Positions 1 to 64,000 of a stretch of DNA of 64,000 nt are shown here, one piece after another (positions within the stretch are counted from its first letter, which is position 1; the number at the start of each line of letters is the position of its first letter). A model generated the notes under the pieces. That model was not told where the DNA came from, ran no database searches, and saw only the letters and a list, made by a program, of their open reading frames with translations. Origin of the DNA: Christiangramia sp. OXR-203 (GTDB lineage: Bacteria; Bacteroidota; Bacteroidia; Flavobacteriales; Flavobacteriaceae); NCBI RefSeq assembly GCF_034372165.1, contig NZ_CP139698.1, positions 1 to 64,000 of the forward strand, read 5' to 3'. The translations under genes and the position numbers were made by a program.

Positions 1-1
1 A

Positions 2-835
2 TACCGGGTTTACATACAGGCTTATCCCGAAGATCGTGCACAAAAATCTGATCTTAATAAGCTTTACGTTCGTACGTCTTCCGGAGAAATGAGTCCTATC
101 ACACAGTTTGTGAATCTTAAAAGAGTTTATGGGCCACAATCTGTAACCCGTTTCAACCTGTTTAATTCTACTAAGCTCAGTGGTGCGACCAATCCAGGTT
201 TTAGTTCAGGAGATGCGATTACAGCAATTGAAGAAGTCGCTAGTACACTTCCTGAAAATTATACGACTGCTTACAGTGGTCTAACCAGGGAGGAAGTAAA
301 TGCCGGAGACCAAACGACCACGATATTCCTATTATCTATTGTGTTCGTTTACTTCTTACTGGCAGCACAATATGAAAGTTATTTACTGCCGTTTTCAGTG
401 CTGTTCTCATTACCTCTTGGAGTTTTTGGTGCTTATATCACCACAAAATTTTCAGGATTGCAGAACAATATCTATTTCCAGATCGCATTGATCATGCTAA
501 TAGGTTTACTTGCTAAAAATGCTATTTTAATTGTAGAGTTTGCTTTGCAGCGAAGACGACAGGGGGAGGCTATCGTAGATGCCGCCATTGATGGAGCAAA
601 ATCCAGGTTAAGGCCAATTCTTATGACCTCTTTTGCCTTTATCCTGGGATTACTACCGCTTGTGCTTGCTTCAGGAGTTGGTGCAGAAGGAAATCGTTCC
701 ATTGGTACCGGTGCTGCCGGAGGATTATTGATCGGGACAATTCTGGGTGTATTCGTAATTCCTATCCTGTTTATTCTCTTCCAGTGGTTGCAGGAAAAAG
801 TAGGTAAGAAACCTGAAGCTGTTGAAACTAAATAA
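2..835 (+). CDS. RND multidrug efflux permease, C-terminal part (5' end outside window)
   Basis: The frame is open from base 2 and continues to the stop at 833-835 (277 residues seen). The ATG at 89 is internal: the residues before it (YRVYIQA, LYVRTSSGEM) match the porter domain of AcrB/MexB-type permeases. Then follow the last transmembrane helices, including the signature stretch GLLAKNAILIVEFA and the helix around RPILMTSFAFILGLLPL. These inner-membrane proton antiporters export drugs and other amphiphiles through a periplasmic adaptor and an outer-membrane channel. The channel gene follows 2-8 nt downstream, so this is the end of a tripartite efflux operon. Substrate cannot be told from this part. 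Confidence 0.93.
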   Translation, partial: YRVYIQAYPEDRAQKSDLNKLYVRTSSGEMSPITQFVNLKRVYGPQSVTRFNLFNSTKLSGATNPGFSSGDAITAIEEVASTLPENYTTAYSGLTREEVNAGDQTTTIFLLSIVFVYFLLAAQYESYLLPFSVLFSLPLGVFGAYITTKFSGLQNNIYFQIALIMLIGLLAKNAILIVEFALQRRRQGEAIVDAAIDGAKSRLRPILMTSFAFILGLLPLVLASGVGAEGNRSIGTGAAGGLLIGTILGVFVIPILFILFQWLQEKVGKKPEAVETK

Positions 836-843
836 GATTGAAA

Positions 844-2241
844 ATGAACGTATTATATAACATGAAATTTGGTTTGGTAGGAGTTGTAATCCTTAGCCTT
901 CAATCGTGTTTTGTTGCTAAAGATTACGAACAACCAGAGGTAATTGAAGAAGCGAACTACAGAACCGACGAGATAGACCAGGATAGTTTGAATATGGCCA
1001 CTGTCTCCTGGAAGGATATGTTTACAGATCCTATCTTACAAGATTATATTTCTAAAGGCCTTGAAAATAACATTGATATTCGCGTGGCAATGCAACAGAT
1101 CAATGCTGCGGAAGCTTACGTAAAAAAAGGTAAAGCTGGTTACCTTCCAACTCTGGGAGCTAATGCTACCTTTACTCACCAGGAACTTTCTCAAAATAGC
1201 CAGTTTGGTAGTTTATTTAGTTCACTGGACCAGTATCAGTTAAGTGCAGATCTTTCCTGGGAAGCAGATATCTGGGGTAAGATAAGAAGTAGAAAACGTG
1301 CTTTCGATGCCAGGTATTTGCAAAGTATCGCGGCTCACCAGGCAGTGAAAACCAGGCTGATCTCAGATATAGCTTCAACCTACTATCAATTATTGACTTT
1401 GGACGAGCAGATTGCGATTACTGAAAGGACGGTAGAAACCAGGGCGAATAGCCTTGAGACTACAAAAGCTTTAAAGGAAGCTGGAACTCTTACTGAAGTT
1501 GGGGTGCAGCAAACTGAAGCGCAGCTATACACCGCAAAAGCTATCTTGATAGACCTTAAAAATGAAGCAAGATTACTTGAAAATACACTTTCTATACTTC
1601 TGGGTGAAGCACCCATGTTAATTGAAAGGTCCAACCTGGATGAGCAGGAGATCACGACAGATCTTAATATTGGTGTTCCGGTACAATTGTTACGTAACCG
1701 CCCTGATGTCATCGCTGCGGAATATAATCTGGTAAATGCGTTTGAATTGACCAATGTTGCGAAAAGCAATTTCTATCCTTCGCTTACTTTAAGTGCAACT
1801 GGTGGATTACAGGCTTTAGATAAAGGAGATCTTTTTGATCCTAATTCACTTTTCGCTACCGTTATTGGTGGTTTGGCTCAGCCTATTTTGAACGGAAGAG
1901 CTATTAGAACTGAATATGAAGTGTCCCAGGCAGAACAGGAACAGGCCAGACTTGAATTTAGAAGGGCGATTTTAACGGCGAGTAAGGAAGTTTCAGATGC
2001 CATGTATTCTTACGAGGCCGCATCAGAAAAGATCGATGTAAAACAGAAAGAATTCCATGCTTATGATCTAGCGACAGATTATTCCGAAGAATTACTGAAT
2101 AATGGGCTTGCCAATTACCTTGAAGTTTTAACGGCCAGACAGAATGCCTTAAATTCGAGTTTAGATCTTGCTAACGCAAAGTACAATCAATTAAAATCAA
2201 TTGTCGATCTTTACGAAGCCTTAGGTGGCGGCTGGAATTAA
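844..2241 (+). CDS. Outer-membrane efflux lipoprotein, TolC/OprM (NodT) family
   Basis: This 465-residue protein is the outer-membrane channel partner of the preceding RND permease. It has a lipoprotein signal with lipobox LQSC, then two related halves typical of the OEP fold: conserved stretches such as WEADIWGKIRSRK and LLRNRPDVIAAEYNLVNA are the family signatures. The frame is open from a TTG at 838, but ATG at 844 or ATG at 862 is more natural; 862 gives the shortest and cleanest signal peptide (MKFGLVGVVILSLQSC). It is spaced 8 nt from the permease stop, so the two are co-transcribed. A hairpin with T-run ends the operon at 2281-2315. Confidence 0.93.
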   Translation: MNVLYNMKFGLVGVVILSLQSCFVAKDYEQPEVIEEANYRTDEIDQDSLNMATVSWKDMFTDPILQDYISKGLENNIDIRVAMQQINAAEAYVKKGKAGYLPTLGANATFTHQELSQNSQFGSLFSSLDQYQLSADLSWEADIWGKIRSRKRAFDARYLQSIAAHQAVKTRLISDIASTYYQLLTLDEQIAITERTVETRANSLETTKALKEAGTLTEVGVQQTEAQLYTAKAILIDLKNEARLLENTLSILLGEAPMLIERSNLDEQEITTDLNIGVPVQLLRNRPDVIAAEYNLVNAFELTNVAKSNFYPSLTLSATGGLQALDKGDLFDPNSLFATVIGGLAQPILNGRAIRTEYEVSQAEQEQARLEFRRAILTASKEVSDAMYSYEAASEKIDVKQKEFHAYDLATDYSEELLNNGLANYLEVLTARQNALNSSLDLANAKYNQLKSIVDLYEALGGGWN

Positions 2242-2280
2242 TTAAAATTTAGTTTTTTCATAGTTAGTTGTTGGTTGATA

Positions 2281-2315
2281 GTGACCTCAGGCTTTAGGGT
2301 TTGAGGTCACTTTTT
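2281..2315 (+). terminator. Rho-independent terminator of the RND operon
   Basis: Perfect 9-bp stem GTGACCTCA (2281-2289) and TGAGGTCAC (2302-2310) with a 12-nt loop, followed by TTTTT (2311-2315). It lies 40 nt after the TolC-type gene and just before the PAP2 gene. Confidence 0.75.
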
Positions 2316-2326
2316 AAAATTATAAT

Positions 2327-3178
2327 ATGCTTAGAAAATTACAATCCCTTTGTTTTTGTTTGGTGTTTTTGAGTTCCTCTTTTACCTGGTCTCAGAATAC
2401 GGAGAAGCTAGAAAATGACAGTATTCCCACGACCTGGGAACTTCTAAAATATGACGGTGCCAGTGCTTTTGGCGGAATAAAGAATACCTATTCTTCTCCA
2501 CTTAGATGGCAAAAAGATGATTTTATCACGGCAGGAGCAGTTGTTGCCGGGACCGCTGCCCTTTATATTTTTGATGAAGAAACCAGTGAATACTTTATGG
2601 ACCAGGGTGAAGATGTACCAGAAGTGGTTAAGGATTTTGGATGGTACTTTGGGAGTCCGCAAAATAATTACGGAGTAACTGGCGCAGTATACCTGGTTGG
2701 TTTATTCACCAAGAATGAGAAAATACGACAAACTGGGGTGTTGATGATCTCGGCAGCTACTGCTTCGGGTATCATTCAGTCGATTTCTAAGACCGTGGTA
2801 GGAAGAGCCAGACCAACAGGCGGAGAAGGAAAAGCAAGTTTTGAACCTTTTAGCGGCGAAGGAAAATATCACTCTTTTCCATCTGGGCATACGATCTTAT
2901 CGTTTACTACATTGTATGCACTATCCAAGCAGTTCGATAATCCTTTTGTAAAGGCTGGACTTATAGGAGTTGGAATGGTCTCGCCGGTTTCCAGGCTATG
3001 GTCCGGTGCACACTGGCTGACAGATGTAGGACTTAGTCTTGCAATTAGTGTTGCGGTTGTGGACAGTATCGATAAGTACCTGAAGAACGAACGTAACTAC
3101 GGAGTACAGAATCCAAATAAAATAAGCTGGAAAATGCAGGTAGGTCTTGGCCGGGTAGGGATCGTAGGTACTTTTTAA
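2327..3178 (+). CDS. PAP2-family phosphatase, exported/membrane
   Basis: A 283-residue protein with an N-terminal signal peptide (ending near the WSQ residues) and the three acid-phosphatase motifs of the PAP2 superfamily: K-x6-RP (KTVVGRARP), PSGH (SFPSGHT) and SR-x5-H-x3-D (SRLWSGAHWLTD). The two histidines act as nucleophile and acid/base in removing phosphate from lipids such as phosphatidic acid or undecaprenyl pyrophosphate. Hydrophobic segments lie around residues 75-90, 120-135, 195-215 and 235-250. The true substrate is unknown. It stands alone between the efflux operon and thioredoxin. Confidence 0.88.
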   Translation: MLRKLQSLCFCLVFLSSSFTWSQNTEKLENDSIPTTWELLKYDGASAFGGIKNTYSSPLRWQKDDFITAGAVVAGTAALYIFDEETSEYFMDQGEDVPEVVKDFGWYFGSPQNNYGVTGAVYLVGLFTKNEKIRQTGVLMISAATASGIIQSISKTVVGRARPTGGEGKASFEPFSGEGKYHSFPSGHTILSFTTLYALSKQFDNPFVKAGLIGVGMVSPVSRLWSGAHWLTDVGLSLAISVAVVDSIDKYLKNERNYGVQNPNKISWKMQVGLGRVGIVGTF

Positions 3179-3230
3179 CCTGCTTTTAAAATAATTGGGA
3201 CTATAGATTTCTTAACTTTAAAAGAAAAAG

Positions 3231-3527
3231 ATGAAAAGTAGTTTTAATGATATTATTTCTGGAGAAACTCCAGTGTTAGTAGATTTTTATGCGGACTGGT
3301 GTGGACCTTGCAATTCGCTTGCACCTATTTTAAAAGAAGTTAAGAATGATCTTGGCGATGGGGTTAAGATCGTAAAGATCGATGTAGATAAGAATCAGGA
3401 ATTAGCTTCGAAATATCAGGTTAGAGGAGTTCCAACCATGATCCTCTTCAAGGACGGGAAACAATTCTGGAGACAATCAGGCTTATTACCCAAACACGAT
3501 ATTGTAAGTAAGATCACTTCTATTTAA
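3231..3527 (+). CDS. trxA: Thioredoxin
   Basis: A 98-residue cytosolic thioredoxin with the active site W23-C24-G25-P26-C27 and the cis-proline loop in RGVPTMILF. There is no signal peptide. It reduces protein disulfides using thioredoxin reductase, which is not in this window. The 3' end overlaps the convergent lipoprotein gene by 8 nt. The exact paralogue (TrxA or a minor thioredoxin) cannot be told; the short N-terminus is common in Bacteroidetes. Confidence 0.9.
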   Translation: MKSSFNDIISGETPVLVDFYADWCGPCNSLAPILKEVKNDLGDGVKIVKIDVDKNQELASKYQVRGVPTMILFKDGKQFWRQSGLLPKHDIVSKITSI

Positions 3528-4023
3528 GCTTCCCTCCTTTGGCAGCCCACCATGGATGTATTTCGACTTTTAGTCTACCTGCTTTTACCATGGGATCTAG
3601 ATTTGCCAGGCTATCTGCTTCAGCCTGAGTCGCAGTATTAAAAACTACGATTCCACGAAGATCGCCATCGTCTCCCATAGGTCCCGTTAAACTGGTAAAC
3701 CCTTCAGTAGCCATACGCTCAAGATGAGCCATATGCTTTTTTTGAAGTTCTGCAGCCTCAGTCGAATCCTGGCTTCTGGTAGGTCCGGATTTCAGAAAAA
3801 CCATATAATATTGCTGCATTAGATACGTGGTATCTCCATCCTTATAACTAAAAGTCTGGTAGCCCTTCTTTTGCAGGTCTTCTTCGATGGACTTTGTACT
3901 AACTTCCTTTTCTACGATCGTATCCTCTTTTACCTCTACAATTTCTTCGGAAGCCTCTTCTTTAGAAGATTGATCACAGGAAATAAATAGAGTGAGGAAT
4001 GCTGATAAGATAAGATGTTTCAT
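3520..4023 (-). CDS. YCII-like lipoprotein
   Basis: A 167-residue protein with a lipoprotein signal (lipobox LFISC) and a Glu/Asp-rich linker, then a C-terminal region resembling YCII-related domains: it contains MVFLKSGPTRSQDSTEAAELQ, then a GPMGDDGDLRGIVVF strand pattern and an end reading VKAGRLKVEIHPWW. YCII-like domains are a ferredoxin-like fold of poorly known function. It is the last gene of a three-gene minus-strand operon; its ATG overlaps the CYTH stop by 4 nt (ATGA coupling). The function is unknown. Confidence 0.75.
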   Translation of the reverse strand: MKHLILSAFLTLFISCDQSSKEEASEEIVEVKEDTIVEKEVSTKSIEEDLQKKGYQTFSYKDGDTTYLMQQYYMVFLKSGPTRSQDSTEAAELQKKHMAHLERMATEGFTSLTGPMGDDGDLRGIVVFNTATQAEADSLANLDPMVKAGRLKVEIHPWWAAKGGKLK

Positions 4024-4493
4024 TTTATCCAGTTTTTATAGGGATTAAGAATAAGCTGGGAATTATAATATTGATTTTGACCAGTCACTTCCTCTCCCAG
4101 CCACTCAGGTTTCAGGAAATGTTCCTGCTCCGATTTTAATTCAACCTCTGCGATACTAAGACCTTTATTATCTCCTAGAAATTCGTCTACTTCAAATACA
4201 TGTTGTCCTAAAGTCACGAGATAACGGTACTTTTCTATTTTTCCCGGCTCACAAAGCTTGAGAAGTTCCTGAGCTTCATCAACTGGTATTTCCCTTTCCC
4301 ACTCATACCGGGAAACTCCACTTTCAGAGCTTTTTCCTTTGATGGTCATAAAGGCTTTATCAGCTTTAATGCGTATCCTGATTGTTCGTTCTGGATTCGT
4401 ATTTAGATAAGCCTGTATAAATAAGGTCTTACTACTCGCTTCATTCTTAAATGCTTCTGAAGTGATCAGGAATTTTCTTTCGATTTCTATCAT
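4020..4493 (-). CDS. CYTH-domain protein (triphosphate-tunnel enzyme)
   Basis: A 157-residue protein starting with the diagnostic ExExK motif (EIERKFLI), followed by the Arg/Lys- and Glu-rich strands of the triphosphate tunnel (RIRIKADKAFMTIKG, YEWEREIP, KYRYLV, FEVDEFLGDNKGLSIAEVELK). CYTH enzymes act on triphosphates: inorganic tripolyphosphatase, thiamine triphosphatase or adenylate cyclase. Bacterial proteins of this length usually act as inorganic triphosphatases, but the substrate here is inference. It overlaps both neighbours by 4 nt. Confidence 0.88.
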   Translation of the reverse strand: MIEIERKFLITSEAFKNEASSKTLFIQAYLNTNPERTIRIRIKADKAFMTIKGKSSESGVSRYEWEREIPVDEAQELLKLCEPGKIEKYRYLVTLGQHVFEVDEFLGDNKGLSIAEVELKSEQEHFLKPEWLGEEVTGQNQYYNSQLILNPYKNWIK

Positions 4494-5161
4494 TCTGAAG
4501 AGTTGCTTAAAGTCTTGATCTTATCAGATTCTATTCTACCGCTTTTATATTGATGGTTCGCCAGGTATCGCATCGCATTCGCGATCTCCTCTGGTTCTAT
4601 ACTTCTGTATTTTTTGAGTCCGCCAATGAGCAAATGATTACCAAATTTCATCAAATTAATAAAAATGGATTCCATCAGCCTGTTCTCTGCCCTATTACCA
4701 GCAATTAAAGATGGTTGCAGTATATAAGTATTTGTAATTTTCTGTTCCAGTACAGCACCTTCCATTTCACCTTTCACTTTATTGTAAAAGATATTACTAT
4801 CCTCATCTGCACCCAAAGCTGAGATTACCATAAAAGTGCTAATGCCATTCCTTTTTGCCAGTATAGCAGCGGTTGCAGGAATACCGAAATCAATTTGTCG
4901 ATACAATTCCTTATCGGGAGTTTTACTTTTTGTAGTTCCTATACAGCAGAACACCTCATCTCCGGTAAATAATTCCTGGAGCTTTTCAAGTTCAAAAAGA
5001 TCGATTAAATATTCCTCGATTTTCTCACTCTTTTGAGACACATGATTTCTCCCAAAAACCTTGATCTTTCTATAACGATCATCCCTTATTAATTTATCTA
5101 AAAGAATTCCACCGGTTAGACCGGTAGCACCAAGAATGATCGCTGTTTTCGCCTGTTCCAT
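4490..5161 (-). CDS. NAD(P)H-binding Rossmann protein, atypical SDR (HTATIP2-like)
   Basis: A 223-residue protein with the dinucleotide-binding motif GATGLTGG at residues 12-19 and a YILQPSLIAGNR stretch in place of the usual YxxxK, which is typical of atypical SDR proteins of the HTATIP2/YwnB type. Its substrate is unknown. It is first in the operon with the CYTH and YCII-like genes, read from a divergent region shared with dinB (5162-5206). Confidence 0.8.
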   Translation of the reverse strand: MEQAKTAIILGATGLTGGILLDKLIRDDRYRKIKVFGRNHVSQKSEKIEEYLIDLFELEKLQELFTGDEVFCCIGTTKSKTPDKELYRQIDFGIPATAAILAKRNGISTFMVISALGADEDSNIFYNKVKGEMEGAVLEQKITNTYILQPSLIAGNRAENRLMESIFINLMKFGNHLLIGGLKKYRSIEPEEIANAMRYLANHQYKSGRIESDKIKTLSNSSE

Positions 5162-5206
5162 TGCTGTAGCTATTAATTAGACTAAGATATTACTTAAATT
5201 TACAAG

Positions 5207-6298
5207 GTGGAAAAACTTCGCAAAATTATCCATGTAGATATGGATGCCTTCTATGCTTCAGTAGAGCAACTGGATAACCCGGATCTTCGGGGTAAGCCGG
5301 TCGCAGTAGGTGGCAGCTCACAACGCGGAGTCGTAAGTGCAGCCAGTTACGAGGCAAGAAAGTTTGGCGTGCGTAGTGCCATGAGCAGCGTGATGGCTAA
5401 AAGAAACTGTCCCGATCTTATCTTCGTAAAATCAAATTTTGAAAGATACCGTGAAATTTCAGCGCAGATCAGGGAGATCTTTTATGAGTATACAGACCTT
5501 GTCGAGCCATTATCTCTGGATGAAGCATATCTTGATGTTACCGAGAATAAAAAAGGCATGATGAGTGCAACTCTTATTGCTAAAAAGATAAGAGACCAGA
5601 TCAAGGAAAAAACTGGTTTAAACGCTTCCGCAGGAATTTCCGTCAATAAATTCATCGCCAAGGTCGCCAGTGACATCAACAAACCAAACGGACAGAAAAC
5701 CGTACCGCCAGAAGAAGTTTTAGAGTTCCTGGAAGAGCTTGATATCAGAAAATTCTACGGTGTTGGAAAAGTAACTGCGGAAAAAATGTATCGCCTGGGG
5801 ATTTTTAGCGGAAAAGACCTTAAGTCTAAAACGGAAGAATACCTAAGTGAACATTTTGGAAAGAGTGGCAGACACTTTTACAACGTAGTTCGCGGGATTC
5901 ATCATAGTGAAGTTAAACCACATAGAACCCGTAAATCGCTTGGTGCTGAAAGAACCTTTAATGAAAATATTTCTTCTGAAATTTTTATGCTTGAAAAACT
6001 TCAGAACATTGCTGAAGAAATAGAACGAAGATTGAAAAAATCTGATGTCGCCGGGAAAACGATCACTTTGAAGATCAAGTACAGTGATTTTACCCAGCAA
6101 ACTAGAAGCAAAACGATTAGCTACTATATTTCCAGTAAAGATTTGATCCTGGAGATAGCCAAAGAATTATTATATCAGGAGAAAATGAAAAATTCGGTTA
6201 GACTATTGGGAATTTCGCTGTCCAACTTAAATACTGAGAAGGCGGATACGAAAGAAGAAGAAAAGGAGATACTCGTCCAATTGAAATTTAAATTCTAA
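5207..6298 (+). CDS. dinB: DNA polymerase IV (Y family, translesion)
   Basis: A 363-residue Y-family polymerase, starting at GTG. The palm carries DMDAFYASVEQ and the catalytic LSLDEAYLDVT; helix-hairpin-helix residues follow (RKFYGVGKVTAEKM) and then a little-finger domain near 240-350. It copies past DNA lesions at the cost of fidelity. The usual C-terminal clamp-binding peptide is not obvious; the end is Lys/Glu-rich. The stop overlaps the start of the next gene by 1 nt, so both are probably one transcript. No SOS box could be recognised. Confidence 0.94.
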   Translation: MEKLRKIIHVDMDAFYASVEQLDNPDLRGKPVAVGGSSQRGVVSAASYEARKFGVRSAMSSVMAKRNCPDLIFVKSNFERYREISAQIREIFYEYTDLVEPLSLDEAYLDVTENKKGMMSATLIAKKIRDQIKEKTGLNASAGISVNKFIAKVASDINKPNGQKTVPPEEVLEFLEELDIRKFYGVGKVTAEKMYRLGIFSGKDLKSKTEEYLSEHFGKSGRHFYNVVRGIHHSEVKPHRTRKSLGAERTFNENISSEIFMLEKLQNIAEEIERRLKKSDVAGKTITLKIKYSDFTQQTRSKTISYYISSKDLILEIAKELLYQEKMKNSVRLLGISLSNLNTEKADTKEEEKEILVQLKFKF

Positions 6299-6837
6299 TG
6301 ACTAAGAAGTTGTTGTTGATATGTACGATGATCGGCATGATTTCCTGCCAGGAAGATCAGGTTTACGAGTTGCCTGAAAATGCCGCGACCTTACTGACGG
6401 GTGACAGTACAAAAACATGGAAGCTCGCAAGGCGTTTCAATAACAACGTACGGATGAACATGAGTCCATGCTTTCTCAATTATCGCCAGAGTTTTTCCGT
6501 AGATAATATTGTTGAAGATAATAATGGAAAAAATAAGAATTGCGGACCGAGTCTTGTTGGCACCTGGGATTTCAAGAAGGGTGTGAAGAATGAACCCTAC
6601 ATAAGAATTAATAGTCCGCAGATTCCTGAACTACTTAGTACGAATAAGGAATTTAAAGATTTCAAAATACTGAAGTTAACTAAGGACACACTCGAGGTGG
6701 TTTTCAGGCATAATCAATATGGCAACACCAGCAGATTGATCACAGATATTCTCGTTCGGGAAGATCTGGATATTGGTGATCGAAATTTCCACCATGAAAA
6801 AACCGGATACCTACTCATGCAGATATCCGGTTTTTAA
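6298..6837 (+). CDS. Hypothetical lipoprotein coupled to dinB
   Basis: A 179-residue protein with a lipoprotein signal (lipobox MISC, residues 14-17). The body has the order Thr-Trp-Lys-Leu (KTWKLARRF), then a beta-rich pattern resembling lipocalin-like domains found after a TxxWKL motif in Bacteroidetes lipoproteins; this is only a resemblance. The ATG overlaps the dinB stop (TAATG). The last 13 codons form the left arm, loop and right arm of a perfect 12-bp hairpin, so the stop codon sits in the terminator's T-run. Confidence 0.72.
   Translation: MTKKLLLICTMIGMISCQEDQVYELPENAATLLTGDSTKTWKLARRFNNNVRMNMSPCFLNYRQSFSVDNIVEDNNGKNKNCGPSLVGTWDFKKGVKNEPYIRINSPQIPELLSTNKEFKDFKILKLTKDTLEVVFRHNQYGNTSRLITDILVREDLDIGDRNFHHEKTGYLLMQISGF
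6797..6836. terminator. Bidirectional terminator inside the lipoprotein 3' end
   Basis: Perfect 12-bp inverted repeat: AAAAACCGGATA (6798-6809) and TATCCGGTTTTT (6824-6835) with a 14-nt loop. A-run before and T-run after make it work in both directions: for dinB/lipoprotein on the plus strand and for pyk, which ends at 6856, on the minus strand. Confidence 0.75.
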
Positions 6838-6855
6838 ATTTGAACATTTACTGTG

Positions 6856-8286
6856 CTATTCTATTTCTGAAACTCTTAGCGTGTTCACCATTCCCTTAGC
6901 AGTAATTGGCATTGCGGCAAGGTTGATCGTAAAGTCTCCAACTTCCACAAATTTATATTGTTTCGCCATATCGTTAATATCATCGATAGTCTCATCTGTA
7001 CTCACGAACTTATCGTAGAAAAAGGCTTTCACACCCCACAAAAGGCTTAATTGGTTTAGTATCCTTCTGTTCGATGTAAATACAAGGATATGAGCTTCCG
7101 GTCTCCACGCAGAGATCTGGAATGCCGTATAACCACTATTAGTTAACGTACAGATCGCCTTAGCTTTAATTTCGTTAGCCATATGCGCTGCATGATAACA
7201 AACAGCTTTGGTAATATATCTTTTCGTTCTTACGTGCGGTGGCTCATGCGGAACTTTAATAAGTGGAGAGTTCTCTACACTTTCCAGGATCTGCGCCATC
7301 TTCTGAATAACCTGTACCGGATATTGTCCTACGGAAGTTTCTCCGGAAAGCATCACAGCATCTGCTCCATCCATGACGGAATTAGCAACATCGTTCACCT
7401 CTGCCCTGGTAGGCGTTAGGCTCGTGATCATGGTTTCCATCATCTGAGTGGCGATGATCACCGGGATTCTTGCTTTCTTAGCTGTAAGAACCAGTTTCTT
7501 CTGAATTAGAGGAACTTCCTGAGCAGGAATTTCCACACCCAGATCTCCACGAGCTACCATAAGTCCGTCACAGTAAGCAACGATCTTATCGATATTCTCT
7601 ACACCTTCGGGTTTTTCGATTTTCGCAACGATTGGGATTTTAAATTCTGAATGCTCATTGATCAGTTTCTGAAGTTCCATAAGATCTTCCGCGTGTCTAA
7701 CAAAAGAAAGTGCCATCCAGTCTACGGCAAGCTCGCAGGCGAATTTAGCATCTTTAATATCCTTCTCTGTAAGTGCAGGTAGAGAGATATTTGTATTTGG
7801 AAGATTTACACCCTTTTTTGATTTTAATGGTCCACCCTGAACAACTTTAGTAGTAACCTCATCCTTCTTGTTGGTTTTTACAACTTCAAAGATTAGTTTA
7901 CCATCATCAAGTAGAATTCTTTCTCCGGCTTTTACGTCCTGCGGAAAGGTTTCATAATTCATGTAAACACGCTCCGAAGTTCCTTTAAAAGGTTCGCCAG
8001 TTACGAAAGTGATAATATCACCTTCAGAAACTACAACTTCTTCCTTCATCACTCCAACACGAAGTTTTGGACCCTGAAGATCGGCAAGAATCGCGGCATT
8101 AAATCCTTCTTCCTCGTTCAGTTCTCTAATCATCTGTACCCGCTCTTTCACATCTTCATAATCTGCGTGTGAAAAGTTGATACGAAATACGTTGACACCT
8201 TCCTGCAACATTCTCTTTAAAGTATCTTTGCTACTGGTTGCAGGGCCCAGTGTGGCAACTATTTTTGTTTTCTTGTTGGTCGGCAT
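6856..8286 (-). CDS. pyk: Pyruvate kinase
   Basis: A 476-residue glycolytic enzyme converting phosphoenolpyruvate and ADP to pyruvate and ATP. Visible are the N-terminal KTKIVATLGPA, the active-site region IVAKIEKPEGVEN with catalytic Lys, MVARGDLGVEIP, and the signature MDGADAVMLSGETS, followed by the C-terminal domain. Length fits the family. It overlaps the start-adjacent gene by 1 nt (IPExxxVDY protein upstream), forming the end of the acpP-fabF-rnc group. Confidence 0.97.
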   Translation of the reverse strand: MPTNKKTKIVATLGPATSSKDTLKRMLQEGVNVFRINFSHADYEDVKERVQMIRELNEEEGFNAAILADLQGPKLRVGVMKEEVVVSEGDIITFVTGEPFKGTSERVYMNYETFPQDVKAGERILLDDGKLIFEVVKTNKKDEVTTKVVQGGPLKSKKGVNLPNTNISLPALTEKDIKDAKFACELAVDWMALSFVRHAEDLMELQKLINEHSEFKIPIVAKIEKPEGVENIDKIVAYCDGLMVARGDLGVEIPAQEVPLIQKKLVLTAKKARIPVIIATQMMETMITSLTPTRAEVNDVANSVMDGADAVMLSGETSVGQYPVQVIQKMAQILESVENSPLIKVPHEPPHVRTKRYITKAVCYHAAHMANEIKAKAICTLTNSGYTAFQISAWRPEAHILVFTSNRRILNQLSLLWGVKAFFYDKFVSTDETIDDINDMAKQYKFVEVGDFTINLAAMPITAKGMVNTLRVSEIE

Positions 8287-8771
8287 TATTCGAAAATTAG
8301 ATTTTGTTTGTTCTTCAGCTTATCCACTTCTATAGCGTAAGCTGCCTGTACTCCTGGAATTTGATTAATCTTGTTCAGAATCCTGATGAATTCTTTAGGT
8401 AGAATTTCCTCACTTATCTTCAGAAAAAAATCAACTTTACTATATTCAGGTATAAGATTAATTTCTTTTGAGCTGAACTCTTCCTCATTAAAAAGGGAAC
8501 CTGTACTTAAAATCCTTTTCGGTTCTCCCTTGAACTTATTGGTAACAAGTTCAACGCTGTAGTAAGCTTTTGGATCTTTGAAAGAGTAAAGAGCGTAAAA
8601 AGCATGATATTCAGAATGATTAAAATCGATGTCTGTCGCCTCTCTCTCCAGCTTTGTTCGCAAATTCTTATTAATTAAATAAGCCATTCTATACCCTTCT
8701 AAAGAAGAGTAGATCGCGATCAATTGAAAGCTCTCATCTTCAAACTCAAGCAGTTCCTTATGCATAAGCAC
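8286..8771 (-). CDS. IPExxxVDY-family protein
   Basis: A 161-residue protein of a Bacteroidetes-specific family named for its motif; here it reads LIPEYSKVDFFLKI, so Phe replaces the Tyr. The end is rich in charged residues (IEVDKLKNKQNLIFE). Function is unknown in the family as far as I know. It lies between rnc and pyk, overlapping pyk by 1 nt, and a 112-nt gap separates it from rnc. Its fixed place next to rnc and pyk suggests a housekeeping role, which is inference. Confidence 0.8.
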   Translation of the reverse strand: MLMHKELLEFEDESFQLIAIYSSLEGYRMAYLINKNLRTKLEREATDIDFNHSEYHAFYALYSFKDPKAYYSVELVTNKFKGEPKRILSTGSLFNEEEFSSKEINLIPEYSKVDFFLKISEEILPKEFIRILNKINQIPGVQAAYAIEVDKLKNKQNLIFE

Positions 8772-8883
8772 AAATTCGGAATTTAAGGTTAAAGATAATA
8801 TATCATTGCTGAAATGAAGATATTAGGGGTCTAAAATTCATAATTTTCTACGAAAACGTTATAGTTTACGTTAATTTCGCAAA

Positions 8884-9615
8884 TTATTTCATTTTAGCCT
8901 GAAGTGCGTAGTAAGCTCTTTTCGATGCTTTCTCTTCAGCTTTCTTTTTCGAAGTTGCCCTGGCCTTTGCTACCACCCGGTTTTCAATACGGAGTTTTAC
9001 AGCGAAATGTTTTAGTTCATCATTCCCAGTATCCTCGTAGACTTCGAAATCAAATTCCTTCTTCTCCTTCTGGCACCATTCTATTACCAGGCTCTTATAG
9101 CTAATCACTTTGCCTTCGAGTTGTTCTATGTCCACATAGGGATCTATCACCCGCTCGTAAATGAAGCGTTCACAATATTTATAACCTCTATCAAGATAGA
9201 TAGCACCAACGAGAGCTTCAAATAGGTTTCCATGAATATTCACTCCAAATTGAGTGACAGGGATATTGGTTTGAACATGTTCGATAAGACCCAGGTCTTT
9301 CCCTAGTTCATTCAGGTGTTTACGACTCACCACCTTGGAACGCATTTTAGTAAGATAGCCTTCATTCCCTCCGGGAACCGCTCTAAAAAGATGAGAAGCG
9401 ACTACCGCACTAAGCATGGCATCACCAAGAAATTCCAGACGTTCAAAGTTGATGGCATTTCCATCTTCATCCCTTCGATTAAGAGAACGATGGGTAAATG
9501 CTTTTTTATAAGGTGAAAGTGTTTTGGGTTTGAAACCCAGGATTTGAGTTAGGATATTAAAAAAATTCCCGCCTTTATAAGAGCGGGAATTTAATATGTT
9601 ACGAATGACGCTCAT
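8884..9615 (-). CDS. rnc: Ribonuclease III
   Basis: A 243-residue dsRNA endonuclease. The signature ERLEFLGDAML carries the catalytic acidic residues, with the second acidic site in NLFEALVGAIYLD. The C-terminal dsRNA-binding domain begins near residue 170 and ends with the KARATSKKKAEEKAS helix. It matures rRNA and some mRNA and sRNA. It follows fabF by 3 nt, an order seen in many bacteria (acpP-fabF-rnc). Confidence 0.96.
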   Translation of the reverse strand: MSVIRNILNSRSYKGGNFFNILTQILGFKPKTLSPYKKAFTHRSLNRRDEDGNAINFERLEFLGDAMLSAVVASHLFRAVPGGNEGYLTKMRSKVVSRKHLNELGKDLGLIEHVQTNIPVTQFGVNIHGNLFEALVGAIYLDRGYKYCERFIYERVIDPYVDIEQLEGKVISYKSLVIEWCQKEKKEFDFEVYEDTGNDELKHFAVKLRIENRVVAKARATSKKKAEEKASKRAYYALQAKMK

Positions 9616-9618
9616 GGT

Positions 9619-10872
9619 CTATTCGTCTAATTTTTTAAATACTACACAGGCATTATGACCTCCAAAACCAAACGTATTACTCATAGCGATCTTGACTTCT
9701 CTTTCCTGAGCTTTGTTCAGGGTTAGATTAAGTTCAGGATCAATATTTTCATCAATATTCTCATGGTTTATGGTAGGCGGGATCAAACTATGTTTCATTG
9801 AAAGTATCGACGCAATTGCTTCAATGGCTCCAGCTGCACCAAGAAGGTGACCGGTCATTGATTTTGTTGAATTGATATTCATGTTCTTAGCATGATCTCC
9901 AAACACCTTGGAAATAGCTTTTAATTCAGCTACATCCCCAAGCGGCGTAGAAGTACCATGTGTATTAATCACATCTACATCTTCTGGTTTCAAACCTGCA
10001 TTCTTAAGGCAGTTTTTCATTACAGCAACAACTCCATCTCCTTCAGGATGCGGAGCAGTCATGTGGTAAGCGTCTGAAGATAGACCACCGCCAAGCAATT
10101 CAGCATAGATCTTAGCTCCTCTTGCTTTAGCGTGCTCATATTCTTCAAGAATAAGAGCTCCAGCTCCTTCGCCAAGAACAAATCCATCCCTTGTGGAATC
10201 GAATGGTCTTGAAGCTGTCTCGGGGCTTTCGTTTCTGGTAGAAAGGGCATGCATTGCGTTAAATCCACCCATTCCCGCCAGTGTCACAGCCGCTTCAGAT
10301 CCTCCTGAAACAATTACATCACTGTACCCCAACCTAATATTGTTGAGCGCGTCTATCATTGCGTTTGCAGATGATGCACATGCAGATACTGTGGTATAAT
10401 TGGCCCCCATGAACCCGTGTTTGATAGAAATATTACCTGGGGCAATATCTGCTATCATCTTCGGAATAAAGAAAGGATTGAATCTTGGAGTACCATCACC
10501 TTCAGCGAAGTTGATGACTTCATTCTGGAAAGTTTCCAGTCCACCTATCCCGGCACCCCAAATAACGCCAACGCGATATTTGTCTACCGTTTCAAGGTCT
10601 ATACCAGAATCCTCGATAGCTTCGTCTGCAGATACCATTGCATACTGAGCGAACCTATCAAGTTTTCTGGCCTCCTTACGATCAAAATGATCTAAAGGAT
10701 TAAAATTTTTGAGTTCACATGCGAATTTAGTCTTGAACTTTTCAGTATCAAAATAAGTGATAGGCGCGCTACCACTTTTTCCACTTTTAAGTCCTTCCCA
10801 ATATTCCTCTAAATTGTTACCAATTGGGGTTAAGGCTCCAAGGCCTGTAACTACTACTCGCTTCAACTCCAT
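9619..10872 (-). CDS. fabF: Beta-ketoacyl-ACP synthase II
   Basis: A 417-residue condensing enzyme of fatty acid elongation. The catalytic triad is visible: Cys in VSACASSANA, His in NTHGTSTPLGD and His in STKSMTGHLLGAAGAIE. It joins malonyl-ACP to acyl-ACP in the cytosol. It is 14 nt downstream of acpP, which supplies its carrier substrate. Confidence 0.97.
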   Translation of the reverse strand: MELKRVVVTGLGALTPIGNNLEEYWEGLKSGKSGSAPITYFDTEKFKTKFACELKNFNPLDHFDRKEARKLDRFAQYAMVSADEAIEDSGIDLETVDKYRVGVIWGAGIGGLETFQNEVINFAEGDGTPRFNPFFIPKMIADIAPGNISIKHGFMGANYTTVSACASSANAMIDALNNIRLGYSDVIVSGGSEAAVTLAGMGGFNAMHALSTRNESPETASRPFDSTRDGFVLGEGAGALILEEYEHAKARGAKIYAELLGGGLSSDAYHMTAPHPEGDGVVAVMKNCLKNAGLKPEDVDVINTHGTSTPLGDVAELKAISKVFGDHAKNMNINSTKSMTGHLLGAAGAIEAIASILSMKHSLIPPTINHENIDENIDPELNLTLNKAQEREVKIAMSNTFGFGGHNACVVFKKLDE

Positions 10873-10886
10873 ATGGTGTCTATGAT

Positions 10887-11123
10887 TTATTTTTTAGCGT
10901 CTTCGATATATGAAATTGCCTGACCTACAGTTGCAATGTTTTCTGCCTGATCGTCTGGAATCTGAATGTCGAATTCCTTTTCGAATTCCATGATCAATTC
11001 AACTGTGTCTAGTGAATCAGCACCCAAGTCGTTGGTGAAGCTGGCTTCGTTTACAACTTCATTCTCGTCAACTCCTAATTTGTCAACGATTATAGCTTTT
11101 ACTCTTGATGCAATGTCTGACAT
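10887..11123 (-). CDS. acpP: Acyl carrier protein
   Basis: A 78-residue acidic carrier protein. The 4'-phosphopantetheine attachment serine is Ser37 in the [10 protein letters not shown] motif. It carries growing acyl chains for FabF and other enzymes. First gene of the acpP-fabF-rnc group; a -7 promoter box sits 23 nt of leader upstream. Confidence 0.97.
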
Positions 11124-11152
11124 AATTTTTTATTTTAATTTTGATTAGGTGG

Positions 11153-11160
11153 CAAAAATA
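11153..11160 (-). promoter_or_regulatory. Predicted -7 promoter box of acpP
   Basis: Minus-strand TATTTTTG fits TAnnTTTG, the Bacteroidetes -7 element. Taking its G as -7 puts the start near 11146, a 23-nt leader before the acpP ATG. No clear -33 TTG at normal spacing was seen. Confidence 0.45.
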
Positions 11161-11269
11161 AAAACTTTTATTTTAAAACCGATTTTTACTCCAAAAATGT
11201 GATGGTAATTTACATAAATTCACTCAAAGCAGTTAATTTTACATCCTAATAATTGTTAACAGCCTTATT

Positions 11270-11860
11270 TTGAGTGACAAAAGAAATACGACCAAAAAGA
11301 AGATTGTCATTTTTGCTTCAGGCTCCGGTACGAACGCCGAGAATATTATCAGGTACTTTCAGGAATCCAGTGATACGAGCGTATTAGCGGTATTCTCCAA
11401 TAAAAAATACGCCGGTGCTTTGAAAAGAGCGCATGACCTGCAGGTAAAAGCCTTGCATTTTGACAGAAATTCATTCTACCAGACCAATGAAGTACTTCAT
11501 ATTCTGGAAGACATGAATCCAGATCTTATTGTTCTGGCAGGTTTTCTATGGTTGTTCCCATCCAAAATCATTGCTGAATTTCCAGATCGCATCATCAATA
11601 TACATCCCGCACTACTACCTAAATTTGGCGGTAAAGGAATGTATGGAAATAAAGTCCATCAGGCAGTTATTGAGAAAAAAGAAAAAGAAAGTGGCATCAG
11701 CATTCATTATGTAAATGAACGTTATGATGAAGGAAATATCATTTTCCAGGCCACCACTCCAATTACTGAAGAAGACACCCCTGAAAGTCTTGCCACAAGA
11801 ATTCATGCGCTTGAATACAAACACTTTCCGGAAGTGATAAAGCAACTCCTGCAAAAATAA
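11270..11860 (+). CDS. purN: Phosphoribosylglycinamide formyltransferase (GAR transformylase)
   Basis: A 196-residue enzyme of purine synthesis that transfers formyl from 10-formyl-THF to GAR. The N-terminal nucleotide-binding motif IVIFASGSGTNAENI, the active-site INIHPALLPKFGG (catalytic Asn and His) and the SGISIHYVNERYDEGNII segment with catalytic Asp are present. Start is a TTG at 11270; no better in-frame start exists before the conserved region. It heads a plus-strand group with rnhA 5 nt downstream. Confidence 0.94.
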   Translation: MSDKRNTTKKKIVIFASGSGTNAENIIRYFQESSDTSVLAVFSNKKYAGALKRAHDLQVKALHFDRNSFYQTNEVLHILEDMNPDLIVLAGFLWLFPSKIIAEFPDRIINIHPALLPKFGGKGMYGNKVHQAVIEKKEKESGISIHYVNERYDEGNIIFQATTPITEEDTPESLATRIHALEYKHFPEVIKQLLQK

Positions 11861-11865
11861 ATTAA

Positions 11866-12330
11866 GTGACTACACCAAAGGTGCATATTTATACAGACGG
11901 TGCTGCTCGCGGCAATCCCGGTCCCGGTGGTTTTGGTATCGTAATGGAATGGGTTGGCAAACCTTACCAGAAGGAATTCGCCCAGGGTTTTAAGCTAACC
12001 ACAAATAATAGAATGGAGCTTATGGCGGTGATCGTAGCACTAAGTAAATTAAAAACGCCTGGAACACCCACCAAGGTTTTCACTGATTCCCGATATGTTT
12101 CAGACGCAGTGAACAAAGGCTGGATCTTTGGCTGGGAGAAGAAAAATTTTGTGAATCGTAAAAATGCTGATCTCTGGAAAGCTTTTCTGAAGGTCTTCCG
12201 AAGACATAAAGTAGAGTTCCAATGGATCAAAGGTCATAATGATCACCCACAGAATGAGCGTTGCGATACCCTGGCAGTAATGGCCTCTAAAGGAAAGGAC
12301 CTTCCCGCAGATGATGGTTACAAAGCTTAA
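11866..12330 (+). CDS. rnhA: Ribonuclease H (type I)
   Basis: A 154-residue enzyme that cuts RNA in RNA-DNA hybrids. Catalytic residues are visible as the first Asp in IYTDGAARGNPGPGG, Glu in NNRMELMAV, Asp in FTDSRYV and the later His/Asp in KGHNDHPQNERCD. GTG start, 5 nt after purN. Length is normal for bacterial RNase HI. Confidence 0.95.
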   Translation: MTTPKVHIYTDGAARGNPGPGGFGIVMEWVGKPYQKEFAQGFKLTTNNRMELMAVIVALSKLKTPGTPTKVFTDSRYVSDAVNKGWIFGWEKKNFVNRKNADLWKAFLKVFRRHKVEFQWIKGHNDHPQNERCDTLAVMASKGKDLPADDGYKA

Positions 12331-12374
12331 CAATTGAAACCGGCTTTCAGGTTTACAGCTTGAAAAACAAACTG

Positions 12375-12382
12375 TATATTTG
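12375..12382 (+). promoter_or_regulatory. Predicted -7 promoter box of the PfkB-kinase gene
   Basis: TATATTTG followed by CA fits TAnnTTTG. The predicted start is 12389, giving a 16-nt leader to the ATG at 12405. A TTG at 12360-12362 is closer than the usual -33 spacing. Confidence 0.5.
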
Positions 12383-12404
12383 CAGCGACAATTTAAAACC
12401 CGTT

Positions 12405-13328
12405 ATGAGTAAATTACTTATTGTTGGAACTGTAGCTTTTGATGCTATTGAAACTCCATTTGGAAAAACAGATAAAATATTAGGTGGAGCAGGCACTTAT
12501 ATAGGCCTTTCCGCAGCGAATTTTGATATAGACAGCGCCGTGGTTTCTGTGGTGGGAGATGATTTTCCCCAGGAATACCTCGACCTAATGAAGAATAATA
12601 ATATCGATATTGAAGGAATCGAGGTTGTAAAGGGAGGTAAGACGTTTTTCTGGAGCGGTCGCTATCATAATGATCTGAACAGCAGAGATACTCTGGATAC
12701 GCAATTGAATGTACTGGCAGATTTCAACCCGGTAGTTCCTAATAATTATAAGGACGCAGAATATGTAATGTTAGGAAACCTTCATCCGTTGGTGCAATTG
12801 AGCGTGTTGGAACAGGTTGAGAATCCTAAGCTTGTTGTTCTTGATACTATGAACTTCTGGATGGACAATACTCCTCAAGACCTTGACAAAGTAATTGCTA
12901 AAGTAGATGTAATTACTATTAATGACGAAGAAGCAAGACAACTTTCAGGGGAATACTCTCTGGTAAAGGCTGCCAGAAAGATCGCTGAAATGGGTCCTAA
13001 ATATATAGTAATTAAAAAAGGAGAACATGGTGCACTGCTTTTCCATGAAGATCAGATCTTCCATGCTCCTGCCCTTCCTCTTGAAGAAGTTTTCGATCCA
13101 ACCGGTGCTGGCGATACTTTTGCCGGTGGTTTTATTGGATACCTTGCCAGAACAAATGATATCTCTTTCGAGAACATGAAAAACGCCGTGATCTATGGAT
13201 CCAACCTCGCATCCTTTTGCGTTGAAAAGTTTGGAACAGAACGGATGCAGAAATTATCTCGCGAGGAAGTAAACGATCGGCTTCACGATTTCAAGAAGCT
13301 AACGCACTTCGAAACAAAATTAGACTAG
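12405..13328 (+). CDS. PfkB-family carbohydrate/nucleoside kinase
   Basis: A 307-residue ribokinase-like kinase. It has the substrate-binding GGAGTYIGLSAANF near residue 27 and the anion-hole/catalytic motif DPTGAGDTFAGG with the catalytic Asp near residue 240. The reading frame is open from 12360, but ATG at 12405 (MSKLLIVGTVAFD) is the real start because the promoter box lies inside the longer version. The sugar or nucleoside substrate is not known; adenosine- and ribokinase-like members both look like this. It lies between rnhA and purF and ends at a terminator. Confidence 0.88.
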   Translation: MSKLLIVGTVAFDAIETPFGKTDKILGGAGTYIGLSAANFDIDSAVVSVVGDDFPQEYLDLMKNNNIDIEGIEVVKGGKTFFWSGRYHNDLNSRDTLDTQLNVLADFNPVVPNNYKDAEYVMLGNLHPLVQLSVLEQVENPKLVVLDTMNFWMDNTPQDLDKVIAKVDVITINDEEARQLSGEYSLVKAARKIAEMGPKYIVIKKGEHGALLFHEDQIFHAPALPLEEVFDPTGAGDTFAGGFIGYLARTNDISFENMKNAVIYGSNLASFCVEKFGTERMQKLSREEVNDRLHDFKKLTHFETKLD

Positions 13329-13336
13329 TAAAACAT

Positions 13337-13361
13337 GCCCTGTAATTTCAGGGCTTTTTTT
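13337..13361 (+). terminator. Rho-independent terminator after the PfkB gene
   Basis: Stem GCCCTG (13337-13342) and CAGGGC (13349-13354), 6-nt loop, then seven T (13355-13361). Confidence 0.75.
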
Positions 13362-13402
13362 GTGACATAAATAACAACACAACAAATTCCAGATAAGACC
13401 CT

Positions 13403-15301
13403 ATGAGTGACGCTATAAAACACGAATGTGGAATTGCACAGATAAGGCTTCTTAAACCATTAGAATACTATAAAAAGAAGTATGGCACTGCTTTTTATGG
13501 TGTGAATAAGATGTACCTTCTTATGGAGAAACAGCACAACCGAGGTCAGGATGGTGCAGGTTTCGCCAGTATCAAATTAAATACTGCACCTGGTGAGCGT
13601 TACATAAGTCGCGTAAGATCTAATGCCGCACAGCCAATTCAGGATATTTTTGAACAGATCAATCAAAGGATCAATGATGAGATCCTGGCAAATCCAGAGT
13701 ACGCAGAAGATACTGAACTTCAGAAGAAATACATCCCTTATCTGGGTGAGGTTTTTCTAGGTCATGTTCGCTACGGAACCTTCGGAAAGAACAGCATAGA
13801 AAGCGTACACCCATTCCTGAGACAGAACAACTGGATGCACCGTAATCTTATAGTTGCCGGTAATTTCAACATGACCAATGTGAACCAATTGTTCGATAAT
13901 CTTGTAGAACTTGGTCAGCATCCAAAAGAACGGGCTGATACGGTCACCGTAATGGAGAAGATCGGTCACTTTCTGGATTCAGAAGTAAGAAAATTATATA
14001 AGAAACTTAAGAAAGAAGGCTTTTCCAAGAAGCAGGCATCTCCACATATCGCAGAGCAGCTTGATGTTGCGAAGATTTTGAGAAAATCCTCAAAGAACTG
14101 GGATGGAGGTTATGCCATGGCTGGAATGATAGGTCACGGTGATTCCTTCGTACTTCGCGATCCTGCAGGAATTCGGCCCGCATATTATTATAAAGATGAT
14201 GAAGTGGTCGTGGTAGCTTCAGAAAGACCAGTAATTCAAACAGTATTCAATGTAGATTTTGATGATGTTCACGAATTACCTCCAGGGAACGCGATCATCA
14301 CTAAAAAAAGCGGAGAGGTAAATATTACCGAAATTCTGAAACCTCTGGAGCGCAAAGCCTGTTCTTTTGAAAGAATCTATTTTTCCCGTGGTAGTGATGC
14401 TGAAATTTATGAAGAGCGTAAAATGCTGGGCAGACTACTCATGCCAGATGTATTGAAAAGTATTGACCATGACACCTTAAAAACTGTCTTCTCATTTATT
14501 CCTAATACTGCGGAAACTTCTTTCTACGGAATGGTGGAAGCCGCTCAGGATGAATTGAATAAACAGAAGAACGAAGCTATTCTGGAGGAAAAGGAAACTT
14601 TAACCGATGCCAGACTACAGGAAATTCTATCGCACAGACTTAGAACTGAAAAGATCGCGATCAAAGACGTAAAGCTACGAACCTTTATTACTGAAGATAG
14701 CAGCAGAGATGACCTGGTTGCTCATGTATATGATGTGACATACGGCGTGGTAAAACCCGAGGACAACCTCGTGATCATTGATGACAGTATTGTTCGGGGA
14801 ACTACTCTGAAGAAAAGTATTATCAAGATGATGGACCGGCTAAAACCAAAAAAGATCGTGGTAGTTTCTTCGGCTCCGCAAATAAGGTACCCGGATTGTT
14901 ATGGAATTGATATGGCCAGGCTGGAAGATCTTGTTGCTTTTAGAGCTGCTTTGGAGTTACTTAAGGAATCTAACCAATATGAGATCGTAGAAAAGGTCTA
15001 TAAGAAATGTAAGCAACAGGTAGATTTAGATGATACGGAAGTGCAGAACTTCGTCAAGGAAATGTACGAACCATTTACCAATGAGCAGATCTCTGATAAG
15101 ATCTCAGAATTGTTGTGTGATACGGATGTAAATGCTGACGTAAAGATCATTTACCAGACGGTAGAAAACTTACATAAAGCATGTCCAAAGAACCTGGGTG
15201 ACTGGTACTTTACCGGTGACTATCCCACTGCCGGCGGGAACCGGGTAGTAAACCGGGCATTTATAAATTTCTATGAAGGAAATACAGACAGAGCATACTA
15301 A
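13403..15301 (+). CDS. purF: Amidophosphoribosyltransferase, long Bacteroidetes form
   Basis: A 632-residue enzyme for the first committed step of purine synthesis (PRPP plus glutamine). The glutaminase nucleophile is the Cys in KHECGIAQ at residue 9, so a short leader must be removed. GHVRYGTFG and DPAGIRPAYYY belong to the glutaminase domain; the PRPP loop LVIIDDSIVRGTT is near residue 458. It is about 130 residues longer than the usual enzyme, with extra Lys/Glu-rich stretches near 190-230 and 350-400 and a longer C-terminus. Such long forms are known in Bacteroidetes. No purine riboswitch was seen upstream. Confidence 0.9.
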   Translation: MSDAIKHECGIAQIRLLKPLEYYKKKYGTAFYGVNKMYLLMEKQHNRGQDGAGFASIKLNTAPGERYISRVRSNAAQPIQDIFEQINQRINDEILANPEYAEDTELQKKYIPYLGEVFLGHVRYGTFGKNSIESVHPFLRQNNWMHRNLIVAGNFNMTNVNQLFDNLVELGQHPKERADTVTVMEKIGHFLDSEVRKLYKKLKKEGFSKKQASPHIAEQLDVAKILRKSSKNWDGGYAMAGMIGHGDSFVLRDPAGIRPAYYYKDDEVVVVASERPVIQTVFNVDFDDVHELPPGNAIITKKSGEVNITEILKPLERKACSFERIYFSRGSDAEIYEERKMLGRLLMPDVLKSIDHDTLKTVFSFIPNTAETSFYGMVEAAQDELNKQKNEAILEEKETLTDARLQEILSHRLRTEKIAIKDVKLRTFITEDSSRDDLVAHVYDVTYGVVKPEDNLVIIDDSIVRGTTLKKSIIKMMDRLKPKKIVVVSSAPQIRYPDCYGIDMARLEDLVAFRAALELLKESNQYEIVEKVYKKCKQQVDLDDTEVQNFVKEMYEPFTNEQISDKISELLCDTDVNADVKIIYQTVENLHKACPKNLGDWYFTGDYPTAGGNRVVNRAFINFYEGNTDRAY

Positions 15302-15373
15302 ATCGCTTTTCAACCAGTAAATATGCATTTTGTCTAATAATATTTGTGGCTAGATTTTATCTATCTACATTAG

Positions 15374-15451
15374 TACCATGCCATAACATAAGTAGGTTAA
15401 GTTCATGGTAGATTTGGGGCAAAAAAAGGTGGATTCATTCCGCCTTTTTTT
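15374..15451 (+). ncRNA. Putative small RNA, copy 1 of 3
   Basis: About 78 nt. A 5' hairpin is closed by TACCATG (15374-15380) and CATGGTA (15404-15410), with an inner TAA/TTA stem around the loop GTAGG. Then a conserved single-stranded stretch AGATTTGGGGC and an A-run lead to the terminator: stem GGTGGA (15428-15433)/TCCGCC (15439-15444), one G-T pair, followed by seven T. Forty-four nucleotides (15390-15433) are identical in all three copies. Its promoter region is more diverged than in copies 2 and 3. Strand is set by the T-run. Confidence 0.65.
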
Positions 15452-15516
15452 ATATCCGGTCGTTAAATTTCTTGAGGTGGCATCCACCTATAATATTCTA
15501 ATAATAAGCCACTTAA

Positions 15517-15858
15517 CTAGTTTTCAGGTATTTCATCTAAAAGTTTGATTTGCAACGAACTTTCAAACTATATTTATTAGACCATAGCACAAGTAGGTTA
15601 AGTTCATGGTAGATTTGGGGCAAAAAAAGGTGGAATGAATCCACCTTTTTTTATGAACATAACTGATAATCAGGTTGTTTAACCCTTCCGCCTACTACTT
15701 AAACAGCTCATTATTTTCAGCTACTCATCTAGTTTTCAGGTATTTCGTCTAAAAGTTTGATTTGCAACGAACATTCGAACTATATTTATTAGACCATAGC
15801 ATAAGTAGGTTAAGTTCATGGTAGATTTGGGGCAAAAAAAGGTGGATCTTGATCCGCC
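15517..15858. repeat. Tandem direct duplication, 212-nt period
   Basis: 15517-15645 and 15729-15858 are near-identical, from CTAGTTTTCAGG to the terminator stem, with a few substitutions. The spacer (about 15655-15728) is not obviously related to other parts. Copy 1 shares only the RNA part and a degenerate upstream flank. Confidence 0.85.
15581..15652 (+). ncRNA. Putative small RNA, copy 2 of 3
   Basis: About 72 nt. The 5' stem is ACCAT (15581-15585)/ATGGT (15606-15610), the 44-nt identical core is 15591-15634, and the terminator is GGTGGA (15629-15634)/TCCACC (15640-15645) followed by seven T. A promoter-like pair TTTG (15544-15547), 21 nt, TATATTTA (15569-15576) predicts a start near 15583, at the 5' stem. 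The changes in the terminator stem keep the pairing. Confidence 0.68.
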
Positions 15859-15865
15859 TTTTTTT
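15793..15865 (+). ncRNA. Putative small RNA, copy 3 of 3
   Basis: About 73 nt. The 5' stem is ACCAT (15793-15797)/ATGGT (15818-15822), with TAA/TTA inside around GTAGG; the core is 15803-15846; the terminator is GGTGGATC (15841-15848)/GATCCGCC (15851-15858) followed by seven T. The promoter-like pair TTTG (15756-15759), 21 nt, TATATTTA (15781-15788) is conserved with copy 2. The flank is about 95% identical to copy 2, so these two arose by recent duplication. Confidence 0.68.
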
Positions 15866-15881
15866 ATGAATATAACTGAAC

Positions 15882-15908
15882 AAAAAAAGACCGCCATTTG
15901 GCGGTCTT
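15882..15908 (-). terminator. Rho-independent terminator of sodB
   Basis: 10-bp stem AAGACCGCCA (15887-15896)/TGGCGGTCTT (15899-15908). On the minus strand the stem is followed by a T-run (A-run at 15882-15888 on the plus strand). Confidence 0.8.
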
Positions 15909-15932
15909 CAATGTATAGAAAACAATTCTATA

Positions 15933-16541
15933 TTATTTTGCTTTAGCGTATCTGCTGGAAACTTCTTTCCAATCGATCACATTAAAGAATGCATCGATAT
16001 ATTCAGGACGCTTATTCTGGTAATTCAGATAATAAGCATGTTCCCAAACGTCTAATCCAAGAATTGGAGTTCCTCCACAACCAATTTCCGGCATGATTGG
16101 ATTATCCTGGTTTGCAGTAGAACAAACTTCTACTGTTCCACCACTATGTACACATAGCCATGCCCATCCAGATCCAAATTGTCCAGCAGCTGCATTAGAG
16201 AATTTCTCTTTAAAAGCATCGAAAGAACCAAAAGCGCTATCGATAGCTGAAGCTAGCTCGCCTTCAGGTTTTCCTCCACCATCAGGAGACATTACTTCCC
16301 AGAATAAGCTATGGTTATAAAAACCACCACCATTGTTTCTTACAGCTTTATTAGACATGTCAAGGTTTTGAAGTATATTTTCTATATTCTTTCCTTCCAT
16401 ATCTGTACCTTCGATTGCATTGTTCAGCTTCTTGGTATAACCTGCATGATGCTTATCGTGGTGAATCTCCATCGTTTTTGCATCTATATGTGGCTCCAAT
16501 GCATCAAAAGCATATTTAAGTTTTGGTAATTCAAATGACAT
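15933..16541 (-). CDS. sodB: Superoxide dismutase, Fe/Mn family
   Basis: A 202-residue cytosolic enzyme that dismutates superoxide. Metal ligands are visible: His in [10 protein letters not shown], His in YNHSLFW, and Asp/His in [10 protein letters not shown]. Whether it uses Fe, Mn or both cannot be decided from these motifs alone; the GSGWAWL region is compatible with either. Single gene with its own -7 box and terminator. Confidence 0.95.
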
Positions 16542-16581
16542 AATTATCTGATTTTTTTGTGATTAGTACTTTATATTCCAT

Positions 16582-16589
16582 CAAATTTA
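16582..16589 (-). promoter_or_regulatory. Predicted -7 promoter box of sodB
   Basis: Minus-strand TAAATTTG fits TAnnTTTG. Predicted start 16575, 34-nt leader to the ATG at 16541. Confidence 0.45.
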
Positions 16590-16718
16590 GCCATTAAGGC
16601 ATTTAATGGAAATTATTTACTGTTATAAATTACTTAAAAGCAATGCCCGGTTTCCAGTCATTTTTATTTTAACTTTAAGCTTTGTACAAGCTCTCAAATC
16701 TCAATAATATAGCCGAAT

Positions 16719-19700
16719 TTGGAAAATTTCTTTCATATCTATAATGCCTCTGCAGGCTCTGGAAAAACCTTCACCCTCGTAAAGCGTTACCTCAGTATTT
16801 TATTCAACTCCAATCGAAAGGATAGCTATAAAAATATCCTTGCCATCACCTTTACCAATAAAGCTGTTGGTGAAATGAAAAAGCGGATCATAGACAGCCT
16901 GGCCAGTTTTGCAAAAGAAGATTTAGGTAAGGTAGATCCTCTAATGAACGCGATTGTGGAAGAGACCGATCTTTCAGAAGTGCAAATACGAGAGAAATCC
17001 AGGGAAATCCTTAAAAGTATTATTCATAATTATGCTGCATTTGAAATATCGACTATAGATGGATTCACACATCGGGTGATTCGCACCTTTGCTCGTGACC
17101 TTGGTATACCCATGAATTTTGAAGTGGAAATTGGCGCAGAAGATATTCTAATGGAAGCGGTAGACAGCCTTATTAACCGGGCGGGTAATGACGAGAAATT
17201 GACACGGGTGCTGATGAACTACACCCTTTCAAAAACAGATGATGATCGCAGCTGGGATATTAGTCGAGATCTTTACGATATATCGCGTTTGCTCATCAAC
17301 GAAAATCACCAGAAAGAAATCGCAGTTCTTAAGACCAGAACACTGGAGGATTTTGCCGCATTTGCTAAAAAATTAAGGGCAGATATGCTGGAAGCTGAAG
17401 ATGGGTTAAAAACTTTTGGAGATCATTTTTTTGAAGTCATCCATAACGCCGGACTGTCAGAAGAAGATTTTAAAGGTAAGTACATACCCAAGCATTTTTC
17501 AAAATTGCAGCAAGGTGATATGTCGGTTGCTTTTGAGAGTGCGTGGGCGAAGAACATTGCAGATTCCCCAATGTATGCTAAGACCAAAGCCAGCAAGGAT
17601 ACTCAAATGATCATGGATTCTTTACAACCTGAAATTGTGGAGATCTTTGAAACCTCTAAAAAACTTTTCTTTCACCTGGAATTTCTTACCGAGATCCGGA
17701 AAAATCTGGTTCAGCTTTCCTTGATCAATGAAATAAACCGGGAAATAGAGCTTATTAAAAAAGAAAAAAATGTCATTTTAATTTCAGAATTTAATCCAAA
17801 AATAAGTGAACAGGTAAAAGATCAACCGGCTCCTTTCATTTACGAACGACTTGGAGAACGTTATCAGCACTATTTTATTGATGAATTCCAGGATACATCT
17901 ACCATGCAATGGGAAAACCTGGTGCCACTTATTAGCCATAATCTTAGTCAGGGCGAAGAGGCTTCTGGTATTACGATCGTTGGAGACGCTAAGCAGAGTA
18001 TCTATCGCTGGAGAGGCGGCCGGGCAGAACAACTTATAGACCTTAGCAATAAAAAAACGAGTCCGTTTCAGGTAGAACAGGTTCTTGAGAACCTGCCAAA
18101 TAATTTTAGGAGTGGCTCGACCGTGGTAAACTTTAATAATAGCTTTTTTCAGTATGCTGCTACGGTTCTAACACATCCTGAATATGCAGATCTTTTTAAG
18201 AATTCAGCACAATCGCCTAAAAAAGGTCAATTTGGTTATGTGAACGTAAGTTTTATTGAAGCAAAAAATGCTGAAGAACAACTGGAAATCTATCCTGAAA
18301 AGATTTTCGAAACTATCAAAGATCTGGAAGGCCAAGGCTATTCCAAGCAGGATATCTGCATACTTACCCGGCGTAAAAAAGAAGGAATTGCCATTGCTGA
18401 ATATCTTTCAGAACAGGGAATTTCAGTAATTTCTTCTGAAACGCTTCTGGTTTCTCAATCTTCGGAAGTAAAATTAATTGCAGATCTACTGAAGTTTTCA
18501 CTTTATCCCGAAGACGATCAGTTAAAACTGAAGATCTATGAGCAGTTATCACCTCGATACATTTCCGAAGAAGACAGTTTTCCAGTACTTATAGAGCATT
18601 TGCCTAAAAACGGACAGGAATTTCTGGGTTGGCTGGATTCTGAATCGGTAAGCTTTGACCTAATGAAGATCAAGAGATTGTCGATCTACGAAGCCGCAGA
18701 ATATATCATTCGAAGTTTTGAACTTGTACAGCAATCCAATGCGTACATCCAGTTTTTCCTGGATTTTATATTTGAATCTGCTCAAAAAACCTCCAACAGC
18801 CTGCATTCATTTCTAGAGCTCTGGGAACGTAAAAAGGACAGGCTAAGCATCGTGGTTCCAGAAACCGATGATGCTGTACAGATCATGACCATTCATAAGT
18901 CGAAAGGACTTGAATTTCCTGTAGTTATCTATCCTTTTGCAGATGCAGACCTGCAAAATACGAGAATGGACAACCTCTGGCTAAGCGTTCCAAGTGATAA
19001 TATCCCGCTGGCCTATGTGAGTGCTTCTAAAAAATTGCTAAACTGGAATGAAGAAGCGGTTGAGAAATATCAGGACCTGTTAAGTAAGAATGAACTGGAT
19101 ACGCTGAATGTCCTCTATGTTGCCTGTACGAGAGCTGCAGAACAGCTATATATTATGACCAGCCACGAATCTTCAGATAAGAAGACCCTTAATATTTCAG
19201 GAATCCTTAAAAACTTTCTGGAATCTGAATCTAAATATGACGACTCCTTGGTTTGTGAATTTGGAGAAAAGTTAAAATTTTCTTCCGAAGAGAAAAAAGG
19301 AAAAACTTCTATTTTCCCGGAACAATTCTATACCTCCCCGGTTCAAAACAAAGCTGTAAATATTGTAACACGATCTGGCGCGATGTGGGATACAAAGCAG
19401 CAGGAGGCTATCGAAAAAGGTGAAATTGCTCACGAGATCCTGGCCAGGATCAATTCTTCCAAAGATCTTGAAAAAGCCGTGGTCTGGGCAGTAAATTCAG
19501 GATTGATTAGGGAAGAATCCAGGACAGAGATCTCTGCCAGCATCGAAAAGATCATTGAGCATGAAGAACTGAAACATTTGTTTGCAGAAAATGTGCAGAA
19601 TAAGAATGAAAAGGAGATCATTACCCGCGACGGGAACCGATTGCGTCCAGACAGGCTGAACTTCAGTAATAATAAGATCACCATTATAGATTATAAGACC

Positions 19701-19829
19701 GGTGGTTTTGTGGATACTCATACCCGCCAGGTTTCAGAATATGCAAAAGCCATGATCAATATGGGTTACGAAGTGGAGAAATCTATGCTTGTCTACACGA
19801 ACGAACCGGTTCAAATTAGGATTGTATAA
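16719..19829 (+). CDS. AddA/RecB-like helicase-nuclease (UvrD family)
   Basis: A 1036-residue protein starting at TTG. Helicase motifs in order: Walker A ASAGSGKT (residues 10-17), motif Ia ITFTNKAVGEMKKRI, motif II DEFQDTS, motif III GDAKQSIYRWRGG, NNFRSG, then TIHKSKGLEFPVV and YVACTRAAEQLY. The C-terminal nuclease has IDYKTGG. The set is that of the AddA subunit, which unwinds and resects double-strand breaks for RecA. An AddB-like partner lies 3 kb downstream, with kbl and ompA between them. Bacteroidetes are known to have AddAB-type enzymes. Confidence 0.9.
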   Translation: MENFFHIYNASAGSGKTFTLVKRYLSILFNSNRKDSYKNILAITFTNKAVGEMKKRIIDSLASFAKEDLGKVDPLMNAIVEETDLSEVQIREKSREILKSIIHNYAAFEISTIDGFTHRVIRTFARDLGIPMNFEVEIGAEDILMEAVDSLINRAGNDEKLTRVLMNYTLSKTDDDRSWDISRDLYDISRLLINENHQKEIAVLKTRTLEDFAAFAKKLRADMLEAEDGLKTFGDHFFEVIHNAGLSEEDFKGKYIPKHFSKLQQGDMSVAFESAWAKNIADSPMYAKTKASKDTQMIMDSLQPEIVEIFETSKKLFFHLEFLTEIRKNLVQLSLINEINREIELIKKEKNVILISEFNPKISEQVKDQPAPFIYERLGERYQHYFIDEFQDTSTMQWENLVPLISHNLSQGEEASGITIVGDAKQSIYRWRGGRAEQLIDLSNKKTSPFQVEQVLENLPNNFRSGSTVVNFNNSFFQYAATVLTHPEYADLFKNSAQSPKKGQFGYVNVSFIEAKNAEEQLEIYPEKIFETIKDLEGQGYSKQDICILTRRKKEGIAIAEYLSEQGISVISSETLLVSQSSEVKLIADLLKFSLYPEDDQLKLKIYEQLSPRYISEEDSFPVLIEHLPKNGQEFLGWLDSESVSFDLMKIKRLSIYEAAEYIIRSFELVQQSNAYIQFFLDFIFESAQKTSNSLHSFLELWERKKDRLSIVVPETDDAVQIMTIHKSKGLEFPVVIYPFADADLQNTRMDNLWLSVPSDNIPLAYVSASKKLLNWNEEAVEKYQDLLSKNELDTLNVLYVACTRAAEQLYIMTSHESSDKKTLNISGILKNFLESESKYDDSLVCEFGEKLKFSSEEKKGKTSIFPEQFYTSPVQNKAVNIVTRSGAMWDTKQQEAIEKGEIAHEILARINSSKDLEKAVVWAVNSGLIREESRTEISASIEKIIEHEELKHLFAENVQNKNEKEIITRDGNRLRPDRLNFSNNKITIIDYKTGGFVDTHTRQVSEYAKAMINMGYEVEKSMLVYTNEPVQIRIV

Positions 19830-19837
19830 AAGAATTA

Positions 19838-19845
19838 TAACTTTG
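19838..19845 (+). promoter_or_regulatory. Predicted -7 promoter box of kbl
   Basis: TAACTTTG followed by CA. Predicted start 19852, 21-nt leader to the kbl ATG. It begins only 8 nt after the addA-like stop, so kbl probably has its own transcript. Confidence 0.5.
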
Positions 19846-19872
19846 CACGAGAGTGAAAATTAAAATATTGAT

Positions 19873-21069
19873 ATGTACGGAAAAATAAAAGAGCATTTAG
19901 AAAAAGAACTTGAAGAGATCAAAAACGACGGACTCTTTAAGAAAGAACGAATTATTACCGGGCCTCAGGACGCGGTGATCAAAATATCTACCGGGCAGGA
20001 AGTGATCAACTTCTGTGCGAACAATTACCTGGGATTATCTTCTCATCCTGAGGTGATTCAAGCTGCAAAAGATACTATGGATACTCATGGTTTTGGAATG
20101 TCCAGTGTACGTTTTATATGTGGAACCCAGGATATTCATAAAGAACTGGAGCAAAAAATCGCTGATTTCTACGGAACTGAAGATACAATCCTGTACGCTG
20201 CATGTTTTGATGCCAACGGTGGAATTTTCGAGCCACTCCTTACTAAAGAAGATGCTATTATTTCAGATTCATTAAATCATGCTTCTATTATTGATGGTGT
20301 GAGACTATGTAAAGCTGCGCGCTATCGTTACCAGAATGGTGATATGAATGATCTTGAAGAGCAGTTAAAGGCGGCGAACGAAAAAGGAGCACGTTTTAAA
20401 ATAATCGTGACAGATGGTGTGTTCTCCATGGATGGCCTTGTTGCTCCGTTGGACGCTATTTGTGATCTGGCAGATAAGTATGATGCTTTAGTTATGATCG
20501 ATGAGTGTCATGCTACCGGTTTTATAGGCGAGAAAGGAATTGGAACTTTGGAAGAAAAGAATGTTCTAGGTAGAGTTGACATCATCACCGGTACTTTAGG
20601 AAAAGCACTCGGTGGTGCCATGGGAGGTTATACCACTGCTAAAAAAGAGATCATTGAATTATTGAGACAAAGATCAAGACCATACCTATTTTCAAACTCA
20701 TTAGCCCCTGCAATCGTTGGAGCATCTATTAAGGTATTTGACATGCTGGAAAATGATTCCAGTTTAAGACAAAAGTTAAAAGAAAATACTGCTTACTTCA
20801 AAAAGGGTGTTAAAGATGCCGGTTTTGACATCATTGACGGTGAGGCAGCAATTGTACCGGTAATGCTACATGATGCTAAATTATCCCAGGATATGGCAGA
20901 CAAGTTGCTTGAGGAGGGAATCTATGTAATAGGCTTCTTCTATCCCGTAGTACCAAAGGGAAAAGCAAGAATTAGAGTTCAATTGTCTGCTGCGCATAAC
21001 AAAGAACATCTGGACAAAGCAATTCAGGCATTTACCAAAGTTGGAAAGGAATTAGGAGTGATTAGCTAA
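19873..21069 (+). CDS. kbl: Glycine C-acetyltransferase (2-amino-3-ketobutyrate CoA ligase)
   Basis: A 398-residue PLP enzyme of the alpha-oxoamine synthase family. The PLP lysine is in [13 protein letters not shown], with the His-containing [10 protein letters not shown] and DECHATGF motifs before it. It turns 2-amino-3-ketobutyrate and CoA into glycine and acetyl-CoA in threonine breakdown. The usual partner, threonine dehydrogenase, is not adjacent. Very similar to 8-amino-7-oxononanoate synthase, but length and the [16 protein letters not shown] start fit Kbl. Confidence 0.9.
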
Positions 21070-21181
21070 AATTAACTTCTTATTTATTGATTGAAGAAGG
21101 TTGATTTCATTGAAAACCAGTTGTTAACAAGGCTGAAAACCCTTTGGAATCGCGCTCTAATTAAGAAAACTTTATTATTTT

Positions 21182-21189
21182 TACTTTTG
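21182..21189 (+). promoter_or_regulatory. Possible -7 promoter box of the OmpA gene
   Basis: TACTTTTG fits TAnnTTTG. Predicted start 21196, giving a 55-nt leader. Upstream there is a perfect TTGTTAACAA palindrome (21121-21130) whose role is unknown. Confidence 0.3.
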
Positions 21190-21250
21190 TTAATATGCAT
21201 TAAGCATATACTTTTGCTTACTATTAACACTTAAAACTAAACTATTAAAT

Positions 21251-22675
21251 ATGAAACATCTTAGCAAAATTGTATTGGCTTCTTTGCTGTTTTTGGGCTT
21301 TACTACGGCTCAGGCACAGGATGCTGACAACCCTTGGGCAATTGGTATTGGTGCCAATGCAGTCGATTTTTATCCAACCGGTGAGGATGCCCCTCTAGGT
21401 GGATGGTTCGACCAGTATTTTAATACCGGAGATCACTGGAACATTCTTCCATCGGTTTCTAAGCTTTCTGTATCCAGATACATTGGAGCAGGATTTGTAG
21501 GAGAATTGAGTGGTACTATCAACCAGATCGATAAGTATGGTGATAGAGGAGTTCAAGATCTTTCTTACTATGGTGTTGACCTTGGGTTAGATTACAGCCT
21601 TAGAGCACTACTTAATGACGGATGGATTGATCCTGTTGTTGGAGTTGGTGGTGGTTACACTTGGATTGGTGACCAGGATGGAGAAGATATCTCTAACCTA
21701 GATGCTGCAACTCTTAACGGTAAAGTAGGATTGAACTTCTGGTTTTCAGATAATATTGCTCTTACTGTAGAATCTAAGTACAAGCACGTATTTGAAGCTG
21801 AAATGGCTTCTCACTTCCAGCATGCAGCTGGTGTTAAGTTCATGTTCGGTGGAACTGATACTGACGGTGACGGAGTATATGATAAAGACGATGAGTGTCC
21901 AGAACAACCAGGTCTTGCTGAATTCAACGGTTGCCCAGACTCTGATGGTGACGGGATCGAAGATCGTCAGGATGCATGTCCTAACGAAGCTGGTCTTGCT
22001 GAATTTGACGGATGTCCTGATTCTGATGGTGACGGTGTAGCTGATCCTGATGATGATTGTCCAGAAGTTGCAGGTCTTGCTGAAATGAATGGTTGTCCTG
22101 ATGCTGATGGTGATGGTGTAAGAGATGACGAAGATGAGTGTCCTGAAGAAGCTGGTCCAGCTGAAAACAATGGATGCCCATGGCCTGATACTGACGGTGA
22201 CGGAATCCTTGATAAGGATGATGACTGTCCTGAAGTAGCTGGTGTTGCTGCATCTAACGGATGTCCAGAACCAACTGCTGAAGTAATTTCAGAACTTAAC
22301 GAATATTCTAAGACTGTACTTTTTGACTTGAATAAAGCAACTATCAGAACTGAATCTGAAGAAGCTCTTAAGTCTATCGTAGATATCATGAATGAGTATC
22401 CACAAACAATCTTCCACATTGGAGGTCACACAGATAGCACAGGAAGCGATTCTTACAACATGAATCTTTCTAAAGAACGTGCTGCTTCTGTAGCTACTTT
22501 CCTTGAAGAGAATGGTGTACCATCTAACAGATTGACTTCTGAAGGATATGGTGAAACTCAACCAATTGCTACTAACAGTACTGCAAAAGGAAGACAGGAT
22601 AACAGACGTGTTGAAATCTCTCTTGACAAAGACAAAGAGATGAAAGACAAGTCTAATGAAGAGTCAATGAACTAA
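21251..22675 (+). CDS. OmpA-family outer-membrane protein with TSP3 calcium repeats
   Basis: A 474-residue protein. Signal peptide ends around ALAQA-like residues (TAQAQ, near 23). Residues 25-200 look like an OmpA-type beta barrel. Residues about 203-340 hold five 27-residue thrombospondin type 3 repeats with DxDGDG calcium loops and paired cysteines. The C-terminal OmpA domain has [18 protein letters not shown] and NRRVEISL, which bind peptidoglycan. It links outer membrane and wall. The DNA repeat runs from about 21857 to 22275 (81-bp period). A strong terminator follows at 22701. Confidence 0.92.
21857..22275. repeat. 81-bp tandem repeats encoding TSP3 calcium loops
   Basis: Five imperfect 81-bp units in the OmpA gene encode 27-residue DxDGDG...CPE..GLAE..GCPD units; the fourth unit is 2 residues longer. 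Silent and amino-acid changes have accumulated, so the array is not freshly expanded. Confidence 0.85.
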
Positions 22676-22698
22676 TTATTGAATTATTCATATAAGAA

Positions 22699-22726
22699 AA
22701 CGCCCCGCATTGCGGGGCGTTTTTTA
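22699..22726 (+). terminator. Rho-independent terminator of the OmpA gene
   Basis: Very strong stem CGCCCCGC (22701-22708)/GCGGGGCG (22712-22719), preceded by A-run and followed by six T. It lies inside the apparent TTG-started extension of the next gene, which shows that extension is not real. Confidence 0.9.
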
Positions 22727-22736
22727 TTTTAGGGCT

Positions 22737-25487
22737 ATGAAATCATTCATCTGCGAAGTCCTGGAAAAACTAAGGGCTACCAATCAAAATATCTCAGAGC
22801 TGGTCATTATTCTTCCCAGTAAAAGAGCCGGTGCTTATTTACTTAAAGAACTGGCTGCGATCACAGAAGAAACCATCTTCGCACCCACAATCTATAGTAT
22901 TGAAGAGTTTACCGAGGTCATCTCGAAACTACAGGGAATTGACAATACTGTGACTCTTTTCGAATTTTATAATATTTATAAAGAACTGACTCCTGAAGAT
23001 GAACAGGAACCATTCGAAACATTTGTGACCTGGGCTCAAAGTCTTATTCATGATTTTAATGAAATTGACCGATACCTGATCGATCATAAACCTTTCTTTG
23101 ATTACCTCTCTGGCATACAGGATATAAAACACTGGTATCTACAAGAGGAGAAAACAGAAATGATCGAAAAATACCTCGCTTTCTGGAAAAGACTTCCAGA
23201 TTATTATAAATCCCTTGCCAACAGTTTACTGGAAAAAGAACAGGGATACCAGGGCCTTATTTATCGTAAGGCATCAGAGAACATCGAGGAATATACGAGT
23301 AATACCACATCAAAGCATGTGTTTATTGGCTTCAATGCTCTAAATGCTTCTGAACAGCGTATCATTCAATTTATGCTGGAGAAGGATAAAGCTGAGGTTT
23401 TCTGGGATCTTGACGAGCATTTTTATAAAGATTGTGCACATGGTGCTTCTTTATTCCTGCGGCAATACCTCGAAGACTGGAAATTTTACCAGCAGAACCC
23501 AAAGCCTGAATTTAATAATAAGTATTCAGAAGAAAAGGAAATCCAATTGATTGGCGTACCTAAAAATATTGGGCAGGCGAAATTCCTTGGCGAGATCATT
23601 ACCGATCTCTCTTCCGAAGAACTGGAGAACACTGCAATAGTACTTGGCGAAGAAGACCTCTTACTACCTGTTTTGAGCTCGCTTCCAGATCATATCAATG
23701 ATCTTAATGTAACTATGGGTTTTCCCATAGATAATGCACCTGTAAGCTCCCTTTTCGAAAATATCTTTAATATTCATATCTCAACTGGCAAGGATCATTA
23801 TTATAAAGATGTCCTAGGAATCATAAATCATCCGACTTTGTACGAAATCATTTCAAATGATGCGGACAGGTTGATAAAGAAGATTAATAAAGACAACCTT
23901 GTTTATTTAAAGTCTGAAGAAATTCTGGGAGAATTCAAGGACGAAAATCGAAGAATAGCTGAACTATGTTTTAAACCGAAAAACGATTCGGTTACCAGGT
24001 TTTCTGAAGATGTTCAGGAACTCATACAAATACTCAAAGCACATTTAAAAGCTAAAGAAGATACGCTCTCCTTAGAGTTCTTATATCATTTCTACCTGCT
24101 CTTTAATAAACTGGAGACTCTTAATGAGAAGTTTACCCATATAAAAACGATCAGGTCTTTACATGACTTCTATGAAGAGCTGGTAAGTACTGAAACGCTG
24201 GACTTCCAGGGTAGACCTTTTAAGGGATTACAATTAATGGGAATGCTCGAATCACGGGCGCTTGACTTTGAAACTGTGATTATAACCTCTCTCAACGAAG
24301 GGACACTACCTGCTGGAAAATCAGATAATTCTTTTATTCCTTATGATCTAAAACAGGAATATAAACTACCTACCTACAGGGAAAAGGATGCGGTGTATAC
24401 ATACCATTTTTACCGATTACTACAACGTGCAAAAAAGGTTTACCTACTTTATAATACAGAAGCAGATGGCCTTAATTCTGGAGAGAAGTCCAGATTCATT
24501 ACTCAGTTGGAGATAGAAAATATTCCAGCGCATCATATCACTCAGCATCTTATTAGTCCTATGGTACCTGCTAACGGTCAAAAGTTAAGAGTGGTAGAGA
24601 AAACTCCGCAAATGATGGAGAAGATCAAGGGTCTTGCTGGCTCAGGCTTCTCACCTTCAGCATTAACTACGTATATGCGGAATCCGCTGGATTTCTATAA
24701 CCAGTATGTGCTGGGAGTCAGAGATCAGGAAGAAGTGGAAGAAACAGTGGCTTTCAATACACTGGGAACAGTCGTGCATAATGCGCTGGAAAACCTTTAC
24801 AAACCGCTGGAAGGAGAATTACTAACCGCAGAAATTGTTGAAAGGTTCAAAAAAGAAGCGAACACCCAGATCTCAAAAGAATTTGCAGAGAACTATAGTA
24901 AGGCACCATTAGACAAAGGAAGGAATTTGCTGATTTACGAAGTGGCTAAGAGGTATATGCGCAATTTTCTGAATTTTGAAATTAAGAGATTGGAAAATGG
25001 TAGTGATATTCAAATATTACAGATCGAAAAAGATCTTAGAGTCCAACTACCAATAGATCATCTGCCATTTCCAGTTTACCTAAGAGGTAAAGTAGACCGG
25101 GTTGAAAAGACTGATGGCGTTATGAGAATCATGGATTATAAGACCGGAAAAGTTGATTCAAAAGACCTGATCGTGAAGGACTGGAACGAAATAACAAAAG
25201 ATTATGACAAATTCGCAAAAAGCTTTCAGGTTTTAACTTACGCCACCTTGATATCCCTGGAGAAAGATCTTAAATTCCCCGCTGAAGCAGGAATCATATC
25301 TTTCAAGAATCTTAGATCAGGATTTCTTAAATTTCAGCTGAAAATTGACAAGAAACCAGACTATTTGATTCAGGAAGAAACCCTGGAAAATTTTCAGAAA
25401 GAACTAAAAAAATTAATAATGGAGATCTGCAATCCAGAAATTCCATTTATCGAAAAAGAAATTAAAAAACATTATGGAAGTTTCTAA
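22737..25487 (+). CDS. AddB-like PD-(D/E)XK nuclease
   Basis: A 916-residue protein; ATG at 22737 is chosen because the upstream TTG lies in a terminator. The N-terminal helicase-like part reads VIILPSKRAGAYL and has no Walker A, so it is a dead helicase as in AddB/RecC-like subunits. The C-terminal nuclease has SPSALTTYMRNPLDFY, HNALENLY and MDYKTGK. The cysteines that bind a 4Fe-4S cluster in Bacillus AddB are not visible. Likely partner of the AddA-like protein at 16719. Confidence 0.85.
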   Translation: MKSFICEVLEKLRATNQNISELVIILPSKRAGAYLLKELAAITEETIFAPTIYSIEEFTEVISKLQGIDNTVTLFEFYNIYKELTPEDEQEPFETFVTWAQSLIHDFNEIDRYLIDHKPFFDYLSGIQDIKHWYLQEEKTEMIEKYLAFWKRLPDYYKSLANSLLEKEQGYQGLIYRKASENIEEYTSNTTSKHVFIGFNALNASEQRIIQFMLEKDKAEVFWDLDEHFYKDCAHGASLFLRQYLEDWKFYQQNPKPEFNNKYSEEKEIQLIGVPKNIGQAKFLGEIITDLSSEELENTAIVLGEEDLLLPVLSSLPDHINDLNVTMGFPIDNAPVSSLFENIFNIHISTGKDHYYKDVLGIINHPTLYEIISNDADRLIKKINKDNLVYLKSEEILGEFKDENRRIAELCFKPKNDSVTRFSEDVQELIQILKAHLKAKEDTLSLEFLYHFYLLFNKLETLNEKFTHIKTIRSLHDFYEELVSTETLDFQGRPFKGLQLMGMLESRALDFETVIITSLNEGTLPAGKSDNSFIPYDLKQEYKLPTYREKDAVYTYHFYRLLQRAKKVYLLYNTEADGLNSGEKSRFITQLEIENIPAHHITQHLISPMVPANGQKLRVVEKTPQMMEKIKGLAGSGFSPSALTTYMRNPLDFYNQYVLGVRDQEEVEETVAFNTLGTVVHNALENLYKPLEGELLTAEIVERFKKEANTQISKEFAENYSKAPLDKGRNLLIYEVAKRYMRNFLNFEIKRLENGSDIQILQIEKDLRVQLPIDHLPFPVYLRGKVDRVEKTDGVMRIMDYKTGKVDSKDLIVKDWNEITKDYDKFAKSFQVLTYATLISLEKDLKFPAEAGIISFKNLRSGFLKFQLKIDKKPDYLIQEETLENFQKELKKLIMEICNPEIPFIEKEIKKHYGSF

Positions 25488-26367
25488 GGAACAGAATATC
25501 ATCATCGAGGGTCGTCACAACAAGCCAATTCCCATGGACCTGATCTTCAAGGATGATGGAAAACCAAAACCGGTGGTGATCTTTTGTCACGGATATAAAG
25601 GTTTTAAAGACTGGGGAGCCTGGGATAAAATGGGTGAACTCATTGCCGAAGCAGGCTATTTCTTTGTAAAATTCAATTTCAGTCACAACGGAACGAGTCC
25701 TGAAAATCCGACAGAATTCTACCAGATAGAAGCATTTGGTGATAATAATTATACCATTGAGCTGGACGATCTACAATCTGTCATCGACTCACTGCTATTA
25801 CCAACTTTCAAGTTCGGTCAACACCTGGATCCTTCAGATATTAGTTTGATAGGTCATTCCAGAGGTGGAGGAATCACTGTATTAAAGTCGGCTCAGGACA
25901 AACGAATCACCAAACTTATTACGCTTGCATCAGTTTCAGATTTTGGATCAAGATTTCCGGAAGGAAAGAAACTGGAAGCATGGGAGAAAAAAGGGGTGCA
26001 GTATATTGTAAATTCAAGAACAGGGCAGCAATTGCCTCACCACTACCAGTTCTACAAAAACTTCAAGGAAAATAAAGAGAAGCTCAATATTAAAAAGGCG
26101 GCGCAAAAACTGAAAATTCCACATTTGATCGCCCACGGAAGCAGCGATACCAGCGTATCTATTGGAGAGGCCGGGAATCTTTTTGAGTGGAGTCCTGCCC
26201 CAAAACTATTGCTAGTCGAAAATGCAGATCATGTCTTCGGGGTTTCTCATCCCTGGAAAGATGAAGAGGAACTTCCAAAGGAATTCAAGCATGTGATCAA
26301 TAAAACGATCGAGTTCCTGAATGCTGATGCTGAGGATCTTTATGCCGAATATGCCGATAACGATTAA
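25474..26367 (+). CDS. Alpha/beta hydrolase, DLH/serine-aminopeptidase-like
   Basis: A 297-residue hydrolase. Nucleophile elbow GHSRGGG with Ser at about residue 130, GFKDWGAW loop and an oxyanion region around ICHGYKG, and a histidine near the ENADHVFGV end. Fold is the dienelactone-hydrolase/BAAT-like group; the substrate is unknown. It overlaps the AddB-like stop by 14 nt, so it is translated from the same message. Confidence 0.85.
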   Translation: MEVSKEQNIIIEGRHNKPIPMDLIFKDDGKPKPVVIFCHGYKGFKDWGAWDKMGELIAEAGYFFVKFNFSHNGTSPENPTEFYQIEAFGDNNYTIELDDLQSVIDSLLLPTFKFGQHLDPSDISLIGHSRGGGITVLKSAQDKRITKLITLASVSDFGSRFPEGKKLEAWEKKGVQYIVNSRTGQQLPHHYQFYKNFKENKEKLNIKKAAQKLKIPHLIAHGSSDTSVSIGEAGNLFEWSPAPKLLLVENADHVFGVSHPWKDEEELPKEFKHVINKTIEFLNADAEDLYAEYADND

Positions 26368-26380
26368 TCCTGAAAAACAA

Positions 26381-26408
26381 AAAACCACTGAAATTCAGTG
26401 GTTTTTTT
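26381..26408. terminator. Bidirectional terminator between hydrolase and tRNA-Ala
   Basis: 9-bp stem ACCACTGAA (26384-26392)/TTCAGTGGT (26394-26402) with A-run before and seven T after, so it can stop both the plus-strand hydrolase transcript and the minus-strand tRNA. Confidence 0.8.
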
Positions 26409-26409
26409 G

Positions 26410-26483
26410 TGGAGAATATCGGAGTCGAACCGATGACCTTTTGGCTGCCAGCCAAACGCTCTAGCCAGCTGAGCTAATCCCCC
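26410..26483 (-). tRNA. tRNA-Ala, anticodon GGC
   Basis: Minus strand, 74 nt without an encoded CCA. Acceptor GGGGGAT/ATTCTCC with two G-T pairs, D arm GCTCAGCTGGCTAGAGC, anticodon stem TTTGG/CCAAA with loop CTGGCAG (GGC), T arm ATCGG TTCGACT CCGAT. Read from the minus strand, its 5' end is 26483. Confidence 0.93.
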
Positions 26484-26492
26484 GTAGCGGAG

Positions 26493-26500
26493 CAAATGTA
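26493..26500 (-). promoter_or_regulatory. Predicted -7 promoter box of tRNA-Ala
   Basis: Minus-strand TACATTTG. Predicted start 26486, only 3 nt before the mature 5' end of the tRNA, a common distance for tRNA genes. Confidence 0.55.
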
Positions 26501-26544
26501 ATGATTTTTCATAAATATGAAAATGTTTATTTTATTAGCAATAA

Positions 26545-27045
26545 ATGATCAAAAGAGCTGAAAATAGCGACCTCCAGGAGATCAAAAAACTAACTGAAGC
26601 CTGTGCCGAAGCGATGATCGCACAGGGAATCTATCAATGGAATGAACACTATCCTTCCATCGAAAAATTACAGGCTGATGTTGAAAAGAAGGAACTATTC
26701 AAGCTAGTTTCAAAGGATGTCATTATGGGCATAATCGTCCTTACTCCGGTTAAGGATGAGGAGTATGATCCTATTAACTGGTTGAGCAAAACAGAGAATA
26801 ACCTTTATGTTCACAGGCTGGCCACACATCCTGAACAGTGGGGTTCTGGATTAGGACAAGAGTTAATGGACTTTGCCGAAAACTTTGCCAGAGAAGAGAA
26901 GTATGAATCGGTAAGACTTGATACCTTCAGTTTAAATAAGCGGAATCATAAATTTTACGAAGCACGCGGATACAAGAGACTGGGTAATATCTATTTTCCG
27001 AAGCAAAGCGAAGCTCCTTTTTATTGTTACGAGTTGCTTTTGTAG
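26545..27045 (+). CDS. GNAT-family N-acetyltransferase
   Basis: A 166-residue acetyl-CoA-dependent transferase. Acetyl-CoA loop motif HPEQWGSGLGQELM at about 97-110 (the usual Q/RxxGxG/A), then LDTFSLNKRNHKFYEARGYKRLG, the common end of the fold. The substrate is unknown. Only 26 nt separate it from the next ATG. Confidence 0.88.
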   Translation: MIKRAENSDLQEIKKLTEACAEAMIAQGIYQWNEHYPSIEKLQADVEKKELFKLVSKDVIMGIIVLTPVKDEEYDPINWLSKTENNLYVHRLATHPEQWGSGLGQELMDFAENFAREEKYESVRLDTFSLNKRNHKFYEARGYKRLGNIYFPKQSEAPFYCYELLL

Positions 27046-27065
27046 TATAAAGGCTTCTATATTTG
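27034..27065 (+). promoter_or_regulatory. Predicted promoter of the MATE gene (possible leaderless transcript)
   Basis: TTG (27034-27036), 21 nt, TATATTTG (27058-27065): both elements at normal spacing. The predicted start (7 nt past the G) is 27072, which is the A of the ATG, so the message would have no leader. Confidence 0.5.
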
Positions 27066-27071
27066 CTGAAT

Positions 27072-28412
27072 ATGGCCTCAAAACCGGGAAATTCTGTAAG
27101 TTTTGGTAATATTAATAAGATCGCGATCCCGGCGATCATAGCAGGTATCGCAGAACCTTTAATATCACTAACCGATATTGCAGTTATTGGAAATGTAGAA
27201 GAAAATTCCATAGAAGCCCTGGCCGCTGCAGGAATCGTAGGTTCTTTTCTTTCTGCCATCATCTGGATTGTAGCGCAAACCAAAACTGCGATCTCAGCAA
27301 CCGTATCTCAGCATCTGGGAGCAAATCGCTTACATGCTGTCAAGACCCTTATTCCTCAAACTATCCTTTTTAATTTTCTGTTCAGCCTGGTGATTTATGC
27401 TACTACAGCGATCTTTGCTGAAGCGATCTTCAGCGCGTATAATGCTGATGGTCTAATTCTGCAGTATTCTGAAAGCTATTATAAGATCAGGGCACTGGGA
27501 TATCCCCTAACACTGGTAACCTTCGCGATCTTCGGCGTTTTTAGAGGTTTACAGAACACCCTTTGGGCAATGAAATGCAGTCTAACCGGAGCAGCGGTGA
27601 ATATAGTTCTGGACTATATTCTGGTTTATGGAATAAACGGGCTTGTACCGGCAATGCATCTTGAAGGTGCAGCGTATGCCAGTCTTGCTGCGCAGGCGAC
27701 TATGCTTATCATGGCACTCTGGTTCTACTTCAGGAAAACCCCATTTCATTTGAAGTTAAGTCTAAAGATCAATCCGCAGATGAAACCCTTATTGCTTATG
27801 GCAGCAAACCTGTTCATAAGAACTGCTGCTCTTAATTTTGCCATCTATCTGGCAAACGCTTACGCGACAGATTATGGTAAGAACTATATAGCGGCGCAGA
27901 GCATTCTTATGAACATCTGGCTGTTCTTCAGCTTTTTTATAGATGGATATGCCAATGCTGGAAACGCGATCGGAGGAAAATTACTGGGCGCCAGAGATTA
28001 TAAGAATTTATGGGAACTGAGTAAAAAAATAAGTAAGTATGCCGTACTTATAGCGCTCATTCTAATGGGAATTTGCTTTGCATTATATGATCAAATTGGC
28101 TTTTTATTCAATAAAGAAGCACCTGTACTCGCATTATTCTCTTCAGTTTTCTGGATAGTTTTGATCATGCAGCCCGTAAATGCAATTGCTTTTATGTTCG
28201 ACGGAATCTTTAAAGGACTGGGAGAAGCAAAATATTTGCGAAATGTCTTACTGGTTGCAACTTTCCTTGGCTTCACTCCTGCACTTCTGCTCGCAGATCA
28301 TTTTGGACTGAAACTCTATGCGATCTGGATCGCGTTCTTTGTATGGATGCTCATTCGAAGCAGTACTTTAGTTATATATTTCCGAAGAAAATATCTTCAC
28401 AAAGAAGTCTAA
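27072..28412 (+). CDS. MATE-family efflux transporter
   Basis: A 446-residue inner-membrane protein with about 12 hydrophobic segments and the usual MATE start INKIAIPAIIAGIAEPL-TDIAVIGN. It exports organic cations with Na+ or H+; the substrate here is unknown. The frame is open from 27063 (TTG), but ATG 27072 is the only Met before the conserved first helix. DinF/NorM-like; no regulator nearby. Confidence 0.9.
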   Translation: MASKPGNSVSFGNINKIAIPAIIAGIAEPLISLTDIAVIGNVEENSIEALAAAGIVGSFLSAIIWIVAQTKTAISATVSQHLGANRLHAVKTLIPQTILFNFLFSLVIYATTAIFAEAIFSAYNADGLILQYSESYYKIRALGYPLTLVTFAIFGVFRGLQNTLWAMKCSLTGAAVNIVLDYILVYGINGLVPAMHLEGAAYASLAAQATMLIMALWFYFRKTPFHLKLSLKINPQMKPLLLMAANLFIRTAALNFAIYLANAYATDYGKNYIAAQSILMNIWLFFSFFIDGYANAGNAIGGKLLGARDYKNLWELSKKISKYAVLIALILMGICFALYDQIGFLFNKEAPVLALFSSVFWIVLIMQPVNAIAFMFDGIFKGLGEAKYLRNVLLVATFLGFTPALLLADHFGLKLYAIWIAFFVWMLIRSSTLVIYFRRKYLHKEV

Positions 28413-28468
28413 AGACGATCAAGAGATATACTTAGAAATCTTATTTTTGAGTAAAATCGTTTTACATT

Positions 28469-29236
28469 ATGAGTACCAACCGCGAGAACGGAAGTTTAAT
28501 TACCAATATAGACCAGAAGATAGCAACACTGGAATTTGGCCACCCGGCCAGTAATTCTTTTCCGTCGGTTCTTCTGAAAAGACTGGAAGATGAGATTCAC
28601 AGCCTTTCCGAAAATAAGGATGTAGCCGTGATCATTCTAAAATCTGAAGGTGAAAAAGCTTTTTGTGCCGGTGCATCTTTTGATGAACTTATCAATATCG
28701 ATAATCTTGAAGATGGCAAGAAATTCTTTTCAGGTTTTGCAGGAGTAATTAATGCTATGAGAGTATGTAAAAAACTAATTGTAGGAAGAATTCATGGTAA
28801 AACAGTTGGTGGTGGTGTTGGACTTGCCGCTGCCTGTGATTATGCATTCGCTACGGAAGCTGCTTCGATTAAACTTTCAGAATTGAGTATTGGAATTGGT
28901 CCTTTTGTGATCGCTCCGGCAGTAGAAAGAAAAATGGGTACCGCTGCTTTGGCAGAACTCACTCTGGCTGCTCATGAATGGAAGAATGCATATTGGGCTA
29001 AAGAAAAAGGTTTATTCGCCCGTGTTTTTGAATCTACTAAAGACATGGATAAGGAAATATCACTATTTACTGAAAAGCTTGCTTCTTATAATCCTCAGGC
29101 ACTTACTGAAATGAAACAGATCCTCTGGAAAGATACCGACCACTGGCCGCAACTTCTGGAAGAAAGAGCGGCTGTTTCTGGAGAACTGGTGCTTTCAGAT
29201 TTTACAAAAAATGCGCTTTCAAAATTTAGAAAATAG
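28469..29236 (+). CDS. Enoyl-CoA hydratase/isomerase family protein (crotonase)
   Basis: A 255-residue crotonase-fold enzyme. The oxyanion-hole loops are visible as CAGASFDEL and GRIHGKTVGGGVGLAAACD, with the FAxxxA segment later. Acid/base residue ELSIGIGPF is a Glu/Asp-type site. Related to methylglutaconyl-CoA hydratase and other 3-hydroxyacyl-CoA dehydratases; the reaction is not settled. The next micro-gene starts right after its stop. Confidence 0.9.
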   Translation: MSTNRENGSLITNIDQKIATLEFGHPASNSFPSVLLKRLEDEIHSLSENKDVAVIILKSEGEKAFCAGASFDELINIDNLEDGKKFFSGFAGVINAMRVCKKLIVGRIHGKTVGGGVGLAAACDYAFATEAASIKLSELSIGIGPFVIAPAVERKMGTAALAELTLAAHEWKNAYWAKEKGLFARVFESTKDMDKEISLFTEKLASYNPQALTEMKQILWKDTDHWPQLLEERAAVSGELVLSDFTKNALSKFRK

Positions 29237-29422
29237 ATGAGTTCGATACAATCTATCAAGCCGGAAAAAGATGAAGCTTACGAGATGGGTTACACGATAG
29301 GAACTTTTCTTGGTGAGAATATCTATCTTTTAATTGCCCTGGTTATTGGATTGATCGCTGGAATATTCATGTGGAAATACGTTAAAAATACACCCGATGC
29401 AGGAACACCTCCCGAAAGATAA
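29237..29422 (+). CDS. Small single-pass membrane protein, trio gene 1
   Basis: A 61-residue protein with one transmembrane segment (about residues 29-47, IYLLIALVIGLIAG...), an acidic-polar N-terminus and a short C-terminal tail (KYVKNTPDAGTPPER). It starts 1 nt after the crotonase stop. The positive-inside rule gives N-out, C-in, tentatively. I recognise no family. Next gene overlaps by 26 nt. Confidence 0.7.
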   Translation: MSSIQSIKPEKDEAYEMGYTIGTFLGENIYLLIALVIGLIAGIFMWKYVKNTPDAGTPPER

Positions 29423-29576
29423 GGATCCAAATGAGTCCCAGGAATGGGGATGGACATTTCAGGAATTTATCACAGAAAACCTGTGGTATCTACTGGCAAT
29501 ACTATTTTTAATAGTCATATTCGTTTACGCACGTTACCGCTGGAGAGTTCGTAACAACCGAAAATACAAGAACTAA
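29397..29576 (+). CDS. Small single-pass membrane protein, trio gene 2
   Basis: A 59-residue protein encoded in another frame inside the end of gene 1 (26-nt overlap). It begins MQEHLPKDKD, is acidic and Trp-rich before the membrane helix (NLWYLLAILFLIVIFVY, about 28-44), then a very basic tail RYRWRVRNNRKYKN. Its stop overlaps the ATG of gene 3 (TAATG). No family recognised. It is too short for usual ORF cut-offs. Confidence 0.65.
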   Translation: MQEHLPKDKDPNESQEWGWTFQEFITENLWYLLAILFLIVIFVYARYRWRVRNNRKYKN

Positions 29577-29686
29577 TGGAACAGGATACCTGGGAATTTC
29601 TAAGCTTTTTAAGCGGAATGGGTTTTTGGATCCTTCTCGCCATTATTCTTATTGTGGTCGTGCTTTATAAGAAGTTTAGAAAGTAA
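29576..29686 (+). CDS. Small single-pass membrane protein, trio gene 3
   Basis: A 36-residue peptide: MEQDTWEFLSFLSG, helix GFWILLAIILIVVVL (about 16-30), basic end YKKFRK. ATG overlaps the previous stop. Its stop is immediately followed by the stop of the convergent 2OG oxygenase gene, with no spacer. No family recognised. Confidence 0.6.
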   Translation: MEQDTWEFLSFLSGMGFWILLAIILIVVVLYKKFRK

Positions 29687-30340
29687 CTACCTCGTTTTTA
29701 ACCAGCCCGTAATGCTCAGCCTTGGAACTTTGACAGTTTTCACTTCATGTTCCAGCTCCTGACTTTCAAAAATCACCATTCTACCAGGTAAAGGATAGAT
29801 TTTTAACTCCTCTTCCTTGCCGTTGTTCGTAGTATAAATACTTAGTTCACCACCATTTTCAGGTGTCCAGTTTTCGTTATTCAGGTAACAAACCATGGAC
29901 AATTTACGTCTCCCATCATTTTGAAAAGTATCAAGATGCCGCTTGTAGAAAGTTCCTTCCGGATATAGTGCATAATGAAATTCCTTATGGAGTATTCCCA
30001 TAAAACATGTACGATTCAGGTATTGCAACAGATCATTGACCTTTTGAAAAAATATGGATTCTGCAGGTTCAGCTGTAGCTTCATTCATCCATAAAATAAA
30101 ATCTCCCCGAACAGATCTTTCAATAAGCTCATTGGTTCTATTCCCAATTGCAGCTTTCTTGAATGCATCTTCCTTATGTTTGGCTATAAGCGTAGACCTA
30201 AGCAGGTCTACCTCCGCAGGATTAAAGAAACCATCTACAATACAATATTTTTGTTCTGCTATGTCAGTAATGATGGTTTCATAAAGCTCATTTAGCTCGA
30301 AATCTACCTGTTCAAATAACTCCTTTTCTTTAAGGATCAT
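29687..30340 (-). CDS. 2-oxoglutarate/Fe(II) oxygenase (prolyl-hydroxylase-like)
   Basis: A 217-residue dioxygenase. Fe ligands appear in FYKRHLDTFQN (His-x-Asp) and ESQELEHEV (His), with the oxoglutarate-binding Arg in VPRLSITGW. These enzymes hydroxylate proteins or small molecules with oxygen, oxoglutarate and Fe(II). The frame is open from a TTG at 30358; ATG at 30340 is chosen because a dyad and a -7 box lie upstream of it. The substrate is unknown. Confidence 0.86.
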   Translation of the reverse strand: MILKEKELFEQVDFELNELYETIITDIAEQKYCIVDGFFNPAEVDLLRSTLIAKHKEDAFKKAAIGNRTNELIERSVRGDFILWMNEATAEPAESIFFQKVNDLLQYLNRTCFMGILHKEFHYALYPEGTFYKRHLDTFQNDGRRKLSMVCYLNNENWTPENGGELSIYTTNNGKEEELKIYPLPGRMVIFESQELEHEVKTVKVPRLSITGWLKTR

Positions 30341-30341
30341 G

Positions 30342-30363
30342 TGCGAAAAATTTCGCAAATGTA
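30342..30363 (-). promoter_or_regulatory. Promoter box and dyad upstream of the 2OG oxygenase
   Basis: Minus-strand TACATTTG (30356-30363) predicts a start at 30349. A perfect 7-bp dyad TGCGAAA-aa-TTTCGCA (30342-30357) covers the start and touches the -7 box, directly before the ATG. It looks like a repressor site; the protein is unknown. Confidence 0.45.
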
Positions 30364-30414
30364 AATTTTAATTCAATTCGTTGGTGTTAAAAATTTCGCC
30401 TTAAAAATTCCAAT

Positions 30415-30422
30415 TATCTTTG
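30415..30422 (+). promoter_or_regulatory. Predicted -7 promoter box of the queD-like gene
   Basis: TATCTTTG followed by CA. Predicted start 30429, 11-nt leader to the ATG. Divergent from the oxygenase promoter. Confidence 0.5.
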
Positions 30423-30439
30423 CACAAAATAACTGCATA

Positions 30440-30892
30440 ATGAGCAAGATTCGAATCACCAAACAATTTACTTTTGAAACCGGTCACGCCCTGTATGGAT
30501 ACGATGGCAAATGTCGCAACGTACATGGACATTCTTATAAACTTGGCGTCACAGTTATTGGCGAACCTATTACAGACCGAGAACATGTAAAATTGGGGAT
30601 GGTGATCGATTTTGGGGATCTAAAAAAGATAGTAAAATCTGAGATCGTAGACCAGTTTGATCATGCGACCGTATTTAATAAGAATACTCCACATTTAGAG
30701 CTGGCAAAAGAGTTGAAATCACGTGGTCATCATGTGATCCTGGTCGATTATCAGCCAACAAGTGAGAATATGGTGATCGATTTTGCAGCCAAAATTTCCA
30801 AACATTTACCTGAACATATCAAGCTTCACTCTTTGAAATTGCAGGAAACTGAAACTTCGTTTGCAGAGTGGTATGCCAGTGATAATATCTAG
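30440..30892 (+). CDS. queD: 6-carboxytetrahydropterin synthase (QueD family)
   Basis: A 150-residue enzyme of the PTPS/QueD family. Zn ligands and catalytic Cys are in FETGHALYGYDGKCRNVHGHSY; further conserved DHAT, PTSENMVIDFA and LQETETSFAEWY. It makes 6-carboxy-tetrahydropterin in queuosine synthesis. PTPS-type function cannot be fully ruled out. No other queuosine gene is near. Confidence 0.88.
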   Translation: MSKIRITKQFTFETGHALYGYDGKCRNVHGHSYKLGVTVIGEPITDREHVKLGMVIDFGDLKKIVKSEIVDQFDHATVFNKNTPHLELAKELKSRGHHVILVDYQPTSENMVIDFAAKISKHLPEHIKLHSLKLQETETSFAEWYASDNI

Positions 30893-30893
30893 G

Positions 30894-30968
30894 GCGCAAC
30901 CCCTCGGGTCGGGCTATACGCTACAAGTCCCGTGAAAAACGGGAGCTTTTCGCTGCTATCCCTTGCGC
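30894..30968. repeat. Intergenic structured repeat-like element
   Basis: About 75 nt ended by GCGCAA (30894-30899) and TTGCGC (30963-30968), inverted. Inside is a hairpin TCCCGT-GAAAA-ACGGGA with AAG/CTT extension, and GGG...CCC flanks. It is GC-rich in an AT-rich setting, between the convergent queD and the secreted-protein gene. Similar elements occur in many flavobacterial genomes as far as I recall; no search was possible. May act as a terminator or be a nomadic repeat. Confidence 0.5.
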
Positions 30969-30978
30969 AAAGCCTGAA

Positions 30979-31350
30979 TTATGCTTTTTTCAATTCTCCA
31001 AGTTGCAAAGCTTGATCGTAATTGGCACTTACAGATTTTTTTAGACCAAGGATCTTAGCGCCATCTACTCGCTGTAGTGTTACAATGTTTTCACCTTCCT
31101 TATTCTGCGAGATCTTCACTACCTCAACCAGAGTGTTTTGAACCGACTTGTAATTCGCCACTCCACCTTTCTTCACAACGAAGTTAAGCTTTGGCATATT
31201 CAAGGCTGTGTACGTGGTATTCTCTGGGGACTGGATTAGAAGACGATCACCAATTTCCGGATTATTGTCAATATTTGTGGCATTTACCTGGTAACTCATT
31301 AAACCACAAAACGTTAAAAAAGCGATAGAAAATAGTTTCGTAAATTTCAT
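30979..31350 (-). CDS. Hypothetical exported protein
   Basis: A 123-residue protein with a clear signal peptide (basic start, hydrophobic stretch, cleavage near VNA, residue 24). The rest is a Lys/Val-rich, beta-like region with NFVVKKGG and VTLQRVDGAKILGLKKS. I recognise no family. Convergent with queD across the repeat-like element. Confidence 0.65.
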   Translation of the reverse strand: MKFTKLFSIAFLTFCGLMSYQVNATNIDNNPEIGDRLLIQSPENTTYTALNMPKLNFVVKKGGVANYKSVQNTLVEVVKISQNKEGENIVTLQRVDGAKILGLKKSVSANYDQALQLGELKKA

Positions 31351-31486
31351 ATTAGCAATATTTATGGATTTAATCTCTAAATTAATAATTTCTGAGCTTC
31401 TGGCGGTGCGTTTTTAGAATGCTTTAAGTCTTCTATTAAAAAAGAAGTTTCAGTAGAATTTCTATCTTCGCCATAAGTTGTAAACC

Positions 31487-32245
31487 ATGAAAGTTTCCCC
31501 AGGAAAAAAAATATATTTCGCCAGCGATAATCATCTTGGTGCACCTACTCAGGAAGAAAGCAGGCCTCGAGAAGCCAGGTTTGTGAAATGGCTAGATGAG
31601 ATCAAAGAAGATGCAGAGGCAATTTTCCTTCTGGGAGACCTCTTTGATTTCTGGTTTGAATATAAACACGTGGTTCCAAAAGGCTTTGTTCGAACATTAG
31701 GTAAATTGGCCGAAATTAGAGATTCAGGGATTCCCATCTATTTTTTTGTAGGAAATCATGATCTATGGATGCAGGATTATTTTCAGAAGGAATTAAATAT
31801 TCCAGTCTATCATAAACCCAAGGAGTTCGAATTCTCAGGAAAGAAATTCCTCGTGGGTCATGGAGATGGATTAGGACCCGGAGATCATGGCTATAAAAAA
31901 ATGAAAAAGGTCTTTACCAATCCGCTTTCCAAATGGTTTTACCGCTGGCTACATCCTGATCTTGGGGTTCCCTTAGCTCAGTATTTTTCAGTAAAGAATA
32001 AAGCGATCTCAGGCGAAGAAGACATGAAGTTCTTAGGTGAGGAAAAAGAATGGCTTATACAATACTGCAGGCGTAAACTGGAGCAAAAAGACTATGATTA
32101 CTTTCTTTTTGGCCACAGGCATTTACCTATGAAGATCGATCTTGACGGTAAGGCTACTTATATTAATACCGGTGATTGGATTAACCATTACACATTTGCG
32201 CAGTTCGACGGAAATGATCTTAAACTGGAAAAGCTGGTTTTCTAA
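31487..32245 (+). CDS. lpxH: UDP-2,3-diacylglucosamine diphosphatase
   Basis: A 252-residue calcineurin-like phosphoesterase. Metal motifs: SDNHLGAP, LLGDLFDFWFEY, VGNHDLW, GHGDGLG-GDHGY, FGHRHLP. It cuts UDP-2,3-diacyl-GlcN to lipid X in lipid A synthesis, at the inner membrane face. Shares 4 nt with the convergent recJ stop. Other LpxH-like enzymes exist, but this motif set is the family's. Confidence 0.88.
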   Translation: MKVSPGKKIYFASDNHLGAPTQEESRPREARFVKWLDEIKEDAEAIFLLGDLFDFWFEYKHVVPKGFVRTLGKLAEIRDSGIPIYFFVGNHDLWMQDYFQKELNIPVYHKPKEFEFSGKKFLVGHGDGLGPGDHGYKKMKKVFTNPLSKWFYRWLHPDLGVPLAQYFSVKNKAISGEEDMKFLGEEKEWLIQYCRRKLEQKDYDYFLFGHRHLPMKIDLDGKATYINTGDWINHYTFAQFDGNDLKLEKLVF

Positions 32246-33942
32246 ATACTTTCTCGTATATCCTTCAGTCTAAGCTGAATCGTGGTATTACCATTCCAGG
32301 TATTTTCATCAAGACTAAAAACAGCGTCGAACTTTTTCCCCTGTTCTATCAAATTCAGTTTTTCGCCAAGGTTAAAGCCAATTACATCAAATTTTACGTT
32401 TGAGCCTTCCTGTTTTACCTGGCATTTCAGGTGAGTTTTATCTGCACCAACACATTTTCCGAAGCCAGTATCGGTTAAGTTCCGGGCAAGAAAAACAGGC
32501 GACATATTACCTGGCCCAAAAGGAGCGAATTGCTTCAGGATCCGGTAGAATTTTGGTGTAATGTCTTTCAGGTCTAATTCGGCATCTATGGCAATTTCTG
32601 GAGTAAGAAGCTGCCTGTCGATCGTTTGTGAAACTACCTCTTCAAACTTTCTTTTGAAATTATCATATTCGGCTTCCAGCAATGTCAACCCCGCTGCATA
32701 CTTATGCCCACCAAATTGTTCGATATGTTCACTACAGGCTTCCAGGGCTTCGTAGACATCAAAACCTTTTACAGATCTTGCAGACGCCGCAAGACGTTCC
32801 CCGCTCTTTGTAAAAACAAGCGTTGGGCGATACCAGGTTTCGGTTAACCTGGAAGCTACGATTCCAATCACACCCTTGTGCCATTGCTCATCATAGACTA
32901 CGGTGGTTAGTCGGTTTTCTTCCTGAAGATCCAGAATTTGCTGTTTCGCTTCTTCTGTAATACTTTTATCTGTACTTCGACGATCTGTATTATAAGTCTC
33001 TATTTCTTCAGCATAAGTTGCAGAGATAGCTTCATCTTCTTCAGTAAGCAGATTTACCGCATGCAAACCATGTTTCATTCTTCCCGCAGCATTAATCCTT
33101 GGAGCTACGATAAAAACAACATCTGTAATACTTACATTTTTACGTTCGCCAAGCAAACTCTGAATCCCTTTTCGGGGTGCAACATTGATCACATGCAAAC
33201 CATGATAAGCGAGTATCCTGTTTTCGCCAGTGATGGGGACAATATCTGCTCCAATGGCCGTAGCTACCAGATCGAGGTAAGGAAGTAATGTTTCTTCAGG
33301 TTCGTTGTTCTTAATTGTGATCGCCTGAATTAGTTTAAAACCAACACCGCAGCCACATAGTTCGTCATAAGGATAATTGCAATCGCTCCTTTTTGGGTCA
33401 AGTACCGCTACAGCTTCTGGAATTTCATTGCCTGGACGGTGATGATCACAGATCACAAAATCAATTCCTTTTTTTCTGGCATAATCCACTTTATCGATCG
33501 CTTTGATTCCACAGTCTAAGGCAATAATGAGACTCACGTCATTATCTTCAGCATAATCTATTCCCTGGTAGGATACACCATAACCTTCAGCATACCTGTC
33601 TGGAATATAAGTGGTCACATTGGGATATCTGAACTTCAAAAAAGATGACATTAGCGCTACACTGGTAGTTCCATCTACATCATAATCTCCATAGACCATA
33701 ATATTTTCTCCAGCTTCCATCGCCTGTTCTATCCTGGCTACTGCCCTGTCCATGTCCTTCATCAGGAAAGGATCGTGTAAACCATCTAACTGAGGTCTGA
33801 AAAATCTCTTTGCTTCTTCAAAGGTGGTAATTCCCCGCTGAACCAGTAATTTCGAAACTGCCAGTCCGGTTCCAAGCTTTTCGGCAAGAGCCTGTGCTGT
33901 GATAGGATCGGGTTTTGGCTTCAGGGTCCAGCGCGTCTTCAT
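32242..33942 (-). CDS. recJ: Single-stranded-DNA exonuclease
   Basis: A 566-residue 5'-3' ssDNA exonuclease. DHH motifs VYGDYDVDGTTS and VICDHHRPG, NPKRSDCNYPY, then the DHHA1 GGHKYAAG motif. It works in mismatch repair, base excision repair and RecFOR recombination. Length fits the family. Start ATG at 33942. The next gene on the same strand lies 54 nt upstream. Confidence 0.94.
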   Translation of the reverse strand: MKTRWTLKPKPDPITAQALAEKLGTGLAVSKLLVQRGITTFEEAKRFFRPQLDGLHDPFLMKDMDRAVARIEQAMEAGENIMVYGDYDVDGTTSVALMSSFLKFRYPNVTTYIPDRYAEGYGVSYQGIDYAEDNDVSLIIALDCGIKAIDKVDYARKKGIDFVICDHHRPGNEIPEAVAVLDPKRSDCNYPYDELCGCGVGFKLIQAITIKNNEPEETLLPYLDLVATAIGADIVPITGENRILAYHGLHVINVAPRKGIQSLLGERKNVSITDVVFIVAPRINAAGRMKHGLHAVNLLTEEDEAISATYAEEIETYNTDRRSTDKSITEEAKQQILDLQEENRLTTVVYDEQWHKGVIGIVASRLTETWYRPTLVFTKSGERLAASARSVKGFDVYEALEACSEHIEQFGGHKYAAGLTLLEAEYDNFKRKFEEVVSQTIDRQLLTPEIAIDAELDLKDITPKFYRILKQFAPFGPGNMSPVFLARNLTDTGFGKCVGADKTHLKCQVKQEGSNVKFDVIGFNLGEKLNLIEQGKKFDAVFSLDENTWNGNTTIQLRLKDIRESI

Positions 33943-33996
33943 AGTCGTTCAAATTTCAGCCGAAAGTAATAAAATTCTACTTCTAATCTAAGCGAC

Positions 33997-34566
33997 TTAT
34001 TCTCCTATTATCACCCTTATCTTTTGCTGAAGTGCAGGAACTATGGCCGACTCGAATTCCGGATTTTTCATTCTCCAGAATCGGTTTACCGGGGAAGGAT
34101 GCGGCAACGGCCAGTACTCTGGAAGGTATTGCTCATACTCATGAACTTTAGCCGTAAGATTATTGTTTTTTCCGAGGTAATAATTGGAAGCATAAGCACC
34201 AATAAGGATCTTCAACTTCACGTTTTTTAAATATTGAAGAACCTCCTCATGCCATAATGGAGCGCATTCTTTCCTGGGTGGCAGATCGCCGGTCTTTGCT
34301 TTCCCAGGATAGCAGAAACCCATCGGGAGGATAGCGAAATTGTCGTGATCGTAAAAAGTATTTTCATCAACTCCCAGCCATTCTCTTAGCTTTTTACCAC
34401 TTTGATCGTTCCAGGCTACACCAGATTCGTGCACCACTCTTCCCGGCGCCTGACTAATAAGAATGATTTTAGAATTTGATGTTGCTTCAATGATGGGTCT
34501 TGACCCAAGTGGCAAATGTTCCTTGCAAACCTTGCAATCTCGTATGGTTGATAATAATTCTTCCAA
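33997..34566 (-). CDS. Uracil-DNA glycosylase family protein, possible Fe-S type
   Basis: A 189-residue protein of the UDG superfamily (COG1573 type). Motif 1 SQAPGR and motif 2 HPSPVNRFW are visible. Cysteines stand as C-x2-C near the start (CKVC) and C-x15-C (CYPGKAK...KEC), the spacing of 4Fe-4S family 4/5 enzymes. Whether it removes uracil from DNA is not proven. Followed by rsmI 3 nt upstream on the strand. Confidence 0.8.
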   Translation of the reverse strand: MEELLSTIRDCKVCKEHLPLGSRPIIEATSNSKIILISQAPGRVVHESGVAWNDQSGKKLREWLGVDENTFYDHDNFAILPMGFCYPGKAKTGDLPPRKECAPLWHEEVLQYLKNVKLKILIGAYASNYYLGKNNNLTAKVHEYEQYLPEYWPLPHPSPVNRFWRMKNPEFESAIVPALQQKIRVIIGE

Positions 34567-34568
34567 GA

Positions 34569-35240
34569 TCAGCCTTTTCCTGCAACTATGACCACCAACT
34601 CTCCTTTTGGCGGATTTTCGATATAATGTTTATGAACTTCAGGAATACTACCACGAACGGTTTCTTCATGCATTTTAGTGATCTCACGGGAGACGGAAAC
34701 ACGACGATCGTCACCAAAATATTCCTGAAAGTGGCTTAATGTCTTAAGTAATTTATGTGGTGATTCGTAAAAAATCATGGTGCGGGTTTCTTCAGCCAGA
34801 ATTTTGAGTCTCGTTTGTCTACCTTTTTTCACCGGAAGAAATCCTTCAAATACAAATTTATCATTTGGAAGTCCGCTATTAACCAACGCCGGAACAAAGG
34901 CCGTAGCCCCGGGAAGGCAATCTACTTCAATACCAGCTTCTACGCAGGCCCGGGTTAATAAAAATCCAGGGTCTGAAATTGCCGGAGTTCCCGCATCACT
35001 AATAAGTGCGATAGTCTCTCCGGCTTTAATTCGTGAGACAATATGATCTACTGTCTTATGCTCATTATGCATGTGGTGACTCTGCATGGGAGTTTGAACT
35101 TCCAGGTGCTTCAGTAGTTTACCACTATTTCGGGTATCTTCAGCCAGAATAAGATCAACTTCCTTGAGAATACGGATCGCTCTCAATGTGATATCCTCGA
35201 GATTCCCAATTGGCGTGGGAACCAGGTATAATTTACCCAT
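34569..35240 (-). CDS. rsmI: 16S rRNA 2'-O-methyltransferase I
   Basis: A 223-residue tetrapyrrole-methylase-fold enzyme that methylates C1402 of 16S rRNA using SAM. Motifs: LYLVPTPIGNLEDIT, LAEDTRNSGKLLKHL, SDAGTPAISDPGF and GATAFVPALVNSGLP. Length is slightly below E. coli but typical for Bacteroidetes. Confidence 0.94.
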   Translation of the reverse strand: MGKLYLVPTPIGNLEDITLRAIRILKEVDLILAEDTRNSGKLLKHLEVQTPMQSHHMHNEHKTVDHIVSRIKAGETIALISDAGTPAISDPGFLLTRACVEAGIEVDCLPGATAFVPALVNSGLPNDKFVFEGFLPVKKGRQTRLKILAEETRTMIFYESPHKLLKTLSHFQEYFGDDRRVSVSREITKMHEETVRGSIPEVHKHYIENPPKGELVVIVAGKG

Positions 35241-35246
35241 AATCGT

Positions 35247-36035
35247 TTATTTCCCGAACTTGTTCTGTATATGAGCTCTAAAACGCTCTTCGTATGCTTC
35301 TTTACCCTGCCAGTTATTATAATCTGGCTTTACAACCAGGTCTATGAATTTTGAAGCTTCTTCCAGGCTGGTAAAGGTATTTAGCTGAGATAGTACACGG
35401 TTATAATCTGCAGTATCTCCTCCAAAAAGATGTTTTATGTAGGCAAGACGCTCATTAAGGCCAATATTGATTCCTTTTTTCAGTCGGTCATTTAAGGACC
35501 TGGGTTTATCATTGGCTGGAACATGCTTTACCGGTTCAAAATCTGGCAAATTATCATAATCCACACCTATATTTCTGAAATCTTTCTTCTCCTCAACCTG
35601 TTGTGAATAGGGTGCCGAATTGGATACTTCTGGCGCATCGTTAATATGATTCATAAAAAGATCTACAGACTGACTTTCAGGCGGCATTTGCGCTACAATA
35701 TCCTTGATCTTTTCAGTATTAGGTTCGGTGATCGCGTCTGAATCTTCATTGAATTCAGTGCCATCTGGATAAAATTCATCGTAGGCAGATAATTGTGCTG
35801 GAGGCTCAGGTAGATCTTTCACTTTAGGTTTAGGAGTAGCCTCTTCTTCCTGTTTTACCGCCTCTTTTTGCTGAGGAACTTCTTCGGAAAGATGTTTTTC
35901 AGTAAAAGCAAGAACAGTCAGTTTTTCATAGAGAAGTAAAGCATTTTCTTTCAGCTCCATCGTGTTGAAATTCCCTTTATTCTGAAGGATTTTTTCCGCG
36001 ATCTCCGCCAGATCAGCCTCAATTTTCTTTTTCAT
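35247..36035 (-). CDS. Hypothetical Bacteroidetes protein, charged with linker
   Basis: A 262-residue protein with an N-terminal helix, a long Glu/Pro-rich disordered stretch (about residues 55-165) and a C-terminal helical domain (ISLNDRLKKGINIGLNERLAYI... and YNRVLSQLNTF). No signal peptide or TM. I recognise no domain. It lies 6 nt upstream of rsmI, so it is likely translated with it. Possibly an assembly or scaffold protein; this is a guess. Confidence 0.7.
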   Translation of the reverse strand: MKKKIEADLAEIAEKILQNKGNFNTMELKENALLLYEKLTVLAFTEKHLSEEVPQQKEAVKQEEEATPKPKVKDLPEPPAQLSAYDEFYPDGTEFNEDSDAITEPNTEKIKDIVAQMPPESQSVDLFMNHINDAPEVSNSAPYSQQVEEKKDFRNIGVDYDNLPDFEPVKHVPANDKPRSLNDRLKKGINIGLNERLAYIKHLFGGDTADYNRVLSQLNTFTSLEEASKFIDLVVKPDYNNWQGKEAYEERFRAHIQNKFGK

Positions 36036-36166
36036 CGGTTTAATTTTATATGTTTTCTATCGGTCAGAAGCAATTTGCAAATAATGATATTTATAGGTAG
36101 GCAAATTAGGTTACTACTCATTTCATAACTTTCAAGATTCGCCCCGTCTCCGGGTTGTATTTTTAA

Positions 36167-36174
36167 TAAATTTG
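36167..36174 (+). promoter_or_regulatory. Possible -7 promoter box of tdk
   Basis: TAAATTTG; predicted start 36181, 46-nt leader to the tdk ATG. The divergent region (36036-36226) is otherwise without recognised features. Confidence 0.4.
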
Positions 36175-36226
36175 TTCCACCTTTATACGAAAGAGGTATT
36201 TCCCGTTTCGATTTGAAAAATACAAA

Positions 36227-36871
36227 ATGTTTCTCGAAAATACAGTAAATCACGAAGAGCAATTTGGGTGGATTGAAGTTATTTGCGGGTCAATGTTTTC
36301 CGGAAAAACGGAAGAATTGATACGCCGACTCAAACGCGCAAAATTTGCAAAACAGAATGTTGAGATCTTCAAACCTGCGATTGATGTTAGGTATGACGAG
36401 GAAATGGTCGTATCTCATGATTCCAATGAAATAAGATCTACTCCTGTACCTTCCGCTTCCAATATCCGGTTACTTGCAGATGGTTGTGACGTAGTTGGGA
36501 TCGATGAAGCACAATTCTTTGATGATGAAATCGTAACGGTTTGTAATGATCTTGCCAACCAGGGAATTAGAGTGATCGTGGCCGGCCTGGACATGGATTT
36601 TAAAGGAAATCCTTTTGGACCTATGCCCAATTTAATGGCCACTGCAGAGTACGTTACGAAAGTGCATGCTGTTTGTACCAGAACTGGAAATCTTGCCCAG
36701 TTCAGCTATCGTAAAGCTATTAATGATGACCTGGTTTTTCTAGGCGAAAATGAAGAATATGAACCATTAAGTCGTGCTGCTTACTACAAGGCTATGCTGC
36801 GGGAGCGAGTGAAAAAGCTTGATGTGAATGTCGAAGAATTGAATGCTAAAAAAACCGAAGAAAATGCCTGA
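36227..36871 (+). CDS. tdk: Thymidine kinase
   Basis: A 214-residue kinase phosphorylating thymidine in the salvage route. P-loop [11 protein letters not shown] at about residues 22-32, DEAQFFDD (Walker-B-like) and the TK1 family's lasso [17 protein letters not shown]. The zinc cysteine pairs of TK1 enzymes are reduced here (one Cys in the lasso). Its 3' end overlaps the start of alr. Confidence 0.92.
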
Positions 36872-37973
36872 AGCCAAAGAGACGGTTCTTGAGATTGATC
36901 TTGGAGCACTGGCACATAATTACAGATATTTAAGAGCAAAGATCGATGATGGAGTAAAGTTCCTGTCTGTAGTAAAAGCTTTTGCCTATGGGAATGATTC
37001 AGTTGTCATTGCCAGAAAACTGGAAGAACTTGGCACCGATTATTTTGCGGTTGCCTATGTGGAAGAAGGAATTCATCTTCGTAAAAACGGGATCACCAAA
37101 CCTATTCTGGTATTACACCCACAATTCACACATTTCGAAGATATTATCGAGCATTGTCTCGAGCCTAATTTATACAGCGAAAAAATTCTACGTTCTTTTG
37201 TAAAGACTGCTGAAGCTAAAAATCAAAAGAATTACCCTGTTCATATCAAGCTGAATACAGGTTTGAACAGGCTTGGTTTTGATCATCCAGAGATTGGAAC
37301 TATCAAGGAAATCATTGGTAGTACTTCCAGCCTGAAGATCGCTTCTGTTTTTTCCCATCTCGCCGCAAGTGAGGACTGGAAAGAACGTGAATTTACGGTA
37401 GGACAGATCGACCTTTTCAGGAAAATGACCTGGGAATTAATTGCCGACCTGGACTATGAACCAATACTCCATATTTGCAATACTTCTGGCGTGATCAATT
37501 ACCCGAAGTCGGCTTTTAGTATGGTGCGCAGCGGGATTGGCTTATATGGCTATGGAAATGATAAAAATATCGATCCTGAACTAAGACCAATTTCTACGCT
37601 TAAAACGATCATTTCCCAGATTAGAAGTCTCGACAAAGGGGATACGGTAGGTTACAACCGCGCGTTTAAAGTGGAGAAACCTACTCGCATCGCAACACTG
37701 CCTTTGGGTCATGCTGATGGGATCAACAGGATCTACGGAAAAGGAAAAGCCGGAGTCTATATAAATGGTGAATATGCTCCTATCGCTGGTAATGTATGTA
37801 TGGATATTATCATGGTAGATGTGACCAATATTTCATGTGAAGAAGGTGATGAAGTAATCGTTTTTGGAGGACCTCAGCATCCAGTGAAATTTGCTGAAGC
37901 TGGAGGCACTATTTCTTATGAATTGATCACCGGAATACAACGCAGAGTCACACGAATTGTAATACCCGAATAA
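36864..37973 (+). CDS. alr: Alanine racemase
   Basis: A 369-residue PLP enzyme making D-alanine for peptidoglycan. The PLP lysine is in [12 protein letters not shown] near residue 34 and the catalytic Tyr in [12 protein letters not shown] region, with [13 protein letters not shown] at 36843 or 36864 is possible; 36864 ([12 protein letters not shown]) fits the fold better and still overlaps tdk by 8 nt. mscL follows after 60 nt. Confidence 0.93.
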
Positions 37974-38001
37974 CAAATCTTAAAAATTTAAGAAAATTTT
38001 A

Positions 38002-38009
38002 TACATTTG
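38002..38009 (+). promoter_or_regulatory. Predicted -7 promoter box of mscL
   Basis: TACATTTG; predicted start 38016, 18-nt leader to the mscL ATG. Confidence 0.5.
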
Positions 38010-38033
38010 GAAATCAACTAACAACTATAATTC

Positions 38034-38456
38034 ATGAGTTTTTTTTCAGATTTTAAAGCATTCCTACTTAAGAAGGATATCGTAGCACTGGCTACTGCAG
38101 TAATTATTGGAGCTGCTTTTAACAAAGTTATCTCTTCTGTTGTTGCAGATATTTTCATGCCCATTATTGGATTACTCACCGGTGGAGCAGATCTAACCCA
38201 GCAATTTATTTCTCTGGATGGTGTAGAATACGAAAGTCTCGAAGCTGCGATTGAAGCTGAAGCTGCAATTCTTACCTACGGTAATTTGATACAGGCAATT
38301 ATTTACTTTATTATCGTTGGTCTGTTTATATTTATATTCCTGAGAGCTTACGAAAAGACAAAGAAGAAAGAAGAAGCTGCAGCTCCTGCTGGACCATCAA
38401 AGGAAGAAGTTTTACTTACTGAGATTCGTGACGAACTAAGAAAGAAGAATATTTAA
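38034..38456 (+). CDS. mscL: Large-conductance mechanosensitive channel
   Basis: A 140-residue inner-membrane channel that opens under osmotic shock. The N-terminal helix [20 protein letters not shown] and pore helix with [23 protein letters not shown] match MscL; TM2 is near residues 85-105. The periplasmic loop between them is Glu/Ala-rich. Length is family-typical. Terminator follows. Confidence 0.94.
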
Positions 38457-38495
38457 GACGTACGCTTACCGCTACATTACTCATTCTCAAACTAA

Positions 38496-38525
38496 ACCCC
38501 TGGCGAAAACCAGGGGTCTTTTTTT
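38496..38525 (+). terminator. Rho-independent terminator of mscL
   Basis: Stem ACCCCTGG (38496-38503)/CCAGGGGT (38510-38517), loop CGAAAA, then seven T. Confidence 0.8.
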
Positions 38526-38606
38526 AACAATAATCTGAAATTGGTTCAATTTTTTATAATTCCTGAAATTTTTGATAGCGAAGCATTCATAATAATTTCC
38601 AAGCGA

Positions 38607-38614
38607 TAACTTTG
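38607..38614 (+). promoter_or_regulatory. Predicted -7 promoter box of asd
   Basis: TAACTTTG followed by CA; predicted start 38621, 21-nt leader to the asd ATG. Confidence 0.5.
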
Positions 38615-38641
38615 CAATTCACTTTTTAAAGTAAGTAAATT

Positions 38642-39631
38642 ATGAAAGTAGCTGTAGTTGGAGCAACCGGGATGGTAGGAAGCGTAATGCTTAAAGTACT
38701 GGAAGAACGTAATTTTCCACTTACCGAACTTATTCCTGTAGCTTCTGAAAGATCTGTAGGTAAGAAATTAGCCTATAATGGTAAAGATTTCGAAGTAGTA
38801 AGCCTTGAAACCGCAGTTTCCATGAAACCGGAAGTAGCCATATTCTCAGCTGGTGGAGACACTTCATTAGAATGGGCTCCAAAATTTGCTTCCGCAGGAA
38901 CAACCGTGATCGATAATTCTTCAGCATGGAGAATGAATCCAAAGCACAAACTTATCATTCCCGAGATCAATGCTAACCTCCTTTCAGAAGAAGATAAGAT
39001 CATTGCGAATCCTAACTGTTCTACAATACAGTTATTAATGGCCTTAAAACCATTGCATGATGCTTATAATATCAAGCGAGTGGTTGTTTCAACCTACCAG
39101 TCCATCACTGGAACTGGCGTGAAAGCTGTGCAACAGCTGGAGAACGAGTATGCCGGCAAAAAAGAAGAAATGGCTTATCCTTATCCAATTCATAAAAATG
39201 CGTTGCCACATTGCGACGTATTCCAGGAAAATGGATACACCAAAGAGGAAATGAAGTTAACGAACGAAACCAAGAAAATTCTCGGTGATGATTCTGTAAA
39301 CGTGACAGCAACCGCGATTAGAATTCCGGTAGTTGGAGGACATTCAGAATCGGTGAATATCGAGTTTCATAAAGATTTTGAGGAAGCAGATGTTCGAAAG
39401 ATCCTGAGTGATTTTCCAGGAATCACCGTTCAGGATAACCCGGAATTGAATACTTATCCTATGCCCATTTATGCGGAAGGAAAAGATGATGTTTTTGTAG
39501 GTAGAATTCGAAGGGATCATTCCCAGCCAAATACATTAAATATGTGGATCGTTGCTGACAACCTCCGTAAAGGTGCAGCGACAAATGCAGTGCAGATCGC
39601 AGAATATTTACTAGAGCAGAAACTACTCTAA
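38642..39631 (+). CDS. asd: Aspartate-semialdehyde dehydrogenase
   Basis: A 329-residue enzyme reducing aspartyl phosphate to the semialdehyde with NADPH, for lysine, threonine, methionine and diaminopimelate. GATGMVGSVMLKVLEERNFP at the start, catalytic Cys in NPNCSTIQ, and active-site GGHSESVN. Single gene. Confidence 0.96.
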   Translation: MKVAVVGATGMVGSVMLKVLEERNFPLTELIPVASERSVGKKLAYNGKDFEVVSLETAVSMKPEVAIFSAGGDTSLEWAPKFASAGTTVIDNSSAWRMNPKHKLIIPEINANLLSEEDKIIANPNCSTIQLLMALKPLHDAYNIKRVVVSTYQSITGTGVKAVQQLENEYAGKKEEMAYPYPIHKNALPHCDVFQENGYTKEEMKLTNETKKILGDDSVNVTATAIRIPVVGGHSESVNIEFHKDFEEADVRKILSDFPGITVQDNPELNTYPMPIYAEGKDDVFVGRIRRDHSQPNTLNMWIVADNLRKGAATNAVQIAEYLLEQKLL

Positions 39632-39654
39632 TCCACAATTTTAAAATTTTACTT

Positions 39655-39692
39655 AAAAGCCTGAAACTCTACAGATTCAGGCTTTTTTATTC
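39655..39692 (+). terminator. Rho-independent terminator of asd
   Basis: 11-bp stem AAAAGCCTGAA (39655-39665)/TTCAGGCTTTT (39676-39686), then T. Confidence 0.8.
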
Positions 39693-39721
39693 TTATTTTA
39701 GGTGTCTAAACTAAGAATTGT

Positions 39722-41878
39722 ATGAAGAAAATCTATTCAGGCATTATTGGGCTGGGGTTAGTTGCCGGCTCACTAAGTGCACAAAGTCAAAACCAAAGCA
39801 AATTGAACTATCCTGAAACCAAGAAAGTTGATACAGTAACCGATTATTTTGGAACCGAGGTTAAAGATCCATATCGCTGGCTGGAGGATGATCGTAGCGA
39901 GGAAACCGAGAACTGGGTAAAAAGACAGAATGAGGTAACTTTCGATTACCTTGAGAACATTCCGTACAGAAATAAACTTAAGGAACGTCTTACCAAGTTA
40001 TGGGATTATGAAAAATTGAGCGCTCCTTTTACTGAAGGCGGAAAGATCTATTTCTTTAAAAACGACGGACTTCAGAATCAAAGTGTTCTTTATCGCCGTG
40101 AATCAGAAGAAGCTGAAGCAAAAGTATTTTTAGATCCGAATAAATTCAGTGAAGATGGTACTACCTCACTTGCAGCAATGAGTTTTTCCGAAGATGGAAA
40201 AAAGCTAGCCTATGCTATTTCTGAAGGTGGAAGCGACTGGAGAAAAATCATTTTAATGAATGCTGATGATAAGAAGATTCTTGGCGATACGATCAAGGAT
40301 GTAAAGTTCAGCGGAGTTTCATGGAAAGGCAATGAAGGTTTTTACTACTCTAGCTTTGATAAGCCTGATGGAAGTGAACTTTCAGCGAAGACAGATCAGC
40401 ATAAATTATATTACCATAAACTGGGAACGCCACAAAGTGACGACCAGATCATCTTCGGAAATTCTGAAGCACAAAAACGCCGTTATGTAGGAGGAAGTGT
40501 TACTGAAGATAACCGTTACCTGATCATTTCAGCACGTAATTCAACTTCTGGAGGGGAACTCTATATAATGGACCTTCAGAAGGAATCTCCGGAACTGGTT
40601 ACAATATTAGACAATCAGGATACAGATTCTTATGTGATCGAAAATGATGGTAGCAAATTATTTATCGTGACCAATCTTGACGCTCCAAACAAGAAGATCG
40701 TGACCGTTGACGCGAGCGATCCAGGTCCGGAAAACTGGGAAGATTTTATCCCAGAAACCGAGCATGTATTAAGTCCTTCAACCGGAGGTGGTTATTTCTT
40801 TACGGAGTATATGGTGGATGCCATTTCAAAAGTGAAGCAATACGATTACGACGGGAAACTTGTGCGTGAAATTGAACTTCCAGGTGTAGGTTCTGCCGGA
40901 GGTTTTGGAGCAAAGAAAGACAAAGATGTACTTTACTACAGCTTTACAAATTACGTGACTCCGGGTACTATTTATAAGTATGATATTGAAAATGGCACTT
41001 CTGAAGTTTACAATAAACCAAACATAGATTTTGATCCGGAGCAGTTTACCAGCGAACAGGTATTCTATGAATCAAAGGATGGTACAAAGATCCCAATGAT
41101 CATTACCTACAAGAAGGGAACTCAGCTTAACGGAAAGAATCCAACGATCCTATATGGTTATGGAGGATTTGATGTGAGCCTGACTCCAGGTTTTAGCACT
41201 GCGATGAGCGTGTGGCTGGAGCAAGGTGGTGTTTATGCTGTTCCTAACCTTCGAGGTGGTGGTGAATATGGAAAAGCATGGCATGATGCAGGTACAAAGC
41301 TTAAAAAGCAGAATGTATTCGATGATTTCATTGCTGCTGCAGAATACCTGATCGACAATGATTATACTTCCAGCGATTATCTTGCTGTAAGAGGTGGTTC
41401 TAACGGTGGATTGCTAGTAGGTGCAACTATGACTCAGCGACCTGACCTTATGAAAGTAGCATTGCCTGCTGTTGGAGTAATGGACATGTTAAGATATCAT
41501 ACCTTTACTGCGGGTGCAGGTTGGGCGTATGATTATGGTACTTCGGAAGATAACAAAGAAATGTTCCAGTATCTTTATAACTATTCTCCAGTGCATAGCG
41601 TTGAAGCAGGTACTGAATATCCTGCGACACTGGTTACAACTGGAGATCATGACGACCGTGTAGTACCTGCACATTCTTTTAAATTTGCTGCTGAACTACA
41701 GGATAAGCAAGAAGGAACTAATCCTACGCTTATTAGAATTGAGACCAATGCCGGTCATGGTGCCGGAAAACCAACCAGTAAGATTATTGAAGAATATGCA
41801 GATATCTTCGGTTTTACATTATATAATATGGGTTTTGAAGCACTTCCAAATGAACTGAAAGAGATTACTAAAGATTAA
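39722..41878 (+). CDS. Prolyl oligopeptidase family serine peptidase (S9A)
   Basis: A 718-residue exported peptidase: signal peptide at 1-23, beta-propeller to about 430, then the hydrolase domain. Catalytic residues: Ser in [11 protein letters not shown], Asp in [13 protein letters not shown] and His in [12 protein letters not shown]. It cuts after proline in short peptides, probably in the periplasm. Length fits S9A. Confidence 0.93.
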
Positions 41879-41904
41879 TATTGTTGATCATCTGGATCAC
41901 AAAA

Positions 41905-41935
41905 AAAGCGCGGCTCTTTAGCCGTGCTTTTTTTT
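41905..41935. terminator. Bidirectional terminator between peptidase and HAD gene
   Basis: Stem AGCGCGGCT (41907-41915)/AGCCGTGCT (41920-41928) with one G-T pair, A-run before and T-run after. Confidence 0.75.
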
Positions 41936-41953
41936 GTTGTATTTCAGCAAGCT

Positions 41954-42550
41954 CTAGTTTACCTGTTTTAACTCTCCAGACTCTTCATCTACCAGAAACC
42001 CTTTTTCAGCTTTATGCAGGATCTCTTCATCATCATCTGAGTAAGCTTCCAGCAATTCATACTCTCCAAGCGCTTCGTCTAAACGTCTTATTTTCTCTGC
42101 ATCGTTACAAGCCTTGCCTTCAATAGTATAATTACCATTTTTATAAGTTGTTCTTGTTCCAAGTACCTGAACAGGGAGAATTTGTTCCAGGTATTTCGTA
42201 TAGATTTCGAATCCACCGGTAACCACAAACACCTTGATACCCTGCTCATCAAATTTCTGAATATCTTCCAGCATTTTATTTCTGAAGAATTCCGGGTATT
42301 CCAGGTTCCAGAATTGCTCTGCATACTTGTTCACCGTTTCAGGATCCAGGTTTTTGAGATAATCGTAAAAGTTCTCTTTGAAATCAGTTTTGCTCACAAG
42401 CCGCATGTTTCCCAGCATTTTTAACCATCCAAGCTGGGCAAGTCTTATCAACTTATACCCATTTTTATAACATACAAATTTGAAAAATTCATCTTTGGAA
42501 GATTTTTGATATAAGGTCTTATTAAGATCGTAAACGACTATTTTTTGCAT
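41954..42550 (-). CDS. HAD-family protein with altered catalytic motif I
   Basis: A 198-residue HAD-like protein (ATG at 42550; the TTG at 42562 is not needed). Motif I reads VVYDLNKTL: the first Asp stays but the second, which is the acid/base in normal HAD phosphatases, is Asn. Motif II VTGGF and the later Asp-rich AYSDDDEEIL are present. It may bind rather than cut phosphate compounds, or work slowly. Confidence 0.8.
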   Translation of the reverse strand: MQKIVVYDLNKTLYQKSSKDEFFKFVCYKNGYKLIRLAQLGWLKMLGNMRLVSKTDFKENFYDYLKNLDPETVNKYAEQFWNLEYPEFFRNKMLEDIQKFDEQGIKVFVVTGGFEIYTKYLEQILPVQVLGTRTTYKNGNYTIEGKACNDAEKIRRLDEALGEYELLEAYSDDDEEILHKAEKGFLVDEESGELKQVN

Positions 42551-42654
42551 TCGATGATTCAATTCTAATTTATGTTCTTTAGCTTTAAAATAAGTTACGC
42601 AAATAGCTATTTATGGAAACTTATATTATGATAATTTCAACAAGAATTTAACCT

Positions 42655-43620
42655 ATGCTTCAGCTTAAGAATGTCTCCTTCGCCTATGATACTGAGCCTG
42701 TATTGAAAAATATCAATATGAACATTAAACCGGCTGAGAACATTTCGATCATTGGTGAAAGTGGCTGTGGTAAAAGCACCTTGCTAAAACTCATCTACGG
42801 ACTCTTACATACAGAAGGAAAGATCATTTGGAAGGACAAAGAGCTTCTAGGTCCTAATTTCAACCTGGTTCCCGGGGAAGATTTTATTAAATATCTCGCT
42901 CAGGATTTTGATTTGATGTTACCGCTAAGCGCTGCTGATAATGTGGGGAAATATCTGAGTAATTTTTATCCTGTCAAGAAAACACGCCGAATCAAAGAAT
43001 TGCTGGAGGTTGTAGAAATGACCGATCTTGCTGATAAAAAAGCGAAATTATTAAGTGGCGGGCAGCAGCAAAGAATTGCCTTGGCTCGTGCATTGGCGAA
43101 GGAACCAGAAATTCTGTTACTCGATGAACCTTTTAGCCATATAGATCACTTCAGAAAAAATAAGTTGAGAAGAAAGCTTTTTGCTTACCTGAAGGAGCAG
43201 AATATTACCTGTATCATTGCCACACACGATAGTACCGATGCGCTGGCTTTTGCCGATAGGACTTTTGTTCTCAAAAACTCAAGGATCTATGCTCAGGGAA
43301 CTCCCCGGGAGTTATATGAACATCCGCAAAATCATTATGTCGCCAGCCTGTTTGGAGACGTAAATCATATTCCCATAAAGTTGCTGAAAATAGATCATGA
43401 CAGTAATGACAAAGTAGTGGTCTATCCTCATGAATTAAAGATCACACAATCTGGTACCGAAGCTACAGTAAGGAAATCATATTTTAAAGGAGAGGTTTTC
43501 CTGGTTGAAGTTTCAGCAGGAAATAGATCTATACTAATAGATCACCATGAAGAATTAATAGCTGGCGAAAAGATTTGTTTTAAAGTGAAGGATGGGGTGT
43601 TGGAAGGCCGAATTAAATAA
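42655..43620 (+). CDS. ABC transporter ATP-binding protein
   Basis: A 321-residue ATPase: Walker A GESGCGKST, Q-loop, signature LSGGQQQRIALARAL, Walker B LLLDEPFSHID and H-loop ATHDSTDA. The C-terminal part (about 240-321) looks like a TOBE/OB regulatory domain. No permease or binding-protein gene is near, so its transporter is elsewhere. Its 3' end overlaps the convergent GreA-like gene by 8 nt. Confidence 0.9.
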   Translation: MLQLKNVSFAYDTEPVLKNINMNIKPAENISIIGESGCGKSTLLKLIYGLLHTEGKIIWKDKELLGPNFNLVPGEDFIKYLAQDFDLMLPLSAADNVGKYLSNFYPVKKTRRIKELLEVVEMTDLADKKAKLLSGGQQQRIALARALAKEPEILLLDEPFSHIDHFRKNKLRRKLFAYLKEQNITCIIATHDSTDALAFADRTFVLKNSRIYAQGTPRELYEHPQNHYVASLFGDVNHIPIKLLKIDHDSNDKVVVYPHELKITQSGTEATVRKSYFKGEVFLVEVSAGNRSILIDHHEELIAGEKICFKVKDGVLEGRIK

Positions 43621-44065
43621 TCTTTTTAATAAGCACCTCCTGCTGATTAAAAGTATAGCTGTCATTCTCAGTTTTTCCAAGCATGGCGGTAGCAACTGGA
43701 GCTTTGCTACCTATCGCATAGAATTTTGTATCCTCAACAATTAATTCTCCCGCTGGAATAGAAATGAAATAATTTGCATTTTCAGTAAAAATGATACTAC
43801 CGGCTTTTACGATGTTAGAGTCGGTCTGTACATTAATCCGCTTTATAACAGACTTCATTTGTTCATACTGCTGTAATTGATTGCTGAGTTTGTTCCATTC
43901 AATGTTGATCATTTCTCGGCCCGTCTCAAACTTGTCTCCGGCACTACTCTTGGATTCATTCTCAAGATCCTGTTTTAATCCCTGCATCGCATTATGCAAA
44001 GCGGTTGTTTTTTGCTGAATAAAATCCTCACATTTATCTAGCAATTCTTGTTTAAGCATTTCCAT
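43613..44065 (-). CDS. GreA/GreB-like protein
   Basis: A 150-residue protein with a long N-terminal coiled coil (about 5-75) containing GDKFETGREM, then a beta domain whose end (FYAIGSKAPVATAMLGKTENDSYTF) resembles the C-terminal domain of GreA (SSPIARALIGKEEGD). Gre factors enter the RNA polymerase secondary channel and help cleave backtracked RNA. The acidic pair at the tip (D, E of GDKFE) is similar but not exact. Often mis-called 3-oxoacyl-ACP synthase in related genomes. Confidence 0.7.
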   Translation of the reverse strand: MEMLKQELLDKCEDFIQQKTTALHNAMQGLKQDLENESKSSAGDKFETGREMINIEWNKLSNQLQQYEQMKSVIKRINVQTDSNIVKAGSIIFTENANYFISIPAGELIVEDTKFYAIGSKAPVATAMLGKTENDSYTFNQQEVLIKKII

Positions 44066-44737
44066 TTAGTCTAAGCTGAGTTTACCAAGATTTTGCATCT
44101 GTCTTACGATCCAGTTCTTTCTGTTTGCGATAAAAGAAGACGCCGGACTTGCGCGATATACCCTTGGATTTGGTAAAACAGCAGCAATGGCCGCAGCTTC
44201 ATACGCACCGAGGTTTACCGCATCCTTACCAAACCAATGTAATGATGCAGCTTGCGCGCCATAGACTCCTTTACCCATTTCAATACTATTCAGATAGACT
44301 TCCAGAATTCGTTCTTTGCCCCATATAATTTCGATCAAGAATGTAAAATATGCTTCCAGACCTTTCCGAAACCAGGTTCTTCCCGGGTACAGGAAAACGT
44401 TTTTCGCGGTTTGTTGTGAAATTGTGCTTGCTCCGCGAATCTTTCTTCCATTGCGATTATCTTCCATAGCTTCCTTGATCGCTTTAAAATCGAAGCCACT
44501 ATGAGAAGGGAAATTCTGGTCTTCGCTTGCGATAACTGCTTTTTGGAGATGGCCTGAAATTTCATTTATTGCTACCCAATCGTGCTGAATATCTTCCTCT
44601 GGATTTTCAAAGTAACGTATCACCATTAAAGGCGTGAAAGGAACTGGCACCCATTTGTAGATCACAACGATAGCAATACTAAACAGGAACAGTCCAAGAA
44701 GTATCTTAAAGATGAAACTAAAAAATTTTCTAATCAT
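44066..44737 (-). CDS. mtgA: Monofunctional peptidoglycan glycosyltransferase
   Basis: A 223-residue inner-membrane enzyme (GT51) with one N-terminal TM (about 8-30). GT motifs: IASEDQNFPSHSGFD, GASTISQQTAKN, GKERILEVYLNSIEMG. It polymerises lipid II. It overlaps the flavoprotein gene by 4 nt (ATGA) and abuts the GreA-like gene. Confidence 0.92.
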   Translation of the reverse strand: MIRKFFSFIFKILLGLFLFSIAIVVIYKWVPVPFTPLMVIRYFENPEEDIQHDWVAINEISGHLQKAVIASEDQNFPSHSGFDFKAIKEAMEDNRNGRKIRGASTISQQTAKNVFLYPGRTWFRKGLEAYFTFLIEIIWGKERILEVYLNSIEMGKGVYGAQAASLHWFGKDAVNLGAYEAAAIAAVLPNPRVYRASPASSFIANRKNWIVRQMQNLGKLSLD

Positions 44738-45855
44738 GAATTCAATGTTATTTCGGCCAGGTCTCTACCAACCAGGCTACCAATTGCGACCCCCATTCCG
44801 CCAAGGCGAACTCCACAGCTTACATTTCTGGAAAGTGACTTCATTATTGGTTGCCTTGAGGATCCAATTCCCATGATCCCACTCCACCTTCTGTCTATTT
44901 CGAACTTGGTCTCAGGCAAGATACAGGTTTTCAATAAGTGCTCAAGTTTGTTCTGGACAAGACTGGTTGTGCCCATTTGTTCAGTCTCTTCAGCTTCGTA
45001 ATCCAGGTTACGACCACCGCCAATAAGGACACGACTTCCAATATTTCGAAAATAGTAATAGCCTCTGTCCAGATGAAAAGTGCCTTTGAGATTTAAATTC
45101 TTGATAGGTTTGGTGATCAACACCTGTGCACGGGCAGGTTTCACATCTTCAAGTCCAAGGCTGGATGCAAACCCATTGGTGGCGATCAATAATTTTTTAG
45201 CTGAAATTTGAAACTTATCTGTTTCGATCCGGACGGAATGTTCTTCATCGAAAAATGAATTTACTTTGATACCGCTGAGCACCTGTATATTTTCAGAAGA
45301 TACTTTCTTCAATAGTGTCTGCATCATCTTACCGGTGTCAATCTGGCCCTCAAACTGATTAACAATAAGTCTCGGCATGATATTACTAAAGCCAAAGGAA
45401 TTGGAAGTTTCCTTAAAAACGGACTCTCCAAAGACCGGTTTCAGAATTTTATTAATTCCTGGAATAGCCTCCACACTGCGCTGGTACAATTCTTCATCTG
45501 CTATGGTAAAAAGCTCGTATCCTCCATTCTGTTGAAAATCGATCTGTGTGTCACCCAGATTCTTCCGAAGAAGTGATAGTCCGTTACGACGTTTTTCTAC
45601 TAGTTCAACCACTTCGTCTTCAGATAAAGTTTTGAGATCATCAAGGATTTCAGATATACTTCCGAAGCAGGCAAACCCGGCGTTTTTGGTGCTAGCTCCT
45701 TCTGGAAGTAGCCCTTTCTCGAGAATGAGAATTTTGGCCGCTGGTCTTGATCTTCTTAGCTGCAAACCACAGTTTAAACCCGTGATACCACTGCCTATAA
45801 TACAATAGTCGACATTATTGATCCAGGATTCGTGTTCCCAGAAGGAAAGATTCAT
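44734..45855 (-). CDS. FAD-dependent oxidoreductase (DAO family)
   Basis: A 373-residue flavoprotein with the FAD motif CIIGSGITGLNCGLQLRRSRPAAKILILEKG at residues 18-46 and the DAO C-terminal GVRLGGMGVAIGSLVGRDLAE. It looks like glycine/D-amino-acid oxidase-type enzymes that act on amines or amino acids; the substrate is unknown. First gene of the group with mtgA and the GreA-like protein. Confidence 0.85.
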   Translation of the reverse strand: MNLSFWEHESWINNVDYCIIGSGITGLNCGLQLRRSRPAAKILILEKGLLPEGASTKNAGFACFGSISEILDDLKTLSEDEVVELVEKRRNGLSLLRKNLGDTQIDFQQNGGYELFTIADEELYQRSVEAIPGINKILKPVFGESVFKETSNSFGFSNIMPRLIVNQFEGQIDTGKMMQTLLKKVSSENIQVLSGIKVNSFFDEEHSVRIETDKFQISAKKLLIATNGFASSLGLEDVKPARAQVLITKPIKNLNLKGTFHLDRGYYYFRNIGSRVLIGGGRNLDYEAEETEQMGTTSLVQNKLEHLLKTCILPETKFEIDRRWSGIMGIGSSRQPIMKSLSRNVSCGVRLGGMGVAIGSLVGRDLAEITLNS

Positions 45856-45901
45856 GTTCGTTTTCAGTTTCAGGTCAAATTACAAAAAGTAGCGCATAAA
45901 A

Positions 45902-45922
45902 AACCCCGGAAGTTCCGGGGTT
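45902..45922 (-). terminator. Rho-independent terminator of the accBC operon
   Basis: 10-bp stem AACCCCGGAA (45902-45911)/TTCCGGGGTT (45913-45922), with an A-run on the plus strand at 45898-45903 that gives a T-run for the minus-strand message. Right after accC. Confidence 0.8.
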
Positions 45923-45927
45923 AATTT

Positions 45928-47277
45928 TTATTCTTCCAGAGGTTTCATCTTAAAATCCTCCATGAATTTAGTAGTATAATTACCTTCAATATAATCTGGA
46001 TGATCCATCAACTGGCGGTGGAATGGAATCGTGGTTTTCACACCTTCGATCACAAACTCGTCCAGCGCACGTTTCATTTTATTGATCGCTTCCTCTCTTG
46101 TTTGAGCGGTCGTGATCAATTTCGCGATCATAGAATCATAATTTGGAGGGATCACGTAACCACTATAAACGTGGGTATCGATACGAACTCCATGACCTCC
46201 CGGTGCGTGAAGATTGGTGATCTTCCCCGGTGATGGTCTAAAGTTATGATACGGGTCTTCTGCATTGATTCTACACTCGATAGAATGCAACTGCGGAGTA
46301 TAATTTTTACCTGAAATTGGCACTCCAGAAGCTACAAGGATCTGCTCACGAATAAGATCGTAATCGATCACCTGCTCTGTAATTGGGTGCTCAACCTGGA
46401 TACGCGTATTCATTTCCATAAAATAGAAATTTCTATGCTTATCTACCAGGAATTCAACAGTACCCGCACCTTCATATTTAATATATTCAGCAGCTTTTAC
46501 CGCAGCATCACCCATTTTCTTACGTAGCGTATCTGTCATGAATGGTGATGGAGTTTCTTCAGTAAGTTTCTGATGACGTCGTTGAACGGAACAATCTCTT
46601 TCAGAAAGATGACAGGCTTTACCGCTACTGTCTCCTACGATCTGGATCTCAATATGGCGTGGCTCCTCAATAAGCTTTTCCATATACATCCCATCATTAC
46701 CAAATGATGCTGCTGCTTCTTTACGGGCAGATTCCCACGCTGGTTCCAGCTCTTCCTCTTTCCAGATAGCTCGCATCCCTTTACCTCCACCTCCGGCAGT
46801 TGCCTTCAGCATCACAGGATAGCCAATTTCCTTGGCTAGTTCTTTACATTCTTGAAAATCCTCGATAATACCTTCAGATCCAGGAACACAAGGAACACCA
46901 GCCGCTCTCATGGTAGCTTTTGCTGTTGCTTTATCTCCCATTTTGCTGATCATCTCCGGTGAAGCTCCAATGAATTTGATATCATGTTCTTCACAGATCT
47001 TGGAAAATTTAGCATTTTCAGAAAGAAAACCGTAGCCCGGGTGGATCGCATCAGCATTGGTGATCTCTGCCGCAGCAATGATATTAGAAATCTTTAGATA
47101 GGAAAGGTTACTTGGTGCTGGTCCAATACAAACCGCTTCATCTGCAAATCTAACGTGTAGACTTTCAGCATCTGCAGTAGAGTAAACTGCTACCGTTTTT
47201 ATTCCCATTTCCTTACAGGTACGAATCACACGAAGTGCGATTTCTCCCCTGTTTGCAATCAATATTTTTTTAAACAT
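45928..47277 (-). CDS. accC: Acetyl-CoA carboxylase, biotin carboxylase subunit
   Basis: A 449-residue ATP-grasp enzyme that carboxylates biotin on Acc[17 protein letters not shown] start, ATP loop [26 protein letters not shown] and catalytic [11 protein letters not shown]. It is the last gene of fabH-accB-accC, first step of fatty acid synthesis. Confidence 0.97.
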
Positions 47278-47342
47278 ACCTAGTTGCTTTTAAAGTTCTG
47301 AAGCCCATAAATGGGCTTTCAGGTGTTAAAATGGGCAGTAAT

Positions 47343-47846
47343 TTATGACGGATCTACCAGGTAAAGTGGCTGATCGAATTCTACAGGAGATGAATCATCT
47401 ACCAGTACTTTTACGATCTTTCCAGATACTTCACTTTCGATCTCGTTGAAAAGTTTCATTGCTTCAATGATACAAAGCACATCACCTTCTTTAACAGAGT
47501 CTCCAACCTCAACAAATGTTGGCTTGTCTGGAGATGGCTTTCTGTAGAATGTCCCGATTATAGGAGATTTTACAGTGATATATTTAGAATCATCATCTGC
47601 AGTTTTCTTGTCTTCAGCGGCTGGAGCAGCTTCCTGAGGAGCAGCCTGTTGAGCCGGAGCCTGCTGTTGAGCTGGCATTTGCTGAAGTTGTTGTCCTCCC
47701 ATAGGAACCTGTTGTACTATGGTAGTTTCCTTATCGTCTGAACCTGTTTTAATTGTGATCTTTACATCACCTGTTTCAAGTTTAACCTCACTTGCGCCAG
47801 ATTTAGCCACAAATTTAATCAGATTCTGAATTTCCTTTAAATCCAT
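47343..47846 (-). CDS. accB: Biotin carboxyl carrier protein
   Basis: A 167-residue carrier. The biotinylated Lys is in EAMKLFNE near residue 132. The middle (about 45-90) is Gln/Ala/Pro-rich, a flexible linker. It moves CO2 between AccC and the carboxyltransferase. Between fabH and accC in the operon. Confidence 0.97.
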
Positions 47847-47863
47847 AATATTGGTGTTGGTTT

Positions 47864-48862
47864 TTATGAGTTATAAGCCCATTTAAGGTAAGTAGCTCCC
47901 CAAGTGAAGCCACCTCCGAAAGAGGCAAATATTAAATTATCTCCTTTTTTAAATTGTTTTTCGTAATCACTGAGTAACAAAGGTAATGTAGCAGCAGTTG
48001 TATTTCCATACCTCTCTATATTCATTAATACCTTGCTCTCATCTGTAAGGTTCATTCTCTTGGCAGTCGCATCTACTATACGCTTGTTGGCCTGGTGTGC
48101 CACCAGCCAATCTACATCTTTATTTGTAAGATTGTTTTTCTCCATAATCTGCGCACTTACTTCTGCCATGTTTGAAACCGCAAACTTAAATACAGTCTTT
48201 CCATCCTGCTGGACGTAATGAAGTTTTTTAGCAACAGTTTCTTCAGAAGGTGGTAATAGAGATCCGCCCGCAGCGATCTTGAGGGAATTACGTCCTATAG
48301 AATCACATCTAAGTAATTCATCCTGTAATCCAAGACCTTCAAAATTAGGTTCCATTAGCACAGCTCCGGCTCCATCACCAAAGATAATACAGGTTGTTCT
48401 ATCTGTATAATCAAGTATAGAGGACATCTTATCTGCACCAATGACCAGAACTTTCTTATATCTTCCAGATTCTATGTAGGCCGCTCCCGTAGACATTCCA
48501 TAAAGGAAACTAGAGCATGCCGCCTGCAGATCGTAGCCAAAAGCATTAACGGCACCAATCTCAGAAGCCACATGAACGGCTGTTGCCGCTACTGGCATAT
48601 CTGGAGATACTGTCCCTAAAATGATTAAGTCTATTTCTGCCGGGTCAAGATTTGTCTTATTGATCAAATTTTTGGCTGCCTCTACGGCTAGGTAAGAAGT
48701 TCCCTTAGAGGGATCTTTGAGTATTCTTCTTTCTTTAATTCCTGTCCTGCTGAGGATCCACTCATCTGTGGTATCCACCAATTCTTCCAACATTTTGTTG
48801 GTCAAAATATCTTCAGGTACATAAGCACCTACAGCCGTAATCGCTGCTGTGATTTTGCTCAT
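47864..48862 (-). CDS. fabH: 3-oxoacyl-ACP synthase III
   Basis: A 332-residue condensing enzyme that starts fatty acid synthesis from acyl-CoA and malonyl-ACP. Catalytic Cys in [11 protein letters not shown], His in VAHQANKRI and Asn in YGNTTAAT. The start is separated from rpmF by a terminator-like hairpin, so it probably has its own promoter; none was clearly found. Confidence 0.96.
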
Positions 48863-48987
48863 AAATTTGGATTTAATTCACCCTTCATCGGCAGGAAATA
48901 TAATATCTTCATTCTTAGAAAATTACTAAATATTAATCAAACCGGCGTGCAAATTAAGGTCTTTTTGGGACTTAATCAACTAAAAAC

Positions 48988-49014
48988 AAAAAACTCCCAC
49001 AACGTGAGAGTTTC
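48988..49014 (-). terminator. Terminator-like hairpin after rpmF
   Basis: Stem AAACTC-c-CAC/GTG-a-GAGTTT with one mismatch on the plus strand; on the minus strand the hairpin is followed by a T-run. It separates rpmF from fabH. Confidence 0.5.
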
Positions 49015-49042
49015 CTGTAATTCTTAAAGCTCTAAGACTTTA

Positions 49043-49240
49043 CTAAGCCTCTACTTCTTCTGTGTTATCGATTAAGATCTGACCACGGTAGTAAAGTTTA
49101 CCTTCGTGCCAGTGAGCTCTGTGATACAAGTGTGCTTCACCCGTTACAGCGTCTACAGCAACTTTTGGAGCTGAAGCTTTATAATGTGTTCTTCTCTTAT
49201 CTCTTCTGGTTTTCGAGATTTTTCTCTTTGGATGTGCCAT
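49043..49240 (-). CDS. rpmF: Ribosomal protein L32, cysteine-free
   Basis: A 65-residue basic 50S protein. Start [21 protein letters not shown] is L32. No cysteine is present: the zinc ribbon pairs of C+ L32 are lost, and the end [16 protein letters not shown] is intact. A C-minus form fits low-zinc use but this is inference. It follows DUF177 by 13 nt, as in many genomes. Confidence 0.93.
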
Positions 49241-49253
49241 GGCTTCCTATTAA

Positions 49254-49787
49254 TTATTCGTTTAATAAATTTTTTAATTTGTCCCAGCGAGGATCAATAT
49301 CATCCTCATTTCTCTTTTTCTGACTTTTCAAACTGTGTTCTTCCAACTTATCAAGTACATCAGATTCCAATGTGCCGTCTTCAACACCCGGATGAATTCT
49401 TTTTGCAGGTACACCAAGTACCACCAGCTCATAAATATATTGCTGAATATTTACCTCATATTCTCCATGGGGAATAATAAGTAGATCTTCATCCTCATTG
49501 TTGAATTCATCGCCAAACTTGATCACCAGAAAAAGGGTGTTCTCTATTGGTTGATCGTAAGGCTCGTTGGTAAGATCACAATTAACATTCACTGTTCCCC
49601 CTGCGTTGAAAGTAAGCTCCATCATGGTGCTTTTCTTCTCAAACAGCAGGTCGATCTTAACATCTGCACTGTTGAATTCCTCGTACTCAAAATGTTCAAA
49701 GAACCTGTTATCTAACTCATACTCAAACTGGTGCTTCCCAAGCTTTAATCCCTTGAATGGAATCGTAAACTCCGCTAAATTCCTCAT
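49254..49787 (-). CDS. DUF177 (YceD) protein
   Basis: A 177-residue YceD-family protein, found before rpmF in most bacteria and linked in the literature to 23S rRNA/ribosome work. The end is charged and acidic (EEHSLKSQKKRNEDDIDPRWDKLKNLL). The family signature CDLTNEPYDQPI is visible, with one of the usual cysteines. Confidence 0.85.
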   Translation of the reverse strand: MRNLAEFTIPFKGLKLGKHQFEYELDNRFFEHFEYEEFNSADVKIDLLFEKKSTMMELTFNAGGTVNVNCDLTNEPYDQPIENTLFLVIKFGDEFNNEDEDLLIIPHGEYEVNIQQYIYELVVLGVPAKRIHPGVEDGTLESDVLDKLEEHSLKSQKKRNEDDIDPRWDKLKNLLNE

Positions 49788-49831
49788 CTCTCCTCAGTTT
49801 TGAGTGCCTCACGTTTCCGTTAAGGCGGGTG

Positions 49832-49839
49832 CAAAGATA
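49832..49839 (-). promoter_or_regulatory. Predicted -7 promoter box of DUF177-rpmF
   Basis: Minus-strand TATCTTTG, followed by CA on that strand. Predicted start 49825, 38-nt leader. Confidence 0.5.
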
Positions 49840-49882
49840 TAAAAATTAATGAATTATGCTCTTTTTATAAACAAATTTTTGT

Positions 49883-50929
49883 TTATATCTTCCTACCTTG
49901 TTTCTTTAATGGATTTTCTGTGAGCACCTTATATTCTTCACGAGCTTTATAGATCTCGATCCCTTTGAATACAGCCTCTTTAAAAGAATTAATATTTGCC
50001 TCGTTCTTCCCAGCGATATCAAAACCAGTTCCATGATCTGGGGAAGTTCTAACCTTTTCCAATCCTGCGGTAAAGTTCACCCCTCTTCCAAAGGATAACG
50101 TTTTAAAAGGGATCAAACCCTGGTCATGATAAGAAGCCACCACGGCATCAAAATTCTTGTAATTTTTTGATCCGAAGAAACTATCTGCGGAATAAGGACC
50201 AAATACCAACTGTCCCTTATCTCTCAGTTTTTGAATCGTAGGCTTCAAAGTTTCCTCGTCTTCTTTCCCGATGACACCATTATCACCGCTATGAGGGTTA
50301 ATTCCCAGCACAGCGATCTTAGGTTTCTGAACCCTGAAATCCTGTTTTAAGGTCTTACTGATGGTATTGATCTTTGATTCTATGAGTTCCGGAGTTATGA
50401 CGGAAGCAATATCTTTCAACGCAACATGATCTGTAAGTAAACCAACCTTCAGATTATCTGTGATCATGAACATTAAGCTTTCACCTCCAAGTTCCCTGGC
50501 TAAATAATCTGTATGTCCCGGAAACTTAAAATCTTCAGACTGGATAGTCGACTTATTAATAGGCGCAGTGACCAGCACATCGATCTTATCATTTTTTAAT
50601 GCTGAAGTGGCGGCAGCAAGAGATTTGAATGCAAAACTACCAATCTCATTATCTTCTTCACCAAACTTGATATTCACATTCTCCTTCCAGACATTCATCA
50701 CATTGATCTTTCCATCAATTGCCTTAGAAGGATCGTCGATCCCCTGAAAGTTCAATGAGAGCTTGTAATGTTTTTTAAGAAAATTGATGATCTTAGAAGA
50801 TGCGAATATAATAGGAGTACAGAATTCCAGCATTCTAGCATCATCGAAAGTCTTCAGTACGATCTCACTCCCAATTCCATTCAGATCTCCAATGCTAATC
50901 CCTAGTTTGATCATTTCCTCCTGTTTCAT
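49883..50929 (-). CDS. pdxA: 4-hydroxythreonine-4-phosphate dehydrogenase
   Basis: A 348-residue enzyme of pyridoxal 5'-phosphate synthesis. Metal ligand region GHTDYLARELG, NPHSGDNGVIG and SYHDQGLIPFKTLSF match PdxA. Usual length. Its promoter box points to a 28-nt leader. Divergent from ribE. Confidence 0.94.
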   Translation of the reverse strand: MKQEEMIKLGISIGDLNGIGSEIVLKTFDDARMLEFCTPIIFASSKIINFLKKHYKLSLNFQGIDDPSKAIDGKINVMNVWKENVNIKFGEEDNEIGSFAFKSLAAATSALKNDKIDVLVTAPINKSTIQSEDFKFPGHTDYLARELGGESLMFMITDNLKVGLLTDHVALKDIASVITPELIESKINTISKTLKQDFRVQKPKIAVLGINPHSGDNGVIGKEDEETLKPTIQKLRDKGQLVFGPYSADSFFGSKNYKNFDAVVASYHDQGLIPFKTLSFGRGVNFTAGLEKVRTSPDHGTGFDIAGKNEANINSFKEAVFKGIEIYKAREEYKVLTENPLKKQGRKI

Positions 50930-50963
50930 AAACTTTCCCGATATAATATTTTAATTTTACACA

Positions 50964-50971
50964 CAAATGTA
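50964..50971 (-). promoter_or_regulatory. Predicted -7 promoter box of pdxA
   Basis: Minus-strand TACATTTG. Predicted start 50957, 28-nt leader to the ATG at 50929. Confidence 0.5.
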
Positions 50972-50990
50972 ACCATTATTATAGAATAGC

Positions 50991-51578
50991 ATGTTCACAG
51001 GGATCGTAGAAGAAATAGGAAAAATTGTAGCTGTAGAGAAGTCGGAAGGCAATGTGAATCTTACGATTTCTGCGGAAATGACTCCGGAATTAAAGATAGA
51101 CCAAAGTGTTTCTCATAATGGTGTATGTCTTACAGTGGTTTCTATTGAAGGAAATATGTATACTGTTACCGCGGTTCAGGAGACCTTGAACAAGACAAGT
51201 ATAGGAAATCTGAAGACTGGAGATGCTGTCAACCTGGAACGCGGCATGAAACTAGGTGCTCGACTTGATGGGCATATAGTACAGGGACATGTTGACCAGA
51301 CGGCCATCTGTAAAGAAGTAAAAGAAACGGAAGGTAGCTGGCTTTACACCTTTGAGTACGACCCATCGGTTGGAAATCTTACGATAGAAAAAGGATCTAT
51401 TACTGTTAACGGAGTAAGTCTTACCGTTGTGAACAGCAAGGCGACAGAATTTTCTGTAGCGATCATTCCTTATACTTATGAGCATACGAATTTTAAAGAT
51501 CTGCAAAAAGGAGATACAGTAAATCTTGAGTTTGATGTAATCGGGAAATATGTGAAGCGAATCACCGAGCTTTCCTAA
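50991..51578 (+). CDS. ribE: Riboflavin synthase alpha chain
   Basis: A 195-residue enzyme with two lumazine-binding repeats: repeat 1 MFTGIVEEIG...VCLTVV and repeat 2 GHIVQGHVDQ...GVSLTVV. It makes riboflavin from lumazine. No FMN riboswitch was found upstream. Its 3' end overlaps the next gene by 4 nt on the other strand. Confidence 0.95.
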   Translation: MFTGIVEEIGKIVAVEKSEGNVNLTISAEMTPELKIDQSVSHNGVCLTVVSIEGNMYTVTAVQETLNKTSIGNLKTGDAVNLERGMKLGARLDGHIVQGHVDQTAICKEVKETEGSWLYTFEYDPSVGNLTIEKGSITVNGVSLTVVNSKATEFSVAIIPYTYEHTNFKDLQKGDTVNLEFDVIGKYVKRITELS

Positions 51579-51871
51579 GCAAGATCAAATTTTCTAAGCT
51601 GGTAACATCCAACGACCAGACCTGCACCCATCAAAATATAAACATAATCGTCTATAGGAAGGCAAAGTCCAACTGGTGGAGGAACACCATTTCCATTTCC
51701 ATTACCGCCGGGACCGTTCCCGTTCCCATTACCAGGATCACACGGAGGACCTTTACGTCCATTACCATTGTCCTGAGCCATAGGTTCTGGAGGTGACATC
51801 TGAGTATAGGCCGATGTGGCTATTCCAAAGAATAAACCTAAGCTAAGCAGCAAAATTCTCAAACGGCTCAT
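51575..51871 (-). CDS. PID-CTERM-like small exported protein
   Basis: A 98-residue protein: signal peptide at 1-22, Met/Pro segment, then a Gly/Asn-rich middle (GNGNG repeats, about 40-65), and a C-terminus PIDDYVYILMGAGLVVG with one TM helix and basic end (QLRKFDLA). This is the layout of PID-CTERM sorting tails of Flavobacteria, removed by a sortase-like enzyme. ATG at 51871 (MSRLRILLL) is chosen; a TTG at 51892 would only add six residues. No sorting enzyme is in the window. Confidence 0.6.
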   Translation of the reverse strand: MSRLRILLLSLGLFFGIATSAYTQMSPPEPMAQDNGNGRKGPPCDPGNGNGNGPGGNGNGNGVPPPVGLCLPIDDYVYILMGAGLVVGCYQLRKFDLA

Positions 51872-52326
51872 AATTAAAAGTATAACACCCAAAGCTTCAG
51901 GTTGCTAACCTGAAAACACATACTATTAAATGAACGATATGTCATTTGTTAGCGAGTGAATTTCTGAAATATTTACGTAAATACGTAAAGATCAGTTTAG
52001 AATTAAAAAATCATTCGCGCATCACTCTGAATAACAGAGATATAAAAACTCCCTGTCCCTTCAAAAATAGGCAATAAAAGCCTTTATAGCAATAGGCTCC
52101 GTCTATATTTTAATTTCGGGGTAGAACTTCTACTTAAGCAACACCGGGAATTCCTGTAAGTGAGTTCTGCCTTATGAACTATCCTGCGAAGGGATTTTGT
52201 TTTCTATTCCGCCATTCTTTTAGCAGATCTAAAACTTGAAACATTGATACTTTATCAATTTCAGGTTAGATAGAAATAAATGTTTAGTTTTAAGCGTCAA
52301 ATGTATAGCCCCGACATTCGTAAATT
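51872..52326. other. Non-coding control region with several dyads and one RNA candidate
   Basis: About 450 nt between the divergent surface-protein gene and the histidine kinase operon. Perfect dyads: TTCAGGTT-GCT-AACCTGAA (51896-51914), AAATGA-8nt-TCATTT (51928-51947), TTTACGTAAA (51972-51981) followed by a half site TACGTAAA, and ATTGATA-CTT-TATCAAT (52243-52259). A structured RNA candidate lies at 52118-52204. No ORF above 30 codons with a good start. Confidence 0.7.
52118..52204 (+). ncRNA. Putative structured small RNA or leader
   Basis: The -7-like TATATTTT (52104-52111) predicts a start at 52118. Immediately after lies a long hairpin: GTAGAACT (52121-52128) pairs with AGTTCTGC (52163-52170) with one G-T, and ACTTA (52132-52136) with TAAGT (52157-52161). 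A second stem ATCCT/GGGAT (52181-52195) is followed by a T-rich run to 52204, like a weak terminator. Start, hairpin and end fit together. It could also be the 5' leader of the kinase gene. Confidence 0.35.
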
Positions 52327-54360
52327 ATGAAGAATATACCTATTCCTGAGAACGATAAGAGTAGAAATCTCGAAGTTGAGAAATACAAGCCGCAACAACG
52401 AATCGATGATGAGGATCTTGATTTCTTAAGTGCTATGGCTGCTGAGATTTGTGGTACTCCAAGTGCCTTGATTACCCTAATTGGTCAGAATACGCAATAT
52501 ATAAAGTCGGCTTATGGTATGGACCTAGAAACAAGGGAATTCCCGAGGGAGTTTACTTTTTGCGCTCATACTATTAGTTCTCCCGAAGGATTTATGGTGG
52601 TAGAAAATGCACGGGAAGATGAAAGATTCAGAAATAATCCTTTTGTAACCGGAGAAAATCCAATTCTTTGTTATGCGGGTGTACCACTTTCGAATTCGTC
52701 AGGTTATTCAATAGGTTCTTTATGTACCATAGATTTTGAGCCTAAAAGCTTTTCCGAAGAACAAATAGAAAAGCTTAAAAAGGTTGCAAACCAGGTAATG
52801 AAGTCGATCGAGCTTTCCCGAAAGACCAATGAGTTGAAACAACTTAATGAAAACCTGCTCAGGGAGCAAACAAAAAATAATTATATCATTGAAGGTACTG
52901 AAACTGCCACTTTTGACTGGGATATCGTCAATGACCAAATGAGTTTTAATGATGTCTGGTTCCAGATTTCCGGTTACTCTCGAAGCGAGTTCCCAAACCA
53001 GATGGTTGATTCCTGGAGAACCATCGTTCATCCTGATGATCTGCAACCACTTCAGCAACAAGTACAGCTACATTTCGATGGGAAAAAGAAAAAGTTCAGC
53101 AGTGAATTTAGAATAAAGCATAAGAACGGTAAGTATCTTTGGATATCCAGCCAGGGAAAGATCTTCGAAAGAGATGCAAGTGGAAGACCAACCAGAATGT
53201 ATGGCTTACACCGTGACATAAGTGATAAGAAGAAAGTTGATGTTGAGATACAGTTTAGAGAAAAGCTTCTTGAATCTTTATATAATTTATCTCCATTAGG
53301 GATCGCCTTAAATGATTACGAGACTGGTGCTTTTATAGAAGTGAATAAGAGATTGGTAGAACCTACGGGTTATAGTCAGGAGGAATTTTTAAATCTCACC
53401 TATTTTCAGTTAACTCCGGAAGAATATCTGGATATGGAGAAAGAGCAGCTCAAAGAACTGGATGCAACAGGAAGCTACGGGCCATACGAAAAAGAATACA
53501 TTAGAAAAGATGGATCTAAATACCCGGTTTTATTAAGAGGGGTGTTAGCTAAAGATCCCAATGGTAAGAAAATCATCTGGAGTTTTGTCGAAGATATTTC
53601 AGAAAAAAAGAGAAATGAAGAGTTACAGGAATTGAACTTTCAGAAGATCGAAAAGCTTCTTTCCATTACCGAGAAGCAAAATGACCGATTAAAAAATTTC
53701 GCGCATATCGTTTCTCATAATTTACGCTCTCACTCCAGTGGAATCTCATTATTACTTGATTTCTTAAGTGAATCCAATCCGGAGATCAAAGTTGAAGAAC
53801 CTTTCAAACATCTAAAAACAGCCTCAGGAAACCTGGAATCTACCATTCATGATCTTAATGATATTGTAAAAGTAAATGTATCAGGACAGGAAGATTTTCA
53901 AATCATTCAATTGAAGGCTGCAGTAAATAAAATCGTTGAAAGCGTAGAACCGCTTACAAAGACTGGAAATATTGAAATATATGTGGAAGTTGGAGAAACG
54001 ATAAACGTATATGGATTGAGAGCTTATATTGAAAGCATCCTGTTGAACCTGGTCACTAATGGGATCAAATATTCTTCACCAGATAGAAATAGTATAATCA
54101 AGATCACGGCTAAAGAAGATGTTCTGAATAAACTGGTATTGATCGAGATCGAGGATAATGGTATTGGTATAGACCTGGATACTCATCGCAAGGATCTTTT
54201 TAAAATGTATAAGATCTTTCACAAACATGAGGACGCGAGAGGCGTAGGTTTATTCCTGGTCAAAAATCAAGTTGAAAATATGAACGGATCTATTGATATT
54301 GAAAGTACAGTAGATGTTGGAACAAAATTTATAATTAAACTACCTAATGAACAAAATTAA
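52327..54360 (+). CDS. Hybrid-sensing histidine kinase (GAF-PAS-PAS)
   Basis: A 677-residue soluble kinase without TM segments. GAF domain about 25-165, PAS 1 about 185-300 with PAC-like KHKNGKYLWISS, PAS 2 about 310-430, DHp with phospho-acceptor His464 (FAHIVSHNLR), and HATPase with N box LLNLVTNGIKYSS, DNGIGI and GVGLFLV. It senses a cytosolic or diffusible cue, such as redox, light or small ligand, unknown here. Two receiver genes follow: overlap 14 nt and 1 nt. Confidence 0.88.
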   Translation: MKNIPIPENDKSRNLEVEKYKPQQRIDDEDLDFLSAMAAEICGTPSALITLIGQNTQYIKSAYGMDLETREFPREFTFCAHTISSPEGFMVVENAREDERFRNNPFVTGENPILCYAGVPLSNSSGYSIGSLCTIDFEPKSFSEEQIEKLKKVANQVMKSIELSRKTNELKQLNENLLREQTKNNYIIEGTETATFDWDIVNDQMSFNDVWFQISGYSRSEFPNQMVDSWRTIVHPDDLQPLQQQVQLHFDGKKKKFSSEFRIKHKNGKYLWISSQGKIFERDASGRPTRMYGLHRDISDKKKVDVEIQFREKLLESLYNLSPLGIALNDYETGAFIEVNKRLVEPTGYSQEEFLNLTYFQLTPEEYLDMEKEQLKELDATGSYGPYEKEYIRKDGSKYPVLLRGVLAKDPNGKKIIWSFVEDISEKKRNEELQELNFQKIEKLLSITEKQNDRLKNFAHIVSHNLRSHSSGISLLLDFLSESNPEIKVEEPFKHLKTASGNLESTIHDLNDIVKVNVSGQEDFQIIQLKAAVNKIVESVEPLTKTGNIEIYVEVGETINVYGLRAYIESILLNLVTNGIKYSSPDRNSIIKITAKEDVLNKLVLIEIEDNGIGIDLDTHRKDLFKMYKIFHKHEDARGVGLFLVKNQVENMNGSIDIESTVDVGTKFIIKLPNEQN

Positions 54361-54745
54361 TCTAGCCTGTCTTATAGAAGATGATCCAGTGCATATCTAC
54401 CTTTCCAAAAGATATTTGGAATCTTCAGGATATATAGACAATATCCAGATCTATAATGATGGAAAAGAAGCTTACGACGGGCTCAAAGAGAATTGGGAAA
54501 GCAAGAAAACACTTCCCGAGATCATCCTTTTGGATCTCACCATGCCGGTATGGGATGGATGGAAGTTTTTAGATGAATTTATCAAATTACCTATTGAAAA
54601 GCAGATTACAATTTATATCTTAACCAGTAGTATCAATGAAGCCGACAAGCAAAGGGCATCTAATTATAATGTGGTGAAAAATTATTTAGTGAAACCAATT
54701 ACAATGCAAACATTGGTGGAGCTTATTGAAAGAATGGAAGACTGA
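54347..54745 (+). CDS. Single-domain response regulator 1
   Basis: A 132-residue receiver with acidic pocket E11-D12-D13, phospho-acceptor D63 (LLDLTMP), Thr in LTSS and Lys in YLVKPI. There is no output domain. It overlaps the kinase by 14 nt, so it is surely translated with it. Such receivers bind another protein or shuttle phosphate. Confidence 0.88.
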   Translation: MNKINLACLIEDDPVHIYLSKRYLESSGYIDNIQIYNDGKEAYDGLKENWESKKTLPEIILLDLTMPVWDGWKFLDEFIKLPIEKQITIYILTSSINEADKQRASNYNVVKNYLVKPITMQTLVELIERMED

Positions 54746-55140
54746 TGGCGAACACCAAATTTGATAGAATTTTTGTAGTAGATGATGATACGATTATACA
54801 TACAATCCAAAAACTTCTTCTGCAGGAATTCTTTCCTGAAAATTTTCTGGAGAGATACGATGATTCTACCCGAGCATTGGATATTCTTATAAGTATGGAT
54901 GAAGTTGTAAAGGAAGTTCTCGTTTTTCTAGATCTCAATATGCCCATTCTCTCCGGACCGCAATTACTGGATAAACTACAGCAAGCTGGAATTCATTATA
55001 ATATCACAGTTTATGTACTCACCTTTTCTAATAATCCTGCCGAAATAGAGAACGTAAGCTCACATCCATATGTTCGTAAAGTAATAAGAAAACCACTTAC
55101 GAGGGAGAAACTGGCAGAGTTGGATATTATAAATCCTTAG
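54745..55140 (+). CDS. Single-domain response regulator 2
   Basis: A 131-residue receiver with acidic pocket VDDDT, phospho-acceptor D63 (FLDLNMP), Thr in LTFSN and Lys in RKPLT. There is no output domain. It starts on the last base of the former gene. Its sequence differs clearly from regulator 1, so the pair is not a recent duplication. Confidence 0.88.
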   Translation: MANTKFDRIFVVDDDTIIHTIQKLLLQEFFPENFLERYDDSTRALDILISMDEVVKEVLVFLDLNMPILSGPQLLDKLQQAGIHYNITVYVLTFSNNPAEIENVSSHPYVRKVIRKPLTREKLAELDIINP

Positions 55141-55258
55141 TTATAAACTTTGAAGAGGTAATTTCTGAATGAGAAAATCGCCTTACTTATACTAATCTGA
55201 ATTGAAGTATGTGATTTTTGTAAAACACTTGACTACTTATAATTCAGCGCACAAAACT

Positions 55259-55618
55259 CTATTTAGGATGTTCGGATACAACATAGTCGCCCCAATCGGC
55301 AATGGCTTCAATTAACGGAATCAAAGTTTTTCCCCTTGCACTTAGCGAATATTCCACCTTTAAAGGTGGTTTCTGATGATACACTGCTCTATCTACAATA
55401 CCGTCATCCTCAAGCTTTCGTAACTGAAGACTCAGTGTTCTCTCCGTAACCGTAGGCATCATTTTCCTGAGTTCACTATAACGTAAAGTACCGTTCTTCA
55501 GATGAAATAATATTACAGCTTTCCATTTACCACCAATAATTCCCATGGTTAAACTTGCGCAACACGGATAGGTTTCGCCATTATAAATATGACTCGAGAC
55601 TGAAATTTTATCTTTCAT
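55259..55618 (-). CDS. HxlR-family transcriptional regulator
   Basis: A 119-residue winged-helix regulator (ATG at 55618). HxlR core: CPIASLTMGIIGGKWK-type start, SELRKMMPTVTERTLSLQLRKLEDDGI recognition region and VEYSLSARGKTLIPLIEAI. A Cys-Cys pair near residue 20 may sense redox or electrophiles, as in some HxlR/HypR proteins. Divergent from the quinone oxidoreductase, which it probably regulates together with itself. Confidence 0.9.
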   Translation of the reverse strand: MKDKISVSSHIYNGETYPCCASLTMGIIGGKWKAVILFHLKNGTLRYSELRKMMPTVTERTLSLQLRKLEDDGIVDRAVYHQKPPLKVEYSLSARGKTLIPLIEAIADWGDYVVSEHPK

Positions 55619-55642
55619 AGTTACTATCAATTTTGACCGTTA

Positions 55643-55693
55643 TTGCAAATATAGGATCCTATACTTAATTTTGCTACTATAATTTTTATAGTA
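55643..55693. promoter_or_regulatory. Divergent hxlR/oxidoreductase promoters with two dyads
   Basis: Plus promoter: TTG (55643-55645), 20 nt, TAATTTTG (55666-55673), predicted start 55680. Minus promoter: TATATTTG (55646-55653), start 55639. Dyad 1 TATAGGATCCTATA (55650-55663) covers the hxlR -7 box; dyad 2 TACTATAA-TTT-TTATAGTA (55675-55693) covers the start of the oxidoreductase gene. Confidence 0.55.
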
Positions 55694-55709
55694 ATTAAAA
55701 AATAAGAAT

Positions 55710-56699
55710 ATGAAAGCAATGGTTCTAAATGAATATGGAGAAAACTCAACATTTGAATTATCTGAAGTTGTAAAGCCCGAAGTAAAAGTTGGAGAGGTTT
55801 TAGTAAAGATCGTTGCTTCCAGTGTCAATACGGTAGATACGATGATCCGGAATATGGGAAAGGATCTGCCATTATCACCAGACGCTCCAGCAATACTGGG
55901 AATGGATTTCGCCGGAATCATCGAAAAAATTGGGGATGGCGTGGAAGGATTTTCTGTTGGTGATGAAGTCTATGGTTGTGCGGGCGGACTGGCAGACCTT
56001 CAGGGAACTCTTGCTGAATACATTGCTGCAGACCATAATCTAATAGCACATAAACCGAAAAATCTAAGCATGAAAGAAGCAGCGGCCATTCCTCTGGTTG
56101 GAATAACTGCTTATGAAGGATTGACCCGTGCCCAGGTTCAAAAGGAACAAAAGGTTCTTGTTCATGGAGGTTCAGGCGGAGTTGGTCATCTTGCGATACA
56201 ATTAGCTAAATATTTTGGAGCTGAGGTATTTTCTACCGGTGGTGGTACTAAACAACTTGATGTCATCGAAAACTTCGGGGCGAAAGGAATCAATTATAAA
56301 GAAGAATCTGTAGAAGATTATGTTGAAAAGCATACAGCTGGCCATGGCTTTGATGTTGTTTTCGATTCCGTAGGAGGTGAAAACCTGAGTAAATCTTTTG
56401 AAGCTGCAGCATTGAATGGACATATTGCAACTACGGTCTCTATGTTAGAAATGGATCTTAATCCTATGCACTTTAAAGGCCTGTCACTTCACGTTGTTTT
56501 TATGCTTATTCCGATGCTACACAACTATAAGCGCAAAGATCATGGAAAAATTCTAAAACAGTTGACCGAAATCGCTGAAGAAGGTAAATTAATACCATTG
56601 CTTGATGAATCTAGTTTTTCCATGAAGGAAGTAGGACAAGCATACACGAGGTTGGAAAGCGGCAAGGCGATGGGTAAAGTTGTTGTGGAAAATGCCTAA
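55710..56699 (+). CDS. Zinc-type/quinone oxidoreductase (MDR superfamily)
   Basis: A 329-residue NADPH-dependent oxidoreductase. GroES-like N-terminus, Rossmann motif VHGGSGGVGHLAIQLAKYFGAEV near residue 150. The catalytic zinc ligands are missing, so it is of the quinone oxidoreductase or enoyl reductase type. It removes quinones or other electrophiles. A HxlR regulator faces it. Confidence 0.88.
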   Translation: MKAMVLNEYGENSTFELSEVVKPEVKVGEVLVKIVASSVNTVDTMIRNMGKDLPLSPDAPAILGMDFAGIIEKIGDGVEGFSVGDEVYGCAGGLADLQGTLAEYIAADHNLIAHKPKNLSMKEAAAIPLVGITAYEGLTRAQVQKEQKVLVHGGSGGVGHLAIQLAKYFGAEVFSTGGGTKQLDVIENFGAKGINYKEESVEDYVEKHTAGHGFDVVFDSVGGENLSKSFEAAALNGHIATTVSMLEMDLNPMHFKGLSLHVVFMLIPMLHNYKRKDHGKILKQLTEIAEEGKLIPLLDESSFSMKEVGQAYTRLESGKAMGKVVVENA

Positions 56700-56857
56700 T
56701 GATGATCCAAAAACTTAACAAATAGAGCATTCTTCAGAATAAAATGATATAAATTGATAAACATATATTCTTCTGAAAGGTTTTTATCTAAAAATAATCT
56801 ATAGCCTATATTAATCAGGGTTCTCAAAATTCAGTTTAGATTATTAAAACGAACGTG

Positions 56858-57652
56858 ATGAAAACAATACTTATAACCGGAAGCACCGATGGAATTGGAA
56901 AACTGACTGCTTTCAGTCTCGCAACCTATGGTCACCGGGTTATCATTCATGGGAGAAATAAGGCAAAACTAGAGAGTATTATTTCTGAGATTCGAAATAC
57001 AACTGGAAATCAAAAAATTCAAGGATTTGCAGCCAACCTTTCTAATATTGAAAACATAAGGTCTCTTGCCGAAGAAATTTATAATTCTGAAGATTCTATA
57101 GACGTTCTCATCAATAATGCCGGGGTGTATATAACTAACGAATCTCAAAATGCTCAAGGACTGGACATGAGGTTTATGGTAAATTATCTAGCTCCATACC
57201 TGTTGACTAATCATCTTCTTGATCTCTACAAGGGTAAAATTGAAAGAATCGTCAATTTAAGTTCTGCAGCGCAATCTCCGGTTTCTTTAAAAGCTTTGCA
57301 AGGCGAGGAAAATCTTCCAGAAAGTGAAGCTTATGCACAAAGCAAGCTTGCACTTACGATGTGGAGTTTCCAACTTGCGGAAAAGGTTAAGGAAACAACG
57401 GTAATTGCAGTAAATCCAGGTTCCCTACTAAATACAAATATGGTGAAGCAGGCTTTTGGGAAGCATTGGTCACCGGCAGAGAAAGGCTCACAAATATTAG
57501 TCGATCTAGCAATCTCAGATAAATATAAGAGTGATACCGGCAAATACTTCGATAATGACAAGGAGGCTTTTGGTGCTGCCCACGCAGATGCCTATAATAA
57601 ACCTAGGCTTGAAGATCTATTAAAAGTAACTGAGCGGATAGTCAAGTCTTGA
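56858..57652 (+). CDS. Short-chain dehydrogenase/reductase
   Basis: A 264-residue SDR (ATG at 56858; a GTG at 56855 overlaps it). Cofactor motif TGSTDGIGKLT, NNAGVY, catalytic Ser in NLSSAA and YxxxK in YAQSK. Substrate unknown. Between the oxidoreductase and cupin genes, each with its own gap, so not clearly one operon. Confidence 0.9.
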   Translation: MKTILITGSTDGIGKLTAFSLATYGHRVIIHGRNKAKLESIISEIRNTTGNQKIQGFAANLSNIENIRSLAEEIYNSEDSIDVLINNAGVYITNESQNAQGLDMRFMVNYLAPYLLTNHLLDLYKGKIERIVNLSSAAQSPVSLKALQGEENLPESEAYAQSKLALTMWSFQLAEKVKETTVIAVNPGSLLNTNMVKQAFGKHWSPAEKGSQILVDLAISDKYKSDTGKYFDNDKEAFGAAHADAYNKPRLEDLLKVTERIVKS

Positions 57653-57739
57653 TCTTTTGTGTTTTCTTTCAATAGCTAACTTCAGAATTGAACTAACACT
57701 TCCCACTTAATGAAATCGATCACAATAAAATCATATACA

Positions 57740-58582
57740 ATGACAAAAATTTTTATACTCATAGCTACTATCTTATTTGGGTTTTCGAGCTATGCCTATC
57801 AAACGACGCAAGAAAAGAATAGAGCTGAATCTGACGGACTTACAAATAAAATCACACTAAGTTCAGAAATTAAATGGGAAAAGATGAACCCTGCGCGAGG
57901 TGATCAGAGTCCATTAGCAGGAACCATCTGGGGAGACAGGAAAGCTGATGTCGCTACAGGCTATATTGGGAAATTTACGGATGGTTTTTCTTCTCCACCA
58001 CATATTCACAATGTAACGTATCGAGCTATTGTAATGAACGGACTCATTCATAACGATGATCCGGAGGCTGAAAAAACGTGGATGCCTACAGGTTCATTCT
58101 GGACTCAGCCTGCTGGCGCCTCACATATTACTGCTGCTAAAGGAAAAGCGACCATGGCATATATTGAAATAGATCAAGGCCCGTACCTTGTTAAGCCTGT
58201 GGAAGAATCTTTTCAGAATAAAGAACGACCTCTTAACCTCGATATTTCTAATGTCGTTTGGCTTGATCATACTACAACAAACTGGATCTCTGAAAATAGT
58301 CTTGCCCAGCTAAGTTTCCTATGGAAAAACTCACAAAACGTTCAGGGCATCTTAATCCATTTACCTGAAAACTATCACGGAGAAATTCTAAGTGATGGAG
58401 ATGTTTTTACAGGAATCGTGATTTCGGGGAATATTGAATATCAAATGCAAGGAGAAAATACGACGACACAACTGGATCAAGGAAGTTCTTTCAGTTCTAC
58501 AACTAGAAGTTCTCATATAGTAAGTACTAGTGATGAAGTATTGATCTACATTAGAACCAATGCAAAATTTATGATTCTGTAG
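57740..58582 (+). CDS. Exported cupin-domain protein (DUF4437-like)
   Basis: A 280-residue protein with a signal peptide (start ATG 57740; ATG 57710 would add ten residues before it). Two cupin-like halves: HIHNVTYRAIVMNGLIHNDD in the first, and LPENYHGEILSDGDVFTGIVI in the second. It resembles the DUF4437 family; no enzyme activity is known to me. May bind a metal. Confidence 0.8.
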   Translation: MTKIFILIATILFGFSSYAYQTTQEKNRAESDGLTNKITLSSEIKWEKMNPARGDQSPLAGTIWGDRKADVATGYIGKFTDGFSSPPHIHNVTYRAIVMNGLIHNDDPEAEKTWMPTGSFWTQPAGASHITAAKGKATMAYIEIDQGPYLVKPVEESFQNKERPLNLDISNVVWLDHTTTNWISENSLAQLSFLWKNSQNVQGILIHLPENYHGEILSDGDVFTGIVISGNIEYQMQGENTTTQLDQGSSFSSTTRSSHIVSTSDEVLIYIRTNAKFMIL

Positions 58583-58662
58583 TTCAGAATCTTTAAGCAT
58601 ACCAGGATCTAGCAATTATCAGGTTTGAAGTTAAATGCCGAATGCATTCAGCGTTTAACTAA

Positions 58663-59151
58663 TTAGTTCATTTTGTATTTCTCCCTGTACGCGGAAGGGC
58701 TAATGCCTTCTTTCTTCTTAAATAATCTGGAGAAGTAAGGTGGGTACTCAAATCCCAGTTCATATGCAACTTCAGAAATTGACTTCTCTGGATTCAGCAG
58801 AATATTCTTTGCCTCATCAATAAGATATAATTGTATATGCTCTGTGGAAGTTTTTCCTGTCTCTTTCTTTAATGTATCGCTTAGATAGCGTTTTGAAACC
58901 GAAAGTTTATCTGCAATATGCTGAATACTTGGAATCCCGTTCTCCTTTAGTTGTCCAGATTCAAAATAATTCGATAACTGCTCGTTAAATTGTTCTAACA
59001 GGTCGTGTGAAAGTTCTTTACGATTCAAAAATTGTCTTTCATAAAATCGATTCGCATACTTAAGAAGAACGCTCAATTGTGAAATAATGATCTCCTTACT
59101 GAATTCATCCTGATTCAGTGTTTCAAGGTTGGCACTCCATGACAGCACCAA
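58663..59151 (-). pseudogene. AraC-family regulator, N-terminally truncated remnant
   Basis: 162 residues hold the two HTH motifs of an AraC regulator (SIQHIADKLSVSKRYLSDTLKK and SISEVAYELGFEYPPYFSRLFK) plus about 60 residues before, but the ~140-residue sensing domain of this subfamily is absent. The possible start ATG (59151) lies inside the 3' end of the next gene, which it overlaps by 29 nt. It is likely a remnant after a deletion, though a working short regulator is possible. Confidence 0.6.
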
Positions 59152-59827
59152 TTTTCATGATAGGTTCTCCAGGGGAGAGATAAGGAATACCTAGCCCCAT
59201 TCCTCTAATAATGAATAGTACGGCGATAATGGCTATAAACACAGGGATTAGCTTACGAATGTATATCCTGTTTTTTACAGAAATCACGTTACTCAACCAG
59301 ATCGCAATGGTCATCAACGGGATGGTTCCAATTCCAAAAATGACCATATATAAACTACCATATATTGCGCTACCACCGGCAACTGCTCCAAAAACTGCCA
59401 TATACACGAGTCCGCAGGGTAAAAAACCATTCAAAAAACCAACGGTAAAGTAGGTGTCTGGATTCTTCTTTCTCAATTCCTTCCCAAGGTAATTTTTCAG
59501 GTCTTTCACTACTTTGAAATTAGCATTTTCAGGATTGAATCTACCTAGTTTTTTCTTCGGAAGAAATACAAGAAACAGCATAATGATCCCGATGATGATA
59601 GATAATTGCTGTTGGAGCCCAAAAAGAGACAGGCTTCTCCCGGCAACTCCGAACACCAGCCCTATAATTCCGTAGGAAAAAAGACGGCCGGAGTGATATA
59701 AAAAGATCTGCAGGAATTTTCTGAATTTATTTTCCCGGTCTAGTGGAAGCAAAAATGCAATAGGCCCGCACATACCAATACAATGGAAGCTTCCAAGTAA
59801 TCCAAATATGAGCGCAGAAAACAGCAT
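59123..59827 (-). CDS. Sulfite exporter TauE/SafE-family protein of the cco cluster
   Basis: A 234-residue inner-membrane protein with six or so helices, start MLFSALIFGLLGSFHCIGMCGP: the CxxxC in the first helix is the sign of the SafE-type copper/heme-related proteins near cbb3 genes. Probably takes part in oxidase assembly. It directly follows ccoH (no spacer). Its 3' end overlaps the AraC remnant. Confidence 0.85.
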   Translation of the reverse strand: MLFSALIFGLLGSFHCIGMCGPIAFLLPLDRENKFRKFLQIFLYHSGRLFSYGIIGLVFGVAGRSLSLFGLQQQLSIIIGIIMLFLVFLPKKKLGRFNPENANFKVVKDLKNYLGKELRKKNPDTYFTVGFLNGFLPCGLVYMAVFGAVAGGSAIYGSLYMVIFGIGTIPLMTIAIWLSNVISVKNRIYIRKLIPVFIAIIAVLFIIRGMGLGIPYLSPGEPIMKIGAVMECQP

Positions 59828-60277
59828 TTAGTAGACTATTTCAGTTTTATACATGAATTCCTTTTCATCATTCTTCCAGGTGACCTTTACATTCCATCTG
59901 CCATTCACAAGTTTATCTGCTGGGATCTCAAATTCAGAACTTTTAATTTCAGAAAAGGGAATACTAAAATCAAGTTTCTTGTTGGAAGGCCTATACAGGC
60001 TTACCATACCCATCGTGTTTTCCAGGTCAATCCCTTCAGGGAAAATTATTATCAAACTTTCACCCCTTCTTTCAAGGCTGATCTGTTCGTTGAGCGCAAA
60101 GGCATTTTCCTGCGCATCTATATCCTGTTGATAATGCAATTCTGCCTTATAATAATCCTCTACCACAAGATCATGGTCATAGTCTGAACTGCTCATCATA
60201 GTGACGACAAAGTACATGATGAAGCTAATGAATGCGAGCATTCCAATTACAATTCCGGTTCCCCAGTTTATCTTCAT
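59828..60277 (-). CDS. ccoH: FixH/CcoH-family protein
   Basis: A 149-residue protein with one N-terminal TM (about 7-28), a short acidic segment, then a beta domain typical of FixH. It helps assemble cbb3 oxidase. It lies 12 nt after ccoG. Confidence 0.85.
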   Translation of the reverse strand: MKINWGTGIVIGMLAFISFIMYFVVTMMSSSDYDHDLVVEDYYKAELHYQQDIDAQENAFALNEQISLERRGESLIIIFPEGIDLENTMGMVSLYRPSNKKLDFSIPFSEIKSSEFEIPADKLVNGRWNVKVTWKNDEKEFMYKTEIVY

Positions 60278-60289
60278 AATTTCTAGTGA

Positions 60290-61711
60290 TTAATGGTAAC
60301 TCCTTGGTCCCAGAAAAGTAGTACCGGTAGTTTCTAATAATTGTTCGCCGTTATAAACTTCGATAACGATCTTATCTTTTTCGTTTTCCAGTGCTGCCTG
60401 GTTAATTTCGACGAACAATGTTCCCTCGGCCATGCCGTTCGCAGGAATGCTAATGGATTTCCCTTTCACAGTATTTATAGTTCCGGGATGCGACTTGATT
60501 TCAAACCTCACATTATCGTAATCCACAGAAGTTTTATTAATAAGTTTAAAAGTGTACACATTGCTAATAATATTGCCATCCTTATGTTCATAAAGCTGGC
60601 CGGGTAGCCTGAGAATATTGGCTTCCACATCACTTCTCAAAAACAACATGCCACTTAATACCGTAACGAGGATAAACAAAACTGCAGCATAGCCCTTAAT
60701 ACGCGGGGTAAACCTGAATTTCTTTTGCTTCTCAATATTCTCTTCACTCGCATATCTTATCAATCCCTGCGGAAGATCCACCGCATCCATCATATGATTG
60801 CAAGCATCTATACAAGCTGTACAATTCACACATTCCAGCTGGGTTCCATTTCGAATATCTATTCCAGTAGGGCAAACCTGCACACATTGAAAACAGTCGA
60901 TACAATCACCTTTCCCGCTAGCTTCTCGATCTTCATTTTTTCTGAATTTCGCTCTACCTTCTTCCTTTTCTCCACGTTTATGATCGTAGGCAACAACAAT
61001 AGATTTATTGTCCAGCAGAACACCCTGAAGCCTACCATATGGACAGGCTATGATACAAACCTGTTCTCTAAACCAGGCGAATACAAAATAGAAGATTCCG
61101 GTAAAAAGCAGCAAGGAGATCAAGGTGCTAAGATGTGCCTGCGGTCCTTCCTGAACATAAAGAAGCAACCTGTCGCTGCCAATAAGATAGGCCAGGAAAA
61201 CATTTGCAATTAGAAAGGAGATCACAAAGAAAATGAACCATTTTATAACCTTCTTCCTGATCTTTTCAGCATTCCACTGCTGCTTGTCCAGTCGTATCTG
61301 TTTGCCCCTGTCTCCTTCAATCCAATATTCGATTCTTCGGAAAACCATTTCCATAAAGATCGTTTGGGGACATATCCAGCCACAAAATATTCTTCCGAAG
61401 GCTACCGTAAATAAAACAACGAAAACCACTCCTATCAACATCATCAAAACGAAAAGATAGAAATCCTGCGGCCAAAAGATTGTTCCGAAGATATTGAAGC
61501 GGCGTTCCAGTACATTGAACATGAGAAATTGATTCCCATTGATCTTTAAAAAAGGAGCTGTAAAAAGTATCGCCAGTAAAAAATAACTTACCCACTGCCG
61601 ATATTTATATAATCTACCATCAGGTTTTTTGGGATACACCCAGGAACGTTTACCTTCTGGAGTAACCGTGCCTATACTATCCCTAAACCTTTCGTGCTCC
61701 TCTTTTTCCAA
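60290..61711 (-). CDS. ccoG: cbb3 oxidase accessory protein CcoG (4Fe-4S)
   Basis: A 473-residue membrane iron-sulfur protein with about five TM helices. Cysteine motifs: CGWICPQT, CIIACPYG, and the ferredoxin-like CIDCFQCVQVCP and CVNCTACIDACN. The end is an Ig-like domain (about 380-473). CcoG reduces copper for cbb3 oxidase biogenesis. Confidence 0.93.
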   Translation of the reverse strand: MEKEEHERFRDSIGTVTPEGKRSWVYPKKPDGRLYKYRQWVSYFLLAILFTAPFLKINGNQFLMFNVLERRFNIFGTIFWPQDFYLFVLMMLIGVVFVVLFTVAFGRIFCGWICPQTIFMEMVFRRIEYWIEGDRGKQIRLDKQQWNAEKIRKKVIKWFIFFVISFLIANVFLAYLIGSDRLLLYVQEGPQAHLSTLISLLLFTGIFYFVFAWFREQVCIIACPYGRLQGVLLDNKSIVVAYDHKRGEKEEGRAKFRKNEDREASGKGDCIDCFQCVQVCPTGIDIRNGTQLECVNCTACIDACNHMMDAVDLPQGLIRYASEENIEKQKKFRFTPRIKGYAAVLFILVTVLSGMLFLRSDVEANILRLPGQLYEHKDGNIISNVYTFKLINKTSVDYDNVRFEIKSHPGTINTVKGKSISIPANGMAEGTLFVEINQAALENEKDKIVIEVYNGEQLLETTGTTFLGPRSYH

Positions 61712-61723
61712 AATATGTAGATT

Positions 61724-62680
61724 TTACTCTTCCTCGTAACTCATTTCTATTTCAATAGAAGCTGAATCTATTGCTTCTACCTTAACCTCATCCACTCTCG
61801 CATCTGGATCTACCCATAGTTCACCTTCAGGTTCTTTTGGGTCTAAAGGAGTTGTGGAATGCAAACTCAACACGTAACTGGCAACCTGGGCAATTTCTTC
61901 AGGTTGTAGATCGGTTTTCCAGGATACCATCCCTTTTCCAGCACGTCCTCCTTCAGAAATTGTATTAAAAACATTCTTGATACCACCACCCAGAATCCAG
62001 TAAGAGTCGGTTAGGTTAGGACCAATTCCACCTCCACCATCAATTTTGTGACAGGCAGCACAGTTTCCTGAGAAAATTGCTTTCCCGGCATTGATATCTT
62101 CAGTACCTGTAAGCAACTCCACAGTATTAGCATCAATAAGGCCTTTGGCGTTTTCTTTATAGGCTTCCACCGCTGCCTTAGCTTCTGCAACCTCAGCCAG
62201 GTATTCGTCTTTTTGAGTAGCACCATCGAAAACATGGTATCTTGCCAGATAAATTCCGGCGAAAATTATACTGGCGTAAAATCCATAAAGCCACCAGGGT
62301 GGAAGATTATTATCCAGCTCTTTGATGCCGTCATAATTATGATCAAGAATGATCTCATCTTCATTTTCAATTGGCTTTTTGTCCAGTAACTTGTCGTAAG
62401 TTTCTTTGAACCAGGCAAAACGATTCTTTTCCCTTACCGCCACGGCTGCATCATAAGCTGCACGATCATCGGGCTTTAAAGACATATATAAGGTCTTGTC
62501 CAGGGCTGCAACCGAAACTTCGATGGCAATCGCTAGAAGCAGGATCACTCCAAGAACAAGCCAGAAAATTGGATAGACTTCGAAAACAGATTTATCACCG
62601 GTATCAATGGTGAGTTCTGCCAGTATGATCGCCAGGGCGATTAGTCCGCTAATTCTTAATACTGAAAACGTATTTTTCAT
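61724..62680 (-). CDS. ccoP: cbb3 oxidase subunit III, one heme
   Basis: A 318-residue membrane protein with three hydrophobic segments (about 10-27, 35-58, 130-148) and one c-type heme motif (CAACH, near residue 212) with axial Met in GKGMVSW. Proteobacterial CcoP has two hemes; here only one CxxCH is present. The tail is acidic. Overlaps ccoQ by 4 nt. Confidence 0.9.
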   Translation of the reverse strand: MKNTFSVLRISGLIALAIILAELTIDTGDKSVFEVYPIFWLVLGVILLLAIAIEVSVAALDKTLYMSLKPDDRAAYDAAVAVREKNRFAWFKETYDKLLDKKPIENEDEIILDHNYDGIKELDNNLPPWWLYGFYASIIFAGIYLARYHVFDGATQKDEYLAEVAEAKAAVEAYKENAKGLIDANTVELLTGTEDINAGKAIFSGNCAACHKIDGGGGIGPNLTDSYWILGGGIKNVFNTISEGGRAGKGMVSWKTDLQPEEIAQVASYVLSLHSTTPLDPKEPEGELWVDPDARVDEVKVEAIDSASIEIEMSYEEE

Positions 62681-62889
62681 GATTTGTTATCTTTTACGAT
62701 GATAGGCATCATTAGTTCATCTTCCTGGTCTAATGGAATGTCGCTCACTTTCCTGATATAATCCTTTTTAGCTGTAAACACCCACCAGAAGAGCGCAGTG
62801 AAAAAGATGAAGAATATAAGCAGTGAGATAATGGGATAGATCGCTACCCCTTCTATACTTTCCAGTGGACCTTTTACGAATTTCAACAT
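62677..62889 (-). CDS. ccoQ: cbb3 oxidase CcoQ-like small subunit
   Basis: A 70-residue protein with one TM helix (about 19-38) and a charged tail. It lies between ccoNO and ccoP, the normal place of CcoQ/FixQ. Sequence similarity to known CcoQ is low, so the call rests on size, TM and place. Confidence 0.75.
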   Translation of the reverse strand: MLKFVKGPLESIEGVAIYPIISLLIFFIFFTALFWWVFTAKKDYIRKVSDIPLDQEDELMMPIIVKDNKS

Positions 62890-62900
62890 GGTCTCAGGTT

Positions 62901-64000
62901 TTAGTTAGTTGATACTTGTTTTAAATCTTCGGCTTTGATATCTGTTCCCAGTCGCTGCAAGTATGCAATAAGAGCTACGATCTCACGATCTCTCATTTCT
63001 GTGAACTCCTCGCCATTCTCTACAGCAAACTTTTTATCTGCCTCATAACTCTTAACAAAATCTGGATCCTGATAAAGGTTCTTTTCAATTTCAGTTCCCT
63101 GTTCTGTCATCCACTGCTGGGCTCTTTCAATCTCCTCATCTGTATAAGGCACTCCTAGAGTTTGCATCGCACGCATTTTATCTTCAGTATCAGATTTGTC
63201 AAGTTCATCCTGAATTAGCCAGGTATAAGAAGGCATAATAGAACCTGAAGAAGTACTTTGAGGATCGTACATATGATTAAGGTGCCAGTTATCTGAATAT
63301 TTCATACCCACCCTATGAAGATCTGGTCCGGTTCTTTTACTTCCCCAAAGAAATGGGAAGTCATACCTGTATTCACCAGCTTTCGAATATTCTCCATAGC
63401 GTTCCACTTCACTTCTAAAAGGTCGTACCATCTGAGAATGACAGGAAACACAACCTTCGCGGATATAAAGATCCCGGCCTTCCAATTCCAGAGGTGTGTA
63501 TGGTTTTACACTGGAAATTACCGGCACATATTCATCTACCATTAATGATGGAACTATTTGCACAATACCTCCAATAAGAATAGCGATAGTAGCAAAAATG
63601 GTAAGTTTTACAGGTCTTCTTTCAAGCCAGCTGTGGTAAGCTTCACCGGCAGTTCTTTTACTGGTTACCGGTTGCAATGCAGCAGCTTCAGCAAGTTCAT
63701 CTTCCACGGCACTACCCTGGCGTATCGTTTTTACAATATTATAAAGCATTACGAAAGCACCTACGATGTATAAACTTCCACCAATAGCTCTCATCCAGTA
63801 CATTGGAATGATCTGCGTAACTGTTTCCAGAAAGTTACCGTAGGTTAGGGTTCCATCTGGATTGAACTGTTTCCACATAGAAGCCTGTACGAATCCCGCA
63901 ACATACATTGGCAATGCGTAAATGATAATTCCCAGCGTTCCTATCCAGAAATGTGTGTTCGCCAGTTTAATTGAATATAGTTTTGTTTTGAACAATCTTG
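62901..64000 (-). CDS. ccoN: cbb3 oxidase subunit I/II fusion (CcoN-CcoO), 5' end outside window
   Basis: The frame is open to the window edge (TTG at 63995 is internal; residues RLFKTKLYS precede it). The seen part holds the last CcoN helices (KLANTHFWIGTLGII, AIGGSLYIVGAFVML) and, after a Lys/Glu linker with one TM (about 120-155 of the seen part), CcoO with heme motif CVSCH and MVRPFRSEVERYGEYS. A CcoN-CcoO fusion is usual in Bacteroidetes. High-affinity terminal oxidase at low oxygen. Confidence 0.93.
   Translation of the reverse strand, partial: RLFKTKLYSIKLANTHFWIGTLGIIIYALPMYVAGFVQASMWKQFNPDGTLTYGNFLETVTQIIPMYWMRAIGGSLYIVGAFVMLYNIVKTIRQGSAVEDELAEAAALQPVTSKRTAGEAYHSWLERRPVKLTIFATIAILIGGIVQIVPSLMVDEYVPVISSVKPYTPLELEGRDLYIREGCVSCHSQMVRPFRSEVERYGEYSKAGEYRYDFPFLWGSKRTGPDLHRVGMKYSDNWHLNHMYDPQSTSSGSIMPSYTWLIQDELDKSDTEDKMRAMQTLGVPYTDEEIERAQQWMTEQGTEIEKNLYQDPDFVKSYEADKKFAVENGEEFTEMRDREIVALIAYLQRLGTDIKAEDLKQVSTN

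Follow-up and report, generated by a model that had tools for sequence, protein, structure and literature searches.

What are the three elements of about 73 nt that lie, all on the forward strand, between a purF-like gene and sodA in Christiangramia sp. OXR-203, and how might they act? We analyzed them within a window of 64,000 nucleotides (contig NZ_CP139698.1, positions 1 to 64,000). Copy 1, the one proximal to the purF-like gene, occupies 15380-15451 (its 5′ end possibly lies a few nucleotides further upstream, at about 15376), copy 2 occupies 15581-15652 and copy 3 occupies 15793-15865; as training sequences of our model R1, they score 92.8, 89.5 and 99.0 bits against it, respectively. The predicted fold of each copy consists of a 5′ hairpin, a single-stranded stretch and an intrinsic terminator, with folding z-scores of -4.5, -2.7 and -3.1 for copies 1, 2 and 3. 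A sequence-only reading of this DNA had proposed three homologous small-RNA-like elements with an identical 44-nt core, two of them in a recent duplication, and each of these points was borne out. The core, AAGTAGGTTAAGTTCATGGTAGATTTGGGGC followed by AAAAAAAGGTGGA, is identical in all three copies, and a search for its 31-nt portion AAGTAGGTTAAGTTCATGGTAGATTTGGGGC with up to 3 mismatches gives exactly three sites in the window and none in 100 shuffles. Copies 2 and 3 are contained in a 128-nt duplication of 95% identity, and homologues with a covarying terminator are found throughout the family. That these elements represent a real family of sRNA genes is, in our judgment, nearly certain. In the genome of this strain (3,395,452 bases, one contig), matches that cover most of the element are confined to the three copies, and the other matches at E ≤ 10 span 34 nt or less. 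A weak model match at position 1001535 (31.1 bits) was discarded, as it looked like a plain terminator past the end of a gene.

Across 111 distinct copies (from the best 150 of 169 model matches), a region of about 29 nt, GTAGGTTAAGTTYATGGTA(A)GATTTGGGGC, stays nearly invariant, with exceptions such as single changes in five loci (L210, L212, L214, L216 and L218). Divergent copies, 33 of which were listed by eye, allow somewhat more variation in the 5′ arm of the hairpin than in this region. These conservation counts include loci picked, among the matches listed, by an exact 40-nt pattern, so variability among them is understated; the genomes of the genus, family, order and phylum distribution searches were not picked in this way. 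In the window, the nearly invariant region (GTAGGTTAAGTTCATGGTAGATTTGGGGC) corresponds to 15392-15420, 15593-15621 and 15805-15833 of copies 1, 2 and 3, and the terminator, which covaries in relatives, to 15421-15451, 15622-15652 and 15834-15865. Alignment A2, which was fitted to the model and structure and holds the best 150 of the 169 model matches, contains two-sided changes in 7 of 12 terminator pairs with 98.0% of cells paired, where the most divergent copies (L206, L207, L210, L218, L219 and similar) are partly absent from the pair counts; a MAFFT alignment (A1) gives 5 of 12 pairs and 96.6%. The 11 pairs of the 5′ hairpin include none with two-sided changes in A2 (98.9% of cells paired): five never vary, two vary on one side and four depart by unpaired cells only. 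The hairpin hardly varies and thus has no covariation support, so selection on structure is shown for the terminator only. Such selection had been claimed from pairing-preserving changes among the three copies. Covariation among relatives, with two-sided changes, supports it, but the differences within the window itself are one-sided (U-A to U-G), together with additional pairs. Many relatives have a single A inserted between hairpin and tail (GGTAAGATTT), and the A-run following GGGGC is 5 to 8 long. In the divergent loci L206, L207 and L211, paralogues of one array differ in their tails (GGGGC, GGGGA or GGGAC), which suggests that targets may have diverged inside arrays.

Distribution and genomic setting

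All 24 genomes of the genus that we searched contain the element, in 2-5 copies each and 80 in total (forward matches at E 1e-15 or better, counted by hand; one is truncated at 54 nt), with a usual spacing of about 200 nt. A sequence search of Flavobacteriaceae, which the sequence-only reading had suggested as a check, found homologues at E ≤ 0.001 in 164 of 199 genomes, drawn as one per genus; two of the 164 have a weak match only (best E 4.0e-4 and 1.4e-4), possibly to the terminator alone. A covariance model built from 75 sequences was run on overlapping draws from the order (148 genomes) and the phylum (198 genomes). Array copies inside the family score at least 68.7 bits, compared to at most 32.3 bits for the remaining matches within the family and at most 36.7 bits for those outside it in the two draws. 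At least four family genomes of the order draw (G142, G154, G197 and G290) are without a strong match. Based on the sharp family boundary of these scores, the RNA appears to be confined to Flavobacteriaceae, and lost or missed in some members. Searches of phage (50,697) and plasmid (72,556) records with blastn gave no match at E 0.01, and the exact core was not found in viral contigs.

The usual upstream neighbor is the purF-like gene (13403-15301, forward strand), which encodes a divergent amidophosphoribosyltransferase. Its product matches TIGR01134 with 127.6 bits (cut-off 350), and its PDB matches are amidophosphoribosyltransferases; at 632 residues, it is longer than those matched (459-578 residues). 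This protein may be a paralogue with another role. The usual convergent neighbor is sodA (15933-16541, reverse strand), encoding an Fe/Mn superoxide dismutase for which both Pfam domains match and the NCBIfam SOD models give matches short of their cut-offs. A strong inverted repeat (AAGACCGCC / GGCGGTCTT) at 15888-15908 is followed by a T-run on the minus strand and is likely the sodA terminator, facing the array. Among 175 loci, many of which end early and some of which overlap, 134 have both neighbors, 20 the purF-like gene only, 14 sodA only and 7 neither. A few copies (L069, L083 and L155) are located elsewhere.

Promoter-like regions and a putative direct-repeat operator

Each copy is preceded by a promoter-like region of its own. 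Upstream of copy 1, two half-sites read from the sequence (15309-15316 and 15329-15336, forward strand) form a direct repeat with a spacing of 20 bp, followed by a promoter-like stretch at 15343-15373, in which TTTG (15343-15346) is separated by 19 nt from TACATTAG (15366-15373). The operator of copy 2 spans 15512-15539, with half-sites at 15512-15519 (CTTAACTA, one letter off) and 15532-15539 (TTCATCTA), and its TATATTTA box is located at 15569-15576, 13 bp before CCA. The operator of copy 3 spans 15724-15751, with half-sites at 15724-15731 (CTCATCTA, one letter off) and 15744-15751 (TTCGTCTA), and is followed by a TATATTTA box at 15781-15788. The arrangement recurs among 339 distinct upstream regions. 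All 339 have a TAnnTT box 8 to 15 bp upstream of CCA (a raw count, without shuffled control), located at -13 in 282. At least one half-site of the form TTNRWC(C/T/G)R is present in 331 (about 63 in shuffled sequences and 158 on the reverse strand), the last one at -50 or -51 in 262, and a pair 20-22 bp apart in 190 (about 0.2 and 12); the motif was read by eye from sequences also used for this counting, which makes the 20-bp spacing and the fixed position the less circular features. The set outside the genus includes 42 pairs with a spacing of 40 or 41 bp, which point to a third site in some. The operator consensus is roughly GYATTTCATCTAATA, repeated every 20 bp.

The TTTG-N21-TATATTTA promoter described earlier for two copies is present to the letter in copies 2 and 3, but its TTTG box at -33 is not generally conserved. 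Within the genus, TTTG precedes the box in 6 of 34 promoters of the class of copies 2 and 3 (2.0 in shuffled sequences), in 19 of 20 of the class TAnATTAG/TTTAG that includes copy 1, all at N19 (shuffled 5.0), and in 2 of 16 of the remaining class (shuffled 0.1). The classes outside the genus give 14/69, 17/130, 8/53 and 2/17, compared to 8.3, 11.4, 6.3 and 2.4 in shuffled sequences. Strong conservation of TTTG is thus restricted to the genus class TAnATTAG/TTTAG, and the widely conserved promoter feature is the direct-repeat operator rather than TTTG. The box together with half-sites at a nearly fixed distance upstream points to a dedicated activator; activator-dependent transcription is the simplest interpretation, and control of the sRNA genes by an activator is probable.

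A strict two-half-site pattern matched 35 times in 20 of the 24 genus genomes, where a reversed control pattern also matched: 28 matches fall in sRNA arrays, four before katG, one before grpE and one inside a gene of the OXR-203 genome, and one was left uninspected. The three sRNA promoters of OXR-203 deviate from the strict pattern and are not among the 28. An initial pattern applied to this genome gave 7 matches versus 26 for the control, none informative. The only non-sRNA gene with a strict match in more than one genome is katG (4 of 24 genus genomes), identified by a protein model in L362 and by sequence likeness in the other three. In these katG-like promoters (L348, L355, L357 and L362, at about 1500), two half-sites of the sRNA-operator form, with the 20-bp spacing, lie within an OxyR-like palindrome. 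Since the site also fits what we take to be an OxyR-type palindrome, a regulator shared by katG and the sRNAs is a lead, not a result. OxyR itself was rejected as the sRNA regulator: the left half of the ATAG-N7-CTAT palindrome that forms the katG site is absent from the sRNA half-sites. A LytTR-type regulator, which came to mind from a presumed resemblance of the 20-21 bp direct repeats, was considered and set aside.

Relation to known RNAs

No Rfam family reaches its threshold at the three elements or in five loci of relatives. Identity with Flavo-1 had been raised as a possibility to be settled by an Rfam search; Flavo-1 gives no match at its gathering threshold (42 bits) at the elements, and is absent there even among 32 Rfam matches at E up to 5. 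Flavo-1 (RF01705), which occurs in Flavobacteriaceae according to the accessible part of a published study (PMC9723704), is found elsewhere in the window, at 30903-30973 on the minus strand (45.1 bits, threshold 42); it is a different RNA at a different place. The best-scoring Bacteroidota family of Rfam is FopS (RF04319), at 20.0 bits (E 0.19, threshold 56), with an alignment running through UUCAUGGU...AGAUUU of the FopS seed region. The elements share TTCATGGTA--AGATTT with the FopS R1 seed; 26 or 88 of 5000 shuffles, depending on the core variant, reach the same score, in a single comparison not corrected for the 4227 families.

FopS comprises 14 paralogous sRNAs of Bacteroides thetaiotaomicron and is a relative of GibS; in the portions of the FopS and GibS papers available to us, the seeds of both are reported to pair around start codons (PMC7366714, PMC11697453). 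Like FopS and GibS, our elements are short, multicopy Bacteroidota sRNAs (2-5 copies per genome in the 24 genus genomes) with a terminator at the end, and, like that of FopS, their putative seed can cover a start codon. The differences are as follows. FopS, as far as that text describes it, has a single-stranded 5′ part and canonical sigma-ABfr promoters, whereas all three copies here have a predicted 5′ hairpin and lie downstream of a direct-repeat operator. The elements also have a GGGGC tail and stand in tandem beside sodA; the word "tandem" does not appear in the FopS text at hand. We do not claim FopS membership, the similarity being weak; by analogy, however, the RNA probably works like FopS.

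A further comparison is with Flavobacterium psychrophilum, through a survey that we take to be the work of Guerin et al. The accessible text of this survey reports 85 new RNAs and describes Rfp18, which is conserved across species and whose deletion lowers two protease mRNAs (PMC9723704). Our elements resemble Rfp18 as a flavobacterial sRNA conserved across species, but the pairing region of Rfp18 is placed in a third stem-loop in that text, while two stem-loops are predicted for the elements. One of Rfp1-89 may be this RNA. In other phyla, Qrr and the cia-dependent csRNAs are encoded by several near-identical sRNA genes under one activator, and OxyS is a single-copy, activator-driven sRNA. 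The likeness to these lies in the proposed regulation by one activator. We found no description of this RNA in the literature within reach (supplements and subscription journals being outside it), and its core sequence only in two unrelated papers.

Possible pairing with translation starts and rival explanations

The core contains UUYAUGGU, and its complement, GCCCCAAATCTACCATRAACTTAACCTAC, includes ATG if R is G; of the core positions that vary, the commonest (Y) faces the G of AUG, where both C and U can pair. Against 354 translation starts of the OXR-203 genome (taken from the window and a further 20 stretches of 20 kb each), the core has a mean duplex energy of -12.75, compared to -11.76 for dinucleotide-shuffled cores (Z -4.0), and 64 starts fall below -16, compared to 34.5. 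The excess is gone when the start codon is masked (Z -0.6), and is not seen in the upstream part alone (Z -0.3), in the two coding controls (0.5 and -1.7) or on the antisense strand (-0.6). A sequence complementary to start codons is therefore part of the core, consistent with start-codon masking but possibly trivial. Smaller sets, scored in a wider window, show no core excess: neither 28 starts whose genes match the SusC model, mostly below cut-off (p 0.45 on the mean), nor the 53 genes of the window alone (p 0.32).

Searches for individual targets gave the following. The OXR-203 genome shows no enrichment of the exact complement GCCCCAAAT, with 12 sites, three of which are the elements, compared to 11 for the control; the other nine, including one where what we take to be a nifU-like gene ends ahead of a ferredoxin-NADP-reductase-like gene, offered no consistent picture as targets. 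At one mismatch, CAAATCTACCATRAA has 44 non-self sites in the 24 genomes versus 21 for the reversed control (hand count). We inspected 20 of these sites in relatives and the two in OXR-203, which are not at sense-strand starts. Sites recurring at gene starts among those inspected in relatives belong to a lipoprotein gene (Lipocalin_4 just below cut-off) and prfB, and both were rejected as conserved targets, with complementarity kept in only 7 and 4 of the 24 genus genomes, respectively. SusC/TonB-dependent receptors showed no excess pairing. Separately, a small lipoprotein gene (L324-L347) is preceded by a conserved hairpin (ATCCAATGTG...CACATTGGATTTTT) immediately before a short leader in most of the 24 genus genomes, as judged by eye, which is possibly a terminator or attenuator.

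What we observe directly are the sequence elements, a terminator that covaries, an operator-like motif that recurs, and conservation throughout the family; transcription, activation and base-pairing are inferred. In the model that we put forward, the locus comprises tandem paralogous genes for one trans-acting, activator-driven sRNA that masks start codons; taken as a whole, we would place it just short of evenly balanced. Each copy would be switched on separately by a dedicated activator bound to the direct repeats, with the nearer repeat beginning about 50 bp upstream of the RNA; this activator would bring RNA polymerase to a box of the TAnnTTTG type, in most cases without a conserved element at -33. 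The dose would be set by copy number, and the intrinsic terminator would end each RNA. The stretch GUAGGUUAAGUUYAUGGUA(A)GAUUUGGGGC, partly held in the weak 5′ hairpin, would open as an extended seed and pair with mRNAs around the start codon (UUYAU with AUGRA or AURAA, and GAUUUGGGG with the leader), thereby blocking the start of translation, as GibS and FopS do in Bacteroides. Action in trans by base-pairing at translation starts, considered by itself, could go either way in our estimate. It is disfavored by the lack of a convincing target among the candidates examined and by the length of the nearly invariant region, 29 nt being long for a seed; the AUG-based excess may also be trivial.

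The same near invariance, which throughout the family includes the loop and a hairpin arm, would suit an RNA that binds a protein as a decoy or allosteric effector, similar in kind to 6S or CsrB/RsmZ. The hairpin and tail would then form the protein site and the copy number would set the titration capacity, consistent with the tandem multicopy arrays and with an exact complement that is not enriched in the genome. However, the complementarity of the core to translation starts exceeds that of shuffled cores (not in the 28- and 53-gene sets), the unpaired tail GATTTGGGG and the variable spacer of 1-2 A look seed-like, and the tail changes in some paralogues better suit a change of targets. We consider protein binding a serious alternative, though less likely than not.

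The remaining explanations appear weaker still. The usual site between the purF-like gene and sodA, seen in most of the loci counted above even though many are cut short and some overlap, could reflect a cis-acting element of either gene, such as a processed 3′ UTR or an attenuator; but a promoter-like region and a terminator come with each copy, sodA converges on the array and is served by a different terminator-like repeat, and some copies reside elsewhere, which leaves a cis role improbable. A short peptide might be read from the ATG inside the core, where ATGGTAGATTTGGGGCAA... opens a frame. This frame is changed by the variable A-run and by the inserted A of many relatives, its codon positions are all about equally invariant and it continues through the terminator; because of the frame-breaking indels, we reject the peptide. 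Multiple copies, and the occurrence of a FopS sequence in a phage noted in the accessible text (PMC11697453), might instead suggest a repetitive mobile element or phage remnant without host function, but the location is usually the same throughout the family, the core is nearly invariant, and the phage, plasmid and viral searches returned neither a blastn match nor an exact core. Such an origin is scarcely credible.

The sRNA-gene family stands out by its unusual conservation and its preferred genomic home, as multicopy sRNA genes that occur family-wide and have no Rfam model. The locus is defined for deletion, the operator could serve in fishing for the activator, and the covariance model can be used in genome annotation. 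A fuller picture, in which the RNA is a core riboregulator of the whole of Flavobacteriaceae, with a dose-tuned array, one dedicated activator and a role in oxidative stress beside sodA, OxyS-like without shared ancestry, seems doubtful to us as a whole. To our knowledge, little is known of post-transcriptional control in this family. With about 29 nearly invariant nucleotides, and a multicopy locus in the majority of the genera searched, this RNA is likely to be among the main riboregulators of Flavobacteriaceae.
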